Source of the DNA: Georgenia soli
GTDB lineage: Bacteria > Actinomycetota > Actinomycetes > Actinomycetales > Actinomycetaceae
Reading direction: 5' to 3'
DNA: 64,000 nucleotides
NCBI RefSeq assembly: GCF_002563695.1
Contig: NZ_PDJI01000004.1
Coordinates: forward strand, 496,001 to 560,000
Shown here in pieces: positions 1-64,000 of this stretch. A program made the translations under genes and the position numbers. The notes below the pieces were generated by a model, which ran no database searches, had not been told where the DNA came from, and worked only from the letters and a program-made list of their open reading frames with translations. How positions within the stretch are numbered: position 1 is the first letter of the stretch; the number at the start of each line of letters is the position of its first letter.

Positions 1-1257
1 GGAGCGCCCCGGGGAGAGGAACCGCTCGAACAGCAGCCGGTGCGTCACGGCGTCGACGGCGGTGATGCCAAGGGCGTAGCAGACCGCCGAGTTCGCCGCC
101 GACCCGCGCCCCTGGCACAGGATCCCCCGCGCCCGGCAGAACTCGACGATCTCGTGGACGATGAGGAAGTAGCCGGGGAAGTCCAGGTCGGTGATGATCT
201 CGAGCTCGTGCTCGATCATGTCGTAGGCGCCGGGCACCCGCTCCGCCCCGCGCGACCCGTACCGCTCGGCGGCGCCGCGGTAGGTCAGCTCGCGCAGCCA
301 GGTGGCCTCGGTGTGCCCGTCCGGCACGGGGTGCGGGGGAAGGTTCGGGGCGACGAGCTGCAGGTCGAACGCGCACTCTGCCGCGAGCGCCACCGAGGTC
401 GGCACCGCCTCGGGGTGGCGGTGGTGGCGGGCCGCCATCTCCGTGCCGGAGCGCAGGTGCGCCGGGGCCGCGGGCAGCCAGCCGTCGATCTCGTCCAGGG
501 AGGCGCGGGCCCGGGTGGCGGCGAGGACGTCGGCGAGGCGCTGGTCCGCCGGGCGGGCGCAGTGCACCGCCCCGGTGGCGACCAGCGGCAGCCCGGCGGC
601 GCGGGCCAGGTCTGCGAGGGCGTCGTTGCGGGCGGAGTCCAGGGGCGCCCCGGTGTCGGTGATCTCCACGGCCACGTTCTCGCGCCCGAACAGGGCGGTG
701 AGCCGGTCCAGCTCCGCACGAGCGGCCCGCTCGCCGTCGGTATGGCCGACGACGGAGCCTGGGCCGTCCCCCTCCAGGGCCTTCCGCACCGCGCCCTTGC
801 GGCACCCGGTGAGGACGAGCCACTCCCCGCCCGCCTGGGCGGCGAGGTCCTCGAGGTCGAACGCGGCCCGTCCCTTCGCCCCGGAGTCCAGGTGCCCGCG
901 GGCGATCGCGCGCGAGAGGCGCCGGTAGCCCTCGGGGCCGCGGGCGAGGACGAGCAGGTGGGTGCCGTCGGGGTCGGGGCGCCCGCTCATGCCGGGGACG
1001 CCGCCCGGTCCCTCGTGCGCGCCGGCGCGGCCGGTGGTGCCGAGGTTGAGCTCGGACCCCAGCACGGTGGGCAGGCCGAGGGTGCGGGCCGCCTCGGCCA
1101 GGCGCACGACGCCGTAGAGGCCGTCGTGGTCGGTCAGCGCCAGGGCGGACAGGCGCAGCCGGGCCGCCTCGGCGGCGAGCTCCTCGGGGAGGTTCGCGCC
1201 GTCGAGGAAGCTGAATGCCGAGTGCGCGTGCAGCTCGGCGTAGGGGACGTCCGGCAC
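1..1257 (-). CDS. dnaE2: Error-prone DNA polymerase III alpha subunit DnaE2 (5' part, runs off the left edge)
   Basis: Damage-inducible C-family replicative-type polymerase that performs translesion synthesis with ImuA' and ImuB. The 419 residues present contain an N-terminal PHP domain (HAHSAFSFLDG near residue 8, LTDHDGLYG near residue 41, GSELNL near residue 66). They end at LFERFLSPGRS, just before the region that carries the catalytic aspartates, so the palm, fingers and C-terminus lie outside the window. The GTG at 1257 fits the N-terminus PDVPYAELHAHS. It has no Shine-Dalgarno but sits 6 nt after a TACGAT -10 box, so the transcript is probably leaderless. A perfect LexA box abuts that -10. 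Its usual partners imuA' and imuB are not adjacent but about 5.9 kb upstream. Confidence 0.93.
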   Translation of the reverse strand, partial: MPDVPYAELHAHSAFSFLDGANLPEELAAEAARLRLSALALTDHDGLYGVVRLAEAARTLGLPTVLGSELNLGTTGRAGAHEGPGGVPGMSGRPDPDGTHLLVLARGPEGYRRLSRAIARGHLDSGAKGRAAFDLEDLAAQAGGEWLVLTGCRKGAVRKALEGDGPGSVVGHTDGERAARAELDRLTALFGRENVAVEITDTGAPLDSARNDALADLARAAGLPLVATGAVHCARPADQRLADVLAATRARASLDEIDGWLPAAPAHLRSGTEMAARHHRHPEAVPTSVALAAECAFDLQLVAPNLPPHPVPDGHTEATWLRELTYRGAAERYGSRGAERVPGAYDMIEHELEIITDLDFPGYFLIVHEIVEFCRARGILCQGRGSAANSAVCYALGITAVDAVTHRLLFERFLSPGRS

Positions 1258-1263
1258 ACCCCT

Positions 1264-1285
1264 ATCGTATCGAACGAACGTTCGA
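1264..1285 (-). promoter_or_regulatory. SOS box plus leaderless -10 of dnaE2
   Basis: Positions 1270-1285 are TCGAACGAACGTTCGA on the + strand, an exact match to the actinobacterial LexA consensus TCGAAC-N4-GTTCGA. On the minus strand a TACGAT hexamer (1269-1264) follows immediately and the GTG start is 6 nt further on. LexA bound here would cover the promoter between -10 and -35. The box starts 7 nt past the stop of the upstream gene on the same strand. Confidence 0.92.
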
Positions 1286-1291
1286 GGCGGG

Positions 1292-2713
1292 CTATCCCCG
1301 CACGTAGAGAACAGCGACGTCGTCAGCGGCCCCCTCTACCCATCCGCGGTCATCCTTCAGCGCCTCTGCCAACCCACTTTCGAGTGGCACCAGAACGCAC
1401 TCTGCCCCGGACAGTGCTTCGTCGAGGTCACCCTGACCTCGCACTGCACTCTCGAAGGTCACCACTCTCTCCACCCCGTAGAGATCGTTGCGGGAGTCGA
1501 GAGAGACCGGAACGTCCGGACGTTCCAGAATCACCCAGCCACCCAGCACATAGGAGTTGAAGAGCCTGCACCCAGCAGGTATGGCATCCGTTATCGATGC
1601 GGATGGGTAGATCGACGGACTTGGGCGTCCGAGGTGCGTCAGTTGCGGAACGGCAACCGCGAGCCACCCGGCCATGAACAACGTGACACCGAACCTCAGC
1701 AGATCCTGGCGGCTGTCGGCGTAGCGAGAGAGCCAGCCGGGTGCCTTCACCGACGCGAGTAACGGCAGAGCGACTAGGAGCAGGACGGGCAGCAGGCGCA
1801 TGGCAACCACGGATCCAGCAGCCGCGACGGTAAGTGCCGCGACGAACGGGACCTCCCGTCTCCGCACCGCAAGGAGCAGACCAAGCATGCCAAGCACAAA
1901 CATCAGCAACTGCTGAAGATCTCCAGGATTGAACGGCTGCCACTCCATCACCACGCCCGTCGACGCGTCCCTCACACCCAATGTCTGGCTGAGAAGCCCG
2001 AATCCACGGGGGTTAGCGGCCGCACCTAAAAAGGACAAAGCGGTTGCGGCTGCACACCACCAGCCTAGTTCCCGGGTCCGGCGCCGAAGGATGAGCAAAC
2101 CGGCACACGCACCCAAGATCCCCACACCGAGCAGAACTGCGGCGTGGAGATTTACCCACACAATAGACATGGCAGAAACGACGGCCACCGCGTGCAGCGG
2201 TCGGACACTGCCGTGAGTCAACCTCTGCAGGACGAGGACTAGCGCCAGCACCGCGATGTAATCGATGAGTTGGGGGCGCGCCTGCAAGAACCCGATCAGA
2301 AGCGGGGACGCGACGAACAGGGCCAGTCCCGCACCGATCGGGTGCCCGCCGAGTTGCCGAGCAAGGTGCACGACCAGAGCCCCGATACCCATAATGAGCG
2401 TGGCACAGAGAAGGGCAACGGCCGGAAGCCCCCAAACGTGGTAAGCACCGGCGAGCACCACATTGAAAGCCCAGGAGTTCTGTGTCCAGGACTCGCCTAG
2501 AGCGGTCCAGGAAAACGGGTCAGTTGCGGGTATGGCCTTCTCCGCCAAAGTTACGAGGCCCGTACGGATCTGCCAGAAGGTATCGGATTCAGTAAGTTCA
2601 CCGGCCCGCAAAAGAGCAACCGGCAGCATCACCAGCCATGCGAGCCCCCAGGGCCATCCCGCACGCCGAGCCTTCGTCCGCTCCGGCGCCTCGAGCAACT
2701 TCAACGATTGCAT
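1292..2713 (-). CDS. Polytopic membrane protein, GT-C glycosyltransferase-like
   Basis: 473-residue integral membrane protein with about ten hydrophobic segments. A first-loop pattern (SDTFWQIRTG ... DPFSWT ... WTQNSWAF, residues about 42-83) resembles the acidic first loop of GT-C-type polyprenol-dependent glycosyltransferases. The C-terminal ~110 residues are soluble and would face the outside. Acceptor and donor are unknown. The gene and its upstream flank have visibly lower GC (about 57-68% in lines I counted) than neighbours at about 75%, which suggests a different history. It lies between the parts of the SOS mutasome. The ATG at 2713 has only a weak Shine-Dalgarno. The GT-C assignment rests on topology and one motif and is tentative. 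Confidence 0.6.
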   Translation of the reverse strand: MQSLKLLEAPERTKARRAGWPWGLAWLVMLPVALLRAGELTESDTFWQIRTGLVTLAEKAIPATDPFSWTALGESWTQNSWAFNVVLAGAYHVWGLPAVALLCATLIMGIGALVVHLARQLGGHPIGAGLALFVASPLLIGFLQARPQLIDYIAVLALVLVLQRLTHGSVRPLHAVAVVSAMSIVWVNLHAAVLLGVGILGACAGLLILRRRTRELGWWCAAATALSFLGAAANPRGFGLLSQTLGVRDASTGVVMEWQPFNPGDLQQLLMFVLGMLGLLLAVRRREVPFVAALTVAAAGSVVAMRLLPVLLLVALPLLASVKAPGWLSRYADSRQDLLRFGVTLFMAGWLAVAVPQLTHLGRPSPSIYPSASITDAIPAGCRLFNSYVLGGWVILERPDVPVSLDSRNDLYGVERVVTFESAVRGQGDLDEALSGAECVLVPLESGLAEALKDDRGWVEGAADDVAVLYVRG

Positions 2714-3026
2714 GACCTATCAGCCCGACTAGTAAGGAGGTCGGCGGCCAGACCCGTTCCACGAAGAAGCGGTAGGCGGACGCGCCGGTTGCTTGGCTTG
2801 ACTGCTTCAGGTCAGGCCCTCGAAACATCATGACGTAGAGACCCCCCAGACGTGGCTGTTTCGGGGCGACATGAAATGAAATCTGCAGCCGACGGCGATC
2901 AGACTGCTCAGACCACCGGAGATTCGCGGGGGCGCTCCGGGCAGCGGCGCCCCCAGACGATGGTTGCAGCGCGCTGGGCGTCTTCACCTGCCGTTCAGAT
3001 AGCGTTTACGCACGCGACGGCGCAGG
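2714..3026. other. Intergenic stretch between divergent genes, lower GC
   Basis: 313 bases without a supportable gene, between the leftward membrane protein gene and the rightward LtaS-like gene. It has more A/T than the surroundings. The only signal I can point to is TAGCGT at 2999-3004, a possible -10 hexamer for the rightward gene. I see no RNA gene or long repeat. Confidence 0.5.
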
Positions 3027-5081
3027 ATGACGCCGGCCCACCGACACGCACGCCCCGACCGAACGGTTTCCATGCTCCAGACCTCCAGCGCCCCCCGGGT
3101 CGTCGACGCCGACGTCCCGCCGGCCGACACGCCCTCCGAGCGAGGTCCTCGGCCGCCGTCGAGGCTGCGGCGCGCCCTGGACGCCGCCGGACGGGCGGTC
3201 CCGGTCGCGGCGCTGAGCCTGGCGGTCGCCGTCGTCGTCACGATGATCGTCGAGCTCACGCACGTGCAGACCGAGCCGTGGCTGGAGCCGCTCGAGCGCG
3301 TGGACACCTGGGGGGCGGACCGCCTGGCGCTCGAGGTGCTGGTGGTCTGGGCGGTGGTGGTGCTGATCCACGCGGTCGTCGGCCGGCTGTGGCTGGCGGC
3401 TCTCATCAGCGTCGCGGTGGGCGGCGTGATCGCCTTCGCGGACTACCAGAAGATGCTGATGCGCGGGGAGCCGCTGTACCCCACCGACATCGAGTACCTC
3501 AAGGACGCCGGGCTGCTGCTGCACAGCATCGGCGTCGACCCCGCCTACGTGCTGGCGGGACTGCTCGTCCTCGCGGCCGTGGTGGTCACCCTCGTCGTGC
3601 GGACCCACCGACGACGGCGGTCGGTACGGCGGGCGGGCCCCGCCCGGCCGGGCCGGTCCGGAAGGCTGCCGCTGCGCCGTCGTTGGCGCGCGCACGCCCC
3701 GCGCGTCACGGCCGGCCTCCTCGCGTTCGGCGTGCTGGCCGCGGCGGTCACCTTCAACGAGGACGGCAACCCGCTGCGGGCGCTGTGGGAACGCTCCGGC
3801 CCCACCTGGGCGCGGTGGAACCAGGTGGAGAACTACGCGGAGAACGGGTTCGTCTCCGGCCTGCTCTACAACATGCCGGGCACGGCGATGGAGCGGCCGG
3901 CCGGCTACTCCCGCGCGGCGCTGCGCGAGATCGCGGACCGGTACTCCGCCGTCGCCGCGGAGATGAACGCCACGCGCGACGCGGGCGCGCTGGCGGACAC
4001 CAACGTCGTCGTCGTGCTCAGCGAGTCCTTCACCGACCCCACCCGGCTGAACGGCGTCGAGGTCGCGGAGGACCCGATCCCCTTCACCCGCGGCCTCATG
4101 GGGCGGACCCCGTCCGGCACGATGCTCAGCTCCGACTACGGCGGCGGCACGGCCAACGTCGAGTTCGAGGTGCTCACCGGGATGTCGCTGAGCAACTTCC
4201 GCGAGCAGATGCACACGCCGTACCAGATGCTCGTGCCGTACGAGGACGACTTCCCGTCCCTGCTGCGCACGGTGGGCGCCGGGCACGAGGCCATCGCGAT
4301 CCACCCGTACCAGCGCAGCTTCTACAAGCGCGACGAGGTGTACGCGACCTTCGGCTTCTCACGGGCCGCGTTCGAGGACGAGATGGCCGACGCCGAGCGG
4401 GTGGAGCGGAACCCGTTCGTCTCCGACGCGGGCACCTTCACGCGCGTGGTGGACGAGCTGAGGGCCTCCGAGGACCCGATGGTCGTCAACGTGGTGACGA
4501 TGCAGAACCACCGCCCCTACGACGGCAAGTACGACGAGCCGATCGACGTCGAGGGTGCGATGACGCCGATGGAGAAGCGCATGGTCGGCCAGTACCTGCG
4601 GGGCCTGCGCTACAGCGACGCGGCGGTCGAGCAGCTGGTCACCGATCTCCAGGGGCTCGACGAGCGCACGATCGTGCTGTTCTACGGCGACCACTCCCCC
4701 GCCGTGTGGTCCAGCCAGGTGTGGGCGCGCAACCCGGGCCAGGCGATGTACGAGACGCCGTGGTTCGTCTGGGCCAACTTCGAGACGGCGCCGGTCGAGC
4801 CGGCCGCCGAGCTCCTCGGGCCCAACCACCTGCTGGGCCAGCTGCAGGCCGCGGCGAACGCGCCGGTGACCCCGTACGACGCGATGCTCGCCCAGATCGC
4901 CGAGGAGGTCCCCGCCGCCGAGCGTGGCATCATGCTGGACCCGGACGGCCGCGAGATTCGCGCGGAGGACCTCTCCCCGCGGGCGCAGCAGCTGCTCGAG
5001 GACTACCGGCTCGTGCAGTACGACCTCTCCGTCGGCAAGGGCTACGCGGAGGCGGAGCTGTACGAGGTGCCCACCCCCTGA
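3027..5081 (+). CDS. LtaS-like membrane-anchored sulfatase/phosphoglycerol transferase
   Basis: Predicted alkaline-phosphatase-superfamily enzyme that transfers glycerol-phosphate-type groups onto envelope polymers outside the cell. The N-terminal third is hydrophobic with about five membrane segments. The catalytic domain has LSESFTDPT (first metal site), the nucleophile motif GGGTANVEFEVLTG (Thr), MQNHRPYDG, and a late LFYGDHSPAVW metal-binding motif. This order is that of LtaS-type enzymes. Length is 684 residues from the ATG at 3027; another in-frame ATG at 3072 gives 669 residues and would remove a non-hydrophobic leader, and the sequence does not decide between them. The gene stands alone and is followed by a repeat array and hairpin. 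Confidence 0.82.
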   Translation: MTPAHRHARPDRTVSMLQTSSAPRVVDADVPPADTPSERGPRPPSRLRRALDAAGRAVPVAALSLAVAVVVTMIVELTHVQTEPWLEPLERVDTWGADRLALEVLVVWAVVVLIHAVVGRLWLAALISVAVGGVIAFADYQKMLMRGEPLYPTDIEYLKDAGLLLHSIGVDPAYVLAGLLVLAAVVVTLVVRTHRRRRSVRRAGPARPGRSGRLPLRRRWRAHAPRVTAGLLAFGVLAAAVTFNEDGNPLRALWERSGPTWARWNQVENYAENGFVSGLLYNMPGTAMERPAGYSRAALREIADRYSAVAAEMNATRDAGALADTNVVVVLSESFTDPTRLNGVEVAEDPIPFTRGLMGRTPSGTMLSSDYGGGTANVEFEVLTGMSLSNFREQMHTPYQMLVPYEDDFPSLLRTVGAGHEAIAIHPYQRSFYKRDEVYATFGFSRAAFEDEMADAERVERNPFVSDAGTFTRVVDELRASEDPMVVNVVTMQNHRPYDGKYDEPIDVEGAMTPMEKRMVGQYLRGLRYSDAAVEQLVTDLQGLDERTIVLFYGDHSPAVWSSQVWARNPGQAMYETPWFVWANFETAPVEPAAELLGPNHLLGQLQAAANAPVTPYDAMLAQIAEEVPAAERGIMLDPDGREIRAEDLSPRAQQLLEDYRLVQYDLSVGKGYAEAELYEVPTP

Positions 5082-5084
5082 GTC

Positions 5085-5179
5085 ACGAGTGGTCAACTCC
5101 TCCGCGAGTGGTCAAGTCCTCCGCGAGAGGTCAAGTCCTCCGCGAGAGGTCAAGTCCTCCGCGAGAGGTCACGAACTCC
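5085..5179. repeat. Five tandem copies of a 19-bp unit
   Basis: Units start at 5085, 5104, 5123, 5142 and 5161, each 19 bp. Copies three and four are identical (GCGAGAGGTCAAGTCCTCC), one and two differ by a few bases, and the fifth diverges in its second half. The array begins 4 nt after the stop codon of the LtaS-like gene. Confidence 0.95.
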
Positions 5180-5231
5180 CGCGGCGATCACGGAAGAAGT
5201 GACATCTCGAGGAGTTCGTGACCTCTCGCGG
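5159..5231. terminator. 21-bp perfect inverted repeat between convergent genes
   Basis: The arm at 5159-5179 is exactly complementary to 5211-5231, with a 31-nt loop. The left arm is the last unit of the 19-bp array plus two bases. It lies between the convergent LtaS-like and metallo-beta-lactamase genes and probably works as a bidirectional terminator. There is no T-tract. Confidence 0.75.
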
Positions 5232-5245
5232 GTGCGGGGATGGGC

Positions 5246-6067
5246 TCAGGTGAGGTGGTCGTGGTCGCCGCGCACCCAGGCGGCGTGCCGGGCGGCGCTG
5301 CGGCGCACGGCCGACTTCCCGCCCTGGGGGATGGTGTTGCCGAAGTTGCCGTAGATCCGGTCGAAGTCCAGCTGGAGGACGTCGCGCGCGACCCGCTGCG
5401 CCACCGCGCCCGAGAGCGGGATCCGGTTGGGGTAGCTGCGCATGAACGCGACCGTCTCCCGGTCGGGGTTCGGCCCGATGGTGTCCCCGCACAGGAGCAC
5501 GCCGACGCCGTCGGCCCCCCGCCAGGTGGCGACGGCGTTACCCGGGAAGTGGCCGCCGATCTGGTGGACCACCACACCGGAGACCGGTGAGACCCGGCCG
5601 GACCAGAACCGCACGACGTCGTCCTCGCGGGCGAGCCAGCGGGCGTCCGCCTGGTTGACGAGCACCGGGACGTCGCCGAGGGCCCGGCTCCACTCCACCT
5701 GGGCGCCGAACATGTGGGGATGGCTCGCCACGATCGCGACCACCTCGCCCTCGCGGCGGACCCGGCGCACGGAGTCGTCGTCGATGAAACCGATGGGGTC
5801 CCACAGCACGTTGCCCTCGGGGGTGCAGGCGAGCAGCGCCTGCTGGCCGATACCCACGTGCGGCTCGGCGACCAGCCCGAACAGCCCCGGCTCGACCTCG
5901 TGCATCGCGACGAGGTGCCCGAGCTCGGCCATCTCCTCCAACGTCGTCCACGACTGCCCGGTGGCCGGCACCCACTGCCGCTCGTCGTCGCAGATCTCGC
6001 AGATCTCCGGCGGGGAGTCCGTGTCGGCGTGCTCGACGGCGCAGGTGCGGCAGATCCAGACGGTCAT
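5246..6067 (-). CDS. Metallo-beta-lactamase-fold hydrolase with N-terminal zinc ribbon
   Basis: 273 residues. The first ~35 carry a CRTC ... CEIC pattern, a rubredoxin-like or zinc-ribbon module, and the rest is a divergent metallo-beta-lactamase-like domain (SHPHMFGAQVEWS, HQIGGHFPGN, LLCGDTIGPNPD, NFGNTIPQG). The first metal motif reads SHPHMFG rather than HxHxDH, so metal ligation and activity may differ from classical members. Substrate unknown. The ATG at 6067 is preceded by AAGGAT 6 nt upstream, and a longer reading upstream has no support. It lies 58 nt downstream of the next leftward gene and may share its transcript. Confidence 0.75.
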   Translation of the reverse strand: MTVWICRTCAVEHADTDSPPEICEICDDERQWVPATGQSWTTLEEMAELGHLVAMHEVEPGLFGLVAEPHVGIGQQALLACTPEGNVLWDPIGFIDDDSVRRVRREGEVVAIVASHPHMFGAQVEWSRALGDVPVLVNQADARWLAREDDVVRFWSGRVSPVSGVVVHQIGGHFPGNAVATWRGADGVGVLLCGDTIGPNPDRETVAFMRSYPNRIPLSGAVAQRVARDVLQLDFDRIYGNFGNTIPQGGKSAVRRSAARHAAWVRGDHDHLT

Positions 6068-6125
6068 GGGGTGATCCTTGCGCCTGGGCCCACCTGGCAC
6101 CAGACCTTTCCGACCGCAGTCGGCA

Positions 6126-7061
6126 TCAGCCTCGGCCGACGACCCGCTCCAGCGCCTCCGCCAGCCCTGGGCGGACCTCGATCCCGATGGCGCCGTCGTC
6201 GCTCACGCGGCTGATCCGTTCGAAGGCGCCCCCGTGCCACCAGTAGAGGTGCGGAGAGATGCCACCAGGGGCGTCGTCGAAGCCGTTCTTCGCAAAGCCT
6301 GCAAGCGCGTTGATCACCGGCAGAGCCTCGGGCCCGTCGAGCGGGTGCAGCCCGATCTGGTGGCGGTGCGCGACCGTGACCAGGACGCCGTTCGGGTACT
6401 CCCGCTCGCCGTAGACACGCATAAGCAGGTCGCGCATCGCGAGGATCCGACTGGCGGTGTAGACCGACTCGCCGTACACCACCTGGATGGATCCCCCAGC
6501 GGGCAGGTCGATCGATTCGATCTCGTCGACGGGTTCGCGGAGCAGGTTCTCGAGCCCTGCCCGGCGTAGCTCCTCTGGGTCGAACCGGGCGACGTCGCCG
6601 TCGGTGAGCGTGACCACGGAGTCAGGGAAGTCGAGTGCCAGCGCCTCGACGAGGTCGTCCGCGACCGGTCGGGTGTACGAGAGGGACGTGGGGTCTGCCG
6701 GCAGGGCTCCGGCACCGTAGAGGCGAAGGAAGGTGCGTGCGCGGACCTCCTCGTCGGGAAGGTCCGCGGTCCCGGCCGTGGGAGCGAGGAGCGCCCGCAC
6801 GTGCCGCTCGACCACGGCCGGCCACTCCCGTCGGCCGCCGGGGGCGTTGTGGCAGCTGGCGGCGACGTTCCACAGCCCGTACTTGTGGCCGTCGGTCCCG
6901 GCGAGGTGGTCCTCGTGGATGACGGCGTCGATACCGGCAGCGGCGAAGGCCTGCTGCGTGAGGCGCCGGATCTCAGCGGCGTCGGTGGCGGTGAGGAACG
7001 GCAGCGCCGAGTCAGGCGCGTCGTCGGTCCGCTCTTCACGTCGCCGTCCGAACCATCCCAT
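6126..7061 (-). CDS. Conserved hypothetical protein, DUF1444-like features
   Basis: 311 residues, soluble, no signal peptide or membrane segment. I do not recognise it firmly. The centre to C-terminus (YGESVYTASRILAMRDLL, then GVLVTVAHRHQIGLHPL) resembles the repeated half-domains of DUF1444-type proteins. The start is clear: GGAGGTG lies 6 nt before the ATG at 7061 and the residues from there (MGWFGRRRE) look like a true N-terminus. It sits between imuB and the metallo-beta-lactamase gene, inside the interval that separates imuA'B from dnaE2. A role in DNA repair is not indicated by its sequence. Confidence 0.7.
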   Translation of the reverse strand: MGWFGRRREERTDDAPDSALPFLTATDAAEIRRLTQQAFAAAGIDAVIHEDHLAGTDGHKYGLWNVAASCHNAPGGRREWPAVVERHVRALLAPTAGTADLPDEEVRARTFLRLYGAGALPADPTSLSYTRPVADDLVEALALDFPDSVVTLTDGDVARFDPEELRRAGLENLLREPVDEIESIDLPAGGSIQVVYGESVYTASRILAMRDLLMRVYGEREYPNGVLVTVAHRHQIGLHPLDGPEALPVINALAGFAKNGFDDAPGGISPHLYWWHGGAFERISRVSDDGAIGIEVRPGLAEALERVVGRG

Positions 7062-7158
7062 CGCCGCACCTCCGTGTCGTCGCCACCGTTGGCTCCCGGA
7101 AGGTCTACCAGTCGAGCGGTGGTCGCCGGGGCGGTTTGCCGCCGCTGCCTCTCCGGAA

Positions 7159-8784
7159 TCAGTCGTAGACCCCCTCGACCTGCCAGCGCCCGCGCTCGAC
7201 GGCGAGCAGCAGCGCCGGCGCCCCGTCGGGGACCACCTGGACGTAGGCCCGGCGCCGCCCCTGGTCCGACCACCACCGCTCGGTCCCGTGCCACGGACCG
7301 GCCCACGCGAGCAGCGGGTACTCCCCCGCGTCGACCGGCGTCGGGGCCACCGCACCCCGCTTCGACGCAGGCGGTGGCGGCGGGACCAGGACGCGGGCCG
7401 GCGGGGCGCTGGCCGTGCCGCGCGCGTCCACCCGGACATCCTCGCCGACGGCGTCCACCAGCCGCACGGGCACCGGCTCAGTGGGCACGGTGGCCGGCCA
7501 CGGGGTGGGCACCTGCCCGGGCCAGGGCGCGTCGGTGCGGCGCAGCGGGGCGGCGTCGTCGCCCCAGGCCACCAGGCGGGCGGCGGCCCGCGGGTCACGA
7601 CCGCCCTGGAGCACCGGGACGAGCACCCCTTCCGCACCGAGCAGGCCCTGCACGCGCAGGGCGGCGCGGCCGGCCTGCGCCTCGCCGCGGCGGGCCCGGC
7701 CCCAGAGGCCGTCCTGCACCGCCCCGGCGGGGCTGACCTCCTGGGCCACGAGCTCGAGGTGGGTCAGCGGGGCCGACGGCGGACGGCCGCTGCGCCCGGA
7801 CAGCCACCCCTCGAGCTGCCAGCGCACCCGGTCGGTCAGCTCTGCGGCGGTGGGGGCGCCGTCGATGCTCCAGGTACGGACCAGCTCGGTGCCGTCCTCG
7901 GTGCGGGCCGCCACCTGGAGCCGGGCGCAGACCACCCCGCGGCGCAGCATCCGTTCGGAGAGCTGCTCGGCGAGGGTGCGGGCGGCGAAGGCGGCGACGT
8001 CGGCGCGCTCGGCGGGCGGGTCGAGCTCGGTGGCGGCGAGGACGTCGTCCTCGGGCCGGGCTGAGGTGGGCGGGAGGGTGTCCAGCCCGCGCGCGAGCCG
8101 GTGCGCGACCAGGCCCCGGCCGCCGAAACGGGCCGCGACGTCGCCCGGCTCCAGGGACGCGAAGGCACCGAGGGTGCGCAGCCCGAGGCGGCGCAGCAGG
8201 TCCACCAGCTCGGCGGTCTCGGCGGCCGCCTGCCGGGTGCTGGCGGCGAGGCTCAGCGCGGCGACGTCCTGCCCGGCGAGGAACGCCGCCGAGGCCTCGG
8301 CCGGGACGAGGACACCGGCGCGGGCGGCGAGCATGGCGGTGAGCAGCCCGTCGCCGACGCCCACCTGGCACTCGGCGCCGGTCTCGGTGGCCACCGTCCC
8401 GACGAGCAGCTCGGCCAGGGCGTCCTCGGACCCGACGTGCCGCACGGGGCCGCGGGCGAGGAAGACGACCATGCCCGGGCGGACGACCTCGACCTCGGCG
8501 ACGACGGTCTCCACGGCCTGCACGAGCGGCTCGAAGGCGCGGGCGTCGCGGACCGGGTCGACGGGGACGAGCACCAGCTCGGGGCAGAGCTGCTGGGCGC
8601 TGCGCCGGCGCATGCCCCGGCGCACCCCGGCGGCCCGGGCTGGCGCGGAGGCGACGACGACGCCCCGGTTGTCGTGGACGGCGACGGGGAGCTGGGGGTC
8701 CACCAGTCCCTCGGCGACAGCGGCCGCCACCGGCCAGTCGGGGACCCACAGGACCACCCGGCGCGCGGTTCCTGCGGGTGGCAC
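7159..8784 (-). CDS. imuB: ImuB, catalytically inactive Y-family polymerase homologue of the SOS mutasome
   Basis: 541 residues. The N-terminal two thirds follow the Y-family fold: palm start RRVVLWVPDWPVAA, AARAAGVRRGMRRRSAQQLCP, and a helix-hairpin-helix-like LLRRLGLRTLGAFASL. The acidic metal-binding residues of active Y-polymerases are missing in the first motif, as in known ImuB proteins, which act as a hub linking DnaE2, ImuA' and the sliding clamp. The C-terminus ends GRWQVEGVYD, a typical ImuB tail. Starts at GTG 8784, one base after the imuA' stop, so the two are co-transcribed and probably coupled. dnaE2, which normally follows, is missing here and found 5.9 kb downstream. Confidence 0.92.
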   Translation of the reverse strand: MPPAGTARRVVLWVPDWPVAAAVAEGLVDPQLPVAVHDNRGVVVASAPARAAGVRRGMRRRSAQQLCPELVLVPVDPVRDARAFEPLVQAVETVVAEVEVVRPGMVVFLARGPVRHVGSEDALAELLVGTVATETGAECQVGVGDGLLTAMLAARAGVLVPAEASAAFLAGQDVAALSLAASTRQAAAETAELVDLLRRLGLRTLGAFASLEPGDVAARFGGRGLVAHRLARGLDTLPPTSARPEDDVLAATELDPPAERADVAAFAARTLAEQLSERMLRRGVVCARLQVAARTEDGTELVRTWSIDGAPTAAELTDRVRWQLEGWLSGRSGRPPSAPLTHLELVAQEVSPAGAVQDGLWGRARRGEAQAGRAALRVQGLLGAEGVLVPVLQGGRDPRAAARLVAWGDDAAPLRRTDAPWPGQVPTPWPATVPTEPVPVRLVDAVGEDVRVDARGTASAPPARVLVPPPPPASKRGAVAPTPVDAGEYPLLAWAGPWHGTERWWSDQGRRRAYVQVVPDGAPALLLAVERGRWQVEGVYD

Positions 8785-8785
8785 C

Positions 8786-9736
8786 TCACACCGCCCGCAG
8801 GAGAGGCGGTTCGTGCACGAGCTCCGCGACCTCGGCCCCGACGTCGGAGGTCAGGCCCGTGTCCCGGCGGTTCTCCTCGGCGCCGCCGAGCCCGTCCGGG
8901 CCGACACGGACGTGGACCTCGCGCGCCACGGCGGCACCGGCGCGGCCGGTCGCCCGGACGGTGAGCTCCTGGTCGACCAGGTGGCCCCAGCCCTGCCCGA
9001 GCCCCTCCCAGCCGGAGCGGGTGGCGCGCAGCACCAGGTGCGCGCCGGGCCAGTCGTGCGTGCTCAGCAGGACCGCGCCCCTGGTGCGCACGCGGGCGGC
9101 GATCGAGCGGCGGTCCCGCTCCCCCAGCGCCGGACAACGGCCGACGACGAGGACGTCGAACCCGTCGGTCAGCGCGCCGACGACCGCGGCGGCGTCGGGG
9201 CCCGGGGCGGGCACGACGGCCACCCGGTCCAGGGCCAGTCCGGCCCCGGCGGCGGCGCGCCACCCGACGTCCGGCATGGCCGCGAGCGCGCACCAGGCAC
9301 CGTCCGAACCGGCGGCAGCGGCGAGGGCCAGCAGCACGGAGGTGGACCCGGACACCTGGACCACGCTGCCGCGGGCGAGCGCGCCGCCGGGAAAGAGCGG
9401 GGCCAGCACCTGCGGGACGGGCAGGCTCCGGTCCGCGCCGGGCCCGAACGGGTCATGGCCGGGGTGGGCGGTCCCGCCTTGGGCATGAGCCTGGGCGGCC
9501 GGCGCGACGCTGGTGAGGGCGGGACCGACCACCGGTGGTGCGTCCGCGACCGGCCGGTCGGGCTCGCCCGTGAGAGTAGGGCTGGTGCTGAGCCCGGGGC
9601 CGCCGAGGCGGGTGCGCAGCCCGGCGGCGGTCTCCGCACGGTTCAGGGCGGCGCGGGCGGCGGCCAGGCGGGCGTGGGGGTCACGGCCGCCGGCATGGCT
9701 CGCGGTGGCGGGGACGGCCGCGAGCGAGGTCTTCAT
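8786..9736 (-). CDS. imuA': ImuA'-like RecA-fold SOS mutagenesis accessory protein
   Basis: 316 residues. RecA/SulA-like fold with a degenerate P-loop (GSTSVLLALAAAAG) and a Walker-B-like FDVLVVGRCP strand. In mycobacteria ImuA' interacts with ImuB and is required for DnaE2-dependent mutagenesis. The first ~130 residues are variable and low complexity. The ATG at 9736 has a strong AGGAGGAG ribosome-binding site. A perfect LexA box lies 32 nt upstream. First gene of the imuA'-imuB operon. Confidence 0.88.
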   Translation of the reverse strand: MKTSLAAVPATASHAGGRDPHARLAAARAALNRAETAAGLRTRLGGPGLSTSPTLTGEPDRPVADAPPVVGPALTSVAPAAQAHAQGGTAHPGHDPFGPGADRSLPVPQVLAPLFPGGALARGSVVQVSGSTSVLLALAAAAGSDGAWCALAAMPDVGWRAAAGAGLALDRVAVVPAPGPDAAAVVGALTDGFDVLVVGRCPALGERDRRSIAARVRTRGAVLLSTHDWPGAHLVLRATRSGWEGLGQGWGHLVDQELTVRATGRAGAAVAREVHVRVGPDGLGGAEENRRDTGLTSDVGAEVAELVHEPPLLRAV

Positions 9737-9767
9737 GACTCCTCCTCACACCACAGCCAGCACATTC

Positions 9768-9783
9768 TCGAACGCACGTTCGA
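9768..9783. promoter_or_regulatory. LexA (SOS) box of the imuA'-imuB operon
   Basis: TCGAACGCACGTTCGA, an exact TCGAAC-N4-GTTCGA palindrome, between imuA' (leftward) and the NUDIX gene (rightward). It is 31 nt from the imuA' start and more than 100 nt from the NUDIX start, so it most likely serves imuA'. Confidence 0.93.
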
Positions 9784-9896
9784 TCCACCTCCCAGTGTTC
9801 GTCCGGGAACAACGCTTGTCAACTGCGCTCGAGCGCCCCGGGAAGAGGCAGTCTGGCAACCGCCACCCACATCGGCGGGTGCCCCCGGGCACCGTC

Positions 9897-9902
9897 TACC
9901 GT
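9897..9902 (+). promoter_or_regulatory. -10 hexamer TACCGT, leaderless start of NUDIX gene
   Basis: TACCGT followed by 6 nt and the GTG start at 9909; no Shine-Dalgarno is present. This matches the TANNNT-N6/7-RTG pattern seen at many genes in this window. Confidence 0.65.
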
Positions 9903-9908
9903 GGGCGG

Positions 9909-10379
9909 GTGAACCGCTTCCAGGTCGTCCCGGCCGCCTACGTCCTGCTTCTCGAGCACGGCCCCGAGGGCACCGCGGACCGGGTCCTGCTCTCCTACCG
10001 ACGCGGCACCGGGTACATGGACGAGCACTGGGCCGTCGGTGCGGCCGGGCACGTCGAGGCCGGCGAGTCCGTCCTCGCCGCGGCGGTTCGCGAGGCCCGT
10101 GAGGAGCTCGGGGTCGAGCTGTGTGCCTCGGACCTGGAGCCGCTCACCGTCATGCACCGCACCGCCGGCAACGGAGACCCGATCGACGAGCGCGTCGACT
10201 TCTTCTTCGCCGCACGCACCTGGACCGGCGATCCCGCGCGCCGCGAGCCGCACAAGTCCGCCGCCGTCGAGTGGTTCCCGCTCGACGACCTCCCCAGCCC
10301 CGTCGTCCCGCACGAGCTGAAGGTGCTCACGCACCTCGGCGAGGGAGCCGTTCCGGCCGTCACCCTGGCGGGGTTCTGA
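9909..10379 (+). CDS. NUDIX hydrolase
   Basis: 156-residue NUDIX-family pyrophosphohydrolase. The full NUDIX box GHVEAGESVLAAAVREAREELGV is present (residues about 42-64) with the metal-binding REAREEL core, so the enzyme should be active on a nucleoside diphosphate linked to another moiety. The exact substrate cannot be read from the sequence. GTG 9909 is chosen because the fold begins there and a -10 hexamer lies 6 nt upstream. The stop is immediately next to the stop of the convergent small membrane protein gene. Confidence 0.88.
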   Translation: MNRFQVVPAAYVLLLEHGPEGTADRVLLSYRRGTGYMDEHWAVGAAGHVEAGESVLAAAVREAREELGVELCASDLEPLTVMHRTAGNGDPIDERVDFFFAARTWTGDPARREPHKSAAVEWFPLDDLPSPVVPHELKVLTHLGEGAVPAVTLAGF

Positions 10380-10613
10380 TCAGAGCAGGAAGTAGACCGC
10401 CACAGCCATGCCCATGAGCACGCCCATCACGACCCACGGCAGGTAGTCCCGCCGGGGCAGCTCTACCCGCTCGTCCGCCGCAGGAGGGGCGAGGCGGGAT
10501 CTGCGGGACCTCATCCTCCCGGTCGCCGCAGCACCGTCGTCGCTGATGTCGACGTCGTCGACCCTGTCTGCGGCGGTCGGCGGAGGGAAGCTGTTGTGCA
10601 CGTCGTTGTCCAC
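10380..10613 (-). CDS. Small single-pass membrane protein
   Basis: 77 residues: an acidic then Arg-rich cytoplasmic segment and one C-terminal hydrophobic helix (LPWVVMGVLMGMAVAVYFLL), which suggests a tail-anchored protein. No known family recognised. GTG 10613 is preceded by GGAAGGAG. It begins 15 nt after the stop of the DUF2510/coiled-coil gene on the same strand, so the two are probably one transcript and may act together at the membrane. No role can be assigned from sequence. Confidence 0.72.
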   Translation of the reverse strand: MDNDVHNSFPPPTAADRVDDVDISDDGAAATGRMRSRRSRLAPPAADERVELPRRDYLPWVVMGVLMGMAVAVYFLL

Positions 10614-10628
10614 GTTCGCTCCTTCCGG

Positions 10629-12263
10629 CTAATGGCTGTACCGGCCGTTGGTGGTCACTGGTGAGGGTGGTTCGGACGAACCGGGCGTGTAGCCAGGACC
10701 ACCGCCGTACCCCGCGGCACCGGTCCCGTACCCCGGGGCCGCGCCGTACCCGGGGGCGCCTGAGTCGTACCCACCACCCGTGCCGTACCCGGGAGCACCC
10801 GCGCCGTATGCCGGGGTGCCGGTACCGGGGACGTACTCGGGAGGCAGAGGCGCGCGCGCCGCGGGTGCGGCAGCCGCGGCGGCCTCCTCCCGCTCCCTGC
10901 GAATCTTGTGCTCGCCCGCGAGCTCGATCTCCTGGGCCCGCAGGGCGTGGTACCTGTCGGTGATCGCCACGCCGATCCAGGCGCCGTGGCGGGCGACGGC
11001 GTCGCGCGCGCGGATCAGGCGGGTGAGAGCCCCGTCGATGCCACCGGGGCCCGCGGTGCGCACCGCGTTCTCCGCCTCGGCGTTGTAGGCGCGCAGGCTG
11101 AGGGCCGTCACCTCTGCCAGCACCTGCTGGCCCTTGGAGGACGAGTGGCCGAGCTTGAAGCTCTTGGGCGCGGTGATCGCCTCGCCCGAGCGGAGAGTCT
11201 CCACGATCGTCTCGCGCAGGGCGGCGAGCTGGGTGGCGAGCGCGACGGAGTCCTCGGCGGGATGGCGGTAGTCGTACAGCCCGAGGTCCTGGGCGGCGAC
11301 CCGTTCGCCGAGGTCGACGAGCTCGGTACGTGCCGCGGCCACGCCGGCCTCGACCTCGGCCAGCTCGGCACGCCGGGCCTCGAGCAGGCCGGCGAGCTCC
11401 TCGTGGACGCGAGTCAGCTCCTCGTACTCGGCGACCGCCCCGGCGTGCCGGTGGGCGAGCTCCTCGTGCTCGCGCGTCAGCGCATCGTGCGCGTGCGTCA
11501 GCTGCTCGTGCTCGCGGGCGAGCGCCTCGTACGTACGGGTGAGCTCCTCGTGCTCTCGCGCCAGGTCCTCCCGCCGCCGGGTCAGCTCCTCGAGCTGGCG
11601 AGAGGTCTCCTCAGCCTGTGCCGTGGCTGCGGCGTGGTCCTGGTGGGTCTCCTCGACGGCGGCCCGCAGCTCCTCGAGCTCGGCCTCGGCGAGGCGCTGC
11701 GCCTCGACCATCTGCTGGTCGAACTGGGTCAGCTCGGCCCGGCGCTGCGCCAGCTGCTCCGTGGCGACGGCCTCGGCGGCCGTCAGCTCCGCGAGCCGGC
11801 CCTGTGCCGCCTCTGCCGCCGCGACCTGCTCCTCGATGCCGGCGAGCTCGGCGCGGGCGTCCCCGATGCGCTGGACGAGCTGCTCCTCGCGCTCGGCGAT
11901 GTGGTCGATCTCGGCCCGGCGGTCCTCGACGGCGCGCGCCAGCCCCTCCTCGCGCTCCACGAGGCGGTCGATCTCGGCCTGACGGCGCACGAGCTCGGCG
12001 TCGAGGTCGTGGGTCGTCGGCGCGGGGGCGTCGGGTTGCTCGTCGTCGGCGTGGAGGACGGGGGCCGACGTGACGTCGGCGGGCGAGGCACCAGACGACG
12101 GAACGGGCTCGGCGTCGTGTGCGCGCAGCCGGCGACGTCCGCGCGAGGCGGGAACCCGCTCGTCGGTCCACGCCGCACCGTTCCACCGGCGCAGGTAGGA
12201 GGAGTCCTCCGGGTCCGGGTACCAGCCCTGCGGCGGGTATCCGTCGTCAACCTTTTCAGCCAC
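10629..12263 (-). CDS. DUF2510 / long coiled-coil / DUF4041-like protein with Gly-Tyr-Pro tail
   Basis: 544 residues. Residues 8-35 form a DUF2510 motif (GWYPDPEDSSYLRRWNGAAWT). Residues about 85-322 are a long coiled coil that includes four 14-residue repeats (LAREHEELTRTYEA and variants, about 234-290). Residues about 323-458 (LGLYDYRHP ... LRAYNAEAENAV ... ITDRYHALRAQEIELAGEHK) resemble DUF4041, which in relatives is usually followed by a T5orf172/GIY-YIG nuclease. Here that nuclease is absent and residues 470-544 are a low-complexity tail with repeated GYG and PGY. GTG 12263 has AAGGG upstream. Function unknown; scaffold-like features dominate. Likely co-transcribed with the small membrane protein gene. 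Confidence 0.78.
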   Translation of the reverse strand: MAEKVDDGYPPQGWYPDPEDSSYLRRWNGAAWTDERVPASRGRRRLRAHDAEPVPSSGASPADVTSAPVLHADDEQPDAPAPTTHDLDAELVRRQAEIDRLVEREEGLARAVEDRRAEIDHIAEREEQLVQRIGDARAELAGIEEQVAAAEAAQGRLAELTAAEAVATEQLAQRRAELTQFDQQMVEAQRLAEAELEELRAAVEETHQDHAAATAQAEETSRQLEELTRRREDLAREHEELTRTYEALAREHEQLTHAHDALTREHEELAHRHAGAVAEYEELTRVHEELAGLLEARRAELAEVEAGVAAARTELVDLGERVAAQDLGLYDYRHPAEDSVALATQLAALRETIVETLRSGEAITAPKSFKLGHSSSKGQQVLAEVTALSLRAYNAEAENAVRTAGPGGIDGALTRLIRARDAVARHGAWIGVAITDRYHALRAQEIELAGEHKIRREREEAAAAAAPAARAPLPPEYVPGTGTPAYGAGAPGYGTGGGYDSGAPGYGAAPGYGTGAAGYGGGPGYTPGSSEPPSPVTTNGRYSH

Positions 12264-12452
12264 GATCTGCCCTTTCCGGCCCCCCTCGCCTCATTTCGCC
12301 CAAGGTAACTCACGGAAACGGGAGCCGTCCGCAAAACCGTTACCGAGCTGTGGATCAGGCGGGCACCAGCTGTCACCGAACGGTGGAACGGCCGTCCGTA
12401 ACGTTCTTACCAAGCCTTCCGGACCACCACAGCACCGAATCGGAGAAGACCC

Positions 12453-13043
12453 ATGAACGCTACCGCCACCACCGCCAGGCCCGCCCGCCGGGGTCGCCGC
12501 GTCCTCGTCCCGCTCGCCACCCTCCTCGCCGCCGGCGCCGTCGCCGTCGGGTCGGGTGCTACTTTCACGTCGACGTCCCAGAACACGGTCAGCGCCGTCA
12601 CGTCGGGCACGCTGGAGCAGTCGAACTCCGCCGAGGGCAAGGCAATCTTCGAGCTCACCAACATGAAGCCGGGCGACACGGTCACCGGTCAGCTGACCCT
12701 CACGAACACCGGTTCCCTCGACGCCGCCTTCTCCCTCGTGGAGGAGAGCTCGACCAACGGGTTCTCGAACGACAACCTCACGCTGACGATCACCGACAAG
12801 GCCAACGGCGCCCAGATCTACAGCGGTAACTTCGGCGGACTCAATGACGGCGCGAAGACCCCGCTCGGCACCTTCAAGAAGGACGATGCCCGCACGTACG
12901 TCTTCACGGTGACGCTCAAGGACTCCGCCCTTAACACGGACCAGGGGAAGGCTGCGAGCGCCACGTACCGCTGGGACTCCGTGCAGCTCGGCGCCGAGAA
13001 GACCAACTTCGTCGACGGCCTCCTCGCCGCTGCCGGCAACTGA
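12453..13043 (+). CDS. TasA/camelysin-family secreted protein
   Basis: 196 residues with a twin-Arg-like basic start, a hydrophobic signal segment (about residues 20-38) and the motif ATFTSTSQNTVSAV right after it. This is typical of proteins processed by SipW-type signal peptidases. The mature part is a small beta-rich domain (FELTNMKPGDTVTGQLTLTNTGS, then TYVFTVTLKDSA) like TasA and camelysin. In Bacillus, TasA assembles into extracellular matrix fibres after cleavage by SipW; a comparable structural role is inferred. The peptidase gene is directly downstream. The ATG at 12453 lies 10 nt after GGAGAAG. No sortase motif or Cys. Confidence 0.82.
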   Translation: MNATATTARPARRGRRVLVPLATLLAAGAVAVGSGATFTSTSQNTVSAVTSGTLEQSNSAEGKAIFELTNMKPGDTVTGQLTLTNTGSLDAAFSLVEESSTNGFSNDNLTLTITDKANGAQIYSGNFGGLNDGAKTPLGTFKKDDARTYVFTVTLKDSALNTDQGKAASATYRWDSVQLGAEKTNFVDGLLAAAGN

Positions 13044-13059
13044 CTCGCGGGCCGCTGAC

Positions 13060-13092
13060 CGGTCGGTAGCGCCCCCCTGACGCTACCGGCCG
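13060..13092 (+). terminator. Hairpin 1 between tasA-like and sipW-like genes
   Basis: Arms 13060-13071 and 13081-13092 form a 12-bp stem with one G-U pair and a 9-nt loop, starting 16 nt after the tasA-like stop. No T-tract. Could attenuate transcription or stabilise the upstream mRNA 3' end. Confidence 0.6.
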
Positions 13093-13108
13093 CGCAGCCC
13101 GCACTCCC

Positions 13109-13138
13109 GGCCGGCCCGCTCCCTCCGGCGGGCCGGCC
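13109..13138 (+). terminator. Hairpin 2 between tasA-like and sipW-like genes
   Basis: Perfect 11-bp stem (13109-13119 with 13128-13138), loop of 8 nt, 30 nt before the peptidase start codon. With the first hairpin it makes a double-stem element inside the presumed operon. Confidence 0.6.
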
Positions 13139-13168
13139 AAACCTCCAGAAGACTCCCAGGAGCCCGAG

Positions 13169-13753
13169 ATGACCATCACCGCCATCCGCACCTCCCGCAC
13201 CGCGCCGCGTCGAGCCCCCGGGCTCTCGGGCGCACTCCCCCAGGTCGGGAACGTGCTGCTGGTCGCGATCATGGTCGTCGCAGCGATCTACCTGCTGCCC
13301 GGGCTCCTGGGGTACCAGCGTTACGTCATCACCGGCGGTTCGATGTCCGGCACGTTCGAGAAGGGCTCCATCGCCTTCGAGCGCACGGTTCCCGTCGCGG
13401 CGCTCGAGGTCGGCGACGTCATCACCTACATGCCGCCCGCGGACTCCGGCGTCGACAACCTCGTCACCCACCGCATCAGCGAGATCACCACGGGCGAGAA
13501 CGGCACCCCGCTCTTGCGCACCAAGGGCGACGCCAACGCCGACGTCGACCCGTGGGCCTTCCAGCTGGTCGACGATCTGCAGCCGGTCGTCTCGTTCACG
13601 GTGCCCTACCTCGGCTACGTCTTCATGGCGCTCGCGGACCCCACGGTCCGCGTCCTCGTGATCGGCGTCCCGGCCGGCCTCGTGGCCCTGCGCAGCCTCG
13701 TCGACGTCGTCCGTGCCCTCCGCGGCGGGCACGGCACGGAGGTGGCGGCGTGA
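13169..13753 (+). CDS. sipW: SipW-type (ER-like) signal peptidase I
   Basis: 194 residues. An N-terminal membrane helix (about 25-46) is followed by the catalytic Ser motif GGSMSGTF (Ser58). In place of the usual catalytic Lys is VTHRI (His101), the Ser/His arrangement of the archaeal/eukaryotic SPC and Bacillus SipW subgroup. A second hydrophobic segment near 158-182 anchors the C-terminus. It should cleave the TasA-like protein upstream and the Ig-repeat protein downstream, both of which carry AFTST-type motifs after their signal sequences. Its stop overlaps the downstream start (GTGA), so the genes are translationally coupled. Confidence 0.88.
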   Translation: MTITAIRTSRTAPRRAPGLSGALPQVGNVLLVAIMVVAAIYLLPGLLGYQRYVITGGSMSGTFEKGSIAFERTVPVAALEVGDVITYMPPADSGVDNLVTHRISEITTGENGTPLLRTKGDANADVDPWAFQLVDDLQPVVSFTVPYLGYVFMALADPTVRVLVIGVPAGLVALRSLVDVVRALRGGHGTEVAA

Positions 13754-15561
13754 CCAGGTTCCGGCTCCTCGTCCTGCTCGTCACGACCGTCCTGGTCGTG
13801 GCGGCAGGACGTCCCGCGTTCTCCACCGCGGCCTTCACGTCGACGACGACGCACGCGCCCTCCACCGTCGTCGCCGCCCCGGACTGGACTCCCCCGACCG
13901 TCTCGCTGCGTGCGCCGGCCGTCCCCTCCCAGAACTCCGTCACGCTCACCGCGGACGCCGCCGACGGCGAGACCGGGGTCGCGTCCGTGACGATCGAGTT
14001 CCTGCCCGTCAACGGCTCCGCCTGGACGACCGTGTGCACCGTGACGACCGCGCCGTACAGCTGCGCGTGGGACACGACGAAGGTCGGCGACGACGGTTAC
14101 AGCCTTCGCGCCCGCGCGACCGACCGCGCCGGCTACTCCGCCGTCTCCGACACCGTGCGCACCACCGTGGCGAACAAGCTGCTCGTGGTCCTGGCCGAGC
14201 CGGGCGACATCGTCCGCGGCACCGTGGCGCTGAGCGCGACGCTGTACAACGCGACCGGCGGCGTCACCTACGCCGTGCGTATCGAGTACGCACCCGCCGG
14301 CACGACGGGCTGGAAGGCCGTCTGCCCCAGCAGGACCTCCGCCCCGTACACGTGCGCCTGGAACACCACCAGCGGCGTCAGCAACGACGAGTACGACCTG
14401 CGGGCCGTCGCGCTCGCCGGCAACACCGTCGTGGCCACCTCCGACGTCGTCCCCAACGTCCTCGTGGACAACGAGCTGCCGAAGGTGACGATGAGCGACC
14501 CGGGCACCCCCCTCAGCGGCACCCGCACGTTCCAGGCCACCGCCACGGACGACGTCTCCGGCATCGCCACGGTGACCCTGCAGGCACAGCCGGCCGGCGG
14601 CGCCTGGACGGACCTCTGCACGCGCACCGCCGTGCCGTACTCGTGCCGTTTCGACACCACCACCCTGACGGACGGGACCTACTCCTTCCGGGCCGTCGCG
14701 ACCGACGCCGCGGGGAACGTGACCAGCTCGGCCGCGGTGACGAACCGCGTGGTCGACAACAAGGTCTCCTCCGTGTCCCTCGAGGACCCGGGCGCCTTCC
14801 TCACCGGGACGGTCACCCTGCGGGCGGCCGCGAGCTCCACCGCCGGCGTCCGCTCCGTCACGATCCAGCGCGCCCCCGCCGGCACGACCACCTGGACGGA
14901 CGTGTGCACCGCGGCCACGGCCCCGTACACGTGCGCCTGGAGCACCGTCGGCGTGACCAACGGGCTCTACGACCTGCGCGCCGTCCTCGTGGACGGGACC
15001 GGAGCGACCACCACGTCGGCCACCGTCGCCGGCCGCCAGGTCGACAACCTCCCCCTCCGCGGGCTCGACATCCAGGCGACCAACGGCGGCCCGGCCGCCG
15101 GACGGCTGGACGCGGGCGACACCATCACCTACACGTTCAGCCAGCAGGTCAACCCCGCCACGATCCTCGCCGGATGGACGGGCGGCGGCGTCGACGTCAC
15201 TCTCCGCCTCCGCGACGGCAACCTCCTCGGGCTGGGCAACTCGGGCGACACCATCGACATCCAGCTCGCGGGCTCCACCGTCAACCTCGGCTCGGTCGTC
15301 CTCAACGGCGACTACCTGAAGAAGAACACCGCCACCGCGACGGCGAGGATGACCGCCACCACGGTCACCGTGAACGGCACGGCCCGCACGGTGGTCACCG
15401 TCGTCCTGCTCGCCACCCCCAGCCCGAGCGGTCAGCTCCGCACGCCTACCACGGGCGCCCACATGGTCTGGACCCCCTCCGCCGCGGTGCAGAGCCTCGC
15501 CGGTGTCTCCTCGTCCACCGCCCCCGTGACCGAGACCGGAACGCTGGACAAGGACTTCTGA
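13750..15561 (+). CDS. Secreted protein with four Cys-paired Ig-like repeats
   Basis: 603 residues. A signal helix (4-20) precedes FSTAAFTSTTTHAPS, a SipW-type signal motif, then WTPPTVSL. Four Ig/fibronectin-like repeats of about 96 residues follow (about 48-140, 145-238, 243-335, 340-432). Each ends in C-x8/9-C then W/F-x-T and Y-x-L/F-R-A; cysteine pairs are at 96/105, 192/202, 290/299 and 386/395, suggesting a disulfide per repeat. The C-terminal domain (437-603, GDTITYTFSQQVNP) is beta-rich and of unrecognised family. No LPXTG or membrane anchor. Likely an adhesin or accessory matrix component. GTG 13750 overlaps the sipW stop. Confidence 0.8.
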   Translation: MTRFRLLVLLVTTVLVVAAGRPAFSTAAFTSTTTHAPSTVVAAPDWTPPTVSLRAPAVPSQNSVTLTADAADGETGVASVTIEFLPVNGSAWTTVCTVTTAPYSCAWDTTKVGDDGYSLRARATDRAGYSAVSDTVRTTVANKLLVVLAEPGDIVRGTVALSATLYNATGGVTYAVRIEYAPAGTTGWKAVCPSRTSAPYTCAWNTTSGVSNDEYDLRAVALAGNTVVATSDVVPNVLVDNELPKVTMSDPGTPLSGTRTFQATATDDVSGIATVTLQAQPAGGAWTDLCTRTAVPYSCRFDTTTLTDGTYSFRAVATDAAGNVTSSAAVTNRVVDNKVSSVSLEDPGAFLTGTVTLRAAASSTAGVRSVTIQRAPAGTTTWTDVCTAATAPYTCAWSTVGVTNGLYDLRAVLVDGTGATTTSATVAGRQVDNLPLRGLDIQATNGGPAAGRLDAGDTITYTFSQQVNPATILAGWTGGGVDVTLRLRDGNLLGLGNSGDTIDIQLAGSTVNLGSVVLNGDYLKKNTATATARMTATTVTVNGTARTVVTVVLLATPSPSGQLRTPTTGAHMVWTPSAAVQSLAGVSSSTAPVTETGTLDKDF

Positions 15562-16031
15562 TGCACCGCTCCCCCACCCCCCTCGCGCGGTCCGCGGCCG
15601 CCGCCGGCGCCGCCCTCGCCGTCGCCAGCCTCGTCCGCGTCTCCTCGGCGGGCTACCTCTCGCTGCTGCTGGGCGTCATGGGGCTGGTCGGTGCCCTCGC
15701 GGCGGTCAAGCTGTGGCGGGACGGCAGCTTCGAGGCGCGGCTCCTGACGACGCTCGTCGCGGCGGGCTCGCTGCTGGGCACCGTGCTGCGTGCCACGCTG
15801 GGCCTGCCGGGCATCGGCCACCTGACGGTCGGCTGGTGGGAGCTGCTGGCCGCGGTTCTCGCCGTCGCCACGCTGGCGCTCCTGCTCGCCGACCGCCTCC
15901 GGCGCGGACGCGCGCCCGGAGTACCTTCGGACGGTCGTCGCCCCTATGCTCGGTCCCGTGCAGCCGACCGTGCTCATCGTGGAGGACGACGACGGGATCG
16001 CGCTCCCGCTCGTCCGGACCCTCGGCCGTGA
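15561..16031 (+). CDS. Small four-helix membrane protein
   Basis: 156 residues with about four hydrophobic segments (residues about 9-25, 31-48, 59-78, 89-112) and a basic C-terminal tail. No family recognised. Its ATG overlaps the stop of the Ig-repeat gene (TGATG), so it is coupled to the secretion locus. The last ~74 nt overlap the response regulator gene in another frame. Position suggests an accessory role in the surface-protein locus, but sequence gives no function. Confidence 0.65.
   Translation: MHRSPTPLARSAAAAGAALAVASLVRVSSAGYLSLLLGVMGLVGALAAVKLWRDGSFEARLLTTLVAAGSLLGTVLRATLGLPGIGHLTVGWWELLAAVLAVATLALLLADRLRRGRAPGVPSDGRRPYARSRAADRAHRGGRRRDRAPARPDPRP
15945..15950 (+). promoter_or_regulatory. 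-10 hexamer TATGCT, leaderless start of response regulator
   Basis: TATGCT lies 7 nt before the GTG at 15958, inside the 3' end of the preceding membrane protein gene. It argues for GTG 15958 over the ATG at 15946 and for a promoter that separates the two-component genes from the secretion genes. Confidence 0.6.
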
Positions 16032-16674
16032 GGGTTACGCCGTCGAACGCGTCGCCGAGGGTCTGCCCGCGATCGAGCGGGTGGCCGCCGGCGGCGTGCA
16101 GCTGATCATCCTCGACCTGGGCCTGCCGGACGTCGACGGCCTCGAGGTGTGCCACCGCGTCCGGGCGGACGGCTACGACGACGGCATCATCATCCTCACC
16201 GCCCGCGGCGAGGAGCTCGACCGCGTCGTGGGCCTGGACGTCGGCGCCGACGACTACCTGGCCAAGCCGTTCGCGCTCTCCGAGCTGCTCGCCCGGGCCC
16301 GCGCCCTGCTGCGCCGCAGTGCCCGCATGGCCGCCGCCCGGCCAACGGCCGCCCCCACGCAGGAGCCCGCCCCCGAGCGGCCGCCGAGCCTGCGGGTCGA
16401 CCCGCGCTCGCGGCGGGCGTGGGTCGACGGCGAGGAGCTGGCGCTGAGCTCGAAGGAGTTCGACCTCCTCGCGCTGCTGGACTCCGAGCGCGGCGCCGTG
16501 CTGACCCGGGAGACCCTCATGGACAGGGTCTGGGACGAGAACTGGTACGGCTCCACCAAGACCCTCGACGTCACCGTCGGCCGGCTGCGCCAGAAGCTCG
16601 AGTCGAGCGGCGCCCAGGCGCGGGTCGTGGCGGTACGCGGGGTCGGGTTCCGCCTCGAGGACGTCGATGCGTGA
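15958..16674 (+). CDS. OmpR/PhoB-family response regulator
   Basis: 238 residues. Receiver domain with the acidic pair ED near residues 9-11, phospho-acceptor Asp53 in ILDLGLPDVDG, Thr81 and Lys103 (YLAKPF). A Pro/Ala linker (about 125-145) is followed by a winged-helix DNA-binding domain (SSKEFDLLALLDSERGAV, then TLDVTVGRLRQKL and VRGVGFRLE). It receives phosphate from the histidine kinase encoded downstream with an 8-nt overlap. The neighbouring TasA/SipW/Ig genes are obvious candidate targets, by position only. Confidence 0.93.
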   Translation: MQPTVLIVEDDDGIALPLVRTLGREGYAVERVAEGLPAIERVAAGGVQLIILDLGLPDVDGLEVCHRVRADGYDDGIIILTARGEELDRVVGLDVGADDYLAKPFALSELLARARALLRRSARMAAARPTAAPTQEPAPERPPSLRVDPRSRRAWVDGEELALSSKEFDLLALLDSERGAVLTRETLMDRVWDENWYGSTKTLDVTVGRLRQKLESSGAQARVVAVRGVGFRLEDVDA

Positions 16675-17995
16675 CCGGCTGCTCGCCGCGTTCGTCACCC
16701 TGACGGTCCTGATCGTCGCCCTGTACGGCATCCCCCGCGCCTACCAGGTCGCGGGCATGGTCCGGGCCCAGGAGGAGCGCAAGATCGAGCGCTCGGTGGA
16801 CCTCGTCGCCGTCGTCCTCGCCGAGCACCTGGCGGACGGTGACGTGGTGACCGAGGAGTATCTCGAGCCGATGCTCAACCAGGCCGAGACCTTGCGCTAC
16901 GTCGCCCCCGACGGCACCGAGACCGTCGCCGGCCCCCGCTTCAACCCCGCCCCGTCGGACATCGTCATGAGCCGCGACGTCGACGGCGGCGGCACCGTGA
17001 CGCTCACCCGGGCGGGCGGGCTGATCGACGAGCGGGTCTCCGAGGCCGTGTACCCGCTGGTGGCGATCGGTGTGGGGCTCGTGCTCGTCTCGGCCGGTGT
17101 CGCCGTCGTCGTCGCCCGCCGCCTGGCCCGGCCGTTCGGCGAGCTCGCCGCGAGCGCCGAGAGGCTCGGCCGCGGGCAGTTCGACCTGGACGTCCCGCGC
17201 TACGCCGTCCCGGAGGCGGACCAGATCGGGGCGTCCATGCGTACCGCGGCCGAGCGGCTGGCGGACGTGGTGCGCCGGGAGCGGGAGTTCTCCGCCAACG
17301 CCTCCCACCAGCTGCGCACCCCCGTGACGGCGCTGCGCCTGCAGCTGGAGGACATCTCGCTGTGGCCGGAGACCCCGGAGTCGGTGCGCGAGGAGCTCCA
17401 GCACTCGCTCGGCGAGCTGGACCGGCTCTCCGGCGCCGTCACCGAGCTCCTCGCGATGTCGCGCGGGCGCCTGACGGCCTCGGCGGTCGAGCTGGACCTG
17501 GCCGACCTCGTCGACGCCGCCGTCGCTCGCTGGTCCGTCCTGGCGCCCGAGGGTCGGCGGGTGGTCCCGGACGCGGGCGGCCCGGTGCCGTGCCAGGTGG
17601 CCGCCGGCCCCGTGGGCCAGATCCTCGACGTCCTCGTGGACAACGCCCTCAAGCACGGCGCCGGCACGGTCACGGTGTCAGCCCGGGACGAGGGCACGCA
17701 CCTCGCCGTGGCGGTGGAGAACGAGGGGGCGCGGCCGACGTCGAGCGACCTCTTCCGCCGTCGGGTCTCGGGGAGCTCCTCGGGCGGGGAGGGCATCGGG
17801 CTCGCGGTCGCACGCGACCTGGCCGGCGCGCTCGGGGGCCGGCTCGCGCTGGCGCCGGGCACGACGACGGCGTTCGTGCTGGAGCTCCCCCGCTCCCCCG
17901 CCCGGGATGCCTCAGGCGGTCACGGTGTCTCGGGCACCATCTCGATGGCACCGCAGGGGCACTCCTCCACGCACAGGCCGCAGCCCTTGCAGTAG
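16667..17995 (+). CDS. Membrane sensor histidine kinase
   Basis: 442 residues. TM1 about 5-22, an extracytoplasmic sensor region about 25-125, TM2 about 128-150, then HAMP. The DHp domain has the phospho-acceptor His214 in NASHQLRTPV; the ATPase domain has the N box DNALKHG (325-331) and G box GGEGIGLAVARDL. The last ~28 residues are coded in DNA that is antisense to the ferredoxin domain of the convergent POR subunit gene, so the stop codons overlap by 76 nt. The kinase core ends before that tail, which may be dispensable. Cognate partner is the overlapping response regulator. Confidence 0.92.
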   Translation: MRDRLLAAFVTLTVLIVALYGIPRAYQVAGMVRAQEERKIERSVDLVAVVLAEHLADGDVVTEEYLEPMLNQAETLRYVAPDGTETVAGPRFNPAPSDIVMSRDVDGGGTVTLTRAGGLIDERVSEAVYPLVAIGVGLVLVSAGVAVVVARRLARPFGELAASAERLGRGQFDLDVPRYAVPEADQIGASMRTAAERLADVVRREREFSANASHQLRTPVTALRLQLEDISLWPETPESVREELQHSLGELDRLSGAVTELLAMSRGRLTASAVELDLADLVDAAVARWSVLAPEGRRVVPDAGGPVPCQVAAGPVGQILDVLVDNALKHGAGTVTVSARDEGTHLAVAVENEGARPTSSDLFRRRVSGSSSGGEGIGLAVARDLAGALGGRLALAPGTTTAFVLELPRSPARDASGGHGVSGTISMAPQGHSSTHRPQPLQ

Positions 17996-19536
17996 TCGTA
18001 GTCGATCTCGTACGTGCCGTCCGGGTGCTTGATGATGGCGTTGTCCGGGCAGACCCCGAAGCAGTTGTCGCAGCCGAAGCAGTTGCCGCAGGACATGCAC
18101 CGGCGCGCCTCGAACAGGGCCGTCTCGGCCGTCAGGCCCTGGACCACCTCGTCGAACGTGCCGGCACGGCGCGGGCCCTCCAGGCGTGGGCGCACCTGGT
18201 GCGGGGCGTCGGCGTAGTACCAGGTGTTCAGCGCCCCGAACTCGGCGTCCGGCGCGGGCGGCGCCGCCTCGGAGGCCACGCCGTGCAGGTAGGCGTCGAT
18301 GTTGCGCGCGGCCCGTTTACCGTGCCCGACACCCACGGTCACCGTCCGCTCGGACGGCACCATGTCCCCGCCGGCGAACAGGCCCGGGTGGCCGGTCATC
18401 AGGCGCTCGTCGACGGCGACCACACCGTCCTCGACCACGAGCCCGGACACGCCCTCGACGAGCGAGAGGTCGGCCTCCTGGCCCAGCGCGAGGACGACGG
18501 AGTCGGCCTCCAGGTCCTCCAGGACGCCCGTGGGCCGGGGGAAGCCGGTCTCGTCGAGCTCCATCTTCTCGATGGTCAGCCTGCCCTCGTCGGCGTGGGC
18601 GATGGTGGAGAGCCACTTCATCTGCACGCCCTCCTCGAGGGCCTCGACGACCTCGGAGTCGTGGGCGGGCATCCGCTCGCGGGTGCGCCGGTAGACGATG
18701 ATCGCCTCCTCGGCGCCGAGCCGCCTGGCGGTGCGCGCGGCGTCGACCGCGGTGTTCCCGCCGCCGTAGACCACCACGCGACGGCCCAGCTGCGGGGCGT
18801 CGGCGTCCTCGACGTCGCGCAGCACCTGGACGGCGTCGAGGATGCGCGCCGCCTCCCCGGCGGGGACGTACGCGCGCCGGCCGATCTGGGCGCCGACGGC
18901 CAGCAGGACGGCGTCGAACCTCTCCAGGTCCGGCTGCACGGTGGTGACGCGGGTGTCGAGCTCGAGGGTGACGCCCATGTCGACGATGCGCTGGATCTCG
19001 GCGTCGAGGACGTCACGCGGGAGCCGGTAGGCGGGGATGCCGTAGCGCATCATGCCGCCGGGCCGGGGCGCGGCGTCGCGCAGGGTGACGTCGTGGCCGA
19101 GCAGGCGCAGGTGGTAGGCGGCGGCGAGCCCGGTGGGCCCGGACCCGACCACCAGGACGTGCTTCCCCGACGGCGGAGCGGTCACCGGCACCGTCCAGCC
19201 CTGCCGGATCGCCTCGTCGCCGAGGAACCGCTCGACGGCGTTGATGCCGACGGCCTCGTCGAGCTGGCCGCGGTTGCAGGCGGTCTGGCACGGGTGGTAG
19301 CAGACGCGGCCCATGACGGCGGGCAGCGGGTTGTCGGCCATGAGGGTGCGCCACGCCCGCTCGTAGTGGCCGTCCTCGGCGTCGTAGAGCCACTGCTGGA
19401 TGTTCTCCCCGGCCGGGCACGCCTTGTTGCACGGCGGGAGGAAGTCCCGGTACACGGGCCGCTCCACCCGCCAGGCGCCGGTGCGGTTGGCGAGCGAGGA
19501 CCCGAGGTCCAGGGTGATGGCGAACGGCTTGTCCAT
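17920..19536 (-). CDS. GltD-like FAD/NAD(P) oxidoreductase fused to 2x[4Fe-4S] ferredoxin, POR electron-transfer subunit
   Basis: 538 residues. The N-terminal Fe-S region of the GltD type (CNKACPAGENIQQW, CYHPCQTACNRG) precedes an FAD-binding Rossmann motif (VGSGPTGLAAAYHL) and an NAD(P)-binding motif (VVYGGGNTAVDAARTARRLG). A GGDM motif lies near the FAD C-terminal strand. The C-terminal ferredoxin domain has two Cys clusters (CMSCGNCFGCDNC ... CP and CKGCGLCVEECPCG). Last gene of the POR operon, one base after the beta-subunit stop, with GAGGAGG upstream. It probably passes electrons between the 2-oxoacid oxidoreductase and NAD(P). Its 3' end overlaps the convergent histidine kinase gene by 76 nt. 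Confidence 0.87.
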   Translation of the reverse strand: MDKPFAITLDLGSSLANRTGAWRVERPVYRDFLPPCNKACPAGENIQQWLYDAEDGHYERAWRTLMADNPLPAVMGRVCYHPCQTACNRGQLDEAVGINAVERFLGDEAIRQGWTVPVTAPPSGKHVLVVGSGPTGLAAAYHLRLLGHDVTLRDAAPRPGGMMRYGIPAYRLPRDVLDAEIQRIVDMGVTLELDTRVTTVQPDLERFDAVLLAVGAQIGRRAYVPAGEAARILDAVQVLRDVEDADAPQLGRRVVVYGGGNTAVDAARTARRLGAEEAIIVYRRTRERMPAHDSEVVEALEEGVQMKWLSTIAHADEGRLTIEKMELDETGFPRPTGVLEDLEADSVVLALGQEADLSLVEGVSGLVVEDGVVAVDERLMTGHPGLFAGGDMVPSERTVTVGVGHGKRAARNIDAYLHGVASEAAPPAPDAEFGALNTWYYADAPHQVRPRLEGPRRAGTFDEVVQGLTAETALFEARRCMSCGNCFGCDNCFGVCPDNAIIKHPDGTYEIDYDYCKGCGLCVEECPCGAIEMVPETP

Positions 19537-19537
19537 C

Positions 19538-20716
19538 TCATGCCTCCTCGTGCGCGCGCGGCGCCGGGTCGCTGCGGGGGTCCGGCGCCGGGTTGCCGTG
19601 CAGGTCCAGGCCCGGCCCGGCGGACGTGGACGGTGCGTGGTGGTCGCTGGGCCGGGCGGGGTGCTCCAGGTGCGGGGCGGCGCCGACCAGGACGGGCTCG
19701 CCGCTGGCCGGCTCAGGCACGGCGTCGTCACCAAGGAGCCCGTACCGGGCGATGTTGCGGTCCGCGGCGGCCTGCAGCCGGGTGAGCACCTCCTCGTTCC
19801 GGGTGGGCCGGAACAGGTGGGCGTAGCGGCCCTGCAGCCGCAGGTACTCCTCGACGGGGACCTGGCGGCGGATCTTCCGCACCGAGGTGACCTCGCCGTG
19901 CTCGGCCTCGAAGACGGGGAAGATCCCGGACTCGGTGGCCAGCCGGGCGATGCGCACGGTGTGGCTGGACGCGGCGCCCCAGCCGAGCGGGCACGGCACG
20001 AACACGTGCAGGTACCGGGCGCCGTGCATCGCCATGGCCTTCGCGACCTTCGCCTCGAGGTCGCGCAGGTCCGCCACCGTCGCGGTGGCCACGTACGGGA
20101 TCTCGTGGGCCATCGCGATGCGGGGGACGTCCTTGCCCTGCCCGAACACGTTGCCGGGGTGGGGGCCGACCGCCTGGGTGGTGGCGGTGCGGGCCGCAGG
20201 CGGGGTGGCGCCGGAGCGCTGGACGCCCGTGTTCATGTACGCCTGGTTGTCGTAGCAGATGTAGAGGACGTCGTCGTTGCGCTCGAACATGCCCGACAGG
20301 CACGCGAACCCGATGTCCACGGTGCCGCCGTCGCCGCCCTGGGCGACGGTGCGGATGTCGTCGCGTCCCAGCGCGCGCAGCGCGGCGGCGACGCCGGTGG
20401 CGACGGCCGGGGCGTTGCCGAAGACGGAGTGCAGCCACGGCACGCGCCAGGACGACTCGGGGTACGGCGTCGAGAAGACCTCGAGGCAGCCGGTGGCGTT
20501 GACGGTGACCATCCGGCCGCCGGCGGCGGCCATGGCGGCGTCGAGGACGTAGCGGGCCCCGAGCGCCTCCCCGCAGCCCTGGCAGGCGCGGTGCCCGGAG
20601 GTGAGGGCGTTGGCCCGGTCCGGGTCGGACTGGACGCTGGCGAGCTCCGGGGCGAGCAGCCGGTTGCCGACGGCGAAGCTGCCGACCTGGTAGAACCGCA
20701 CGGGCGTGGTGGTCAT
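19538..20716 (-). CDS. porB: 2-oxoacid:ferredoxin oxidoreductase beta subunit (thiamine-diphosphate binding)
   Basis: 392 residues. The TPP-binding motif GDGGTVDIGFACLSG followed by DNQAYMNTG, and Cys motifs (ACQGCGE, TGCLE, VPCPLGW) for a proximal [4Fe-4S] cluster, identify the beta subunit of the pyruvate/2-oxoacid family (acyl-CoA + CO2 + reduced ferredoxin). TPP and cluster ligands are intact. The C-terminal ~70 residues are Pro-rich and absent from typical PorB. It starts at ATG 20716, 10 nt after the alpha-subunit stop. Pyruvate is the likeliest substrate from the VTVNATGCLEVFSTPYP region, but other 2-oxoacids cannot be excluded. Confidence 0.88.
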   Translation of the reverse strand: MTTTPVRFYQVGSFAVGNRLLAPELASVQSDPDRANALTSGHRACQGCGEALGARYVLDAAMAAAGGRMVTVNATGCLEVFSTPYPESSWRVPWLHSVFGNAPAVATGVAAALRALGRDDIRTVAQGGDGGTVDIGFACLSGMFERNDDVLYICYDNQAYMNTGVQRSGATPPAARTATTQAVGPHPGNVFGQGKDVPRIAMAHEIPYVATATVADLRDLEAKVAKAMAMHGARYLHVFVPCPLGWGAASSHTVRIARLATESGIFPVFEAEHGEVTSVRKIRRQVPVEEYLRLQGRYAHLFRPTRNEEVLTRLQAAADRNIARYGLLGDDAVPEPASGEPVLVGAAPHLEHPARPSDHHAPSTSAGPGLDLHGNPAPDPRSDPAPRAHEEA

Positions 20717-20725
20717 CTCTCCTCC

Positions 20726-21964
20726 TCAGCGTGCCGCGCCGACGGCGTCGGCCCGGCCGCGTCGTTCCTCGCGCTCGTGCCGCTCGGCACGGTCGCGGGC
20801 GATCTCCCGCTCGACGACCGCCTCGTCCAGGTCGAGGAACGACAGACGCTCGAGGCGACCGGCGAGGGCGTCGTCGAGCATCCCGAGCAGCGCGCCCTGG
20901 GTGATCGGGCGCCCGCCCAGCCCGGCGACCACGCAGCGCACGTCAGTGCCGGTGCCCGCGAGCGCCGTCGCCACGTCCTGGGCGACCACGCCGCCCACCC
21001 CCGGGGCCAGCGCCCGGTCGATCACCACGACCCGGCGGGCCCCGGCGAGGGCCTCGCGGACGGCTTCGTAGGGGAAGGGGCGGAAGGAGGTGATGCCCAG
21101 GACGCCGATGCGCTCGCCGGCGGCGTCCGCGTCGTCGACCGCGTCCTTGAGGGTGCCGAGCACGGACCCGAGGGCCACCACGACGGTCTCGGCGCCCGTG
21201 GTGCGGTAGGGGCGGACCAGGCCGCCGGTCTCGCGGCCGAACGCCGCGGCGAACTCGTCGGCCACGCGCTCGATCACCTCGACGGCGTCGAGCTGGACCT
21301 GGTGGGCGAGGTAGCGGACCTCGGTGAACGTCTCCGGGCCGACCATCGCGCCCATGGTCACGGGCTCGTCGGGGTCCAGCCGCTGGCGCGGACGGAAGGG
21401 CGGCAGGAAGGTGTCGACCCGCGCCTGCTCGGGGACGTCGACCTCCTCGAAGGCGTGGGTGAGGACGAAGCCGTCCATGCACACCATGACCGGTACTGAG
21501 AGCTCCTCGGCGATGCGGAAGGCCTGGACGTGGAGGTCGGCGGCCTCCTGGTTGTCCTCGGCGTAGAGCTGGAGCCATCCGGAGTCGCGCTGGCTCATGG
21601 CGTCGGAGTGGTCGTTCCAGATGTTGATGGGCGCACCGATGGCCCGGTTGGCCACGGTCATCACGATCGGCAGCCGCATCCCGGCGGCGTTGTAGATCGG
21701 CTCGACCATGTACAGCAGCCCCTGGCTGGAGGTGGCCGTGTAGGCGCGGGCGCCGGTGGCCGAGGCGCCGATCGCGACGGACATGGCGGCGAACTCGGAC
21801 TCGACGTTCACGTACTCGCTGACCAGCTCCTCCGCCTTCACGAGGCGGGAGAGCTCCTCGACGATGTGGGTCTGGGGCGAGATGGGGTAGGCGCAGATGA
21901 CGTGCGGACGTGCCGCGGCCACCGCGCGGGCGACGGCCCTCGATCCCTCGATCTGCTCACGCAC
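20726..21964 (-). CDS. porA: 2-oxoacid:ferredoxin oxidoreductase alpha subunit
   Basis: 412 residues. The pyrimidine-binding domain YPISPQTHIVEELS and EYVNVESEFAAMSVAIGAS, then TATSSQGLLYM and MTVANRAIGAPINIWNDHSD, are hallmarks of PorA. A transketolase-C-like domain follows (TVVVALGSVLGTLKDAVD). GTG 21964 overlaps the gamma-subunit gene by 8 nt. Works as a complex with PorB, PorG and the GltD/ferredoxin subunit. A charged C-terminal tail (about 385-412) is extra. Confidence 0.9.
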   Translation of the reverse strand: MREQIEGSRAVARAVAAARPHVICAYPISPQTHIVEELSRLVKAEELVSEYVNVESEFAAMSVAIGASATGARAYTATSSQGLLYMVEPIYNAAGMRLPIVMTVANRAIGAPINIWNDHSDAMSQRDSGWLQLYAEDNQEAADLHVQAFRIAEELSVPVMVCMDGFVLTHAFEEVDVPEQARVDTFLPPFRPRQRLDPDEPVTMGAMVGPETFTEVRYLAHQVQLDAVEVIERVADEFAAAFGRETGGLVRPYRTTGAETVVVALGSVLGTLKDAVDDADAAGERIGVLGITSFRPFPYEAVREALAGARRVVVIDRALAPGVGGVVAQDVATALAGTGTDVRCVVAGLGGRPITQGALLGMLDDALAGRLERLSFLDLDEAVVEREIARDRAERHEREERRGRADAVGAAR

Positions 21965-22553
21965 GGATCTGCTCCTTCGCTACGGCGTCTCGGGTGGTGC
22001 CCGCGACGACGGTGTGCGCCGCGACGGCGGCGGCGACGTTCCTATCCCCGACGTCGCCGGGGAACCGGTCCCGCAGCGCGGCCACGACGGCGTCGAGGTC
22101 GAGCGCCTCGTACAGGGCCGCGAACGCACCGAGGAGGACGGCGTTCGGCAGCGGGCGCCCGACGTGCTCGAGGGCGATCTCGGTGGCCGGCACCGTGACG
22201 GCGTGCCCGGGCGGCAGCGCCGCCAGCCGCTCGCCGAGCCCGAGCTCGTCCAGGGGGCGGCGGGAGTTGACCAGGGCGTACCCCTCCGGCCGCAGGCCGT
22301 CGAAGACGTCGACGGCGCGCAGGAGGGTCGGGTCCTGGACGATGACGGCGTCCGGGGCGAGCACGGGCTCGCGGACCCGGATGGGCCGGTCGGCGATGCG
22401 GCAGAACGAGACCACCGGTGCGCCGGTGCGCTCGGAGCCGAAGCTCGGGAAGGCCTGGGCGTGGCGGCCCTGCCGGAAGGCGGCGTCGGCGAGAAGCTCG
22501 GCGGCGGTGACCACGCCCTGACCGCCGCGCCCGTGGATGCGGATCTGGAACAC
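21957..22553 (-). CDS. porG: 2-oxoacid:ferredoxin oxidoreductase gamma subunit
   Basis: 198 residues. Starts with FQIRIHGRGGQGVVTAAELLADAA and FPSFGSERTGAPVVSF, the signature of the gamma (CoA-binding) subunit. GTG 22553 is chosen because AGGAGG lies 5 nt upstream and the fold starts there; an upstream reading adds 23 non-conserved residues. First gene of the four-gene POR operon transcribed leftward (gamma, alpha, beta, GltD/ferredoxin). Confidence 0.88.
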   Translation of the reverse strand: MFQIRIHGRGGQGVVTAAELLADAAFRQGRHAQAFPSFGSERTGAPVVSFCRIADRPIRVREPVLAPDAVIVQDPTLLRAVDVFDGLRPEGYALVNSRRPLDELGLGERLAALPPGHAVTVPATEIALEHVGRPLPNAVLLGAFAALYEALDLDAVVAALRDRFPGDVGDRNVAAAVAAHTVVAGTTRDAVAKEQIRA

Positions 22554-22719
22554 ACCGACCTCCTCGTCGCTTTCCTCCCTTTCTATGACGTTGATCACGC
22601 CGAAAGCGGGGACCAAGGTCACCCGCGCGCCGTGGCACGCCGGTGACGTGGGAGGACGCGCCGACGGAGGAGGCCATAGGTTGGTCCCAGCACGAGAACC
22701 GACCGACGGAAGGACTGCT

Positions 22720-23247
22720 GTGAAACTCGACCGCCCTCTGGCCCAGGACCCCTACGAGAAGCTGCCCGCCGTGCCGTCGTTCACGCTTACCTCGAGCGAC
22801 CTCACCGACGGCTCGCCGATGGACGCCCAGCACAGTCAGCGCGGCGGCAGCGTCTCCCCGCAGCTGTCGTGGTCGGGCTTCCCCGAGGAGACGCGCGGCT
22901 TCGTCGTCAGCTGCTTCGACCCGGACGCGCCGACGCCGTCGGGCTGGTGGCACTGGACCGTGGTGGACCTCGGCGCCGACACCACCGAGCTGGAGCAGGG
23001 CGCGGGCCAGTCCGACCTCATGCTGCCCGGGGCGGCGTTCCACCTGCGCAACGACGGCGGCGAGCACGCCTACACCGGCGCCGCCCCGCCGCCCGGCGAC
23101 CGCGCGCACCGGTACTACTTCGCGGTGCACGCCCTGGACACCGAGACCCTGGAGCTGGACGAGGACACCACGCCCACCAAGGCGGCGATCCAGACCCTCT
23201 TCCACACGATCGCCCGGGCCACCCTGACCGCCACCTTCCAGGCGTGA
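22720..23247 (+). CDS. PEBP family (YbhB/YbcL-type) protein
   Basis: 175 residues of the phosphatidylethanolamine-binding protein/Raf-kinase-inhibitor-like family. Ligand-pocket motifs are present: DPDAPTPSGWWHWTVVDL and a late HRYYFAVHALD. In bacteria the biochemical role is unclear. GTG 22720 has GGAAGGA 7 nt upstream. A TAGGTT hexamer at 22677-22682 could be its -10. Its stop overlaps the start of the YbaK-like gene (GTGA), so the two are an operon. Confidence 0.88.
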   Translation: MKLDRPLAQDPYEKLPAVPSFTLTSSDLTDGSPMDAQHSQRGGSVSPQLSWSGFPEETRGFVVSCFDPDAPTPSGWWHWTVVDLGADTTELEQGAGQSDLMLPGAAFHLRNDGGEHAYTGAAPPPGDRAHRYYFAVHALDTETLELDEDTTPTKAAIQTLFHTIARATLTATFQA

Positions 23248-23960
23248 CGACGACGGAGCCGGAGGGGTCGGGCCGCGAGCCGGGCCCCGCGCCGGTCCAC
23301 CACGCGGCGCCGGAGCCGGGCCGCGAGCCCGGGACGCCCGGACCGGGCACCGATCTCGGCTCGCCCCCGCTGGACCCCGCGGAGCCGACGGCGGTCCTCG
23401 GCGAGCTCGACGACGTCGTCTTCGGCGCCCTCGTGTGGGTGCCCGCGCGCGAGCGTCCCGACCTGCTCGCCCCGCCGGTCCACGCGGCGCTGGCCGCGCT
23501 GCCCTCGGACGCCGCCGCCCAGGTGCTCGTCGCCGAGATCGACCCGGAGCTGGCCGACACCGCCGCGATGACCGAGGCGTACGACCTGCCCGCGGAGGTC
23601 TCCTCGAACTGCGTCATCGTCGCGGGGAAGCGGGCCGGCGAGGAGCGGGTGGCGGCCTGCGTCGTGCGCGCGACGACCCGGGCGGACGTCAACACGACGG
23701 TGCGCAAGCTGCTCGACGTGCGGAAGGCGTCGTTCTGGCCCACCGACCGCGCCGTCGAGGCCTCGGGGATGGAGTACGGCGGCATCACGCCGTTCGGGAT
23801 CCCCCACGGCTGGCGCCTGCTCTTGGACGCGCGGGTGGCCCACGGCCAGTCGATCGTCGGCTCGGGCGTGCGCCGCTCGAAGCTGCTGGTGCCCGGCGAG
23901 GTGCTGGCCGCGCTGCCCGGCGCCGAGGTCGTCGAGGGTCTGGGAGTGCCGACGGACTGA
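23244..23960 (+). CDS. YbaK/EbsC-type aminoacyl-tRNA deacylase
   Basis: 238 residues. After a variable, Pro-rich ~50-residue N-terminus comes a YbaK/ProX-type fold (SSNCVIVAGKR, VRKLLDVRKASFWP, GITPFGIPHGWRLLLDARV, VGSGVRRSKLLVPG). Such proteins hydrolyse misacylated tRNA such as Cys-tRNA(Pro). The conserved Lys of the family corresponds to KLLDVRKASF and the glycine loop to GGITPFG. GTG 23244 overlaps the PEBP stop. Confidence 0.85.
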   Translation: MTTTEPEGSGREPGPAPVHHAAPEPGREPGTPGPGTDLGSPPLDPAEPTAVLGELDDVVFGALVWVPARERPDLLAPPVHAALAALPSDAAAQVLVAEIDPELADTAAMTEAYDLPAEVSSNCVIVAGKRAGEERVAACVVRATTRADVNTTVRKLLDVRKASFWPTDRAVEASGMEYGGITPFGIPHGWRLLLDARVAHGQSIVGSGVRRSKLLVPGEVLAALPGAEVVEGLGVPTD

Positions 23961-24010
23961 CCTACGAGCACCGACGGACTGAACGGCTCCGTCGCCGCGA
24001 GGGCCCGCCC

Positions 24011-24016
24011 TACGAT
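24011..24016 (+). promoter_or_regulatory. -10 hexamer TACGAT, leaderless start of GyrI-like gene
   Basis: TACGAT, 6-nt spacer, then GTG at 24023; no ribosome-binding site. Confidence 0.65.
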
Positions 24017-24022
24017 GGCGCC

Positions 24023-24505
24023 GTGGACCCCGCGACGGAGCTGGTCGAGCTGCCGGTGCAACGCGTCGCCGTCGTCTGCGCGCGGTTGACGACGCAGGAG
24101 ATCCCCGGCTTCATCGGGCCCGCGTTCGGGGAGATCATCGGTGCCCTCGGTCGCCAGGGGCTTGCTCCTGCAGGGCCTCCCTTCGGGCGCTACCGCTCGC
24201 TGGACGACGGCAGCTTCGACGTCGAGGCGGGGTTCCCGTGCTCCGGCAGGGTCACCCCCGAGGGCCGCGTCGAACCGGGCGAGCTTCCCGGCGGGCTGGT
24301 GGCGCGCACACGGTACGTCGGCCCGTACGAGGGCATCGCGGAGGCGTACGGGGCGGCGACGTCCTGGCTCGCCCAGGCCGGCTATCGCGTGCGCGAGACA
24401 CCGTGGGAGTGCTATCTCGACGGCCCCGAGGTCGCGCAACCACGTACCGAGGTGTTCATGCCGTGCGCCCCCGCGGCTCCGCCGGATCATTCCGAGGGGC
24501 CGTGA
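24023..24505 (+). CDS. GyrI-like small-molecule-binding protein
   Basis: 160 residues, a single GyrI-like/AraC-effector-binding domain (ELVELPVQRVAVVCARLT, VEAGFPC, RTRYVGPYEGIAEAYGAATSWL, PWECYLDGPEV). These stand-alone domains bind hydrophobic cations or act as hydrolases, and here there is no DNA-binding part. The GTG 24023 is supported by the leaderless promoter. The next gene starts 29 nt downstream. Confidence 0.82.
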   Translation: MDPATELVELPVQRVAVVCARLTTQEIPGFIGPAFGEIIGALGRQGLAPAGPPFGRYRSLDDGSFDVEAGFPCSGRVTPEGRVEPGELPGGLVARTRYVGPYEGIAEAYGAATSWLAQAGYRVRETPWECYLDGPEVAQPRTEVFMPCAPAAPPDHSEGP

Positions 24506-24534
24506 GCGGCGGTCGAGGCGCCGGAGGCAGCACC

Positions 24535-25002
24535 GTGACGCACGCGGACGGCCGCGTCGCCCTGCCGCGGCCGCTGAAGATTTCCGGCGGGCTGACCGTC
24601 CTGGCAGCCGCCGTCGTCACGCTCCTCGTCCTCGGCGTCGTCGGCCTCATGGGGGCCGACATCGTGGGGACGCGTCAGCTCCTCGCCGTCCCGGTGGTGC
24701 TGGGCAGCCTCTCCCTTCCCGCCTGGCCGACCCTCGCCCTGGTCTCCGCGAGGCGCCCCCGCGCCCGGCGGGCCGCGTGGTGGCTGTGGCCTCTCCTCGT
24801 GGCTGCTGCGGGCCTGGGGATCGCCGGGCTGAACTGGGTCTCGTCCGCGTCCGGCGCCTCGGGCTGCACCATGTTCTGCGAGCTGGTCCTCGTGCTCGGC
24901 CTGGTCACCCTTGGCGCGGGAGCCGTCCTGGGCGGGCTCGCGGTCTGGATGTTCCGCGAGCTCGGACGGCTGCGTGCGACGGTCCTTGCCGCGGATCCGT
25001 GA
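24535..25002 (+). CDS. Four-helix membrane protein, unknown function
   Basis: 155 residues with four hydrophobic segments (about 18-37, 44-65, 77-97, 108-136) and a short C-terminal tail. Two Cys sit in a loop (GCTMFCEL). No family recognised. GTG 24535 has GGAGG 7 nt upstream, better than an in-frame GTG at 24502 that overlaps the preceding stop. Probably co-transcribed with the GyrI-like gene. Confidence 0.65.
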   Translation: MTHADGRVALPRPLKISGGLTVLAAAVVTLLVLGVVGLMGADIVGTRQLLAVPVVLGSLSLPAWPTLALVSARRPRARRAAWWLWPLLVAAAGLGIAGLNWVSSASGASGCTMFCELVLVLGLVTLGAGAVLGGLAVWMFRELGRLRATVLAADP

Positions 25003-25023
25003 CCGCCGCCGTCGTCACGCGCG

Positions 25024-25029
25024 TAGCGT
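25024..25029 (+). promoter_or_regulatory. -10 hexamer TAGCGT, leaderless start of ferritin gene
   Basis: TAGCGT, 7-nt spacer, ATG at 25037; no ribosome-binding site. Confidence 0.65.
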
Positions 25030-25036
25030 GACGTCC

Positions 25037-25579
25037 ATGACCGAGACGACGGCGTCGACGTTCCTGCGCCTGCTGCGCGAGCAGGTGGGCCACGAGTTCG
25101 ACGCGCACCAGCAGTACATCGCCATCGCGGTGTGGTTCGACTCCCACGACCTGCCGCAGCTGGCCCGGCACTACTACCGCCAGGCCGTCGAGGAGCGCAA
25201 CCACGCCATGATGCTCGTGCAGTACATGCTCGACCGGAACCTTCAGGTCCAGATCCCCGCCGGCTCCGCGGTGCGCAACGACTTCACCGACGTCACCGAC
25301 CCGCTGCGGCTCGCGCTCGCGCAGGAGCAGCAGGTCACCGCGCAGATCGAGGCGATCTTCCGGGCCGCCCGCGAGGAGGACGACGCCCTCGGCGAGCAGT
25401 TCATGCTGTGGTTCCTCAAGGAGCAGGTGGAGGAGGTCGCCTCGGCGACGACACTGCTCACCGTGGCCGAGCGCGCCGGTGACAACCTCTTCGACCTGGA
25501 GAACTACGTCGCCCGCGAGCAGATCGGTGACGGCGGGCTCTCCGACGGCGCTCCCCCGGCCGCCGGCGGCGCCCTGTAG
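25037..25579 (+). CDS. Ferritin (BfrB/FtnA type)
   Basis: 180 residues of the non-haem ferritin family that forms a 24-mer iron-storage shell. Ferroxidase ligands are in place: Glu in VGHEFDAHQQY, the EERNHAMM helix, and later FLKEQVEEVASA. Length fits the family, with a short Gly/Ala-rich tail. It converts Fe(II) and O2 to stored ferric mineral. Single gene with its own leaderless promoter; no Fur or IdeR box was recognised. Confidence 0.93.
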   Translation: MTETTASTFLRLLREQVGHEFDAHQQYIAIAVWFDSHDLPQLARHYYRQAVEERNHAMMLVQYMLDRNLQVQIPAGSAVRNDFTDVTDPLRLALAQEQQVTAQIEAIFRAAREEDDALGEQFMLWFLKEQVEEVASATTLLTVAERAGDNLFDLENYVAREQIGDGGLSDGAPPAAGGAL

Positions 25580-25595
25580 CCCACCGGGTGCGAGG

Positions 25596-26066
25596 ATGAC
25601 CGGCGTGTTCCACGTCGTCTTCTACGAGCCCCGTATCCCGCCCAACACGGGTAACGCGATCAGGATGGTCGCCTGCACCGGCGCCACTCTCCATCTGGTC
25701 GAGCCGCTCGGCTTCGAGCTGACGGACGCCCACCTGCGGCGGGCGGGGCTCGACTACCACGACCTGGCCAACGTCGTCGTCCACCCGACCCTCGACGCCG
25801 CCCTGGCCGCCCTGCCGGGACGGGTGTTCGCGTTCACCGGCAGCGCCACGCGCAGCTTCGCCGACGTGGACTACGTCCCCGGCGACGCGCTCCTGTTCGG
25901 CCCCGAGCCGACCGGCCTGCCCGCGCACGTGCTCGCCGACGAGCGCCTGACCGACCGCCTGCGCATCCCGATGATCCCCGGCATCCGGTCGCTCAACCTG
26001 TCGAACTCGGCAGCGATCGCCGTGTACGAGGCGTGGCGCCAGCACGGCTACGCCGAGGGGGTGTGA
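25596..26066 (+). CDS. trmL: tRNA (cytidine/uridine-34-2'-O)-methyltransferase TrmL
   Basis: 156-residue SPOUT methyltransferase. Motifs: FYEPRIPPNTGNAIRMVACTGA (motif 1), LLFGPEPTGLP (motif 2) and IPMIPGIRSLNLSNSAAIAVYEAWR (motif 3), all characteristic of TrmL. It modifies the wobble base of tRNA-Leu isoacceptors in Escherichia coli. ATG 25596 is 16 nt after the ferritin stop and may be read through from it. The 3' end overlaps the convergent membrane protein gene by 74 nt. Confidence 0.92.
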   Translation: MTGVFHVVFYEPRIPPNTGNAIRMVACTGATLHLVEPLGFELTDAHLRRAGLDYHDLANVVVHPTLDAALAALPGRVFAFTGSATRSFADVDYVPGDALLFGPEPTGLPAHVLADERLTDRLRIPMIPGIRSLNLSNSAAIAVYEAWRQHGYAEGV

Positions 26067-26934
26067 CGGCGCCGCTGTCAGCCGGCAGGCCTGCGAGGAG
26101 AACGACCGTAGCCGCGACGAACGCCAGCATGATGAAGGGCTCGGCCGGGTCGTAGGCCACCGCACCGGGGACGCCCGTCGTGCGCTGGACGAGCAGGCCG
26201 GTCATGTACTGGAGCTGCTGCAGCGTGCCCGAGGTCAGGAGCACGCCGGCGATGACGTACCCCCACGGCGCGCGCCGCCACAGCGTCACCGCGGCGACGA
26301 GATAGCCCGGCACGAGCAGGGCCAGGTCGAGGACGTACGCGAGGTGCAGGCTGGCGATCGGCAGGACCAGCTGGCTCTCCTCCGGCGGCTCGCCGATCAG
26401 CGCGAACCGCAACGCGTAGTACACCCACATCCCGCCCAGCCCGGCACCGAGCAGCCCGAGCAGCACGGCGACGGGCCGGAGGGGGGTGCGCGGGGACACC
26501 GCGCGTGCCAGACGTTCGACGTCCAGAGCGACGAGCGACAGCACCAGCGCGGCCACCGAGAGCGAGAACAGCGCGACGTGCACCAGGAACAGCGCGTTGA
26601 ACGCGGTGCCGAAGACGACAGTCGCGAACGTGTAGACCGAGTAGGCGAGCATGCCGGCACGCACCAGCTGCGCCCGCGGGGACCCGTACCGCTCCGCGAC
26701 GAGGGACCACACCAGGAGCGGCACGGCGAGGGTGAGGGTGATGAGGTCGTTGGCGCGCAGCATCGCGACGACGGCGTCCGGGTCCCGGTAGAGCCCGGGC
26801 ACCAGCACCCCCGCCAGGGACGAGATCGTCAGGAGCACGGCGACCAGCACGGACAGGCGACGGGCCCACCGCGTCGCCGTCGGGGCCGTGTCACGCCGCT
26901 CGCCGGAAACAGGGTGCTCAGCCAGCTGCGACAT
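25993..26934 (-). CDS. Polytopic membrane protein, unknown function
   Basis: 313 residues with about eight hydrophobic segments between residues 25 and 280 and a basic Arg/Ser/Pro-rich C-terminal tail. No family recognised. ATG 26934 has AAGG about 10 nt upstream; a GTG at 26943 would add three residues. The C-terminal tail is coded antisense to the end of trmL. Neighbours give no functional hint. Confidence 0.65.
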   Translation of the reverse strand: MSQLAEHPVSGERRDTAPTATRWARRLSVLVAVLLTISSLAGVLVPGLYRDPDAVVAMLRANDLITLTLAVPLLVWSLVAERYGSPRAQLVRAGMLAYSVYTFATVVFGTAFNALFLVHVALFSLSVAALVLSLVALDVERLARAVSPRTPLRPVAVLLGLLGAGLGGMWVYYALRFALIGEPPEESQLVLPIASLHLAYVLDLALLVPGYLVAAVTLWRRAPWGYVIAGVLLTSGTLQQLQYMTGLLVQRTTGVPGAVAYDPAEPFIMLAFVAATVVLLAGLPADSGAVTPPRRSRAGATPRTRRSLPSSTG

Positions 26935-27114
26935 CGGGGTCACACCTTCCTACCTGCCCCAGTTGTCGACCACGGCGTCGCTGGCCCTTGTTCGGTCGGC
27001 GGTGCTTGCCGCGCTGCCGGGGGCTCAGCCTCAACGCTCCGCGCCGGAGCGGTCCCGCGCCAGGGGCGAAGGTCCCGTGCGTGCGACCGACATCTCACAG
27101 CCACGACTATGGAT

Positions 27115-27136
27115 GACTTGATATATTCATCAAGTC
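27115..27136 (+). promoter_or_regulatory. Palindromic operator overlapping the -10 of the ArsR-SulP operon
   Basis: GACTTGAT (27115-27122) and ATCAAGTC (27129-27136) are perfectly complementary, spaced by 6 nt. The spacer region provides TATATT (27122-27127), a good -10. This is the layout expected for ArsR-family autorepression, and it is unusually A/T-rich for this genome. Confidence 0.8.
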
Positions 27137-27144
27137 GTCAATCC

Positions 27145-27516
27145 GTGTTCGCAGAGAGCAGCCCCGCCGTGCCCCAACGTGCCGCCGTCCCCATCTACGA
27201 GATCAAGGCAGACCTTTTCAAGGCGCTCGCCCACCCGGTTCGCGTCCGCGCGCTGGAGCTGCTCGCCGAGCAGGAGCAACCGGTGAGCGCGCTGCTGGCC
27301 GACATGGGGATCGAGGCCTCGCATCTCTCTCAGCACCTGGCGGTGCTGCGCCGGGCCGGCGTGGTCACCAACGTGCGGGCGGGCAACACGGTCACCTACG
27401 CCCTGGCGGACCCGTCGGTCGCGGAGATGCTCGCGGCGGCCCGCGCGTTCCTGCTGCACCGGCTGGACGCGACCACCGGCGCGCTCGCCGACCTCGCCGG
27501 TGGGGCGCGCGCGTGA
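27145..27516 (+). CDS. ArsR-family winged-helix repressor
   Basis: 123 residues. Typical ArsR/SmtB fold: LFKALAHPVRVRALELLAEQEQPVSALLADM, recognition helix EASHLSQHLAVLRRAGVV, and wing NVRAGNTVTYALAD. No Cys, so it is not a classical arsenic or cadmium sensor. It probably controls the SulP gene that overlaps its stop (GTGA) by binding the palindrome just upstream. GTG 27145 is the first start after the predicted transcription start; GTG 27169 is an alternative. ArsR-SulP pairs are common in actinobacteria. Confidence 0.87.
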   Translation: MFAESSPAVPQRAAVPIYEIKADLFKALAHPVRVRALELLAEQEQPVSALLADMGIEASHLSQHLAVLRRAGVVTNVRAGNTVTYALADPSVAEMLAAARAFLLHRLDATTGALADLAGGARA

Positions 27517-29249
27517 GCACCATCCCCGCCCTGCAGCCGCGCTTCACCTGGCGCGGCGCCGTCCGCCGGCTCGCGGGCCTGACCATCCCCCGCCGTTCCG
27601 ACTTAGCCGAGCTCCCGCGCTCCTGGCGCAAGGATCTCGTCGCCGGCGTCACCGTCGGGATCGTCGCCCTGCCGCTGGCCCTCGGGTTCGGTGTCGCCTC
27701 CGGCGTCGGCGCGACCGCCGGTCTCATCACGGCGATCATCGCCGGGTTCGTCGCCGCCGTCTTCGGCGGCTCGCACCTTCAGGTGTCCGGCCCCACCGGG
27801 GCGATGACGGTCGTGCTCGTCCCGGTCGTCGCACGCTACGGCGTCGACGCCGTCTTCGCGCTCGCGATCCTGGCGGGCTTCATCGTCGTGCTCATGGGCC
27901 TGCTCGGGATGGGCAAGCTGGTCTCCGTCATCCCCTGGCCCGTGGTCGAGGGGTTCACCCTCGGCATCGGCGTCATCATCTTTCTCCAGCAGGTGCCGCT
28001 CGCGCTGGACACCCCCAAGGCCGACGGCGAGAACGCCGCCCTCGTCGCGTGGCAGACCGCCCGGGCGGCGGACTGGTCGGCGGCGACGGTCCCGCTGGCC
28101 ATGACCGTGGGCGTCATCCTTCTCATGCTCGTTCTGGGCCGGGTGCGCCGCTCCCTCCCAGCGTCGCTCATCGCCGTGGCGGTCGCGACCGTCGTCGCCG
28201 AGCTCGCCCACCTCGACATCGACCGGATCGGCGCGCTGCCCGCCAGCCTGCCCACGCCGTCGCTGCCCGCCTGGGACTCCTCGGCCCTCGCCGAGATGCT
28301 GCCCTCGGCCATGGCCATCGCCGCGCTGGCGGCCCTGGAGAGCCTGCTCTCCGCCCGCGTGGCCGACGGGATGGTCGAGGGCGTGCCGGACACCGACGCC
28401 GACCGTGAGCTCGTGGGTCAGGGGCTGGCGAACGTCGCCAGCGGCATGTTCGGCGGGATGCCCGCGACCGGCGCCATCGCCCGGACCGCGGTCAACGTCC
28501 GGGCAGGGGCGCGCACCCGTGTCGCCTCCGCCAGCCACGCGCTCGTGCTGGTGGCGGTGGTTCTCGTGGCGACGCCGGTCGTGGCGTTGATCCCGATGTC
28601 CGCGCTCGCGGGCGTCCTGATCGTCACGGCGCTGCGGATGATCGACCTGCACACTGCTCGGTCGATCCTGCGGGCGACCCGCGCCGACGGGACGGTCTAC
28701 CTCGTCACCGTCGCGGTCACCATCGTCTTCGACCTGGTCGTCGCCGTGCAGGTGGGCGTCGCCGTCGCCGCCCTGCTGGCGCTCCGGGCGATGTCCCGGG
28801 TCTCGGGCCTCCAGAGGGTCAAGGTGAGCGACGACATCGACGCCGCCGAGGAGGACGCCCTGCTCGACGAGCGCGTCGCGGTCTACCGGTTCCACGGCGC
28901 GCTGTACTTCGGCGGCACCAAGCGGTTCCTCGACGAGATCGCAGCGGTCAAGGACGTCCACGTCATCGTCCTCGTGCTCACCGAGGTGCGCGTCATGGAC
29001 ACCTCGGGCGCGAACGCGCTGGCCGAGATCATCACCGACCTCCAGCGGCGCGGCGTCACCGTGCTGCTCAAGGGCCTTGACCCCGAGCAGCTCCGGATGG
29101 CAGGCGCGGTGGGCGTGCTCAGCACCCTCGGCTCGCCCGAGCACTACTTCACCGACCTGCGTGCCGCCGTCGCGCACGCCCGCAACCACGTCCGCTACGA
29201 GCTGGCCGACATCTGGTCGCTGCAGTGCGACCTGCGGGCGGTGCGCTGA
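27513..29249 (+). CDS. SulP-family anion transporter with STAS domain
   Basis: 578 residues. Membrane domain with 12 to 14 segments and SulP motifs (VGIVALPLALGFGVASGV, FGGSHLQVSGPTGAMTVV, GQGLANVASGMFGGMPATGAIARTAVNVRAGART). The C-terminal STAS domain (about 450-560, VLVLTEVRVMDTSGANAL) carries the usual switch-Ser/Thr region. Transports sulfate, bicarbonate or a related anion; the substrate cannot be told. Translationally coupled to the ArsR gene. Confidence 0.92.
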   Translation: MSTIPALQPRFTWRGAVRRLAGLTIPRRSDLAELPRSWRKDLVAGVTVGIVALPLALGFGVASGVGATAGLITAIIAGFVAAVFGGSHLQVSGPTGAMTVVLVPVVARYGVDAVFALAILAGFIVVLMGLLGMGKLVSVIPWPVVEGFTLGIGVIIFLQQVPLALDTPKADGENAALVAWQTARAADWSAATVPLAMTVGVILLMLVLGRVRRSLPASLIAVAVATVVAELAHLDIDRIGALPASLPTPSLPAWDSSALAEMLPSAMAIAALAALESLLSARVADGMVEGVPDTDADRELVGQGLANVASGMFGGMPATGAIARTAVNVRAGARTRVASASHALVLVAVVLVATPVVALIPMSALAGVLIVTALRMIDLHTARSILRATRADGTVYLVTVAVTIVFDLVVAVQVGVAVAALLALRAMSRVSGLQRVKVSDDIDAAEEDALLDERVAVYRFHGALYFGGTKRFLDEIAAVKDVHVIVLVLTEVRVMDTSGANALAEIITDLQRRGVTVLLKGLDPEQLRMAGAVGVLSTLGSPEHYFTDLRAAVAHARNHVRYELADIWSLQCDLRAVR

Positions 29250-29267
29250 CCGGCCCAGGGTCCGCCG

Positions 29268-29843
29268 TCAGCCGGTGCTGCGCCCGGAGAGCTTGTCGCG
29301 GAGCCGGTCCACCATGCCCACGCCCGCACCGACGGTCTTGTGGAACAGCTCGGAGTGAGGAGCGCTGGGGTGCGGGCGGGTGGGCGCCAGCTTCTTGGCG
29401 GTCTCGACCTTCTCTCCGAGGTCGACGAGCTCGTCGGCGGGGATGTGCGCGCGGAGCGACGGGAACTGGTCGGTCTCCTCGTCGTTCGCGTGATGGCGCA
29501 GCTGTGACTCGAGCTCGCGTACCAGCTCCATGAACTGGGCGGACGAGGCGTCGACGTCCTCGAGGCGCTTCATGAGCTGGACGATCTCGTCGTGCTCCTT
29601 CTTGTCGTGCTCGACCTCCTGAGCACCGTTGGGCACGTGCTTCTCGATCGCCGGGTAGACGTACATCTCCTCGGCGACGGCATGGCGCATCACCTCGGCG
29701 ATGACGGTGTCGGCCAGATCGCGGCGCCGTTCGGCGTCCGCCGCGGCCTCGATCTGGCCGATCAGCTCGAGCATGCTCTGGTGGTCGCTGGTCAGGATGT
29801 CCACGACATCGGTGCCCGCGCCACCACCTTGTGGCTGTGTCAT
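29268..29843 (-). CDS. Hemerythrin HHE-domain protein
   Basis: 191 residues. Iron-binding pattern: DHQSMLELI, MRHAVAEEMYVYP, EHDKKEHDEI and LRHHANDEETDQFP give the His/Glu set of a hemerythrin-like di-iron four-helix bundle. It binds O2, NO or H2O2-related species; the role is not decided by sequence. ATG 29843 has GGGAGG 7 nt upstream. The last ~40 residues are a flexible basic tail. Ends 18 nt from the convergent SulP gene. Confidence 0.9.
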   Translation of the reverse strand: MTQPQGGGAGTDVVDILTSDHQSMLELIGQIEAAADAERRRDLADTVIAEVMRHAVAEEMYVYPAIEKHVPNGAQEVEHDKKEHDEIVQLMKRLEDVDASSAQFMELVRELESQLRHHANDEETDQFPSLRAHIPADELVDLGEKVETAKKLAPTRPHPSAPHSELFHKTVGAGVGMVDRLRDKLSGRSTG

Positions 29844-29983
29844 GTCAGCGCCTCCCTTGGCGTCGTCAGTCCCATCAGAGTAGGCGGGCGTGACCGCTCG
29901 GGCACCCCCACGAGCGGGGAACACCGAACTGGGCGGCTCGCCTCGCGACCCGATCGAGCGCCTGCCTGTTTCCGTCGAGGACG

Positions 29984-30262
29984 TCAGGCCGACTGCGTGG
30001 CGAAGCGGCGGCGGCTGCGCTCGCGGGCCTTCTCCGCCTCCACCTCGCGGTCCTTGGGCGGCACGGAGGTCACCAGGGAGTCGAGCAGTTCCTGGGTGGC
30101 AGTCGCGATCCGCTCGACAGCGCGGTCGAACGCCTCCTGGTTCGCCTGGGACGGCTTCGTCATGCCGGCGATCTTGCGGACGTACTGGAGCGACGCGGCC
30201 TGCACCTCGTCCGTGGTCGCAGGTGGGGTGAAGTTGTGCAGCGTGTGGATGTTTCGGCACAT
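29984..30262 (-). CDS. DUF2277 family protein
   Basis: 92 residues. MCRNIHTLHNFTPPATTDEVQAA at the start and KDREVEAEKARERSRRRFA at the end are diagnostic of DUF2277, a small actinobacterial family of unknown function with an invariant Cys2 and His6/His9 near the N-terminus. The family begins at MCRNI, so ATG 30262 is used although an open frame extends upstream. Confidence 0.9.
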   Translation of the reverse strand: MCRNIHTLHNFTPPATTDEVQAASLQYVRKIAGMTKPSQANQEAFDRAVERIATATQELLDSLVTSVPPKDREVEAEKARERSRRRFATQSA

Positions 30263-30394
30263 GACGCCAGGGTGCCACGGGCTCACCTTGTGCAGAAGAC
30301 CCCGGGGCTCGGGCCGAGGGCCGACCCACCGCACAGATGCCTCAGGCTCTGCCGACGAGGGCTAGTTTGGGCGGCACCTGTCGGAGGAGGCGCG

Positions 30395-30778
30395 ATGAGT
30401 CCCATACCGCGGGCGGTCGCTCGTGCGAACCGGCGTGTGCTGAACCCGGCGATGCGTCTCGTCGCCCCGCACCTCCCGGGCTTCGGGCTGCTCACGCACG
30501 TCGGCCGGCGCACGGGACGCCAGTACACGATTCCGGTCAACGTCTTCCGCGACGGCGAGAGCGGCTTCCGCATCGCTCTCACCTACGGCCGCGACGCCGA
30601 GTGGGTCCGGAACGTGCGCGCAGCCGGCCGCTGCACGCTGCGGACCCGGGGGCGCGTGGTCGAGCTCGTCGAACCGACGCTCGTGCACGACCCCTGGCGA
30701 TCCTGGGCTCCCGTGCCGGTCCGGCAGATCCTCGGCCTCATCCGTGCGCCCGACGTTCTGGTGATGCGGAAACGCTGA
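30395..30778 (+). CDS. DDN-family (F420-type) deazaflavin-dependent oxidoreductase
   Basis: 127 residues of the split-beta-barrel DDN/nitroreductase family (GFGLLTHVGRRTGRQYTIPVNVF, then RNVRAAGRCTLRTRGRVVEL). Mycobacterial members reduce quinones and nitroimidazoles with coenzyme F420; F420 use here is inferred from family. ATG 30395 has GGAGGAGG 5 nt upstream. TAGTTT at 30363-30368 is a possible -10. Confidence 0.85.
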   Translation: MSPIPRAVARANRRVLNPAMRLVAPHLPGFGLLTHVGRRTGRQYTIPVNVFRDGESGFRIALTYGRDAEWVRNVRAAGRCTLRTRGRVVELVEPTLVHDPWRSWAPVPVRQILGLIRAPDVLVMRKR

Positions 30779-30836
30779 AGCGCCCGAGCCGGCACGCGTC
30801 GCGACTGATCATGGGCAGTTGGTCGGAGCATGGCTC

Positions 30837-30866
30837 GGAGCCGGCGCGCGGGTGCGCGTCGGCTCC
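30837..30866. terminator. 13-bp hairpin between convergent genes
   Basis: Arms 30837-30849 and 30854-30866 pair over 13 bp with one G-T wobble and a 4-nt loop, between the DDN-family gene and the DUF222-HNH pseudogene. No T-tract. Confidence 0.65.
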
Positions 30867-30939
30867 TGGCCTGGGTGGTGGACGGAGAACGTGGGCGGTG
30901 CGGTCATGCCGCGTTGCGGTGCCGCAGACTGCTGCGGTG

Positions 30940-32880
30940 CTAGAAGGGTGGGTCGGTGTTGGCGAAGAGGTCGGCCCAGCGGTTGACGGCGGCCGGTGCG
31001 CCGGCGGGTGGGTCGGGGGTGTGCCGGTACCGGTGCCCGGTCCGGGCGGGGATCCACAGCAGGGTGCCGTCCTTCTCCCGGACCACGTCCCAGTGCTTCG
31101 ACGTCTTGAGGTTGTGATGCCGCCGGCACAGCGGGTGGAGGTTGCAGACGCTGGTCTGCGCCACGAGGTGCGCGATCGCGGGGTCGTAGGCGATGCGGTG
31201 GTCCAGGTCGCACACCACCGACGGTCTTGTGCAGCCGGGGAAGGTGCAGGTGATGTCGCGGGCGCGGACGGTGCGGGTCAGGTCCGCCCCGGGCCGGTAG
31301 GCCTTGGTGGAGAGGTCCTTGAAGTGGCCGTGCTCGTCGGTCAGCAGTGCCCGCCACGTCGCGTCCTGCGCGAGCTCGCGTGCGAGCTCGGCCGGGATCG
31401 GCCCTTACCCGGCCAGATAGCCGGCCTGGTGGTCCAGGCCGAGCAGGGTGCCGGCGCCGACGGTGATCTGCGCCCCGGCCCGGGCGAGGCGCCCGGTGGG
31501 GAGGGGGTGCCCGGCCAGGTCGACGCCGCGGTCCAGGACGGAGGCGAAGAGGTCGACGAACGCGTCCGCCTCCACCTGCTCCCGGGACCGCTCGTCCGAC
31601 TGGTCGCCGTCGACGGCGGCATCGGCCAGCGCGCGCAGGGCGGTCTTGATCGTGTGGGCGTGGTCCGCGCGCACGTAGGCGGTGATCCAGGCCATCGCGT
31701 CCGGGGCGGGGGTGATGGTGACCTTCCGCGCGGCGTGCTCGCGCTGGCGCCGCTCCACCCCCGCGTCCGGGTTCACGCTCAGCGCTGCGGCGCGGAGCCG
31801 GTTGCGCAGCTTCGGCCCGGAGAGCCGGTCGGCGTCCTTCAGCAGGTCGGTGACGACCCGGCGCTGCTGACCCGTGGTCAGGCCCGGCTCCCTCGTGGTC
31901 AGCACGGTCGCCTTGCGGGAATCGATCCGCCCGGTGGTCAGCGCGTCGGCGACCTCGGGGAAGGAGTCCAGCGCCGCGGCGAGGCTCACCTTCGCCGCCC
32001 CGACCGCGTTCGTCGACCCGAGCCGGGCCGCGACCTCCGCCGCCGCCCGGTCCGCCGCCCGCGACGTCATCCCCTGCCGATCCGTCAGCTCCCGCACATG
32101 AACTGCCTGCATCGCCGTCGCCCAGGACGCCACCCGCTCGAACGCCGCGATCGTCTCCACCAACGTCGCCGCCCCGACCTCCCCGGGCACCAACGGACCC
32201 AGCAGCCCGGCCAGGACCGGCCCGCCGGGCAGGGCCTCCAGGGCCGAGGCCCCGGCCGCGTCCGCCTCCCCGTCCACCAGCCCCCGCCCGAACGCCTCGG
32301 CCAGGCCCGGGTCCCCCGGCGCGGGCACCGGCACGGTGGTCGGGGCCGGCGCCGCCCCCGTGGGCACCACCGCCCACCACGGCACCGAGGAGACCGCACC
32401 ATCAGCAGCAGCGGCGCCCTCCCCGGACGAGCCACCGCCGGAAGGAGAGAGCAAGGAGCCGGAAGAGGGAGGGAAGCCGGAAGAGGAAGGGAAGCCGGGC
32501 GAGGGAGGGAAGCCGGGCGAGGGAGCGAAGTCGGGAGAGGGAGCGAAGTCGGGAGAGGGAGCGACGTCGGCAGTGGGGTCCTCATCGACGGCCGAGGCGC
32601 CGTCATCGGTCGCCGTGGCCGAACCGCCGCCATCCGGTGTCGTGGCCGAGATGGCGTCCGCCGAGACGTCGTCGCCCGAGGTCGCGGGCGCGTCCTCTGC
32701 CGGGTCGGCCGGCGCTCCGACCTCCCACACCAGCTCCGAGGAGGGCGGGTACAGCGCGACGCCGGCCTCCGCCCAGCCGCTCACGACCTCGGCGAACGCA
32801 CGCTCCAGGTCCGACACCAAGGCACTCGAGGCCCCGGCGGCACCTTGACCGCCGACCCCGCCAACCCTGCCCCTGACCAT
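30940..32880 (-). pseudogene. DUF222-HNH endonuclease gene interrupted by one in-frame stop codon
   Basis: Full frame of about 646 codons. The first ~490 residues hold a low-complexity Pro/Ser/Gly region (about 110-160) and the DUF222 domain. A TAA (31407-31405) follows GLDHQAGYLAG. The same frame then continues without a shift as GPIPAELARELAQDATW and ends in an HNH nuclease motif (CTFPGCTRPSVVCDLDHRIAYD, then LCRRHHNLKTSKHW). Relatives read GYGPIP at the stop, so TAC to TAA is the simplest cause. The HNH part is separated from its start, so nuclease activity is probably lost unless readthrough occurs. ATG 32880 lies 7 nt after a TAGTGT -10 hexamer. Confidence 0.88.
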
Positions 32881-32887
32881 GCATCGA

Positions 32888-32893
32888 ACACTA
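32888..32893 (-). promoter_or_regulatory. -10 hexamer TAGTGT, leaderless start of DUF222-HNH pseudogene
   Basis: On the minus strand TAGTGT is followed by 7 nt and the ATG at 32880. The promoter therefore looks intact although the gene is broken. Confidence 0.6.
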
Positions 32894-33078
32894 GTACGAC
32901 CCACCGACATCCGCTCAGGCTGTCGGAGATCTGTGGACAGGACGGCGGTTTGCGTGCCGGGGGACGGACCGGGAGGCGATGGGGCGGTGACGGATTGTGG
33001 CCGGAGCAGTGATGCTGGACTGGCAGCAGGCGTGGCGGTGGACGACCAGGCGGTCGACGCGCTTCGCGCGGTGAGCAG

Positions 33079-33540
33079 TCAGACCGCGCGAGGGCGCACC
33101 GAGTCGTTCGAGCTAGCTGCCGGTCCGCCGTCGGCGTCCAGCTGTTCGAGCTGCCGCCGGGTCGCGACCTGGCGGTAGGAACCGTCCAGAAGTTCGGCGA
33201 CCTCCTGCCAGTCCACGTCGTCAGGACCGGCCCCACCGGCGGCGAGGTCGAGGCCGATCCAGCCGGACGGAGCGAGGTAGGCGGGCACGAAACTCCGTGC
33301 GTCGTCGGCCAGGGCCGCCCGCTCCGACTCCTCCGGCAGCACCAGCAGCCCGTGGGGGTATCTGACCCGCACGTCGGCCGCGCCCTTGGTGCTCGACCCG
33401 TACACCGCGAAGACCTTCTTCACCCGGAAGTGCGGGCGACCGTGCGCGATCGTCTCCTCGGCGTCGGGGAACGAGAGCGCAAGGGCACGTAACCGTGCAA
33501 GGAACGGATCGTCGTCGTCGAACATGATCGGGTGCGCCAC
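33079..33540 (-). CDS. MmcQ/YjbR-family protein
   Basis: 153 residues with the MmcQ/YjbR fold (RALALSFPDAEETIAHGRPHFRV, GLDLAAGGAGPDDVDWQEVAELLDGSYRQVA). Proteins of this DUF419-related family are cyclophilin-like DNA-binding-fold proteins of unsettled function. GTG 33540 has GGAGG directly upstream; an internal ATG at 33525 lacks one. The Ser/Ala/Arg-rich C-terminal end is non-conserved. Confidence 0.82.
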   Translation of the reverse strand: MAHPIMFDDDDPFLARLRALALSFPDAEETIAHGRPHFRVKKVFAVYGSSTKGAADVRVRYPHGLLVLPEESERAALADDARSFVPAYLAPSGWIGLDLAAGGAGPDDVDWQEVAELLDGSYRQVATRRQLEQLDADGGPAASSNDSVRPRAV

Positions 33541-33660
33541 GGTTCCTCCCGCGGTCAGGGTAGCGAGCACAGGCAATCCAGGGACTCGATCACCACCCTC
33601 GACGGGGACGGAGCGAGGGAGTGCCGCCCTGGCCGCGCAGAGGTGGAAGGCGACGAGGTT

Positions 33661-34542
33661 CTAGACGCCGCCCTGGGCCCGTGTCGCCCAGAAGGCGACG
33701 GCGGAGGCTGCGGCCACGTTGAGGGAGTCCACGCCGCCCGCCATCGGGATGCGTACGACGAGGTCGGCCGCCTCGACGGTGGTCCGGGCGAGCCCGTCGC
33801 CCTCGGTGCCGAGCACCATGGCGACCTTCGAGTCCGGCCCGGTCACGGCCGGGGAGACGGCGAAGTCGTCGAGGCTGACAGAGTCGTCGGACAGTGCCAT
33901 GGCGGCCACGGTGTAGCCGGCCTCGCGTAGCTTGTCCACGCCGCCGGGCCAGACGGTCATCCGGGTCCACGGCACCTGGAAGACGGTGCCCATCGAGACG
34001 CGCACGCTGCGCCGGTACAGCGGGTCGGCGCAGCGCGGCGTCACCAGGACCGCGTCCACCCCCAGCCCGGCGGCCGAGCGGAACATGGCGCCTACGTTCG
34101 TGTGGTCGACGATGTCCTCGAGGATCGCGACCCGCCGCGCGCCCTCTCCCCCGCGGGCCGAGGCGAGGAGCTCACGCACGCCGAGAAGCGGCGGCCGGTG
34201 CATGGCCGCCAGCGCGCCGCGGTGCAGGTGGAAGCCGGTGATCGCACGCAGCACCGGCTCCTCGGCGACGAAGACGGGGATCTCGGCCCCGCCGTCGTCC
34301 GCCCCCGTTGCGGCCTGGATGACGGGCGCCATCGAGGAGAGCCACTTCTCCGCCATGAGGAACGACCGGGGGCGGTGCCCCGCCTCCACGGCGCGGGTGA
34401 TGACGTTGGAGCTCTCGGCGATGTACAGGCCCTTCTCGGGCTCGTGCTTCGAGCGCAGCGCGACGTCGGTGAGGTTGGTGTAGTCCCCGAGCCGGTCGTC
34501 GGCGGGGTCGGTGAGACGGATCAGCGGCACGGGGACCATCAT
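33661..34542 (-). CDS. TrmH/SpoU-family RNA 2'-O-methyltransferase
   Basis: 293 residues. N-terminal RNA-binding region (DYTNLTDVALRSKHEPEKGLYIAE) followed by a SPOUT domain with motif 1 DHTNVGAMFRSAAGLG, motif 2 MVLGTEGDGL and motif 3 IPMAGGVDSLNVAAASAV. Acts on rRNA or tRNA ribose; the target is not decided. Tandem ATGs at 34542 and 34539, with GAGG 6 nt before the first. It is 43 nt downstream of the ABC exporter operon on the same strand. Confidence 0.9.
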   Translation of the reverse strand: MMVPVPLIRLTDPADDRLGDYTNLTDVALRSKHEPEKGLYIAESSNVITRAVEAGHRPRSFLMAEKWLSSMAPVIQAATGADDGGAEIPVFVAEEPVLRAITGFHLHRGALAAMHRPPLLGVRELLASARGGEGARRVAILEDIVDHTNVGAMFRSAAGLGVDAVLVTPRCADPLYRRSVRVSMGTVFQVPWTRMTVWPGGVDKLREAGYTVAAMALSDDSVSLDDFAVSPAVTGPDSKVAMVLGTEGDGLARTTVEAADLVVRIPMAGGVDSLNVAAASAVAFWATRAQGGV

Positions 34543-34585
34543 TCCGTGCCTCGGGGCCGCTCCGGTCCAGGCGCAGCGCCGCGGC

Positions 34586-36526
34586 CTACGTCTCCTCGAC
34601 CACCGGGGCGGCGAACTGGGACTCGTACAGCCGCGCGTAGGCACCGCGCGCCTCGAGCAGCTCGGCGTGCGTGCCCTTCTCCACGATCCGTCCCTCCTCC
34701 ATGACGAGGATGACGTCGGCGTCGCGGATGGTGGAGAGCCGGTGGGCGATGACGAAGCTGGTCCGGCCCTGGCGCAGCGCGTTCATCGCCTGCTGCACGA
34801 GCACCTCGGTGCGGGTGTCCACCGAGCTGGTGGCCTCGTCGAGGATGAGGATCTGCGGGTCGGAGAGGAAGGCACGCGCGATGGTGATGAGCTGCTTCTC
34901 GCCGGTGGAGACGCCGCCGCCCTCGTCGTCGATCACGGTGCCGTAGCCGTCGGGCAGGGAGTGGACGAACCGCTCCACGCTCGTGGCGCGGCCGGCGAGC
35001 TCCACCTCGGCGTCCGTGGCGCCGTCGCGGCCGAAGGCGATGTTCTCCGCGATGGTGCCCTGGAAGAGCCACGTGTCCTGCAGGACCATGCCGATCTGGT
35101 CGCGCAGGTCCGCTCGCGTCATCGTGCGGGTGTCCACGCCGTCGAGCAGGATCCGGCCCGAGTCGATCTCGTAGAACCGCATGATGAGGTTCACCAGCGT
35201 GGTCTTGCCCGCCCCGGTGGGGCCGACGACGGCGACCGTCTGGCCCGGCTCGACCACCAGGTCCAGGTTCTCGATGAGCGGGGTGTCGGGCTCGTAGCGG
35301 AAGCTGACGTCCTGGAACTCCACGCGGCCGCGCACCGCGGCCGGGCGGGCGCCCGGCACCGGGTCGGGCGCCTCCTCCTCGGCGTCCATGAGCTCGAAGA
35401 TCCGCTCCGCGGAGGCGACGCCGGACTGGACGAGGTTGGCCATCGACGCGAGCTGGGCGAGCGGCTGGCTGAACTGGCGCGAGTACTGGATAAAGGCCTG
35501 CACCTCGCCGAGGGTCAGGGCCCCCGACGCCACTCGCAGCCCGCCGACGACGGCGACGAGCACGTAGTTGAGGTTCGAGACGAACGCCATCGACGGCATG
35601 ATCGTCCCGGAGATAAACTGCGCCCGGAAGCTCGCCCGGTACAGGCGCTCGTTCTCCTCGGTGAACGCGGTGGCGAACGCGTCCTGGCTGTTGAACGCGG
35701 TGACCAGCTCGTGGCCGGTGAAGGCCTCCTCGACCTGGCCGCCGAGGTCGCCGGTGGACTTCCACTGGGCGACGAAGTGCGGCTGCGCCCGCTTGGCGAT
35801 GGTCATGGTGAGCCAGGCGGAGAGCGGCACGGTGACGAGCGCGATCAGCGCCAGCTGCCAGGACAGGTAGAACATCATGCCCAGCACCCCGACGACGGTG
35901 AGCAGCGAGACGATCAGCTGCGAGAGGGTCTGCTGCAGCGACTGGGTGACGTTGTCGATGTCGTTCGTGACGCGGGAGAGCGTGTCCCCGCGGGCCTGGG
36001 AGTCGAGATGCGAGAGGGAGAGCCGGTCGATCTTGGCCTGGACGTCACGCCGGAGCCGGTAACCGGTGCGCTGGACGACGTGGGCCAGGATGAACCCCTG
36101 CCCCCAGCCGAGCACGGCGGCGGCCGCGTAGACCGCGAGGACCACGAGGACGGTGGTGCCGAGCGCGCCGAAGTCGATGCCCTGCCCGGGCACCACGTCC
36201 ATCCCGGAGACCATCTGAGCGACCTGGTCCTGCCCGGCCGCACGCAGGCCGGCGATCGCCTGCGCCTTGCTGACGCCCTCCGGCAGCATCTTGCCGACGA
36301 CGCCGTTGAAGACGATGTTGGTCGCGTCGCCGAGCAGCTTGGGCCCGAGCACCTGCAGGAAGACCGACCCCGCCCCGAGGACGACGACGAGCACCATCCA
36401 CGCCCGTTCCGGCCGCAGCTCGCCGATCAGGCGCCGCAGGGAGTCGCCGAAGTGCAGCGACTTCTGCGCGGGTGCCATGCCCGGTCCCATGCCCGGACCG
36501 CGCGGCCCCGGCCCGTGCCCGCTCAT
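34586..36526 (-). CDS. ABC exporter half-transporter, subunit B (fused permease-ATPase)
   Basis: 646 residues. A Gly/Pro/Met-rich N-terminal leader (1-20) precedes an ABC exporter membrane domain with about six helices and an ATPase with Walker A GPTGAGKTTLVN, signature VSTGEKQLITIARA and Walker B ILILDEATSSVD. The signature deviates from LSGGQ, while the catalytic Glu after Walker B is intact. Its ATG overlaps the stop of subunit A by 4 nt. The two should form a heterodimeric exporter of the TmrAB/LmrCD type; substrate unknown (drug or lipid). Confidence 0.9.
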   Translation of the reverse strand: MSGHGPGPRGPGMGPGMAPAQKSLHFGDSLRRLIGELRPERAWMVLVVVLGAGSVFLQVLGPKLLGDATNIVFNGVVGKMLPEGVSKAQAIAGLRAAGQDQVAQMVSGMDVVPGQGIDFGALGTTVLVVLAVYAAAAVLGWGQGFILAHVVQRTGYRLRRDVQAKIDRLSLSHLDSQARGDTLSRVTNDIDNVTQSLQQTLSQLIVSLLTVVGVLGMMFYLSWQLALIALVTVPLSAWLTMTIAKRAQPHFVAQWKSTGDLGGQVEEAFTGHELVTAFNSQDAFATAFTEENERLYRASFRAQFISGTIMPSMAFVSNLNYVLVAVVGGLRVASGALTLGEVQAFIQYSRQFSQPLAQLASMANLVQSGVASAERIFELMDAEEEAPDPVPGARPAAVRGRVEFQDVSFRYEPDTPLIENLDLVVEPGQTVAVVGPTGAGKTTLVNLIMRFYEIDSGRILLDGVDTRTMTRADLRDQIGMVLQDTWLFQGTIAENIAFGRDGATDAEVELAGRATSVERFVHSLPDGYGTVIDDEGGGVSTGEKQLITIARAFLSDPQILILDEATSSVDTRTEVLVQQAMNALRQGRTSFVIAHRLSTIRDADVILVMEEGRIVEKGTHAELLEARGAYARLYESQFAAPVVEET

Positions 36527-38271
36527 GCCGCCTCCTCCGCGCTGAGCTGGGAGAGCACGATCTCGCGGTACGTCTCCGAGGTCTCCATGAGCTCGTGGTG
36601 CGTCCCGACGCCGACCACGCGCCCCTCGTCGAGGACGACGATCTGGTCGGCGTCACGGATGGAGGCGACCCGCTGGCCGACGACGAGCACGGTGGCCCCG
36701 CCGGTGGCCGATGGCAGGGCGGCCCGCAGGCGGGCGTCCGTGGCGAAGTCGAGGGCCGAGAACGAGTCGTCGAACAGGTAGACGTCCGCGCGGCGCAGCA
36801 GGGCCCGGGCGATCGCGAGTCTCTGCCGCTGCCCGCCGGAGAAGTTGGTGCCGCCCTGCTCGACCGGCGCGTCCAGCCCACCGGGCAGCGCCTCGACGAA
36901 GTCCCGGGCCTGGGCGATCTCGAGCGCCCGCCACAGCTCGGCGTCGGTGGCCGACGGCCGCCCGTGCCGCAGCGTGGAGGCGACGGTGCCCGAGAACAGG
37001 TACGCCTTCTGCGGCACGAGTGACACCCGCGCGCGCAGCGCACCGGGGTCGAGCTCGCGCACGTCGACCCCGGCCACCCGCACCGCACCGGCGGTGACGT
37101 CCACCAGGCGCGGGATCAGGTTGACCAGGGACGTCTTGCCCGAGCCGGTCGACCCGATCACCGCCGTCGTGCGTCCGGGTTCGAGACGCAGGTCGACGTC
37201 GCACAGCACCGGCGACTCCGCGCCGGCGTACCCGAAGCTCGCGCCGTCGAGCTCGACGACGAGGCCGCGGTTCCCGTTCGGTGGTACCGGCAGGGGCACG
37301 GGCTCCGCCGGGACGACGATCTCGGGCTCGACGTCCAGGACCTCCTTGATGCGCTCGGAGCTGACCTCGGCGCGCGGGACCATCACGAACATCATGACCG
37401 CCATGAGCACGGACATGAGGATCTGCATGAGGTAGTTGAGGAACGCGACGAGGGAGCCGACCTCCATCTCGCCCGTGTCGATGCGGCCGGCGCCGAACCA
37501 GATCACGCCCACCGACGAGGCCCCGATGATCAGCTGCACCGCCGGGAAGACCACCGCCATGATCTTCCCGACGCCGAGCGCCGTCGCCATGAGCTCCGTG
37601 CTGGCCTCGTCGAAGCGGACCCGCTCGGTGGGCTGCCGGTTGAACGCCCGGACCACCCGCACGCCGGCGATCTGCTCGCGCAGCACGAGGTTGATCCGGT
37701 CGATGCGCTTCTGCATCACCTTGAACAGCGGGGCCATCCGCCAGATGGCCAGCCCCATCACGGCGGCGAGCACCGGGATGACGACCAGCAGCAGCGCGGA
37801 GAGGCCGACGTCCTGCTGCAGGGCCATGAAGACGCCGCCGACCATCATGATCGGGGCCATCACCATGATGGTGAACGTCAGCACGGTGACCATCTGGATC
37901 TGCTGGACGTCGTTGGTGGTGCGCGTGATGAGACTGGGGGCGCCGAAGCGGCCCATCTCGGCGGCGGAGAACCGCTGGACGCGGTCGAAGACGGCGGCGC
38001 GCATGTCCCGGCCCGCCGCCATGGCCGTCCGGGCACCGAGGCGGACGGCCGCGACCGCGCAGACCGCCTGCACCGCGCTGATGCCGAGCATCAGCCCACC
38101 GATGCGGACGATGTAGCCGGTGTCGCCCTGCACCACGCCGTTGTTGATGATGTCGGCGTTGAGGGTGGGCAGGGACAGTGCGGCGATGGTCTGCACCATC
38201 TGCAGCACGACGATGACCGCCACGTCGCGCCGGTAGGGGCGCAGGAAGCGTCGCAGGACTCTGAGGAGCAT
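36523..38271 (-). CDS. ABC exporter half-transporter, subunit A (fused permease-ATPase)
   Basis: 582 residues. Six-helix exporter domain (starts MLLRVLRRFLRPYRRDVAV), Walker A GSTGSGKTSLVN, canonical signature NFSGGQRQRLAIARALL and Walker B VYLFDDSFSALD. Asp replaces the catalytic Glu, as in the degenerate site of heterodimeric exporters, and the partner has the complementary changes. ATG 38271 is chosen because the fold begins there; the frame is open upstream to an ATG near 38344 that would add a short non-conserved leader. Confidence 0.88.
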   Translation of the reverse strand: MLLRVLRRFLRPYRRDVAVIVVLQMVQTIAALSLPTLNADIINNGVVQGDTGYIVRIGGLMLGISAVQAVCAVAAVRLGARTAMAAGRDMRAAVFDRVQRFSAAEMGRFGAPSLITRTTNDVQQIQMVTVLTFTIMVMAPIMMVGGVFMALQQDVGLSALLLVVIPVLAAVMGLAIWRMAPLFKVMQKRIDRINLVLREQIAGVRVVRAFNRQPTERVRFDEASTELMATALGVGKIMAVVFPAVQLIIGASSVGVIWFGAGRIDTGEMEVGSLVAFLNYLMQILMSVLMAVMMFVMVPRAEVSSERIKEVLDVEPEIVVPAEPVPLPVPPNGNRGLVVELDGASFGYAGAESPVLCDVDLRLEPGRTTAVIGSTGSGKTSLVNLIPRLVDVTAGAVRVAGVDVRELDPGALRARVSLVPQKAYLFSGTVASTLRHGRPSATDAELWRALEIAQARDFVEALPGGLDAPVEQGGTNFSGGQRQRLAIARALLRRADVYLFDDSFSALDFATDARLRAALPSATGGATVLVVGQRVASIRDADQIVVLDEGRVVGVGTHHELMETSETYREIVLSQLSAEEAA

Positions 38272-38328
38272 CGGACCCACTTCTCTACTGCCACGGGCTG
38301 CCGCGGCCGCATCAGCGTACGCGCCACG

Positions 38329-38392
38329 GATGACGTCCGTCATCACGTTTCCGGGCGCTCCGCGGGTGATTACGGACGGATGCCGAATCACC
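38329..38392. promoter_or_regulatory. Two palindromes upstream of the ABC exporter operon
   Basis: GATGACG-TC-CGTCATC at 38329-38344 is a 7-bp palindrome, and GGTGATT (38365-38371) with AATCACC (38386-38392) is a second, spaced by 14 nt. On the minus strand TACGCT, a -10 candidate, lies downstream of the first palindrome. Repressor sites are plausible. If the exporter really starts at the upstream ATG, the first palindrome would be coding. Confidence 0.45.
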
Positions 38393-38446
38393 GCCGAGCG
38401 GCTCCTGGTCCGCGAGCCCACGGCTCTGCTGACCGGCGAGAGGGAC

Positions 38447-38500
38447 GGGACGACCAACACCGCCGGGACGACTGACACCGCCGGGACGACCGACGGCGGC
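38447..38500. repeat. Three tandem 18-bp units
   Basis: Units at 38447-38464, 38465-38482 and 38483-38500, beginning GGGACGACC/T; the first two differ by two bases and the third diverges at its end. They lie between the SPFH gene and the ABC exporter promoter. A 66-codon reading across them has no supporting start or conservation. Confidence 0.85.
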
Positions 38501-38519
38501 GGGCCGGAGCCCGCCGCCG
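38494..38519 (-). terminator. Hairpin downstream of the nfeD-SPFH operon
   Basis: 11-bp GC-only stem (38494-38504 with 38509-38519) with a 4-nt loop, ending 14 nt past the SPFH stop codon on the minus strand. Confidence 0.6.
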
Positions 38520-38532
38520 CGTCGCAGTAGCC

Positions 38533-39897
38533 TCAGCGCTGCCCGGGCTCCTCGCCCTGGTCCTCCGGCCGCTGCTGCTGCGGCGGCGCGAAGCGAGAGG
38601 TGTCGTCCGGCGCACCCTCCTGCGGCCCGGGCCCGGCGGGGCTGGTGTGCGCCCGCTCGGTCAGCTCCTCGGCCTGGCGCTGCGCCTCCCGGCGCGCCCG
38701 CTCGCCGCCGGCCGCGATGGCCTCCTCGACCCTTGCCTCGGAGGCGGCCCTCCGCTGCGCGCGGGTGGGCCCGGACTCGGCAGGCCGCTGGCCCACCTCG
38801 GCAGACCGCGAGAACGGCGCGCCGGACGCCTCGCCCGCATGGGTCGCCTCGGACGTGGCGCGCTGTGCCTCGCCACGCGCCTGGGCGAGCGCCTCGTCCG
38901 GGTCCTGCAGGGTCGTCTCCTGGAGATTCTTCGACATGCCGGAGCCGTAGTCGCCGAAGTCGACGGTCGGGTGCTCGCCGCCGTCGAGGTCCGGTCCGCC
39001 GTCGGCCTTGCCGTCGACCCCGAAGCCCTTGGCGATACCGCCCAGGGCCGCGGTGAACTCGGTGGGGACGACCCACAGCTTCGAGGAGGAGCCGTTCGCG
39101 ATCTCCGGGAGCATCTGGAGGTACTGGTACGCGAGCAGGCGGCTGTCGGGCTTGCCGCGGTGGATCGCGTCGAAGACCTGCAGGATCGCCCGGGACTCAC
39201 CCTGGGCCTTGAGGATCGCGGACTGCGCCTGCCCCTCGGCCCGGAGGATCGCGGCCTGCTTCTCACCCTCGGCGGTGAGGATCTGCGACTGCTTGACACC
39301 CTCGGCGGTCAGGATCGCGGCGCGACGGTCACGCTCGGCACGCATCTGCTGCTCCATGGAGCCCTGCACCGAGGCGGGCGGGTCGATGGCCTTGAGCTCG
39401 ACACGGTTGACGCGGATGCCCCAGCGGCCGGTCGCCTCGTCCAGCACCCCGCGCAGCTGGCCGTTGATCTGGTCGCGGCTGGTCAGGGTCTGCTCGAGGT
39501 CCATCGAGCCGATGACGTTGCGCAGCGTGGTGACGGTGAGCTGCTCGATACCGGTGATGTAGTTGGCGATCTCGTAGGTCGCGGACTTCGGGTCGGTCAC
39601 CTGGAAGTAGATGACCGTGTCGATGCTGACCACGAGGTTGTCGGAGGTGATCACGGGCTGCGGCGGGAAGGAGACCACCTGCTCGCGCAGGTCGACGCCG
39701 GCGCGCACCTTGTCCACGAACGGGATGAGGAAGTGCAGGCCGGCGTACATGGTCGTCTGGTACTTGCCCAGGCGCTCGACGATCAGCGCCACCGCCTGCG
39801 GCACGATCCGGACCGCGCGCGTGATCGCGACGATGACGAAGATCCCGATGAGGACCAGGACGATGATCAGGATGATGCCGCCGATGCTCTCGGCCAT
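38533..39897 (-). CDS. SPFH/band-7 (stomatin/QmcA-like) membrane scaffold protein
   Basis: 454 residues. One N-terminal membrane segment (about 5-27) and a band-7 domain (RAVRIVPQAVALIVERLGKYQTTMYAGLHFLIPFVDKV, then NRVELKAIDPPASVQGSMEQQMRAERDRRAAIL). A coiled segment with EGEKQAAILRAEGQAQSAILKA-type repeats follows, and then a low-complexity Ala/Arg/Glu-rich tail longer than in standard members. It forms membrane microdomain oligomers. ATG 39897 has GAGGAG upstream. It is 46 nt after the NfeD gene, the usual pairing. Confidence 0.92.
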   Translation of the reverse strand: MAESIGGIILIIVLVLIGIFVIVAITRAVRIVPQAVALIVERLGKYQTTMYAGLHFLIPFVDKVRAGVDLREQVVSFPPQPVITSDNLVVSIDTVIYFQVTDPKSATYEIANYITGIEQLTVTTLRNVIGSMDLEQTLTSRDQINGQLRGVLDEATGRWGIRVNRVELKAIDPPASVQGSMEQQMRAERDRRAAILTAEGVKQSQILTAEGEKQAAILRAEGQAQSAILKAQGESRAILQVFDAIHRGKPDSRLLAYQYLQMLPEIANGSSSKLWVVPTEFTAALGGIAKGFGVDGKADGGPDLDGGEHPTVDFGDYGSGMSKNLQETTLQDPDEALAQARGEAQRATSEATHAGEASGAPFSRSAEVGQRPAESGPTRAQRRAASEARVEEAIAAGGERARREAQRQAEELTERAHTSPAGPGPQEGAPDDTSRFAPPQQQRPEDQGEEPGQR

Positions 39898-39943
39898 GGT
39901 GCTCCTCTTGCGGGTCGGTCGGTAGGTCGGTCGGTTCGGTGGG

Positions 39944-40393
39944 TCAGGGCAGGTACGAGCGGTCCTCGACGGCGTCGACGACGGCGGTCGCGCCGTCGAT
40001 GCGGACGACGCGCACGGTGGTCCCGGCCGGCAGCACGGCGCCCCGCTGGGCCGCCCGTGCGGTCCAGACCTCGCCGGCGAGCTTGACGCGCCCGGCGTGC
40101 TCGGTCACGTCGATCAGCACGGTGGCCTCACGGCCGACGTGCGCGGCGATGTTCGTGGCGGTGTCCGGCGTCGAGCGGTCGAGCAGCTTCTTCGCCCAGG
40201 GCCGCACGACGAACAGCAGGGCGGCGGAGACGCCGGCGAAGACGATGATCTGCACCCAGAACGGCGCCCCGAGCAGGGAGACGAGCATGGCCGCCAGCGC
40301 GCCGCCCGCGAACATGAGGAAGATCAGGTCCACGGTCAGCATCTCGACGACGCCGAGGACGAGCGCGGCCCCCAGCCACCAGAGCCAGGCCAT
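39944..40393 (-). CDS. NfeD family protein
   Basis: 149 residues: three or four membrane segments in the first ~70 residues, then a small beta-barrel OB domain (GREATVLIDVTEHAGRVKLAGEVWTARA ... TTVRVVRIDGATAVVD). It is the short form without a protease domain. NfeD partners with the SPFH protein encoded directly downstream. ATG 40393 has GAGGGA upstream. Confidence 0.92.
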   Translation of the reverse strand: MAWLWWLGAALVLGVVEMLTVDLIFLMFAGGALAAMLVSLLGAPFWVQIIVFAGVSAALLFVVRPWAKKLLDRSTPDTATNIAAHVGREATVLIDVTEHAGRVKLAGEVWTARAAQRGAVLPAGTTVRVVRIDGATAVVDAVEDRSYLP

Positions 40394-40580
40394 GTTCCCT
40401 CACTCCCCGCCGCGCACCTCGCGCGCGGCTGACCAGCGCCGACGTCGTCGTTGTGAGAACGATCCTAGTCGGGCCGGGTGACACGCCTGTCCGCCGACGC
40501 GCACGGGCCAGGTCTCGGGTCGGTAACGGGCCGCGTCCGTAACGGCCGGCGTCCGTGCGGCAGCTGCTGCCGTGCGCGAG

Positions 40581-41375
40581 TCAGCGCGCCGAGCCGGCCG
40601 CCCGCGCGCTGTAGCGGTCCCGGTGACGCTCGACCTCGAGCTCGAGCCCGAAGGCGGCGGAGAGGTGCTGCGGGGTCAGCACGTCCTCGATCGGCCCGGC
40701 CGCCTCCACCGTGCCGTCACGCAGCAGCAGGGCGTGGGTGAAGCCGGAGGGGATCTCCTCGACGTGGTGGGTGACCAGCACCATCACCGGGGAGCGGCCG
40801 TCACCGGCGAGCTCGGACAGGGCGGCCATGAGCTCCTCGCGCCCGCCGAGGTCGAGCCCGGCGGCGGGCTCGTCGAGGAGCAGCACCTCGGGGTCGGGCA
40901 TGAGCGCGCGGGCGATCTGGACGCGCTTGCGCTCCCCGGAGCTCAGGGTGCCGTAGGTCCGCTCGGCGAGGTGGCCGACGCCGAACACGTCAAGGAGCAC
41001 CTGGGCGCGGTCCAGGTCGAGCTCGTCGTACTGCTCGCGCCAGCGGCCCGTGATGCCGTAGGAGGCCGTGACGACGACGTCGATCGCCCGCTCCCCCGCC
41101 GGCAGCCGCTGGTCCAGGGCGGCCGAGGCGAGTCCCACCAGGGGCCGCAGCTCGTTCAGGTCGGTCTTCCCGACCTCCTCGCCGATGATCCGCACGGTGC
41201 CGCTGGTCGGGTGGAGGCGTCCGGCCACGAGCTGGATGACGGTCGTCTTGCCGGCGCCGTTGGGCCCGAGCACCACCCAGCGCTCGCCCTCGTTCACGGA
41301 CCAGTCGACGCCGTCGAGGATCGTCTTGCTCCCGCGGCGGACGAGGACGTCGTTCAGCTCCAGCACATCACCCAT
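40581..41375 (-). CDS. ABC transporter ATP-binding protein
   Basis: 264 residues, one ATPase domain: Walker A GPNGAGKTTVIQL, signature LSSGERKRVQIARAL, Walker B VLLLDEPAAGLD and His switch VTHHVEEI. No membrane subunit gene is next to it. Proteins with the start LELNDVLVRRGSKTILDGVDW and this signature resemble the YlmA/ModF-like soluble ATPases, so transport is not certain. ATG 41375 follows a TAGGGT -10 by 7 nt. Confidence 0.85.
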   Translation of the reverse strand: MGDVLELNDVLVRRGSKTILDGVDWSVNEGERWVVLGPNGAGKTTVIQLVAGRLHPTSGTVRIIGEEVGKTDLNELRPLVGLASAALDQRLPAGERAIDVVVTASYGITGRWREQYDELDLDRAQVLLDVFGVGHLAERTYGTLSSGERKRVQIARALMPDPEVLLLDEPAAGLDLGGREELMAALSELAGDGRSPVMVLVTHHVEEIPSGFTHALLLRDGTVEAAGPIEDVLTPQHLSAAFGLELEVERHRDRYSARAAGSAR

Positions 41376-41382
41376 GGGCTCG

Positions 41383-41388
41383 ACCCTA
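41383..41388 (-). promoter_or_regulatory. -10 hexamer TAGGGT, leaderless start of ABC ATPase gene
   Basis: Minus strand TAGGGT, 7-nt spacer, ATG at 41375. A divergent leaderless promoter lies about 100 bp to the right. Confidence 0.65.
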
Positions 41389-41486
41389 GAACACCGGCGG
41401 CCCCCGGCCGCGCGTGCACGCCGAAGGACGGACGTACCGTCGGTCCCGCGCCGCCACCGCGTGCCGGGGAGCGACGGACGCAGAAC

Positions 41487-41492
41487 TACGCT
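41487..41492 (+). promoter_or_regulatory. -10 hexamer TACGCT, leaderless start of 267-residue gene
   Basis: TACGCT, 7-nt spacer, ATG at 41500; no ribosome-binding site. Confidence 0.65.
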
Positions 41493-41499
41493 GTTCCCC

Positions 41500-42303
41500 A
41501 TGTCAGGTCCGGCGATCCTCACCCTCCCCGCGTCGGTGGTCCTCGCGCTGTGGCTGCCCGCGGTCGACGGACCGCAGGCCGCGCGCCGCGCCGCCCTGGC
41601 CGTCACCGGTGCGGACGAGGTGCACCACGTGCGCGAGCGCGGCGCCGTGCTGACCGGGACGACGACGCTCGGTGAGCTTCTCGTCGAGCTGTCCGCGGCC
41701 GACGAGGTCGCCGCGATCCTGCCCCGCCCGGGCGACCCGATGGGCGCGCCCGCCATCCGGTCGGCGGACCTGCTCGACGCGGGCGAGGGGCTGCTCCTGC
41801 GCCGCCCGGGGAACCCGACGGAACGCTGCGGCGTCGTCGTCCCGGAGCGGGAGGTCTACGGCAGCGTCCTGGAGCAGGGCGAGCTCGTCACATGGGTCGT
41901 CGACCACGACATCACCGAGCACCTGCCGGCCCCCAGTCTGCTCCTGGCGGGCGTCGACTCCCTCTCGCAGGCCCGCCGGGACATCCAGCTCGCGATGTCG
42001 GAGGCCGTGGACGCCCTCGAGGCGCTCGACGTCGCCCGCGACCGGCCCGACCTCGCCGAGGAGCTGCTCGACCTGTCGCTGGCGACGATCCCGGACGAGC
42101 TCCTCCCGCCGCACCTCGACCCACGCCGCCTGGACGTCCTCGAGCGGGCGGCGCGCCTCCTGGCCATCGTCGACCTCGCGACGAGCGACGACGGCGCGGC
42201 CGTCACCGCCGGCCAGGCCGGCGCCCGGGCGGGCGCCCTGGCCCACGTCGCCCGCTCCGCGCGCCACGCTCTCGCGGCCGCCAGCGCCACGCGCCGGGCC
42301 TGA
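41500..42303 (+). CDS. Conserved actinobacterial hypothetical protein
   Basis: 267 residues, soluble, acidic in the first half and with a helical Ala/Arg-rich C-terminal half (about 165-260). The start LTLPASVVLALWLPAVDG looks hydrophobic but no clear signal peptidase site follows. I do not recognise a named domain. It has its own leaderless promoter and ends 40 nt from the convergent glgA gene. A GAGGGCGG/CCGCCCTC palindrome at 42302-42317 overlaps the stop and might aid termination. Confidence 0.7.
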   Translation: MSGPAILTLPASVVLALWLPAVDGPQAARRAALAVTGADEVHHVRERGAVLTGTTTLGELLVELSAADEVAAILPRPGDPMGAPAIRSADLLDAGEGLLLRRPGNPTERCGVVVPEREVYGSVLEQGELVTWVVDHDITEHLPAPSLLLAGVDSLSQARRDIQLAMSEAVDALEALDVARDRPDLAEELLDLSLATIPDELLPPHLDPRRLDVLERAARLLAIVDLATSDDGAAVTAGQAGARAGALAHVARSARHALAAASATRRA

Positions 42304-42343
42304 GGGCGGCCGCCCTCGGGGCGGTGCGCGGCTTTCCCCGCAG

Positions 42344-43570
42344 CTACCCGCGCAGCACGCTCTCGTAGACCTCGAACGTGCGGTCGGCGATGGCGTCCCA
42401 GGAGAAGTGGTCCTCGACGCGGCGGCGTGAGGCCACCCCCATCTGCGCGGCGCGCTGGGGGTCGGTGACCAGCGCGGTGAGCGCCTCGGCGAGGTCCCGC
42501 TCGAACCTGGCGGGGTCGATGGGCGTGCCCGTCCCGTCGTCGGCCTGCTCGATGGGGACCAGGGTGCCTGTCACGCCGTCGTCGATGACCTCCGGGATGC
42601 CGCCGGTGGCCGAGCCGACGACCGGCAGCCCGACCGCCATGGCCTCGAGGTTGACGATGCCGAGCGGCTCGTACACGGACGGGCAGACGAACACGGTACC
42701 GGCCGCCAGGACGGCCACCAGCTCGGGGCGCGGGAGCATCTCCTCGATCCAGACGATGCCCTGGCGCCGTTCCTGCAGCTTGCTCACCAGGCCGGTGACC
42801 TCGGCGGCGATCTCGGGGGTGTCCGGCGCCCCGGCGCACAGCACGAGCTGCACGTCCTCCGGAAGGTGCTCGACGGCGCGGAGCAGGTGCGGCAGGCCCT
42901 TCTGGCGGGTGATGCGGCCGACGAAGACGACCGTGGGCCGGTCGGCGTCGATGCCGAGCCGGGCGAGGGTGGCGGCCGCGGCGTCCCGCTCCTCGTCCGT
43001 GGTGGGGCGCTGCCAGCCCTGCAGGTCGATGCCGTTGTGGACGACGACGACCTTGTCCGGGTCGATCTGGGGGTAGGCGCGCAGGATGTCCTCCCGCATG
43101 CCGCCGGAGACGGCGATGACGGCGGCGGCCCCCTCGTAGGCGGTGCGCTCGGCCCAGCTCGACAGCGCGTACCCGCCGCCGAGCTGCTCGGCCTTCCAGG
43201 GGCGCAGCGGCTCGAGCGAGTGCGCCGTGAGGACGTGGGGCACGTCGTTGAGGAGCGCCCCGAGGGTCCCGGCGAGGTTGGCGTACCAGGTGTGGGAGTG
43301 CACGAGGTCGGTGCCGGCGAGGTTCGCCGCGATCGTCAGGTCCGTGCCGAACGTGCGCAGCGCGGCGTTGGCCTGCTGGAGCTCGGGGAGGTCGTCGTAG
43401 CCCGTGACCGGCACCTCGCCGTCGGCGTCGTCCGCCGGGCGCGGGCCGTCGAAGGCGTGGACGCGCACGTCGACGCTGCGGCTCAGCACCCGCGCCAGCT
43501 CGGTCACGTGCACCCCGGCGCCGCCGTAGACGTGCGGCGGGTACTCACGGGTGAGGAGGTCGACCCTCAT
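42344..43570 (-). CDS. glgA: Actinobacterial GlgA/GlgM-type glycogen synthase
   Basis: 408 residues, GT-B fold glycosyltransferase of the GT4-like actinobacterial group. N-terminal acceptor region LTREYPPHVYGGAGVHVTELARVL, nucleotide-sugar site FVGRITRQKGLPHLLRAVEHL, and E-x7-E motif PSVYEPLGIVNLEAMA. In mycobacteria this group makes maltose-1-phosphate or alpha-1,4-glucan from ADP-glucose. It is divergent to glgC, which supplies ADP-glucose. ATG 43570 has AGGA just upstream. Confidence 0.92.
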   Translation of the reverse strand: MRVDLLTREYPPHVYGGAGVHVTELARVLSRSVDVRVHAFDGPRPADDADGEVPVTGYDDLPELQQANAALRTFGTDLTIAANLAGTDLVHSHTWYANLAGTLGALLNDVPHVLTAHSLEPLRPWKAEQLGGGYALSSWAERTAYEGAAAVIAVSGGMREDILRAYPQIDPDKVVVVHNGIDLQGWQRPTTDEERDAAAATLARLGIDADRPTVVFVGRITRQKGLPHLLRAVEHLPEDVQLVLCAGAPDTPEIAAEVTGLVSKLQERRQGIVWIEEMLPRPELVAVLAAGTVFVCPSVYEPLGIVNLEAMAVGLPVVGSATGGIPEVIDDGVTGTLVPIEQADDGTGTPIDPARFERDLAEALTALVTDPQRAAQMGVASRRRVEDHFSWDAIADRTFEVYESVLRG

Positions 43571-43660
43571 GCTTCCTGCTTTCCTTCGTCGGACGGGAGC
43601 CGCGGAGCCCCGTCGCACCGGTGCGAGGGGTCCAGCATGCCCGGTCCGCCCGTGATCCAC

Positions 43661-43682
43661 GCAACACGCAGCAATTTGTTGC
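43661..43682. promoter_or_regulatory. Inverted repeat in the glgA-glgC intergenic region
   Basis: GCAACA (43661-43666) and TGTTGC (43677-43682), spaced by 10 nt, in a locally A/T-richer patch between the two divergent glycogen genes. Could be a shared operator; the regulator is unknown. Confidence 0.4.
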
Positions 43683-43712
43683 CACCGGACGACGGGAACC
43701 GCGGACCGGCCC

Positions 43713-43718
43713 TATGGT
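43713..43718 (+). promoter_or_regulatory. -10 hexamer TATGGT, leaderless start of glgC
   Basis: TATGGT, 6-nt spacer, ATG at 43725; no ribosome-binding site. Confidence 0.7.
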
Positions 43719-43724
43719 CGGGGC

Positions 43725-44966
43725 ATGGCAGCCCCACGCGTCCTCGCGATCGTCCTGGCCGGCGGCGAGGGAAAGCGGCTCATGCCGCTCACGGTCGACC
43801 GTGCCAAGCCCGCTGTGCCGTTCGGGGGCATCTACCGCCTCATCGACTTCGCGCTGTCCAACATCGTCAACTCCGGCTACCTGCGGGTCGTCGTGCTGAC
43901 GCAGTACAAGTCCCACAGCCTGGACCGGCACATCGCCAAGACGTGGCGCATGTCGAACCTGCTCGGCAACTACGTCGCGCCGGTGCCGGCGCAGCAGCGC
44001 GTCGGCAAGCACTGGTTCCTGGGCAGCGCCGACGCCGTCTACCAGTCGCTCAACCTCATCGACGACGAGCGGCCCGACATCGTCGTCATCGTGGGCGCGG
44101 ACAACATCTACCGCATGGACTTCTCCCAGATGGTGGAGCAGCACATGGACTCCGGCTTCCCGCTGACGGTGGCCGGCATCCGTCAGCCGCTGTCCCTGGC
44201 GGACCAGTTCGGGGTCATCCAGGCCGACGCGGACAACCCGCACAAGATCGGTGAGTTCCTCGAGAAGCCGAAGGACGCCGTCGGGCTGGCCGACTCCCCG
44301 GACGAGGTCCTGGCCTCGATGGGCAACTACGTCTTCGACGCCGACGCCCTCGTCGAGGCGGTCACCTCCGACGCCAAGGACGAGTCCTCCAAGCACGACA
44401 TGGGCGGCTCCATCGTCCCGGCGTTCGTGGCCGACGGCGCCGCGGGCCTGTACGACTTCACGTTCAACGACGTCCCCGGCTCCACGGACCGGGACCGGAA
44501 CTACTGGCGCGACGTCGGCACGGTGGACGCGTACTACGACGCCAACCAGGACCTGATCTCCGTCTACCCGGTCTTCAACCTCTACAACGACTCCTGGCCG
44601 CTGTTCACCGGCTACACGGGGCTGCCGCCGGCGAAGTTCGTCTACGCCCACCGCGAGCGGCTCGGCCACGCCCTGGACTCGCTCATCTCCCCCGGGGTGA
44701 TCATCTCGGGCGGTGAGGTCATCGGCTCGGTCCTCTCCCCCGGCACCCGGGTCAACTCCTGGTCCTCCGTGCGCGACTCGGTGCTCTTCGACGGTGTCGA
44801 CGTCGGCCGCAACGCCACCGTCAACCGCACGATCCTGGACAAGAACGTCCGGGTCGAGCCGGGCGCACAGGTGGGGATCGACCACGAGCACGACCTCGCC
44901 CGCGGGTTCACCGTCACGGAGTCGGGCATCACCGTGGTGCCGAAGGGCTGGACCGTCGAGCGCTGA
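43725..44966 (+). CDS. glgC: Glucose-1-phosphate adenylyltransferase
   Basis: 413 residues. ATP + glucose-1-phosphate to ADP-glucose + PPi, the entry step of glycogen synthesis. Nucleotidyltransferase signature [25 protein letters not shown], active-site region [22 protein letters not shown] near 180, and a left-handed beta-helix C-terminal domain ([20 protein letters not shown]). Length is typical. Divergent from glgA with its own leaderless promoter. Confidence 0.95.
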
Positions 44967-45018
44967 GCCGACGGGCGCACGATGACGGACGGGCGCGTCC
45001 CCGTCCCGAATCTGCCCG

Positions 45019-45024
45019 TAGGGT
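45019..45024 (+). promoter_or_regulatory. -10 hexamer TAGGGT, leaderless start of serB
   Basis: TAGGGT, 7-nt spacer, GTG at 45032; no ribosome-binding site. Confidence 0.65.
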
Positions 45025-45031
45025 TCCGGTC

Positions 45032-45934
45032 GTGAACGATCCCGTCCCCTCCCTGGTCCGTGCCGGCCTGGTCTCCCCCCGCCCCGTCCCCGAGTCCCTG
45101 GTGAGCCACGCGTCGGCCGTCCTCGCCCGCGTGGCCGACGACGTGACCGTGGCGGACACCTCGCGGGACGGCTGGTTCGGACTGGCCCTGACGGGCACCC
45201 TGCGCCCCGGCACCAGCGCCGACGCCGCCTCCGCCGAGCTGCGCGGACCGGCCACGGCGCTCGGCGTCGACGTCGCCGTCACCGCGGGCCCGCTCGCCGC
45301 CGAGGGCGTCGGGCTGCTCGTCACCGACGTGGACTCGACCCTCATCACCGCGGAGGTCATCGAGCTCCTGGCCGAGCACGCCGGCACGCGCGAGCAGGTG
45401 GCCGCCGTCACCGAGCGCGCGATGCGCGGCGAGCTGGACTTCGCCGCCAGCCTGCGCGAGCGGGTTGCGACCCTGGCCGGGCTGGACGCCGGCGTGCTGG
45501 AGGACGTGCGCGCCCGCGTGGCGCTCACCCCGGGTGCCCGGGAGCTGGTGGCCGCGGTCCACGAGGCGGGCGGCAGCGTCGGCCTGGTCTCCGGCGGCTT
45601 CGCCGAGGTGGTGGAGCCGCTCGCGGCGTCGCTGGGCATCCGGCACGTGGTGGCGAACACCCTCGAGGTCGTGGACGGCCGGCTCACCGGACGCACGTCC
45701 GGCCCGGTGGTCGACCGGGCCGCGAAGGAGCGTCATCTGCGCGCGTGGGCCGAGGCCGACGGCGTGCCGCTGGACCGGGTCGTCGCCGTCGGCGACGGCG
45801 CCAACGACCTCGACATGCTCGACGCCGCGGGCCTCGGGGTCGCGTTCTGCGCCAAGCCTGTCGTCCAGGAGCAGGCGGACGCGGCCGTGACCTTCCCGCG
45901 CCTGGACGCCGTGCTGGGGCTGCTGGGCCGCTGA
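45032..45934 (+). CDS. serB: Phosphoserine phosphatase
   Basis: 300 residues. HAD-superfamily core: nucleophile motif VTDVDSTLITAEV (near residue 100), GLVSGGFAEVV and the metal-binding VAVGDGANDLDMLDAAGLGVAFCAKP motif. These are diagnostic of SerB, the last step of serine synthesis. The N-terminal ~95 residues are a divergent extra domain. Followed by a strong hairpin. Confidence 0.93.
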   Translation: MNDPVPSLVRAGLVSPRPVPESLVSHASAVLARVADDVTVADTSRDGWFGLALTGTLRPGTSADAASAELRGPATALGVDVAVTAGPLAAEGVGLLVTDVDSTLITAEVIELLAEHAGTREQVAAVTERAMRGELDFAASLRERVATLAGLDAGVLEDVRARVALTPGARELVAAVHEAGGSVGLVSGGFAEVVEPLAASLGIRHVVANTLEVVDGRLTGRTSGPVVDRAAKERHLRAWAEADGVPLDRVVAVGDGANDLDMLDAAGLGVAFCAKPVVQEQADAAVTFPRLDAVLGLLGR

Positions 45935-45965
45935 GCTCGGTCCGCTCAGCACTCCCGGGACGTGG

Positions 45966-45997
45966 GACGCCGGACCGGTCGGCACCGGTCCGGCGTC
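45966..45997. terminator. 14-bp perfect hairpin after serB
   Basis: Arms 45966-45979 and 45984-45997 pair perfectly with loop CGGC, between convergent serB and a small leftward gene. Probably a bidirectional terminator; no T-tract. Confidence 0.72.
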
Positions 45998-46008
45998 GGT
46001 GGCGCAGG

Positions 46009-46167
46009 TCAGCGCGTCTTCTCGAGCTGCTCCTCGACCATCTCGGTCGGGACCTCGGACGGTACCTCTGTGCCGTCCGCCGGCTTCTCGGCCGGACCGC
46101 TCTCACGGGCGCGGCGTTCCCGCTCCCTCTCTGCCCAGCGTTCGGTGTAGTACCGGTCGTAGCACAT
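46009..46167 (-). CDS. Small charged protein, 52 residues
   Basis: Begins MCYDRYYTERWAERERERRARE, then an acidic Pro/Glu-rich half ending EMVEEQLEKTR. Strongly charged, no membrane segment. No named family, although short Tyr/Arg-rich proteins of this look occur in actinobacteria. ATG 46167 has AGGAG 7 nt upstream, which supports it as a real gene. An open frame extends upstream but lacks a better start. Confidence 0.65.
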   Translation of the reverse strand: MCYDRYYTERWAERERERRARESGPAEKPADGTEVPSEVPTEMVEEQLEKTR

Positions 46168-46231
46168 CGCGGACTCCTTCCCTGCGGGGCACTTCCGATT
46201 GTCCACCCGCGGGCGCGCACGCACCAGGCCC

Positions 46232-46267
46232 GGCAGCGCCGTCAGCGCTGGCAGCGCCGTCAGCGCC
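46232..46267. repeat. Two tandem 18-bp units at the end of the DHFR-like gene
   Basis: Units 46232-46249 and 46250-46267 differ in the last base only. The second contains the stop codon of the DHFR-like gene (46262-46260). Confidence 0.9.
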
Positions 46268-46865
46268 CCACGTCGTAGGTCAGGTGCGCGAACTGGCCGA
46301 ACCGCTCCACGCTCCGCAGCGACAGCCCGTCCGGGCCGATGCGCCGGGGCAGCAACGGTTTGCCGGACGGCACCGTGGCGGGCGCGAAGGTGACCTGGAG
46401 CTCGTCCAGAGCACCGGCCTCCCAGAACTGGCCCACCAGGTCACCACCACCGAGCAGCCAGACGTCCCGGCCGTCCGCGGCGTCGACGATCTCCGGGAGG
46501 GCCCGCGCGACGTCGCCGTGCACGAGGCGGACGTCCGCCCCGTCGGGCCGCGGCAGCTCCCGGGAGCTGAAGACGAACGCGGGCCGGTCACCGAGGTAGT
46601 CCAGCTCCTGCCAACGGCCGGGCGTCTCGAGGACCTTCTCCTCGCGCAGCACCCACTCGTAGGTGGTCGAGCCCATGACGTTCACGCCGACGTCGCCGAG
46701 CTGGGCGGAGAGGTCGGGCATCTCCGCGGAGTCGACGGCGAAGAGCCAGGCCAGGGAGTTGTCCTCGTCGGCCAGGAACCCGTTGAGGGTCGAGGCGGTG
46801 TAGTAGACGAACCGCGGCCCGCCCTCGGGACGCGGTGACGACGACGGCGCAGGCTGGGGCTCCAT
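46260..46865 (-). CDS. DHFR/RibD-C-like reductase
   Basis: 201 residues of the dihydrofolate-reductase-like/RibD C-terminal family: FVYYTASTLNGFLADEDNSLAWL, NVMGSTTYEWVL, and nucleotide-binding loop DVWLLGGGDLVGQFWEAGALDEL. NADPH-dependent reductase; the substrate is not indicated. ATG 46865; the first ~17 residues are Pro/Ser-rich. Ends within an 18-bp tandem repeat. Confidence 0.85.
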   Translation of the reverse strand: MEPQPAPSSSPRPEGGPRFVYYTASTLNGFLADEDNSLAWLFAVDSAEMPDLSAQLGDVGVNVMGSTTYEWVLREEKVLETPGRWQELDYLGDRPAFVFSSRELPRPDGADVRLVHGDVARALPEIVDAADGRDVWLLGGGDLVGQFWEAGALDELQVTFAPATVPSGKPLLPRRIGPDGLSLRSVERFGQFAHLTYDVGR

Positions 46866-46966
46866 GCCGCGAGCGTGCCCGGCCGGCTGCGCCGTCGTCC
46901 ACGAGAATTCCGGCAGACCGGACCGGCGGCCCCGCTCGCCACGCTGTCGTCGTGGCGTTCCCCGGC

Positions 46967-47467
46967 TCAGTCGGCGAGGCGGACCAGCTGGGTCAGGTGC
47001 GCCGTCGACCGGTCCAGCTCGGCCCACGCCGTCGGGACCTCGATGACGCACGCGGCAGCGGTCGGGATGCCGAGGCTGACCTGCCGGGCGAGGTCGTCCT
47101 GGGTGTCGTGCAGGAGGAACGCGAGGTGCGACATGGTGGGCTCGTGGCCGACGACGAGCACGGTCGCGGTCTCGGCGTCGAGCTCCTGGAGCATGGCGAG
47201 CACCTGACGGGGACCGGCCTCGTAGAGCTCGTCGCGGACCTCGTGCGTGCGCACGCGCAGCTGCTGGCTGACGAGCTTGAACGTCTCGGTGGTGCGCAGC
47301 GCCGAGGAGACGAGCGCGACGTCGACCGTGCCGGTCACCTCCGCCAGACGTGGGCCGAGCGCGGTGGCCTGCTTGCGGCCCTTCGTGGCGAGCGGACGGC
47401 GGGCGTCGCCGAGGTCGGCCTCGGGCTCGGCCTTGGCGTGGCGCAGCAGGACGAGGGTCCGCGCCAC
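46967..47467 (-). CDS. SixA-family histidine phosphatase
   Basis: 166 residues. RHG/RHA motif TLVLLRHAKAEPE, then ALVSSALRTTETFKLVS and VLVVGHEPTMSHLA with the second His. This is the short SixA subgroup, which in E. coli removes phosphate from the histidine-phosphotransfer proteins ArcB and NPr. The target here is unknown. GTG 47467 comes one base after the fabI stop, so it is co-transcribed with fabG-fabI. Confidence 0.9.
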   Translation of the reverse strand: MARTLVLLRHAKAEPEADLGDARRPLATKGRKQATALGPRLAEVTGTVDVALVSSALRTTETFKLVSQQLRVRTHEVRDELYEAGPRQVLAMLQELDAETATVLVVGHEPTMSHLAFLLHDTQDDLARQVSLGIPTAAACVIEVPTAWAELDRSTAHLTQLVRLAD

Positions 47468-47468
47468 G

Positions 47469-48236
47469 TCAGACCCCCATGGCGTGGACGCCGCCGTCGA
47501 CGTGGACGATCTCCCCCGTCGTCTTCGGGAACCACTCCGAGCACAGCCCGACGACGGTCCGGGCGGTGGGTTCGGCGTCGGAGACGTCCCACCCGAGCGG
47601 GGCGCGCTCGTCCCAGCCGCCCTCGACCTGGTCGAAGCCGGGGATCGACGTCGCCGCGGTGGTGCGCACCGGGCCGGCGGAGACGAGGTTGACGCGGATG
47701 CCCGACGGTCCCAGGTCGCGGGCGAGGTAGCGCGCGGTGGACTCGAAGGCCGCCTTGGCCACGCCCATCCAGTCGTAGACCGGCCAGGCGAAGCTCGCGT
47801 CGAAGGTGAGCCCGACGAGCGCGGAACCCGGCACCATCAGCGGCTGGGCGGCGACGGCGAGGGCCTTGAGGGAGAACGCGGAGACGTGCACGGCGGTGGC
47901 GACGTCCTCCCACTGCCCGGCGAGGAAGTTCCCGCCCATGACGGACTGCGGGGCGAAGCCGATGGAGTGGACGACGGCGTCGAGGTGGTCGACGTGCTCG
48001 CGGACGGCGTCGGCGAGGTTGTCGAGGTCCTCCTGGTTCTGCACGTCCAGCTGGACCACCGGGGCCGGCGCGGGCAGACGCCGGGCGGTGATCTCGGTGA
48101 GCCGGAACTGGCGCCCGAAGGACGTCAGGACGACCTTGGCGCCCTGCTCCTGCGCGAGCCGCGCCACGTGGAAGGCGATCGAGTTGTCCTTCAGCACCCC
48201 GGTCACCAGGATCGTCTTGCCCTCGAGCAGTCCCAT
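47469..48236 (-). CDS. fabI: Enoyl-[acyl-carrier-protein] reductase (NADH), InhA/FabI type
   Basis: 255 residues. NADH-binding start GKTILVTGVLKDNSIAFHVARLAQEQGA, and catalytic Tyr-x6-Lys in YDWMGVAKAAFES, where Ser-Tyr pairs of classical SDRs are replaced as in InhA. Last reduction step of fatty-acid elongation. AAGGAG precedes ATG 48236. It follows fabG by 41 nt and is followed by sixA. Confidence 0.94.
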   Translation of the reverse strand: MGLLEGKTILVTGVLKDNSIAFHVARLAQEQGAKVVLTSFGRQFRLTEITARRLPAPAPVVQLDVQNQEDLDNLADAVREHVDHLDAVVHSIGFAPQSVMGGNFLAGQWEDVATAVHVSAFSLKALAVAAQPLMVPGSALVGLTFDASFAWPVYDWMGVAKAAFESTARYLARDLGPSGIRVNLVSAGPVRTTAATSIPGFDQVEGGWDERAPLGWDVSDAEPTARTVVGLCSEWFPKTTGEIVHVDGGVHAMGV

Positions 48237-48277
48237 GGGTCTCCTTTCGCTGGCGCGGCGGGCGCCGGTGGTTGTGG

Positions 48278-49006
<729 letters not shown>

Positions 49007-49144
49007 TCATCCGCCTGTCGCTGCGGGGAAACCGTAGCCGACGCCCGGGCGAGGGCGAAAAGGCGTCCCGGCGGCGGGCCAGTGGGGCATCCCACAGCCG
49101 TCCGGGCTGGAGGGGACGAAGGTCCCTGCGGGCGCTGTGCGGCG

Positions 49145-49150
49145 TAGCCT
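49145..49150 (+). promoter_or_regulatory. -10 hexamer TAGCCT, leaderless start of DUF3099 gene
   Basis: TAGCCT, 6-nt spacer, ATG at 49157; no ribosome-binding site. Confidence 0.65.
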
Positions 49151-49156
49151 TGAGGG

Positions 49157-49486
49157 ATGAGGATGCCCGGTCGTCGCGCACGGGGATCGCAGGTCCAGGC
49201 GATCACCTCGGCCCCCCGCGCCCTGGCTGACGACGTGCACGACCGCACCGTGCGCTACCTGATCTCCATGGGGATCCGCACCGCCTGCTTCCTGCTTCTC
49301 CTGGTGGTTCCGGGACCGTGGAAGTGGGTGTGCGTGGCCGGCGCCGTGGTGCTGCCGGCCGTGGCGGTGCTGGTGGCGAACGCCGGCCGCGAGCGACCGC
49401 AGCCTCCGACCACGCTGATCGGGCCGCCGGGGCCCCCGCCCCCGCCCCAGCTCCCCTACGACCCCACGACGGAGTATCTGCGATGA
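49157..49486 (+). CDS. DUF3099 membrane protein
   Basis: 109 residues. ITSAPRALADDVHDRTVRYLISMGIRTACFLLL and a second hydrophobic segment define the actinobacterial DUF3099 family, two helices with a Pro-rich C-terminal tail. Function unknown. Its stop overlaps the start of the next gene (ATGA). Confidence 0.88.
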   Translation: MRMPGRRARGSQVQAITSAPRALADDVHDRTVRYLISMGIRTACFLLLLVVPGPWKWVCVAGAVVLPAVAVLVANAGRERPQPPTTLIGPPGPPPPPQLPYDPTTEYLR

Positions 49487-49698
49487 CCGAGGAGGTTCTG
49501 CGCTGCAGCGCCAAGGGCTGCGGCGCCGAGGCCGTCCACGCCCTGCTGTGGAACAACCCCCGCCTGCACACCACCGGCCGCCGCAAGGTGTGGCTGGCGT
49601 GCGACGCCCACCGCGAGCACCTCAGCCGGTTCCTGTCCGACCGGTCCTTCCTGCGTGACGTCGTCGGGGTCGGCGAGCTGGACGAGACGCACGGGTGA
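49483..49698 (+). CDS. Small Cys/His-rich protein
   Basis: 71 residues. CSAKGCGAEAVHALLWNNPRLH ... KVWLACDAHREHLSRFL gives a C-x4-C ... C-x2-H pattern consistent with a zinc-binding fold. It is a short actinobacterial family found next to DUF3099 and SURF1 genes. No enzymatic function is evident. ATG 49483 overlaps the DUF3099 stop and the SURF1 start overlaps its own stop. Confidence 0.75.
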   Translation: MTEEVLRCSAKGCGAEAVHALLWNNPRLHTTGRRKVWLACDAHREHLSRFLSDRSFLRDVVGVGELDETHG

Positions 49699-50792
49699 GC
49701 GCAGACGGTGAGGCGGCGCCGAGCGGGCGGTACGCGTTCCTGCGCACCCGTCGCTGGGTCGGCCTGATCGCGCTCCTGGTGACCGCCTCGGTGGCGTGCG
49801 TGCTGCTCGGGCACTGGCAGTGGGGCCGGTACGTCGAGCGGCACGCGGAGGCCGAGCAGGTCAACGCCGTGTACGACGCGCAGCCGCTGCCCCTCGACGA
49901 GGCGCTCGGCACCGCCGCCGGCGGCTCGCCCACCCCTACGGTCGGGCCCGGCGACGAGTGGCAGCCGGTTCGCCTGCGCGGCCACTACGTCGAGGACGGC
50001 ACCGTCCTGCTGCGCAACCGGCCCGTCGACGGCACCCCGGCGGTGCACGTGATCGCCCCGTTCGTCGCGGAGACCGGCGCGGGTGAGGTGCTCGTCGTCG
50101 TCGACCGCGGGTGGATCCCCGCCGAGGTCGCCGACACCGGCGGCGAGGTGCCCCGGCCACCGGCCGGAGAGGTGACGCTCACCGCCCGGCTGCGCGAGCC
50201 GGAGCAGCCGAGCGACCGCGACCAGCCCCACGGGCAGGTGTACACGCTCGACCCGGGTCAGGTGCTCCAGGCGGTGCGCGGGGTGACGGACCTCGCCCCG
50301 GTCGCCGGCCTGCCGGTGCTCGACGGGTACGTGGTGGCGTCCGCCGAGGACCCGGCGCCCGCGGTGGCGGTCGGCGGCTACACGCGGCCGGAGTCGAAGC
50401 ACGTCATGAACATCTCGTACGCGTTCCAGTGGTGGATCTTCGCGGCCGGGTTCCTGCTGTCGCTGGTGGTCCTGGCGCGGCGCGAGGCCGCCGAGCGGTC
50501 CGGGCACGGGCCCGTGCGGCGCCTGAGCCGCGCGGAGTTCGACGAGGACCTGGAGATCTACACGCAGCTGCAGGCGCGGGCCGCGCTCCCGGCCGGGGCC
50601 CGTGGCGCCGATCTCGGTGCCGGCGCCCCTCGAGGTGACCGGCTCGTCGACGCATCGAGTGCGCCGGACGACACCTTGCGCGGGCAGCGGGTGATCGAGG
50701 CGACGGCGTTCGAGGTTTCGCCCGAGGCCGAGGCCGACCGGTCCGCCGGCCGGTCAGGTCAGGCTCCGCCGTCGTCGCGGCCCGAGAGCTGA
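49695..50792 (+). CDS. SURF1 family cytochrome oxidase biogenesis protein
   Basis: 365 residues. Two membrane helices frame a periplasmic domain: TM1 about 20-43 with LLGHWQWGRY (the SURF1 WQ motif) and TM2 about 238-258 (SYAFQWWIFAAGFLLSLVVL), typical of SURF1. It aids assembly of the aa3-type cytochrome c oxidase haem centre. A ~100-residue C-terminal cytoplasmic extension is low complexity. GTG 49695 overlaps the previous stop. Confidence 0.9.
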   Translation: MSADGEAAPSGRYAFLRTRRWVGLIALLVTASVACVLLGHWQWGRYVERHAEAEQVNAVYDAQPLPLDEALGTAAGGSPTPTVGPGDEWQPVRLRGHYVEDGTVLLRNRPVDGTPAVHVIAPFVAETGAGEVLVVVDRGWIPAEVADTGGEVPRPPAGEVTLTARLREPEQPSDRDQPHGQVYTLDPGQVLQAVRGVTDLAPVAGLPVLDGYVVASAEDPAPAVAVGGYTRPESKHVMNISYAFQWWIFAAGFLLSLVVLARREAAERSGHGPVRRLSRAEFDEDLEIYTQLQARAALPAGARGADLGAGAPRGDRLVDASSAPDDTLRGQRVIEATAFEVSPEAEADRSAGRSGQAPPSSRPES

Positions 50793-50929
50793 CCGCCCGG
50801 AACCCTGCTCCGCCGTCGTCCCGGCCCGGCCCGCCCGCTATCGCCGACGGAGCGCGTCGCCGGCCAATCTTCGCCGCGGAGCGTCGGCCGCCAAACCTTC
50901 GCCGTGATCCCCACTCGGCGTTGGACGAA

Positions 50930-50976
50930 CAACGGTGAGGATCCGATGCCTCTGGGGCACCGAATCCTCACCGTTG
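50930..50976. terminator. Long hairpin between SURF1 and ABC-F genes
   Basis: Outer arms 50930-50942 and 50964-50976 pair perfectly over 13 bp, and the inner part pairs further with two mismatches to a 4-nt loop, about 19 pairs in all. Located between convergent genes; likely a bidirectional terminator. Short TCACGYGAG-like repeats follow at about 51000-51055. Confidence 0.72.
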
Positions 50977-51043
50977 ACTGATCAGCGAACCTGACCGCGG
51001 CTCACGTGAGTCCGGACTCGGCTCACGCGAGGTCGCACGCTCC

Positions 51044-52657
51044 TCACGCGAGGGTGACGAGCTCGAGGTACTGGTCGCTCCAAAGGTCCTCGTCCGCGTC
51101 GGGCAGCAGGAGCACCCGCTCGGGGTTGAGCGCCTCGACCGCGCCCTCGTCGTGCGTGACGAGGACGACGGCGCCGGTGAAGGAGCGCAGCGCGCCGAGG
51201 ATCTCCTCGCGGCTGGCCGGGTCGAGGTTGTTCGTCGGCTCGTCCAGCAGCAGCACGTTCGCCGAGGAGACCACGAGGACCGCGAGCGCGAGACGGGTCT
51301 TCTCGCCGCCGGAGAGCACCTTGGCGGGCTTGTCGGCGTCCTCCCCGGAGAACAGGAACGAGCCGAGCACGCTGCGCACACCGGTGTCGTCGAGGTCGGG
51401 GGCCGCCGAGCGGAGGTTCTCCACCACGGTGCTCTCGACGTCGAGGGTCTCGTGCTCCTGGGCGTAGTAGCCGACCTTCAGGCCGTGCCCGGGGATCACC
51501 TCGCCGGTGTCCGGCTCCTCCACGCCGCCGAGGATGCGCAGCAGGGTGGTCTTGCCCGCGCCGTTCAGGCCCAGGATGACCACCTTGGAGCCGCGGTCGA
51601 TGGCGAGGTTGACGTCGGTGAAGACCTCGAGGGAGCCGTAGGACTTGCTCAGCCCCTCGGCCGTGAGCGGGGTCTTCCCGCACGGCGCCGGGTCGGGGAA
51701 GCGCAGGTGCGCGACCTTGTCGGCGCGGCGGACCTCGTCGAGCCCCGACAGGAGCCGCTCGGCCCGTCGGGCCATGTTCTGCGCGGCGACGGTCTTGGTG
51801 GCCTTGGCACGCATCTTGTCGGCCTGGGCCATCAGCTGACCGGCCTTCTTCTCCGCGTTGGCCCGTTCGCGGCGGCGACGACGCTCGTCGGCCTCGCGCT
51901 GCTTGACGTAGGCGTCCCAGCCCATGTTGTACACGTCGAGCACGCCGCGGTTGGCGTCGAGGTGCCACACGTGGTTGACCGTCTCGCGCAGCAGCTCGAC
52001 GTCGTGAGAGATCACCACGAAGCCGCCCGAGTAGCTCTTCAGGTAGTCGCGCAGCCAGATGATCGAGTCGTGGTCCAGGTGGTTGGTCGGCTCGTCGAGC
52101 AGCAGGGTGTCGACCCCGGAGAACAGGATCCGCGCGAGCTCCACCCGGCGGCGCTGACCGCCGGAGAGGGTTTCCAGCGGCTGCTCCAGCACCCGGGTGG
52201 GCAGCCCGAGGTTCGAGGTGATGCGGGCGGCCTCCGACTCCGCGGCCCAGCCACCCTGCGCCGCGAACTCGGCGTCCAGGCGCACGTACTTCTCCATGGC
52301 CTTCTGCTGGGCGGCGCCCTCGGCGGTGCTCATGGTGTGCTCGGCGCGGCGGATGCGCCGGACGATCTCGTCGAGGCCGCGGGCGGAGAGCACGCGGTCC
52401 CGCGCCAGCACCTGCAGGTCGCCCGTGCGCGGGTCCTGCGGCAGGTAGCCGATCTCGCCCGACCGCACGATCTGGCCGGTGTGCTGGACCACCGAGGCCG
52501 TCTCGTCCTGGCCGGACAGCAGCTTCGTCAGCGTCGTCTTGCCGGCGCCGTTGCGCCCGACGAGCCCGATGCGCATGCCGGCGTCGATGCGGAAGGTGGC
52601 CTCGTGGAGGAGCTCACGAGCGCCGATGCGCATGGAGACGTCGTGGGCGGTGATCAC
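51044..52657 (-). CDS. ABC-F family ATPase (translation factor type)
   Basis: 537 residues, two ATPase domains and no membrane segment. First: GLVGRNGAGKTTLTKLL, LSGGQRRRVELARILF, LLLDEPTNHLD. Second: VILGLNGAGKTTLLRIL, LSGGEKTRLALAVLV, LLLDEPTNNLD. A charged interdomain linker (YVKQREADERRRRRERANAEKK) is the ribosome-reaching arm. ABC-F proteins act on stalled or antibiotic-bound ribosomes; the exact subfamily is unclear. GTG 52657 has GAGG upstream, and the frame continues upstream without a domain. Confidence 0.93.
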   Translation of the reverse strand: MITAHDVSMRIGARELLHEATFRIDAGMRIGLVGRNGAGKTTLTKLLSGQDETASVVQHTGQIVRSGEIGYLPQDPRTGDLQVLARDRVLSARGLDEIVRRIRRAEHTMSTAEGAAQQKAMEKYVRLDAEFAAQGGWAAESEAARITSNLGLPTRVLEQPLETLSGGQRRRVELARILFSGVDTLLLDEPTNHLDHDSIIWLRDYLKSYSGGFVVISHDVELLRETVNHVWHLDANRGVLDVYNMGWDAYVKQREADERRRRRERANAEKKAGQLMAQADKMRAKATKTVAAQNMARRAERLLSGLDEVRRADKVAHLRFPDPAPCGKTPLTAEGLSKSYGSLEVFTDVNLAIDRGSKVVILGLNGAGKTTLLRILGGVEEPDTGEVIPGHGLKVGYYAQEHETLDVESTVVENLRSAAPDLDDTGVRSVLGSFLFSGEDADKPAKVLSGGEKTRLALAVLVVSSANVLLLDEPTNNLDPASREEILGALRSFTGAVVLVTHDEGAVEALNPERVLLLPDADEDLWSDQYLELVTLA

Positions 52658-52791
52658 AGGGCAGACCTCAAGACGCAGACGGGGGTGTGGGGCACCGATG
52701 TGGTGCGCGCTCCAGTCTACGTGGCCGCCCCGGGCGGGCCGAGAGAATTTGCTCTCACCCCCGCCGACGCGCCGGGTCGCGCCGGCCGAAC

Positions 52792-52797
52792 TACCTT
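52792..52797 (+). promoter_or_regulatory. -10 hexamer TACCTT, leaderless start of metallopeptidase gene
   Basis: TACCTT, 7-nt spacer, ATG at 52805; no ribosome-binding site. Confidence 0.65.
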
Positions 52798-52804
52798 GAG
52801 GCGC

Positions 52805-53686
52805 ATGACTTTCAACAGGGGCGGCCGGATCGACTCCAGCCGGGTGCGCACGTCGCGTGGCGGCAAGGGGATAGCGGTCGGGGGCGGCGCGGGCGTGCTC
52901 GTGCTGCTCGTCTACCTGTTCACGGGGCAGGACCTCTCCGGCGTCGTCGGCGGCGGGGACGCCTCTCAGCAGGAGACCGGGATGAGTCTCGAGCACTGCC
53001 GGACCGGCGCGGACGCCAACCAGTACGTCGAGTGCCGCATGGTGGCGGGAGCCGAGTCGCTCGACGCGTTCTGGCAGACGGCGCTGCCCGAGCAGGCGGG
53101 CGTGCAGTACCGGGAGCCGGGCTTCGAGGTGTTCGAGGGCTCGGTGGCGACCGGCTGCGGCAACGCCACCTCCGCCGTCGGCCCGTTCTACTGCCCGCCG
53201 GACGAGAGCGTCTACCTCGACACCGGCTTCTTCGACCAGCTCGAGACGCAGCTCGGTGCCGAGAACGCCCCGTTGGCGCAGCTGTACATCGTCGGGCACG
53301 AGTGGGGCCACCACATCTCCAACCAGCAGGGCATCATGGACGCCATCGACCGGCAGGACACCGGCCCGACGTCCGACGGCGTGCGTCTCGAGCTGCAGGC
53401 CGACTGCTACGCGGGCATGTGGCTCTCACACGCGGCCACGGTGCCGGACCCGGACTCCCCCGACGGCGCACCGCTGCTGCAGCAGCCCGCCGCCGCACAG
53501 ATCTCGGACGCCCTCGACGCCGCGGCCGCGGTGGGCGACGACCGCATCCAGGCGGGCGCCGGCCAGGCAGTCAACCCCGAGGCGTGGACCCACGGCTCTG
53601 CCGAGCAGCGCATGCGCTGGTTCACGACCGGCTACGAGCAGGGCTCGCTGGCCGCCTGCGACACGTTCTCGGCCGGACAGCTCTGA
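52805..53686 (+). CDS. YpfJ-type neutral zinc metallopeptidase
   Basis: 293 residues. An N-terminal membrane anchor (about 22-40) and an outward domain with zinc motif HEWGHH (165-170) and a downstream RLELQADCYAGMW motif that supplies the third ligand, as in the neutral_zn_metallopeptidase (YpfJ) family. Four conserved Cys suggest disulfides. Function uncharacterised. Own leaderless promoter. Confidence 0.92.
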   Translation: MTFNRGGRIDSSRVRTSRGGKGIAVGGGAGVLVLLVYLFTGQDLSGVVGGGDASQQETGMSLEHCRTGADANQYVECRMVAGAESLDAFWQTALPEQAGVQYREPGFEVFEGSVATGCGNATSAVGPFYCPPDESVYLDTGFFDQLETQLGAENAPLAQLYIVGHEWGHHISNQQGIMDAIDRQDTGPTSDGVRLELQADCYAGMWLSHAATVPDPDSPDGAPLLQQPAAAQISDALDAAAAVGDDRIQAGAGQAVNPEAWTHGSAEQRMRWFTTGYEQGSLAACDTFSAGQL

Positions 53687-53725
53687 GCCGACGGCCGCGG
53701 GGCGTCGCGGCCGGCTCCACGCCGC

Positions 53726-53759
53726 GAGTCGCCCACTGCTGTGAGTCGCCCACTGCTGT
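53726..53759. repeat. Two tandem 17-bp units
   Basis: GAGTCGCCCACTGCTGT at 53726-53742 and again at 53743-53759, immediately before the hairpin after the metallopeptidase gene. Confidence 0.92.
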
Positions 53760-53763
53760 GAGA

Positions 53764-53804
53764 AACGCCGACCGCTACCGGGGGTTCCGGTAGCGGTCGG
53801 CGTT
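53764..53804. terminator. 18-bp perfect hairpin between convergent genes
   Basis: 53764-53781 pairs perfectly with 53787-53804, loop GGGTT, between the metallopeptidase and permease genes. A short TTCC follows on the + strand. Confidence 0.8.
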
Positions 53805-53891
53805 CCTGCACGCGGTGGGCGTTCTCACCCGCAGTCGGTGCGGGGGCACCGCCTACGGGCTCACTCGGCGAAGAGGGCGGCCGAGCGGGGA

Positions 53892-55367
53892 TCAGCGGTG
53901 GGGGTCCGCCTCCGGGCTCTCGGTGGTGACCACCTCACGCTCGCGATGACCGTTGCCCTCCCGAGCCGACGCACGCCCTGCCTGAGCGGCCTCCGCGTCG
54001 CGCACCACCTCCGGCCTGTTGAGGCTCTTGGTGATGCGCCGGGCGTCCTGGACCGCCTCGGCGTCGTCCACAGCACGTTGCGCCGGGTTGAGCAGCAGGT
54101 TCAGCAGGATCGCGGTGAGCGCACCGGCGCTGATGCCGGAGTCGAAGATCAGCTGGAACCAGTCGGGGAACGCGGCGTAGATGTCCGGCCGGACGGTGGG
54201 CATGAGCGCCACGCCGACCGAGATCGCCACCACGAGGATGTTCGTGTTGGTGAAGTGCACCCGCGCCAGGGTGCGGACGCCGGAGGCGACCACCATCCCG
54301 AACAGGGCGATCCCGGCGCCGCCGAGGACCGACCGCGGCACGCCCTCGACGATGGCGGCCACCTTGGGCACGAGGCCGAGCGCGATCAGGATGACGCCGG
54401 ACATGGCGGTGACCCACCGCGACTTCACGCGGGTGAGGCTGACGAGGCCCACGTTCTGCGCGAAGGCCGTGTACGGGAAGGTGTTGAAGAACCCGCCGAG
54501 CATCGTGGACAGGCCGTCGGCGCGCAGGCCGTCGGCGAGCTGACGCTTGCCGACCGGGCGGTCGACGATCTCCCCGACGGCGACCATGTCACCGGTGGTC
54601 TCGGTCATGATCACGAGGCCGACGACGAGCATGGAGATGACGGCGGCGATCGGGAACGTCGGCAGGCCGAAGTGCAGCGGCGTGATGACCGCGAACCAGC
54701 CGGCCGCCCCCACCCCGGACCAGTCCACCAGCCCGAACGGGATCGCGACGATGGTGCCGACGACGAGGCCGAGCAGCACCGAGACGCGCGCGACCGCGGG
54801 CGGGGCGAACCGCTCCAGCAGGATGATGAAGATCAGGGTCCCGGCCGCGAACGCGAGGTCACGCGGTTCCGCCGTGTCCTGGTTGTTGGTGATCCACCCT
54901 CCGGCCACGCCCATGAGCGACAGGCCGATGATCATGATGACCGTGCCGGTCACGAGGGGCGGGAAGAACCGCAGGATCGAGGAGAACACCGGCGCCAGGG
55001 CGATCATGAACAGGCCGCAGGCGATCGTGGCGCCGAAGATCGCCGTGATGTCGTACTGGTTGCCGATGGCGATCATCGGGCCGACGGCGGCGAACGTCAC
55101 GCCCTGCATCAGGGGCAGGCGGACCCCGAAGCGCCAGAAGCCGATCGACTGGATCAGGGTGGCGACGCCGGCCACGAAGAGGTCGGCGCTGATGAGGAAC
55201 GCGATGTCCTGGGGCGAGTACCCCAGGGCACCGCCGACGATCAGGGGGACCGCGACGGCGCCGGCGTACATCGCCAGGACGTGCTGCAGCCCCAGGGGGA
55301 AGAGCCTGTCGAGGCGGGGGATCTCGTCGACAGGATGTCTGGACTTGACGGCACTGCTGGTGGACAC
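53892..55367 (-). CDS. Nucleobase:cation symporter-2 family permease (xanthine/uracil type)
   Basis: 491 residues with about 14 membrane helices. NCS2 signature region TETTGDMVAVGEIVDRPVG, GFFNTFPYTAFAQNVGLVSLTRVKSRWVTA (the QNxGxxxxTxxxSR motif), which favours the xanthine/urate branch. Takes up a purine base with a cation. The C-terminal ~60 residues are charged and cytoplasmic. GTG 55367 has AGGAGG 4 nt upstream. No purine riboswitch recognised in the 55368-55525 leader. Confidence 0.9.
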   Translation of the reverse strand: MSTSSAVKSRHPVDEIPRLDRLFPLGLQHVLAMYAGAVAVPLIVGGALGYSPQDIAFLISADLFVAGVATLIQSIGFWRFGVRLPLMQGVTFAAVGPMIAIGNQYDITAIFGATIACGLFMIALAPVFSSILRFFPPLVTGTVIMIIGLSLMGVAGGWITNNQDTAEPRDLAFAAGTLIFIILLERFAPPAVARVSVLLGLVVGTIVAIPFGLVDWSGVGAAGWFAVITPLHFGLPTFPIAAVISMLVVGLVIMTETTGDMVAVGEIVDRPVGKRQLADGLRADGLSTMLGGFFNTFPYTAFAQNVGLVSLTRVKSRWVTAMSGVILIALGLVPKVAAIVEGVPRSVLGGAGIALFGMVVASGVRTLARVHFTNTNILVVAISVGVALMPTVRPDIYAAFPDWFQLIFDSGISAGALTAILLNLLLNPAQRAVDDAEAVQDARRITKSLNRPEVVRDAEAAQAGRASAREGNGHREREVVTTESPEADPHR

Positions 55368-55525
55368 ATGACCTCCTCGTTGAAGCCCGCCGGATCGGCG
55401 AGACGTCCAGCGCACCGCGTGGGCCCGGGTGAAGCCCCGCGGTGGTGAAAGTCTTATTCCGGCATGCGAGAGGGAACGCTACAGCGTCCGGCTGCGCACG
55501 TGAAGAGGGAAATGCCGACAAAGTG

Positions 55526-55564
55526 CTGCGGCCCCGCACCTCGTGAGGAGGTGCGGGGCCGCAG
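55526..55564 (-). terminator. 17-bp hairpin downstream of the suf operon
   Basis: 55526-55541 pairs with 55549-55564, plus one inner pair, leaving a 5-nt loop. It lies 68 nt past the last suf stop codon in the direction of transcription and before the permease promoter. Confidence 0.78.
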
Positions 55565-55631
55565 TTACGCGTCCCAGAGCTACCGAGCGGGGGCCCGCGC
55601 AGCGACGGGCGCCGGGCTCAGGGCGCAGGAC

Positions 55632-55978
55632 TCAGACGTTGAAGCCGATGGCGCGGAGCTGCTCGCGCCCGATGGGCGTGATCTTCTCCGGGCCCCACGG
55701 CGGCATCCAGACCCAGTTGATGCGCTGGCCGGCGACGAGGCCCTCGAGCGCCTGCGCTGCCTGGTCCTCGATGACGTCGGTCAGCGGGCAGGCCGCCGAG
55801 GTCAGCGTCATGTCGATGACGGCGTGGTTGTTCTGGTCCACGGTCACGCCGTAGACGAGGCCGAGGTCCACGACATTGATCCCGAGCTCGGGGTCGATGA
55901 CGTCGCGCATGGCCTCCTCGACGTCGGCCGCGGTGGTGGGCGACGGGTTCGTCGCCGAGGGCGGGTTGGTCGTCTCGC

Positions 55979-55982
<4 letters not shown>
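55632..55982 (-). CDS. sufT: SufT/MIP18-like metal-sulfur cluster assembly factor (DUF59)
   Basis: 116 residues. DUF59 core: VEEAMRDVIDPELGINVVDLGLVYGV and TLTSAACPLTDVIEDQ with the conserved Cys. It assists Fe-S maturation or delivery. ATG 55982 overlaps the SufU stop by 4 nt. Last gene of the SUF operon, followed by a strong hairpin. Confidence 0.93.
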
Positions 55983-58570
<2,588 letters not shown>

Positions 58571-58615
58571 CTGTGGCTTCTTCTCTTCCTGGGGTCTGGG
58601 GGCGGGCGGCGGCGG

Positions 58616-58963
58616 TCAGCTGGTGACGTCGGCGGTGGCGTCGACGTCGACCAGCACTCGCTCGCCGTCCACGGTCACGAGGTAGACGGGGACGGGCTGG
58701 GTGGCGGGCAGGCTGAGCGGTCGGCCGGTGCTCAGGTCGAAGGTCGACCCGTGCAGCCAGCACTCGATGGTCGAGCCCTCGACCTCGCCGTCGGAGAGGT
58801 TCACCTGCCCGTGGGAGCAGATGTCCGAGATGGCGTGGAACGCACCCTCCTCGTCGCGCACGAGCGCGACCGGCAGGGGCGAGCCGTCCGGACCGTCGAG
58901 CTCGAGGCGCATGGCCTCCCCGGGCTCGAGGTCCGCGACGTCGGCGACGTGCTCGGCGGTCAT
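58616..58963 (-). CDS. Rieske-type [2Fe-2S] ferredoxin within the suf operon
   Basis: 115 residues. Two cluster motifs CSHGQVNL and CWLHGS give the C-x-H ... C-x2-H Rieske pattern. It resembles the small non-haem ferredoxin subunits (NirD/BphF type). It sits between sufD and sufC, overlapping the sufD stop by 4 nt, as in many actinobacterial suf operons. May supply electrons to cluster assembly; this is inferred from position. Confidence 0.92.
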   Translation of the reverse strand: MTAEHVADVADLEPGEAMRLELDGPDGSPLPVALVRDEEGAFHAISDICSHGQVNLSDGEVEGSTIECWLHGSTFDLSTGRPLSLPATQPVPVYLVTVDGERVLVDVDATADVTS

Positions 58964-60180
58964 CGGCGGGCTGCCTCCATGGTGCGGTCGAGCTCGGCCT
59001 CGATGGCCGCCATCAGCCGCTCCTGGACCAGCGGGACGCCGATCTGGTTGATCAGCTCGGCGAAGAAGCCGCGCACCACGAGCCGGCGCGCGTCGGCCTC
59101 CGGGACACCGCGCGAGCGCAGGTAGAACAGCTGCTCGTCGTCGAACCGGCCGGTGGCCGAGGCGTGCCCGGCCCCCTCGATCTCGCCGGTCTCGATCTCC
59201 AGGTTCGGCACGGAGTCCGCGCGGGCACCCTCGGTCAGCACGAGGTTGCGGTTGAGCTCGTAGGTGTCGGTGCCCTCGGCCTCCTTGCGGATCAGGACGT
59301 CCCCGACCCACACGGCGTGCGCGTCCTGGCCCTGCAGCGCGCCCTTGTACGTGGCGCGGGACTTGCAGTTCTCCACCGCGTGGTCGATGAAGAGGCGGTG
59401 CTCCTGGTGCTGGCCGGCGTCGGTGAAGTACAGCCCGAGCAGCTCGACGTCCCCGCCGGGGGCGGTGAACGCCGCGTCTGTGGTCATCCGGACGACGTCG
59501 CCGCCGAAGGTGACGACGATGTGCTTCAGGCGCGCGTCCCGGCCGACCTTCGCCCGCTGCGAGGACAGGTGCACGGCACCGTCCTCCCAGTCCTGCACGG
59601 AGACCAGGGTGAGGTGGGCGCCGTCGCGGACGTCGATCTCCACGGTCTGCGAGACCTGCGCGGAGCCGCGGTGGTCGAGGACGACGAGGGACTCGCTGAG
59701 CTCCTCGGCGACCACGAGGACGTGCTGGGCCGAGGCCTCCTCGGCCGCCGCCGCGTCGCCGTTGACCGACACCGTGGTGTGCCGGCCGCCGGTGTGGCCG
59801 CGGGGAACGGTGAGGACCAGGGCCTCGCCGAAGGACTCCCACGCCGCGGCGGCCGAGCGGTCGCCGGGGGCGCCGGCGACGCCGAGACGGGCGTCGTCGC
59901 GCCCGACGCGCTCGACGCGCACCTGCTCGTCGGCGTCCACCGTCACGACCGGGCCGGTCCCGTGCAGCTCGCCGGCGAAGATCTTCTGCAGGCGGTTGAC
60001 GGGGGTGAAGCGCCAGTCCTCCTCGCGCCCGGTCGGCACGGGGAAGTCGGCCAGCGCGAACGACGACGCACGGTCGGCGCGGGAGGCCTCCGGCACGGTG
60101 CCGCCGCCGTGGCTGTGGGCGGTGTCGGCCGTGGCGCGGGTGTGGTCGGTGCTCAGGTTCTTCTCGGTGGTGGCGGTCAT
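58960..60180 (-). CDS. sufD: SufD scaffold subunit
   Basis: 406 residues. Beta-helix domain (VEIDVRDGAHLTLVSVQDWEDGAVH ... DARLKHIVVTFGGDVVR) and C-terminal SUF motif GHASATGRFDDEQLFYLRSRGVPEADARRLVVRGFFAELI. Pairs with SufB to form the scaffold. ATG 60180 overlaps the sufB stop by one base. The first ~40 residues are a low-complexity extension. Confidence 0.95.
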   Translation of the reverse strand: MTATTEKNLSTDHTRATADTAHSHGGGTVPEASRADRASSFALADFPVPTGREEDWRFTPVNRLQKIFAGELHGTGPVVTVDADEQVRVERVGRDDARLGVAGAPGDRSAAAAWESFGEALVLTVPRGHTGGRHTTVSVNGDAAAAEEASAQHVLVVAEELSESLVVLDHRGSAQVSQTVEIDVRDGAHLTLVSVQDWEDGAVHLSSQRAKVGRDARLKHIVVTFGGDVVRMTTDAAFTAPGGDVELLGLYFTDAGQHQEHRLFIDHAVENCKSRATYKGALQGQDAHAVWVGDVLIRKEAEGTDTYELNRNLVLTEGARADSVPNLEIETGEIEGAGHASATGRFDDEQLFYLRSRGVPEADARRLVVRGFFAELINQIGVPLVQERLMAAIEAELDRTMEAARR

Positions 60181-61634
60181 CAGCCGACGGATCCTTCCAT
60201 CTGCAGCTCGATCAGGCGGTTGAGCTCGAGGGCGTACTCCATCGGCAGCTCACGGGCGATGGGCTCGACGAAGCCGCGGACGATCATCGCCATGGCCTCG
60301 GTCTCCTCCATGCCCCGGGACATGAGGTAGAACAGCTGGTCCTCGCTCACCTTCGAGACGGTGGCCTCGTGGCCCATCTCGACGTCGTCGACGCGGACGT
60401 CGACGTACGGGTAGGTGTCGGACCGGGAGATCTGGTCCACCAGCAGCGCGTCGCACAGCACGTTGGACTTGCTGTGCGTGGCGCCCTCGAGCACCTGCAC
60501 CAGGCCGCGGTACGAGGCACGGCCGCCGCTGCGGGCCACCGACTTCGACACGATCGAGGAGGAGGTGTTCGGCGCGAGGTGCACCATCTTGGAGCCGGTG
60601 TCCTGGTGCTGGCCCTCGCCGGCGAAGGCGATGGACAGCGTCTCCCCGCGGGCGTGCTCGCCCATGAGGTAGACGGCCGGGTACTTCATGGTCACCTTGG
60701 AACCGATGTTCCCGTCGATCCACTCCATGGTGCCGCCGGCCTCGACCGTGGCGCGCTTGGTGACGAGGTTGTACACGTTGTTCGACCAGTTCTGGATCGT
60801 CGTGTACCGGACGCGGGCGTCCTTCTTCACGATGATCTCCACGACCGCCGAGTGCAGCGAGTCGGACTGGTAGATCGGGGCGGTGCAGCCCTCGACGTAG
60901 TGCACGTACGAGCCCTCGTCCGCGATGATCAGCGTCCGCTCGAACTGGCCCATGTTCTCGGTGTTGATCCGGAAGTAGGCCTGCAGCGGGATCTCGACGT
61001 GAACGCCCTTGGGCACGTACACGAACGAGCCGCCGGACCACACGGCGGTGTTGAGCGAGGCGAACTTGTTGTCGCCGGCGGGGATCACGGAGCCGAAGTA
61101 CTCCTCGAAGATCTCCGGGTGCTCCTTCAGGCCCGTGTCGGTGTCGAGGAAGATGACGCCCTGCGCCTCGAGGTCCTCACGGATCTGGTGGTAGACGACC
61201 TCGGACTCGTACTGCGCGGCGACGCCGGCCACGAGACGCTGCTTCTCGGCCTCGGGGATGCCCAGGCGGTCGTAGGTGTTCTTGATGTCCTCGGGCAGGT
61301 CCTCCCAGCTGGTGGCCTGCTTCTCCGTGGACCGCACGAAGTACTTGATGTTGTCGAAGTCGATGCCCGACAGGTCGGCGCCCCAGCCCGGCATGGGCTT
61401 CTTGTCGAAGAGGTTCAGGCCCTTCAGGCGGCGCTTGAGCATCCACTCGGGCTCGCTCTTCAGGGCCGAGATGTTGCGCACGACGTCGGCGCTGAGACCA
61501 CGTCGGGCGTTCGCACCGGCGTCGTCGGAGTCGCGCCAGCCGTAGTTGTAGCTGCCGATCGAGGCGATGATCTTCTCGTCGTCCGTCATCGACGCGTCGG
61601 GCGCCGTGACGTCCTGCTGGGTGGGACTTGTCAT
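60180..61634 (-). CDS. sufB: SufB scaffold subunit
   Basis: 484 residues, standard length. Contains [58 protein letters not shown], and the C-terminal [39 protein letters not shown]. Site of nascent Fe-S cluster. No intein, which many actinobacterial SufB genes carry. Its ATG overlaps the sufR stop (TGATG). Confidence 0.96.
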
Positions 61635-62422
61635 CAGTTTCCTTCCGTGACGCCGGCGTTCGGCGACGTGGTCTGGGAGGTGGCGGACGGGTTCGGTGCC
61701 GGCCTGCTCTCCGGCGCCGCGCCCGGTCGGACCGGGATCTTCGCCGGGGCGACGGCGAGCGGCACGTGCGTGGTGCACACGTGGCCGCCGGCGGCGAGCG
61801 TGGCGAGGCGCTGGACGTGCACGCCGAGGAGCCGGGAGAACGCCTGGGTCTCAGCCTCGCACAGCTGGGGGAAACCCTCGGCGACGTCCTGGACCGGGCA
61901 GTGCCCCTGGCACAGCTGCAGCGCGAGGCCCTGGGCGCCGACGGTGCGGGTCGTCGCCGCGTACCCGTCGGCGGTCAGGGCGCCGGCAAGGGCGTGGACA
62001 CGGTCCGGCAGCGAGCGGCCGGCCTGCTCGACGAGCGGCCGGTACCGACGCTCGAGCTCGGTGACCCGGGCCTCGGCGAAGTTCTCCAGCGCCTCGGGCC
62101 CGGCCACCTGCACGATGAAGTCCAGCGCGTGGGTCGCGAGGTCGGAGTAGGCGTTGGTCAGCACGGCCCTGCCGGCGTCGGTGGCCACGTAGTGCCGGGC
62201 GGGGCGGCCGCGGCGCCGCACGCCGGGACCGCCGGGCTCGTGGACGACGATCTGCCCGGCGTCCTCGAGGTGCGCGATGTGGCGGCGCACGGCCGCCGGG
62301 GTCAGGTCGAGGACGCGGGCGAGGGTCGCGGCGGAGACAGGCCCCTGCTCGACGACGAGCTCGAGGACGCGCTCACGCGTGGAAGCCTCGATCTCGGGGG
62401 TGTGGCGCTCGGCCGTGGTCAA
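61634..62422 (-). CDS. sufR: SufR-type Fe-S-sensing winged-helix repressor
   Basis: 262 residues. DeoR/ArsR-like winged helix ([30 protein letters not shown]) and a C-terminal half with Cys at [18 protein letters not shown] and GGHVCTTH, which can ligate an Fe-S cluster as in cyanobacterial and mycobacterial SufR. A TTG start at 62422 is preferred: GGGAGGAG is 5 nt upstream and the conserved part begins soon after. First gene of the suf operon, so autoregulation is expected. The C-terminal Pro/Ala tail is non-conserved. Confidence 0.9.
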
Positions 62423-62522
62423 AGCGTTCTCCTCCCCTCGGTCCCGTGGGTCTTGCCGCAAGTGACGCCGGACGGTGGTCCGCGGGGCATGCCTACCCCT
62501 GGCACTCTTTAGGTAACAGTCT

Positions 62523-62552
62523 CCTTCCTTAAATCCTTCCCCGCAAGGAAGG
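62523..62552. promoter_or_regulatory. Inverted repeat in the sufR upstream region
   Basis: CCTTCCTT (62523-62530) and AAGGAAGG (62545-62552) are complementary and spaced by 14 nt, in the only A/T-rich part of the sufR/ABC-transporter intergenic region. Candidate operator for SufR or another dimeric regulator; it does not match the mycobacterial SufR motif I recall. Confidence 0.4.
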
Positions 62553-62633
62553 TCAGCCTCACCTCGCCTGTGAGGCTCCGCACCGGGCCCCTCGTCGCTC
62601 CACCGCCTGGACCGGGGGTGGCGCAAATCTGCC

Positions 62634-62639
62634 TACGCT
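62634..62639 (+). promoter_or_regulatory. -10 hexamer TACGCT, leaderless start of ABC-2 ATPase gene
   Basis: TACGCT, 7-nt spacer, GTG at 62647; no ribosome-binding site. Confidence 0.7.
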
Positions 62640-62646
62640 TGGCCGC

Positions 62647-63666
62647 GTGCCACTCCCGCTCGACTCCCCTGCCGGCGCGCCTCCCGGTGCCGCGCCGGCC
62701 CCCGCCCTGCGCGTGTCCGGTCTGCGCAAGACCTACGGCTCGCGCGAGGTGGTGCGCGGCCTGTCCCTCACCGCCGCGCGCGGCGAGCTCACCGCGGTCC
62801 TCGGACCGAACGGGGCGGGGAAGACGACGACGATCGAGTGCTGCGAGGGCCTGCGGCGTCCCGACGGCGGATCCGTGGAGGTCCTCGGGCTCGACCGGCT
62901 GCAGCGTTCCTCGGACGCCCCGCTGCGGTCCCGGGTCGGGGTCATGCTGCAGGACGGCGGCCTGCCGCTCGCGCCAAGGGCACGGTCGGTGCTCGCGCAC
63001 GTCGCGCGCCTGCACGACCGGCCCGTGGACCCCGGGGAGCTCCTCGCCCGGCTCGGGCTGACCGACGTCGCCGCGACGCCGGTCCGCCGGCTCTCCGGCG
63101 GGCAGCGCCAGCGCCTGGCCCTGGCTGTGGCGCTGGTCGGCCGCCCGGAGCTGGTCTTCCTCGACGAGCCCTCCGCCGGCCTGGACCCCCAGTCGCGCCT
63201 GGCGGTGTGGGACCTGCTGCGCGAGCTCCGCGACGGCGGAACCTCGCTCGTGCTGACCACGCACCTCATGAGCGAGGCCGAGGAGCTCGCCGACCACGTC
63301 GTGATCATCGACGCCGGCCGGGTGGTCGCCGAGGGCACCCCCGCCGAGCTCGTCGGGCCGCCCGAGCTGCGCGTCACGCCGCCGCCGGGGTCCTCCCCCG
63401 CCGCCCTCGCCGGCGCGCTCACCGCCGCGCTGGCGTCCGACGGCCACCTGCAGGTCCGCGTGGCGGAACGCTGGGTCGCCGTCGCCACCGACGCCCCCGG
63501 CACGACCGGGTCCGCCGTCGACGCCCGCACCCTCGCGCGCGTCGCGACCGCGCTCGACGACGCCGGCCACCACGACGCGACCGTCGCGCCGCACCGCCGC
63601 ACCCTCGAGGACACCTTCCTGGACCTGACCGGCCGCCAGCTGCGCGGCGAGGAGGAGCCGTCATGA
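62647..63666 (+). CDS. ABC-2-type transporter ATP-binding protein
   Basis: 339 residues. Walker A GPNGAGKTTTIECCEGL, signature LSGGQRQRLALAVAL, Walker B VFLDEPSAGLD, His switch TTHLMSEAEELA, and a C-terminal extension ending with the DrrA-type TLEDTFLDLTGRQLRG motif. Partner of the permease overlapping its stop. In actinobacteria this pair stands divergent to the suf operon (as Rv1458c-Rv1456c near Rv1460 in Mycobacterium tuberculosis), often next to haem-A biosynthesis genes. Confidence 0.92.
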   Translation: MPLPLDSPAGAPPGAAPAPALRVSGLRKTYGSREVVRGLSLTAARGELTAVLGPNGAGKTTTIECCEGLRRPDGGSVEVLGLDRLQRSSDAPLRSRVGVMLQDGGLPLAPRARSVLAHVARLHDRPVDPGELLARLGLTDVAATPVRRLSGGQRQRLALAVALVGRPELVFLDEPSAGLDPQSRLAVWDLLRELRDGGTSLVLTTHLMSEAEELADHVVIIDAGRVVAEGTPAELVGPPELRVTPPPGSSPAALAGALTAALASDGHLQVRVAERWVAVATDAPGTTGSAVDARTLARVATALDDAGHHDATVAPHRRTLEDTFLDLTGRQLRGEEEPS

Positions 63667-64000
63667 CCCGCGGTGCCGTCCGCCGCGTCCTCGCCCAGAC
63701 CCGGTTCGAGACCGCCGCGATCCTGCGCAACGGCGAGCAGCTGCTGCTCACCTTCGTCCTCCCGCTGATCGCCCTGGTGGTCCTGGTCCGCACCGACGTC
63801 GTGCCGCTGCCCGGCGACGAGCGCACCGCCGCCGCGCTGGCCGGCGTGCTCGCCCTCGCCGTCGCGTCCACGTTCACCTCCCAGGCCATCGCCGTCGCGT
63901 TCGACCGCCGGTGGGGCGTGCTGCGGATGCTGGCCACCACGCCGCTGGGACGCGGCGGGCTGCTGGCGGGGCGGCTGGGCGCGGTGCTGTGCGTCCTCCT
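63663..64000 (+). CDS. ABC-2-type permease (5' part, runs off the right edge)
   Basis: 112 residues present. N-terminal cytoplasmic helix, then a membrane segment LLLTFVLPLIALVVLV, an outward loop with GDERTAA, a second segment (ALAGVLALAVASTFTSQAIAVAF) and the cytoplasmic RRWGVLRMLATTPLGRGGLLAGR loop, which is characteristic of ABC-2 permeases. ATG 63663 overlaps the ATPase stop by 4 nt. Confidence 0.88.
   Translation, partial: MTRGAVRRVLAQTRFETAAILRNGEQLLLTFVLPLIALVVLVRTDVVPLPGDERTAAALAGVLALAVASTFTSQAIAVAFDRRWGVLRMLATTPLGRGGLLAGRLGAVLCVL

What the first reader, a model, noticed from the sequence alone, without database searches (positions are those of the whole stretch)
12453..17995. TasA-like / SipW / Ig-repeat / membrane protein locus with its own two-component system in an actinobacterium
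A TasA-camelysin-type protein, a Ser/His SipW-type peptidase and a large Ig-repeat protein with a matching signal motif are tightly linked, coupled to a small four-helix membrane protein, and followed by an overlapping response regulator and sensor kinase. TasA-SipW is known from Bacillus matrix fibres; the Ig-repeat partner, the membrane protein and the dedicated regulators look like a distinct surface-fibre or matrix system. This is my best candidate for an undescribed system.
Basis: partly seen in the sequence, partly recalled or inferred. Interest (0 to 1): 0.75.

Follow-up and report, generated by a model that had tools for sequence, protein, structure and literature searches.

The report
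Regulated TasA-type fibre locus in actinomycetes
Several genera of actinobacteria carry a compact gene set that appears to build a protein fibre on the cell surface, related to the matrix fibre of Bacillus biofilms, with its own sensor-regulator pair and a matching DNA switch in front of the genes for the secreted proteins.

Summary
Window 12453-17995 encodes a TasA/camelysin-family protein, an ER-type (Ser58/His101) SipW-like signal peptidase, a four-Ig-domain secreted protein with a similar signal motif, a small membrane protein, an OmpR-type response regulator (RR) and a histidine kinase (HK). Scanning named genomes with the peptidase alone gave 42 loci: TasA lies beside it in 42, Ig in 41, RR in 39, HK in 37, membrane protein in 31, all six in 30. 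The 39 loci with TasA, peptidase, Ig and RR span 13 named genera. A matrix built from TasA promoters hits above 15 bits 71 times in 738 kb, each time before TasA (42) or Ig (29), in all 39 loci with the RR and none of 3 without. A relative (G133) lacks promoter and module interior through two deletions. The predicted TasA fold best matches the Bacillus TasA fibre. Best reading: a donor-strand-type surface fibre with a dedicated two-component system. Linkage and switch are well supported; fibre formation, processing and signal are inferred. New variant of a known kind.

The parts
12339..12393 (+). Tandem array of five 11-bp direct repeats (12339 GTTACCGAGCT, 12350 GTGGATCAGGC, 12361 GGGCACCAGCT, 12372 GTCACCGAACG, 12383 GTGGAACGGCC), predicted operator of the response regulator
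   Evidence: (score 34-37 bits when left out of the matrix, next best in 64 kb about -2)
12399..12404 (+). -10 element TAACGT of the tasA promoter, 16 nt after the start of the last repeat
12453..13043 (+). TasA/camelysin-family secreted protein, 196 aa, predicted fibre subunit
   Evidence: PF12389 above cutoff; fold best matches 8aur TasA fibre
13059..13138 (+). Two strong hairpins between tasA and sipW (about 13059-13090 and 13109-13138), possible attenuator; not conserved in strength among relatives
   Evidence: z -5.1 in window, mean z -1.6 over 41 copies (mononucleotide shuffles)
13169..13753 (+). SipW-like ER-type signal peptidase, 194 aa, catalytic Ser58 and His101
   Evidence: TIGR02228 above cutoff; Ser 38 of 39 (one gap) and His 39 of 39
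13750..15561 (+). Secreted protein with four Big_7 Ig domains, low-confidence N-terminal tail, C-terminal domain ending ETGTLDKDF; GTG start
15561..16031 (+). Small membrane protein, no known family; reads on past the stop position of its relatives into the RR gene
15945..15950 (+). -10 element TATGCT of the RR-HK promoter, inside the 3' end of the membrane protein gene
15958..16674 (+). OmpR/PhoB-type response regulator (longest ORF from ATG 15946), predicted leaderless
16667..17995 (+). Membrane histidine kinase with a sensor segment between two membrane segments (5-23, 131-149); 3' end overlaps the convergent gene 17920-19536

Best explanation
A self-contained, regulated surface-fibre module. 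The kinase senses an unknown cell-surface signal and phosphorylates the response regulator, which is made from its own leaderless promoter. The regulator binds the tandem 11-bp array and recruits RNA polymerase to the tasA promoter (in 29 of 39 relatives also to a second promoter before the Ig gene). TasA and the Ig protein are exported with SipW-type signal peptides and released by the dedicated Ser/His peptidase. TasA subunits then polymerise by passing an N-terminal donor strand to the next subunit. The Ig protein, with a similar N-terminal motif and a four-domain stalk, joins the fibre as base or tip (TapA-like starter, or adhesin). The small membrane protein assists at the membrane. Supported here: gene content, linkage, promoter array and its restriction to the two secreted-protein genes, signal motifs, catalytic residues, predicted TasA fold. 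Inferred: phosphorylation and binding, activation rather than repression, cleavage, polymerisation, position of the Ig protein, role of the membrane protein.
For: Linkage in loci picked by the peptidase alone: TasA 42/42, Ig 41/42, RR 39/42, HK 37/42, membrane protein 31/42, all six 30/42. Nesterenkonia (L079, L106) keeps RR-HK divergent, next to the tasA array. Array: GTGG in register in 82 of 102 occurrences; register blocks 2-5 begin GTG/GTT/GGG in 101 of 148 versus mean 12.6, maximum 23 in 1000 shuffles; strict GTGG 54 of 148 versus mean 1.3, maximum 6. All 71 hits above 15 bits lie before TasA or Ig; the Ig sites were not used to build the matrix. Eighteen regions around other TasA- or SipW-type genes reach at most 2.3 bits. 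In regions picked by TasA alone, array >=12 bits in 16 of 17 with the RR (>=300 bits) and 2 of 18 without (cutoffs chosen afterwards; at least 4 of the 17 duplicate loci behind the matrix). OmpR/PhoB-family regulators bind direct repeats 11 bp apart, ArcA up to five (PMC3798270, passages). G133 lacks array plus -10 and the module interior through two deletions. Distances of five module genes correlate (r 0.36-0.78; permutation maxima 0.18-0.26). TasA model: best PDB match is the TasA fibre, with FimA and archaeal filaments among ranks 2-12. Signal motif.
Confidence: 0.62

Rival explanations
1. The Ig-repeat protein is the main product, an adhesin or surface-layer-like coat; TasA is its chaperone or capping partner and no long TasA fibre forms.
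For: The Ig protein is large, with 8 or 9 cysteines in 29 of 40, and its model resembles bacterial adhesin repeats among many Ig-type proteins (6xi3, 2yn3). In 29 of 39 loci it has its own array promoter.
Against: TasA stands first behind an array in all 39 loci with the RR, and 3 of them carry two TasA copies; the TasA model matches self-polymerising subunits. Ig length varies, 262 and 311 aa in L075 and L066 against about 600 in most.
Confidence: 0.22
2. TasA acts as a camelysin-type metalloprotease or antimicrobial protein rather than a fibre subunit.
For: Family PF12389 is named Camelysin metallo-endopeptidase.
Against: No HExxH in 40 of 40 TasA copies and no histidine at all in the window copy; the best fold match is a fibre subunit.
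Confidence: 0.04
3. The two-component system controls a wider regulon and merely lies beside the fibre genes.
For: A short 22-base pattern has 2 of 13 matches outside the module in 394 genomes (G497, G437; not examined further), and the full matrix was not run over whole genomes.
Against: 11 of the 13 matches lie in modules by coordinates, while the reversed control pattern has 6 matches; 71 of 71 full-matrix hits in 42 loci are before TasA or Ig.
Confidence: 0.12

Closest known systems
Bacillus subtilis tapA-sipW-tasA matrix operon
   Same: TasA-family secreted subunit, SipW-type peptidase with two secreted partners, tight linkage; predicted fold best matches 8aur. Donor-strand assembly, SipW cleavage of TasA and TapA, and SinR control of that operon: PMC9674648, passages read.
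   Different: Ig-repeat protein in place of TapA, extra membrane protein, RR-HK with 11-bp array instead of SinR; below both Bacillus equivalog cutoffs.
Bacillus cereus TasA-CalY-CapP filament system (PMC13082335, abstract and section list read)
   Same: Regulated, sortase-independent filament assembly with TasA-family subunits.
   Different: The loci here have an Ig-repeat protein and an RR-HK pair; CapP was not searched for.
Archaeal bundling pili of Pyrobaculum (7ueg) and Sulfolobus thread (7pnb)
   Same: Fold neighbours of the TasA model; described as donor-strand-complemented archaeal fibres, one of them TasA-related, in PMC9674648 (passages).
   Different: Only fold-level similarity was tested.
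Other actinobacterial SipW loci with SipW-dependent signal proteins (family names recalled, not from a call)
   Same: SipW-like peptidase with adjacent secreted proteins; two such loci in this genome (L048, L049); L048 also has RR-like and HK-like genes.
   Different: Peptidase 36 and 33% identical, no match to this Ig protein, no array (2.3 and -1.5 bits).

Membership tests
TasA/camelysin family (PF12389) | Profile score above curated cutoff | tested here: met
   34.8 against 22.5 bits
TasA/camelysin family (PF12389) | TasA jelly-roll fold | tested here: met
TasA/camelysin family (PF12389) | Polymerises by donor strand | not testable with these tools
   needs protein or complex prediction
Bacillus TasA equivalog (NF046066) | Score above curated cutoff | tested here: not met
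   22.1 against 450 bits
Camelysin metalloprotease activity | HExxH zinc motif (recalled as the usual motif) | tested here: not met
   0 of 40 copies
ER-type signal peptidase I (TIGR02228) | Profile score above cutoff | tested here: met
   70.2 against 51.85 bits
ER-type signal peptidase I (TIGR02228) | Ser-His catalytic pair instead of Ser-Lys (rule recalled) | tested here: met
   Ser58 38 of 39 (one gap), His101 39 of 39; copies of 200 bits or less left out
Bacillus SipW equivalog (NF046067) | Score above curated cutoff | tested here: not met
   69.9 against 190 bits
OmpR/PhoB response regulators | Receiver plus winged-helix domain | tested here: met
   PF00072 and PF00486
OmpR/PhoB response regulators | Tandem direct repeats 11 bp apart at target promoters | tested here: met
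   sequence only; binding not tested; spacing rule from PMC3798270
Sortase-anchored pili | LPxTG-type C-terminus followed by a membrane segment on the large subunit | tested here: not met
   C-terminal membrane segment in 0 of 40 Ig proteins; LPx[TS][GA] in the last 60 residues in 1 of 40

The most novel reading that the evidence does not exclude
A fibre machine with built-in assembly feedback: the kinase's outer segment reads free or stalled TasA/Ig subunits (or the finished fibre) at the membrane and tunes production of exactly those subunits through the 11-bp array, while the Ig protein starts the fibre by giving the first donor strand. It would be, as far as the searches here show, the first two-component-controlled, sortase-free donor-strand fibre of actinobacteria, moving between chromosomal sites and lineages as one unit.
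Probability: 0.2. Interest if true: 0.82.

Novelty: new variant of a known kind. Interest (0 to 1): 0.62.

Why it matters
TasA fibres are known mainly from Bacillus matrices, with structural cousins in archaea (recalled, and PMC9674648 passages). A conserved, regulated version in actinobacteria would extend donor-strand fibres to another large group, gives a candidate regulator and operator that switch it, and names strains (for example Georgenia ruanii, and species of Knoellia, Aeromicrobium, Nocardioides and Microbacterium) in which surface fibres can be sought. The 11-bp array is a sequence handle for predicting when the fibre is made.

Tried and rejected
Hairpins between tasA and sipW as a conserved attenuator: strong in the window, inconsistent among relatives. 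Conserved C-terminal 'PYA' of the membrane protein (17 of 23 called copies) as a functional motif: rejected, because it encodes the -10 TATGCT of the RR promoter; the Microbacterium and Agromyces copies, whose gene lies elsewhere, lack it. Fold of the Ig C-terminal domain: the whole-protein Foldseek search is filled by generic Ig-type chains, so nothing specific is claimed. A search of the window's genome with a GTGGA pattern at one mismatch found nothing, not even the window's own array, because one repeat reads GTCAC. A best matrix site in L048 lying 68 nt before a secreted-protein gene was checked and is at background (2.3 bits; flank stretches reach 5.8 apart from a second TasA copy). Distance correlation Ig-HK (0.51) higher than Ig-TasA (0.36) was not pursued.

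Rows dropped before counts: 4 of 41 tasA promoters with weak -10 anchors (L085, L089, L091, L092), though one search then found arrays in all four; 5 of 36 called RR genes without a recognisable core; RR and HK hits under 90 bits (three of the 18 'without RR' regions have RR-like hits of 97-209 bits); peptidases of 200 bits or less and uncalled genes. Of 42 TasA places, 40 were covered by the 35 regions fetched; the window's own and G361:3743555 were not. Three of 71 array hits (L076, L078, L095) carried the label 'other'; one search confirms that each lies just before an Ig or TasA start. The triplets counted and the cutoffs of 12 and 15 bits were chosen by me after seeing data. The 42 loci are not independent: 83 of 903 pairs share one or more flanking genes, some through the GAF kinase.
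Full report
WHAT IS THERE. The window lies in a 4.27-Mb genome, GC 0.68-0.78 across the window. One relative of its genus, G107, is Georgenia ruanii JCM 15130, inferred because its contig has the same length, 126,569 bases, as record NZ_VUKE01000014.1. TasA-like 12453-13043 belongs to PF12389 (34.8 bits, cutoff 22.5). The peptidase 13169-13753 passes TIGR02228, ER-type signal peptidase I, but not the Bacillus SipW equivalog. The 603-aa protein 13750-15561 has four Big_7 stretches. The small membrane protein has no family above cutoff. The last two genes are an OmpR-type regulator and a HAMP-HisKA-HATPase kinase.

LINKAGE. I scanned named genomes with the peptidase only (alignment of the window and G. 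ruanii copies) and got 42 loci. Profiles built from their proteins gave: TasA 42 of 42, Ig 41, RR 39, HK 37, membrane protein 31; the five genes other than the membrane protein 37, all six 30. The 39 loci with RR span 13 named genera plus unnamed MAGs; all six genes are seen in 12 named genera. L095 is cut by a contig end, L075 has no detectable kinase, L106 has frame breaks. Three loci from Thermoleophilaceae and Solirubrobacteraceae MAGs have TasA, peptidase and a large secreted protein and no regulators; in one of them (L101) the large protein carries CBM96 and does not match the Ig profile. Two arrangements differ: in three of seven Microbacterium loci and in Agromyces the membrane gene lies between peptidase and Ig, and in Nesterenkonia the RR-HK pair is divergent and abuts the tasA promoter. 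Eleven loci carry an extra kinase beside the module; the three that I scanned have GAF, HisKA and HATPase domains. The window shares no flanking gene with any of the 42 loci at the thresholds used, G. ruanii included, so the module keeps together in different surroundings. Gene distances correlate across 35 sets (r 0.36-0.78, permutation maxima 0.18-0.26).

PREVALENCE AND LOSS. In 151 genomes of the family, TasA was found in 9, the peptidase in 28 (mostly other SipW loci) and the membrane protein in 4. In 394 genomes of the class, 32 have a TasA relative at E <= 1e-10, in 15 of 138 genera. Within the genus (9 genomes) only the window's genome and G. ruanii carry the module. G133 has a remnant at the window's site: relative to the window, 12369-12408 (end of repeat 3, repeats 4 and 5, and the -10) and 12574-17751 (the rest of tasA to late in the kinase gene) are missing; aligned stretches on either side are 75-90% identical. 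Two more genomes (G094, G126) match the downstream flank only from about window 17929 on, with no kinase remnant.

THE SWITCH. Reading the 200 bases before TasA in the relatives showed repeats of GTGGA every 11 bp. Anchoring on the -10 alone, 82 of 102 GTGG words fall in one phase of 11; periods 7-10 and 12-15 give at most 0.33 in one phase against 0.80; register blocks 2-5 begin with GTG/GTT/GGG in 101 of 148 cases, shuffles give mean 12.6 and maximum 23 (37 of 41 promoters). The window's array scores 37 bits when left out of the matrix and 34 when G. ruanii is left out too; the next best site in 64 kb scores about -2. Scanning all 42 loci (738,299 bases, both strands) above 15 bits gave 71 hits: 42 before TasA (all 39 loci with the RR; three have two TasA copies) and 29 before the Ig gene; none elsewhere and none in the 3 loci without RR (three unlabelled hits placed by coordinates and confirmed). 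The Ig sites did not enter the matrix. Eighteen regions around other SipW- or TasA-type genes, fetched, reach at most 2.3 bits. A short pattern over 394 genomes matched 13 times, 11 inside modules by coordinates and 2 elsewhere, with 6 matches for the reversed control. Direct repeats 11 bp apart are how the OmpR/PhoB-family regulator ArcA binds, at many sites with three to five repeats (PMC3798270, passages). The RR itself has a -10 at 5-8 nt (mostly 7 or 8) before its start codon in 31 of 31 testable relatives (25 of 12,600 random positions), which moves the window's RR start to 15958.

MECHANISM. Kinase to regulator to array to TasA (and Ig), export, cleavage by the dedicated peptidase, donor-strand assembly. 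Steps up to the array rest on sequence evidence that I consider strong; cleavage rests on motif and linkage; assembly rests on fold and family. What the kinase senses is unknown. A regulator pair beside a SipW is not unique to this module: L048, another SipW locus of this genome, has RR-like and HK-like genes nearby, but no array.

NOVELTY. Nine full-text searches of the held library found no paper on this actinobacterial locus (I saw listings and abstract starts, and opened only PMC9674648 in passages and PMC13082335 as abstract and section list). Subscription papers and bioRxiv preprints were not covered. I rate it a new variant of the TasA/SipW kind.

Noticed in passing
L048 8845-11144 and L049 7518-10223 (G000:C4 near 1437012 and 2929311): Two further SipW-like peptidases in the same genome, beside two (L048) and three (L049) proteins with hydrophobic N-termini and A-x-W-type motifs; L048 also has RR-like and HK-like genes nearby.
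   Followed up: partly
L155 9219-9773: A SipW-like protein in a divergent TasA-RR-HK locus with array (42 bits) in which the catalytic Ser and His positions read Ala and Arg by eye; its TasA-like partner lacks the A-x-F motif.
   Followed up: partly
L156 8329-9601 and L162 8746-10058: Reduced versions: a TasA-like gene directly followed by the RR, no peptidase found; array weak (12.8 and 5.2 bits).
   Followed up: no
L144 8074-10028 and L147 3738-6438: TasA with array (53 and 52 bits) directly beside HK (L144) or RR-HK (L147), without peptidase or Ig at that place.
   Followed up: partly
L066 6877-8142 and ten other loci: A kinase gene beside the module in 11 of 42 loci, with a GAF domain in the three scanned; a possible second input.
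   Followed up: partly
L101 9435-12739: In a Thermoleophilaceae MAG the large secreted protein carries a CBM96 domain and is followed by a second TasA-like protein.
   Followed up: partly
window 17920-17995: The kinase gene's 3' end overlaps the convergent gene 17920-19536; the window kinase (442 aa) is longer than most relatives (about 410 aa).
   Followed up: no
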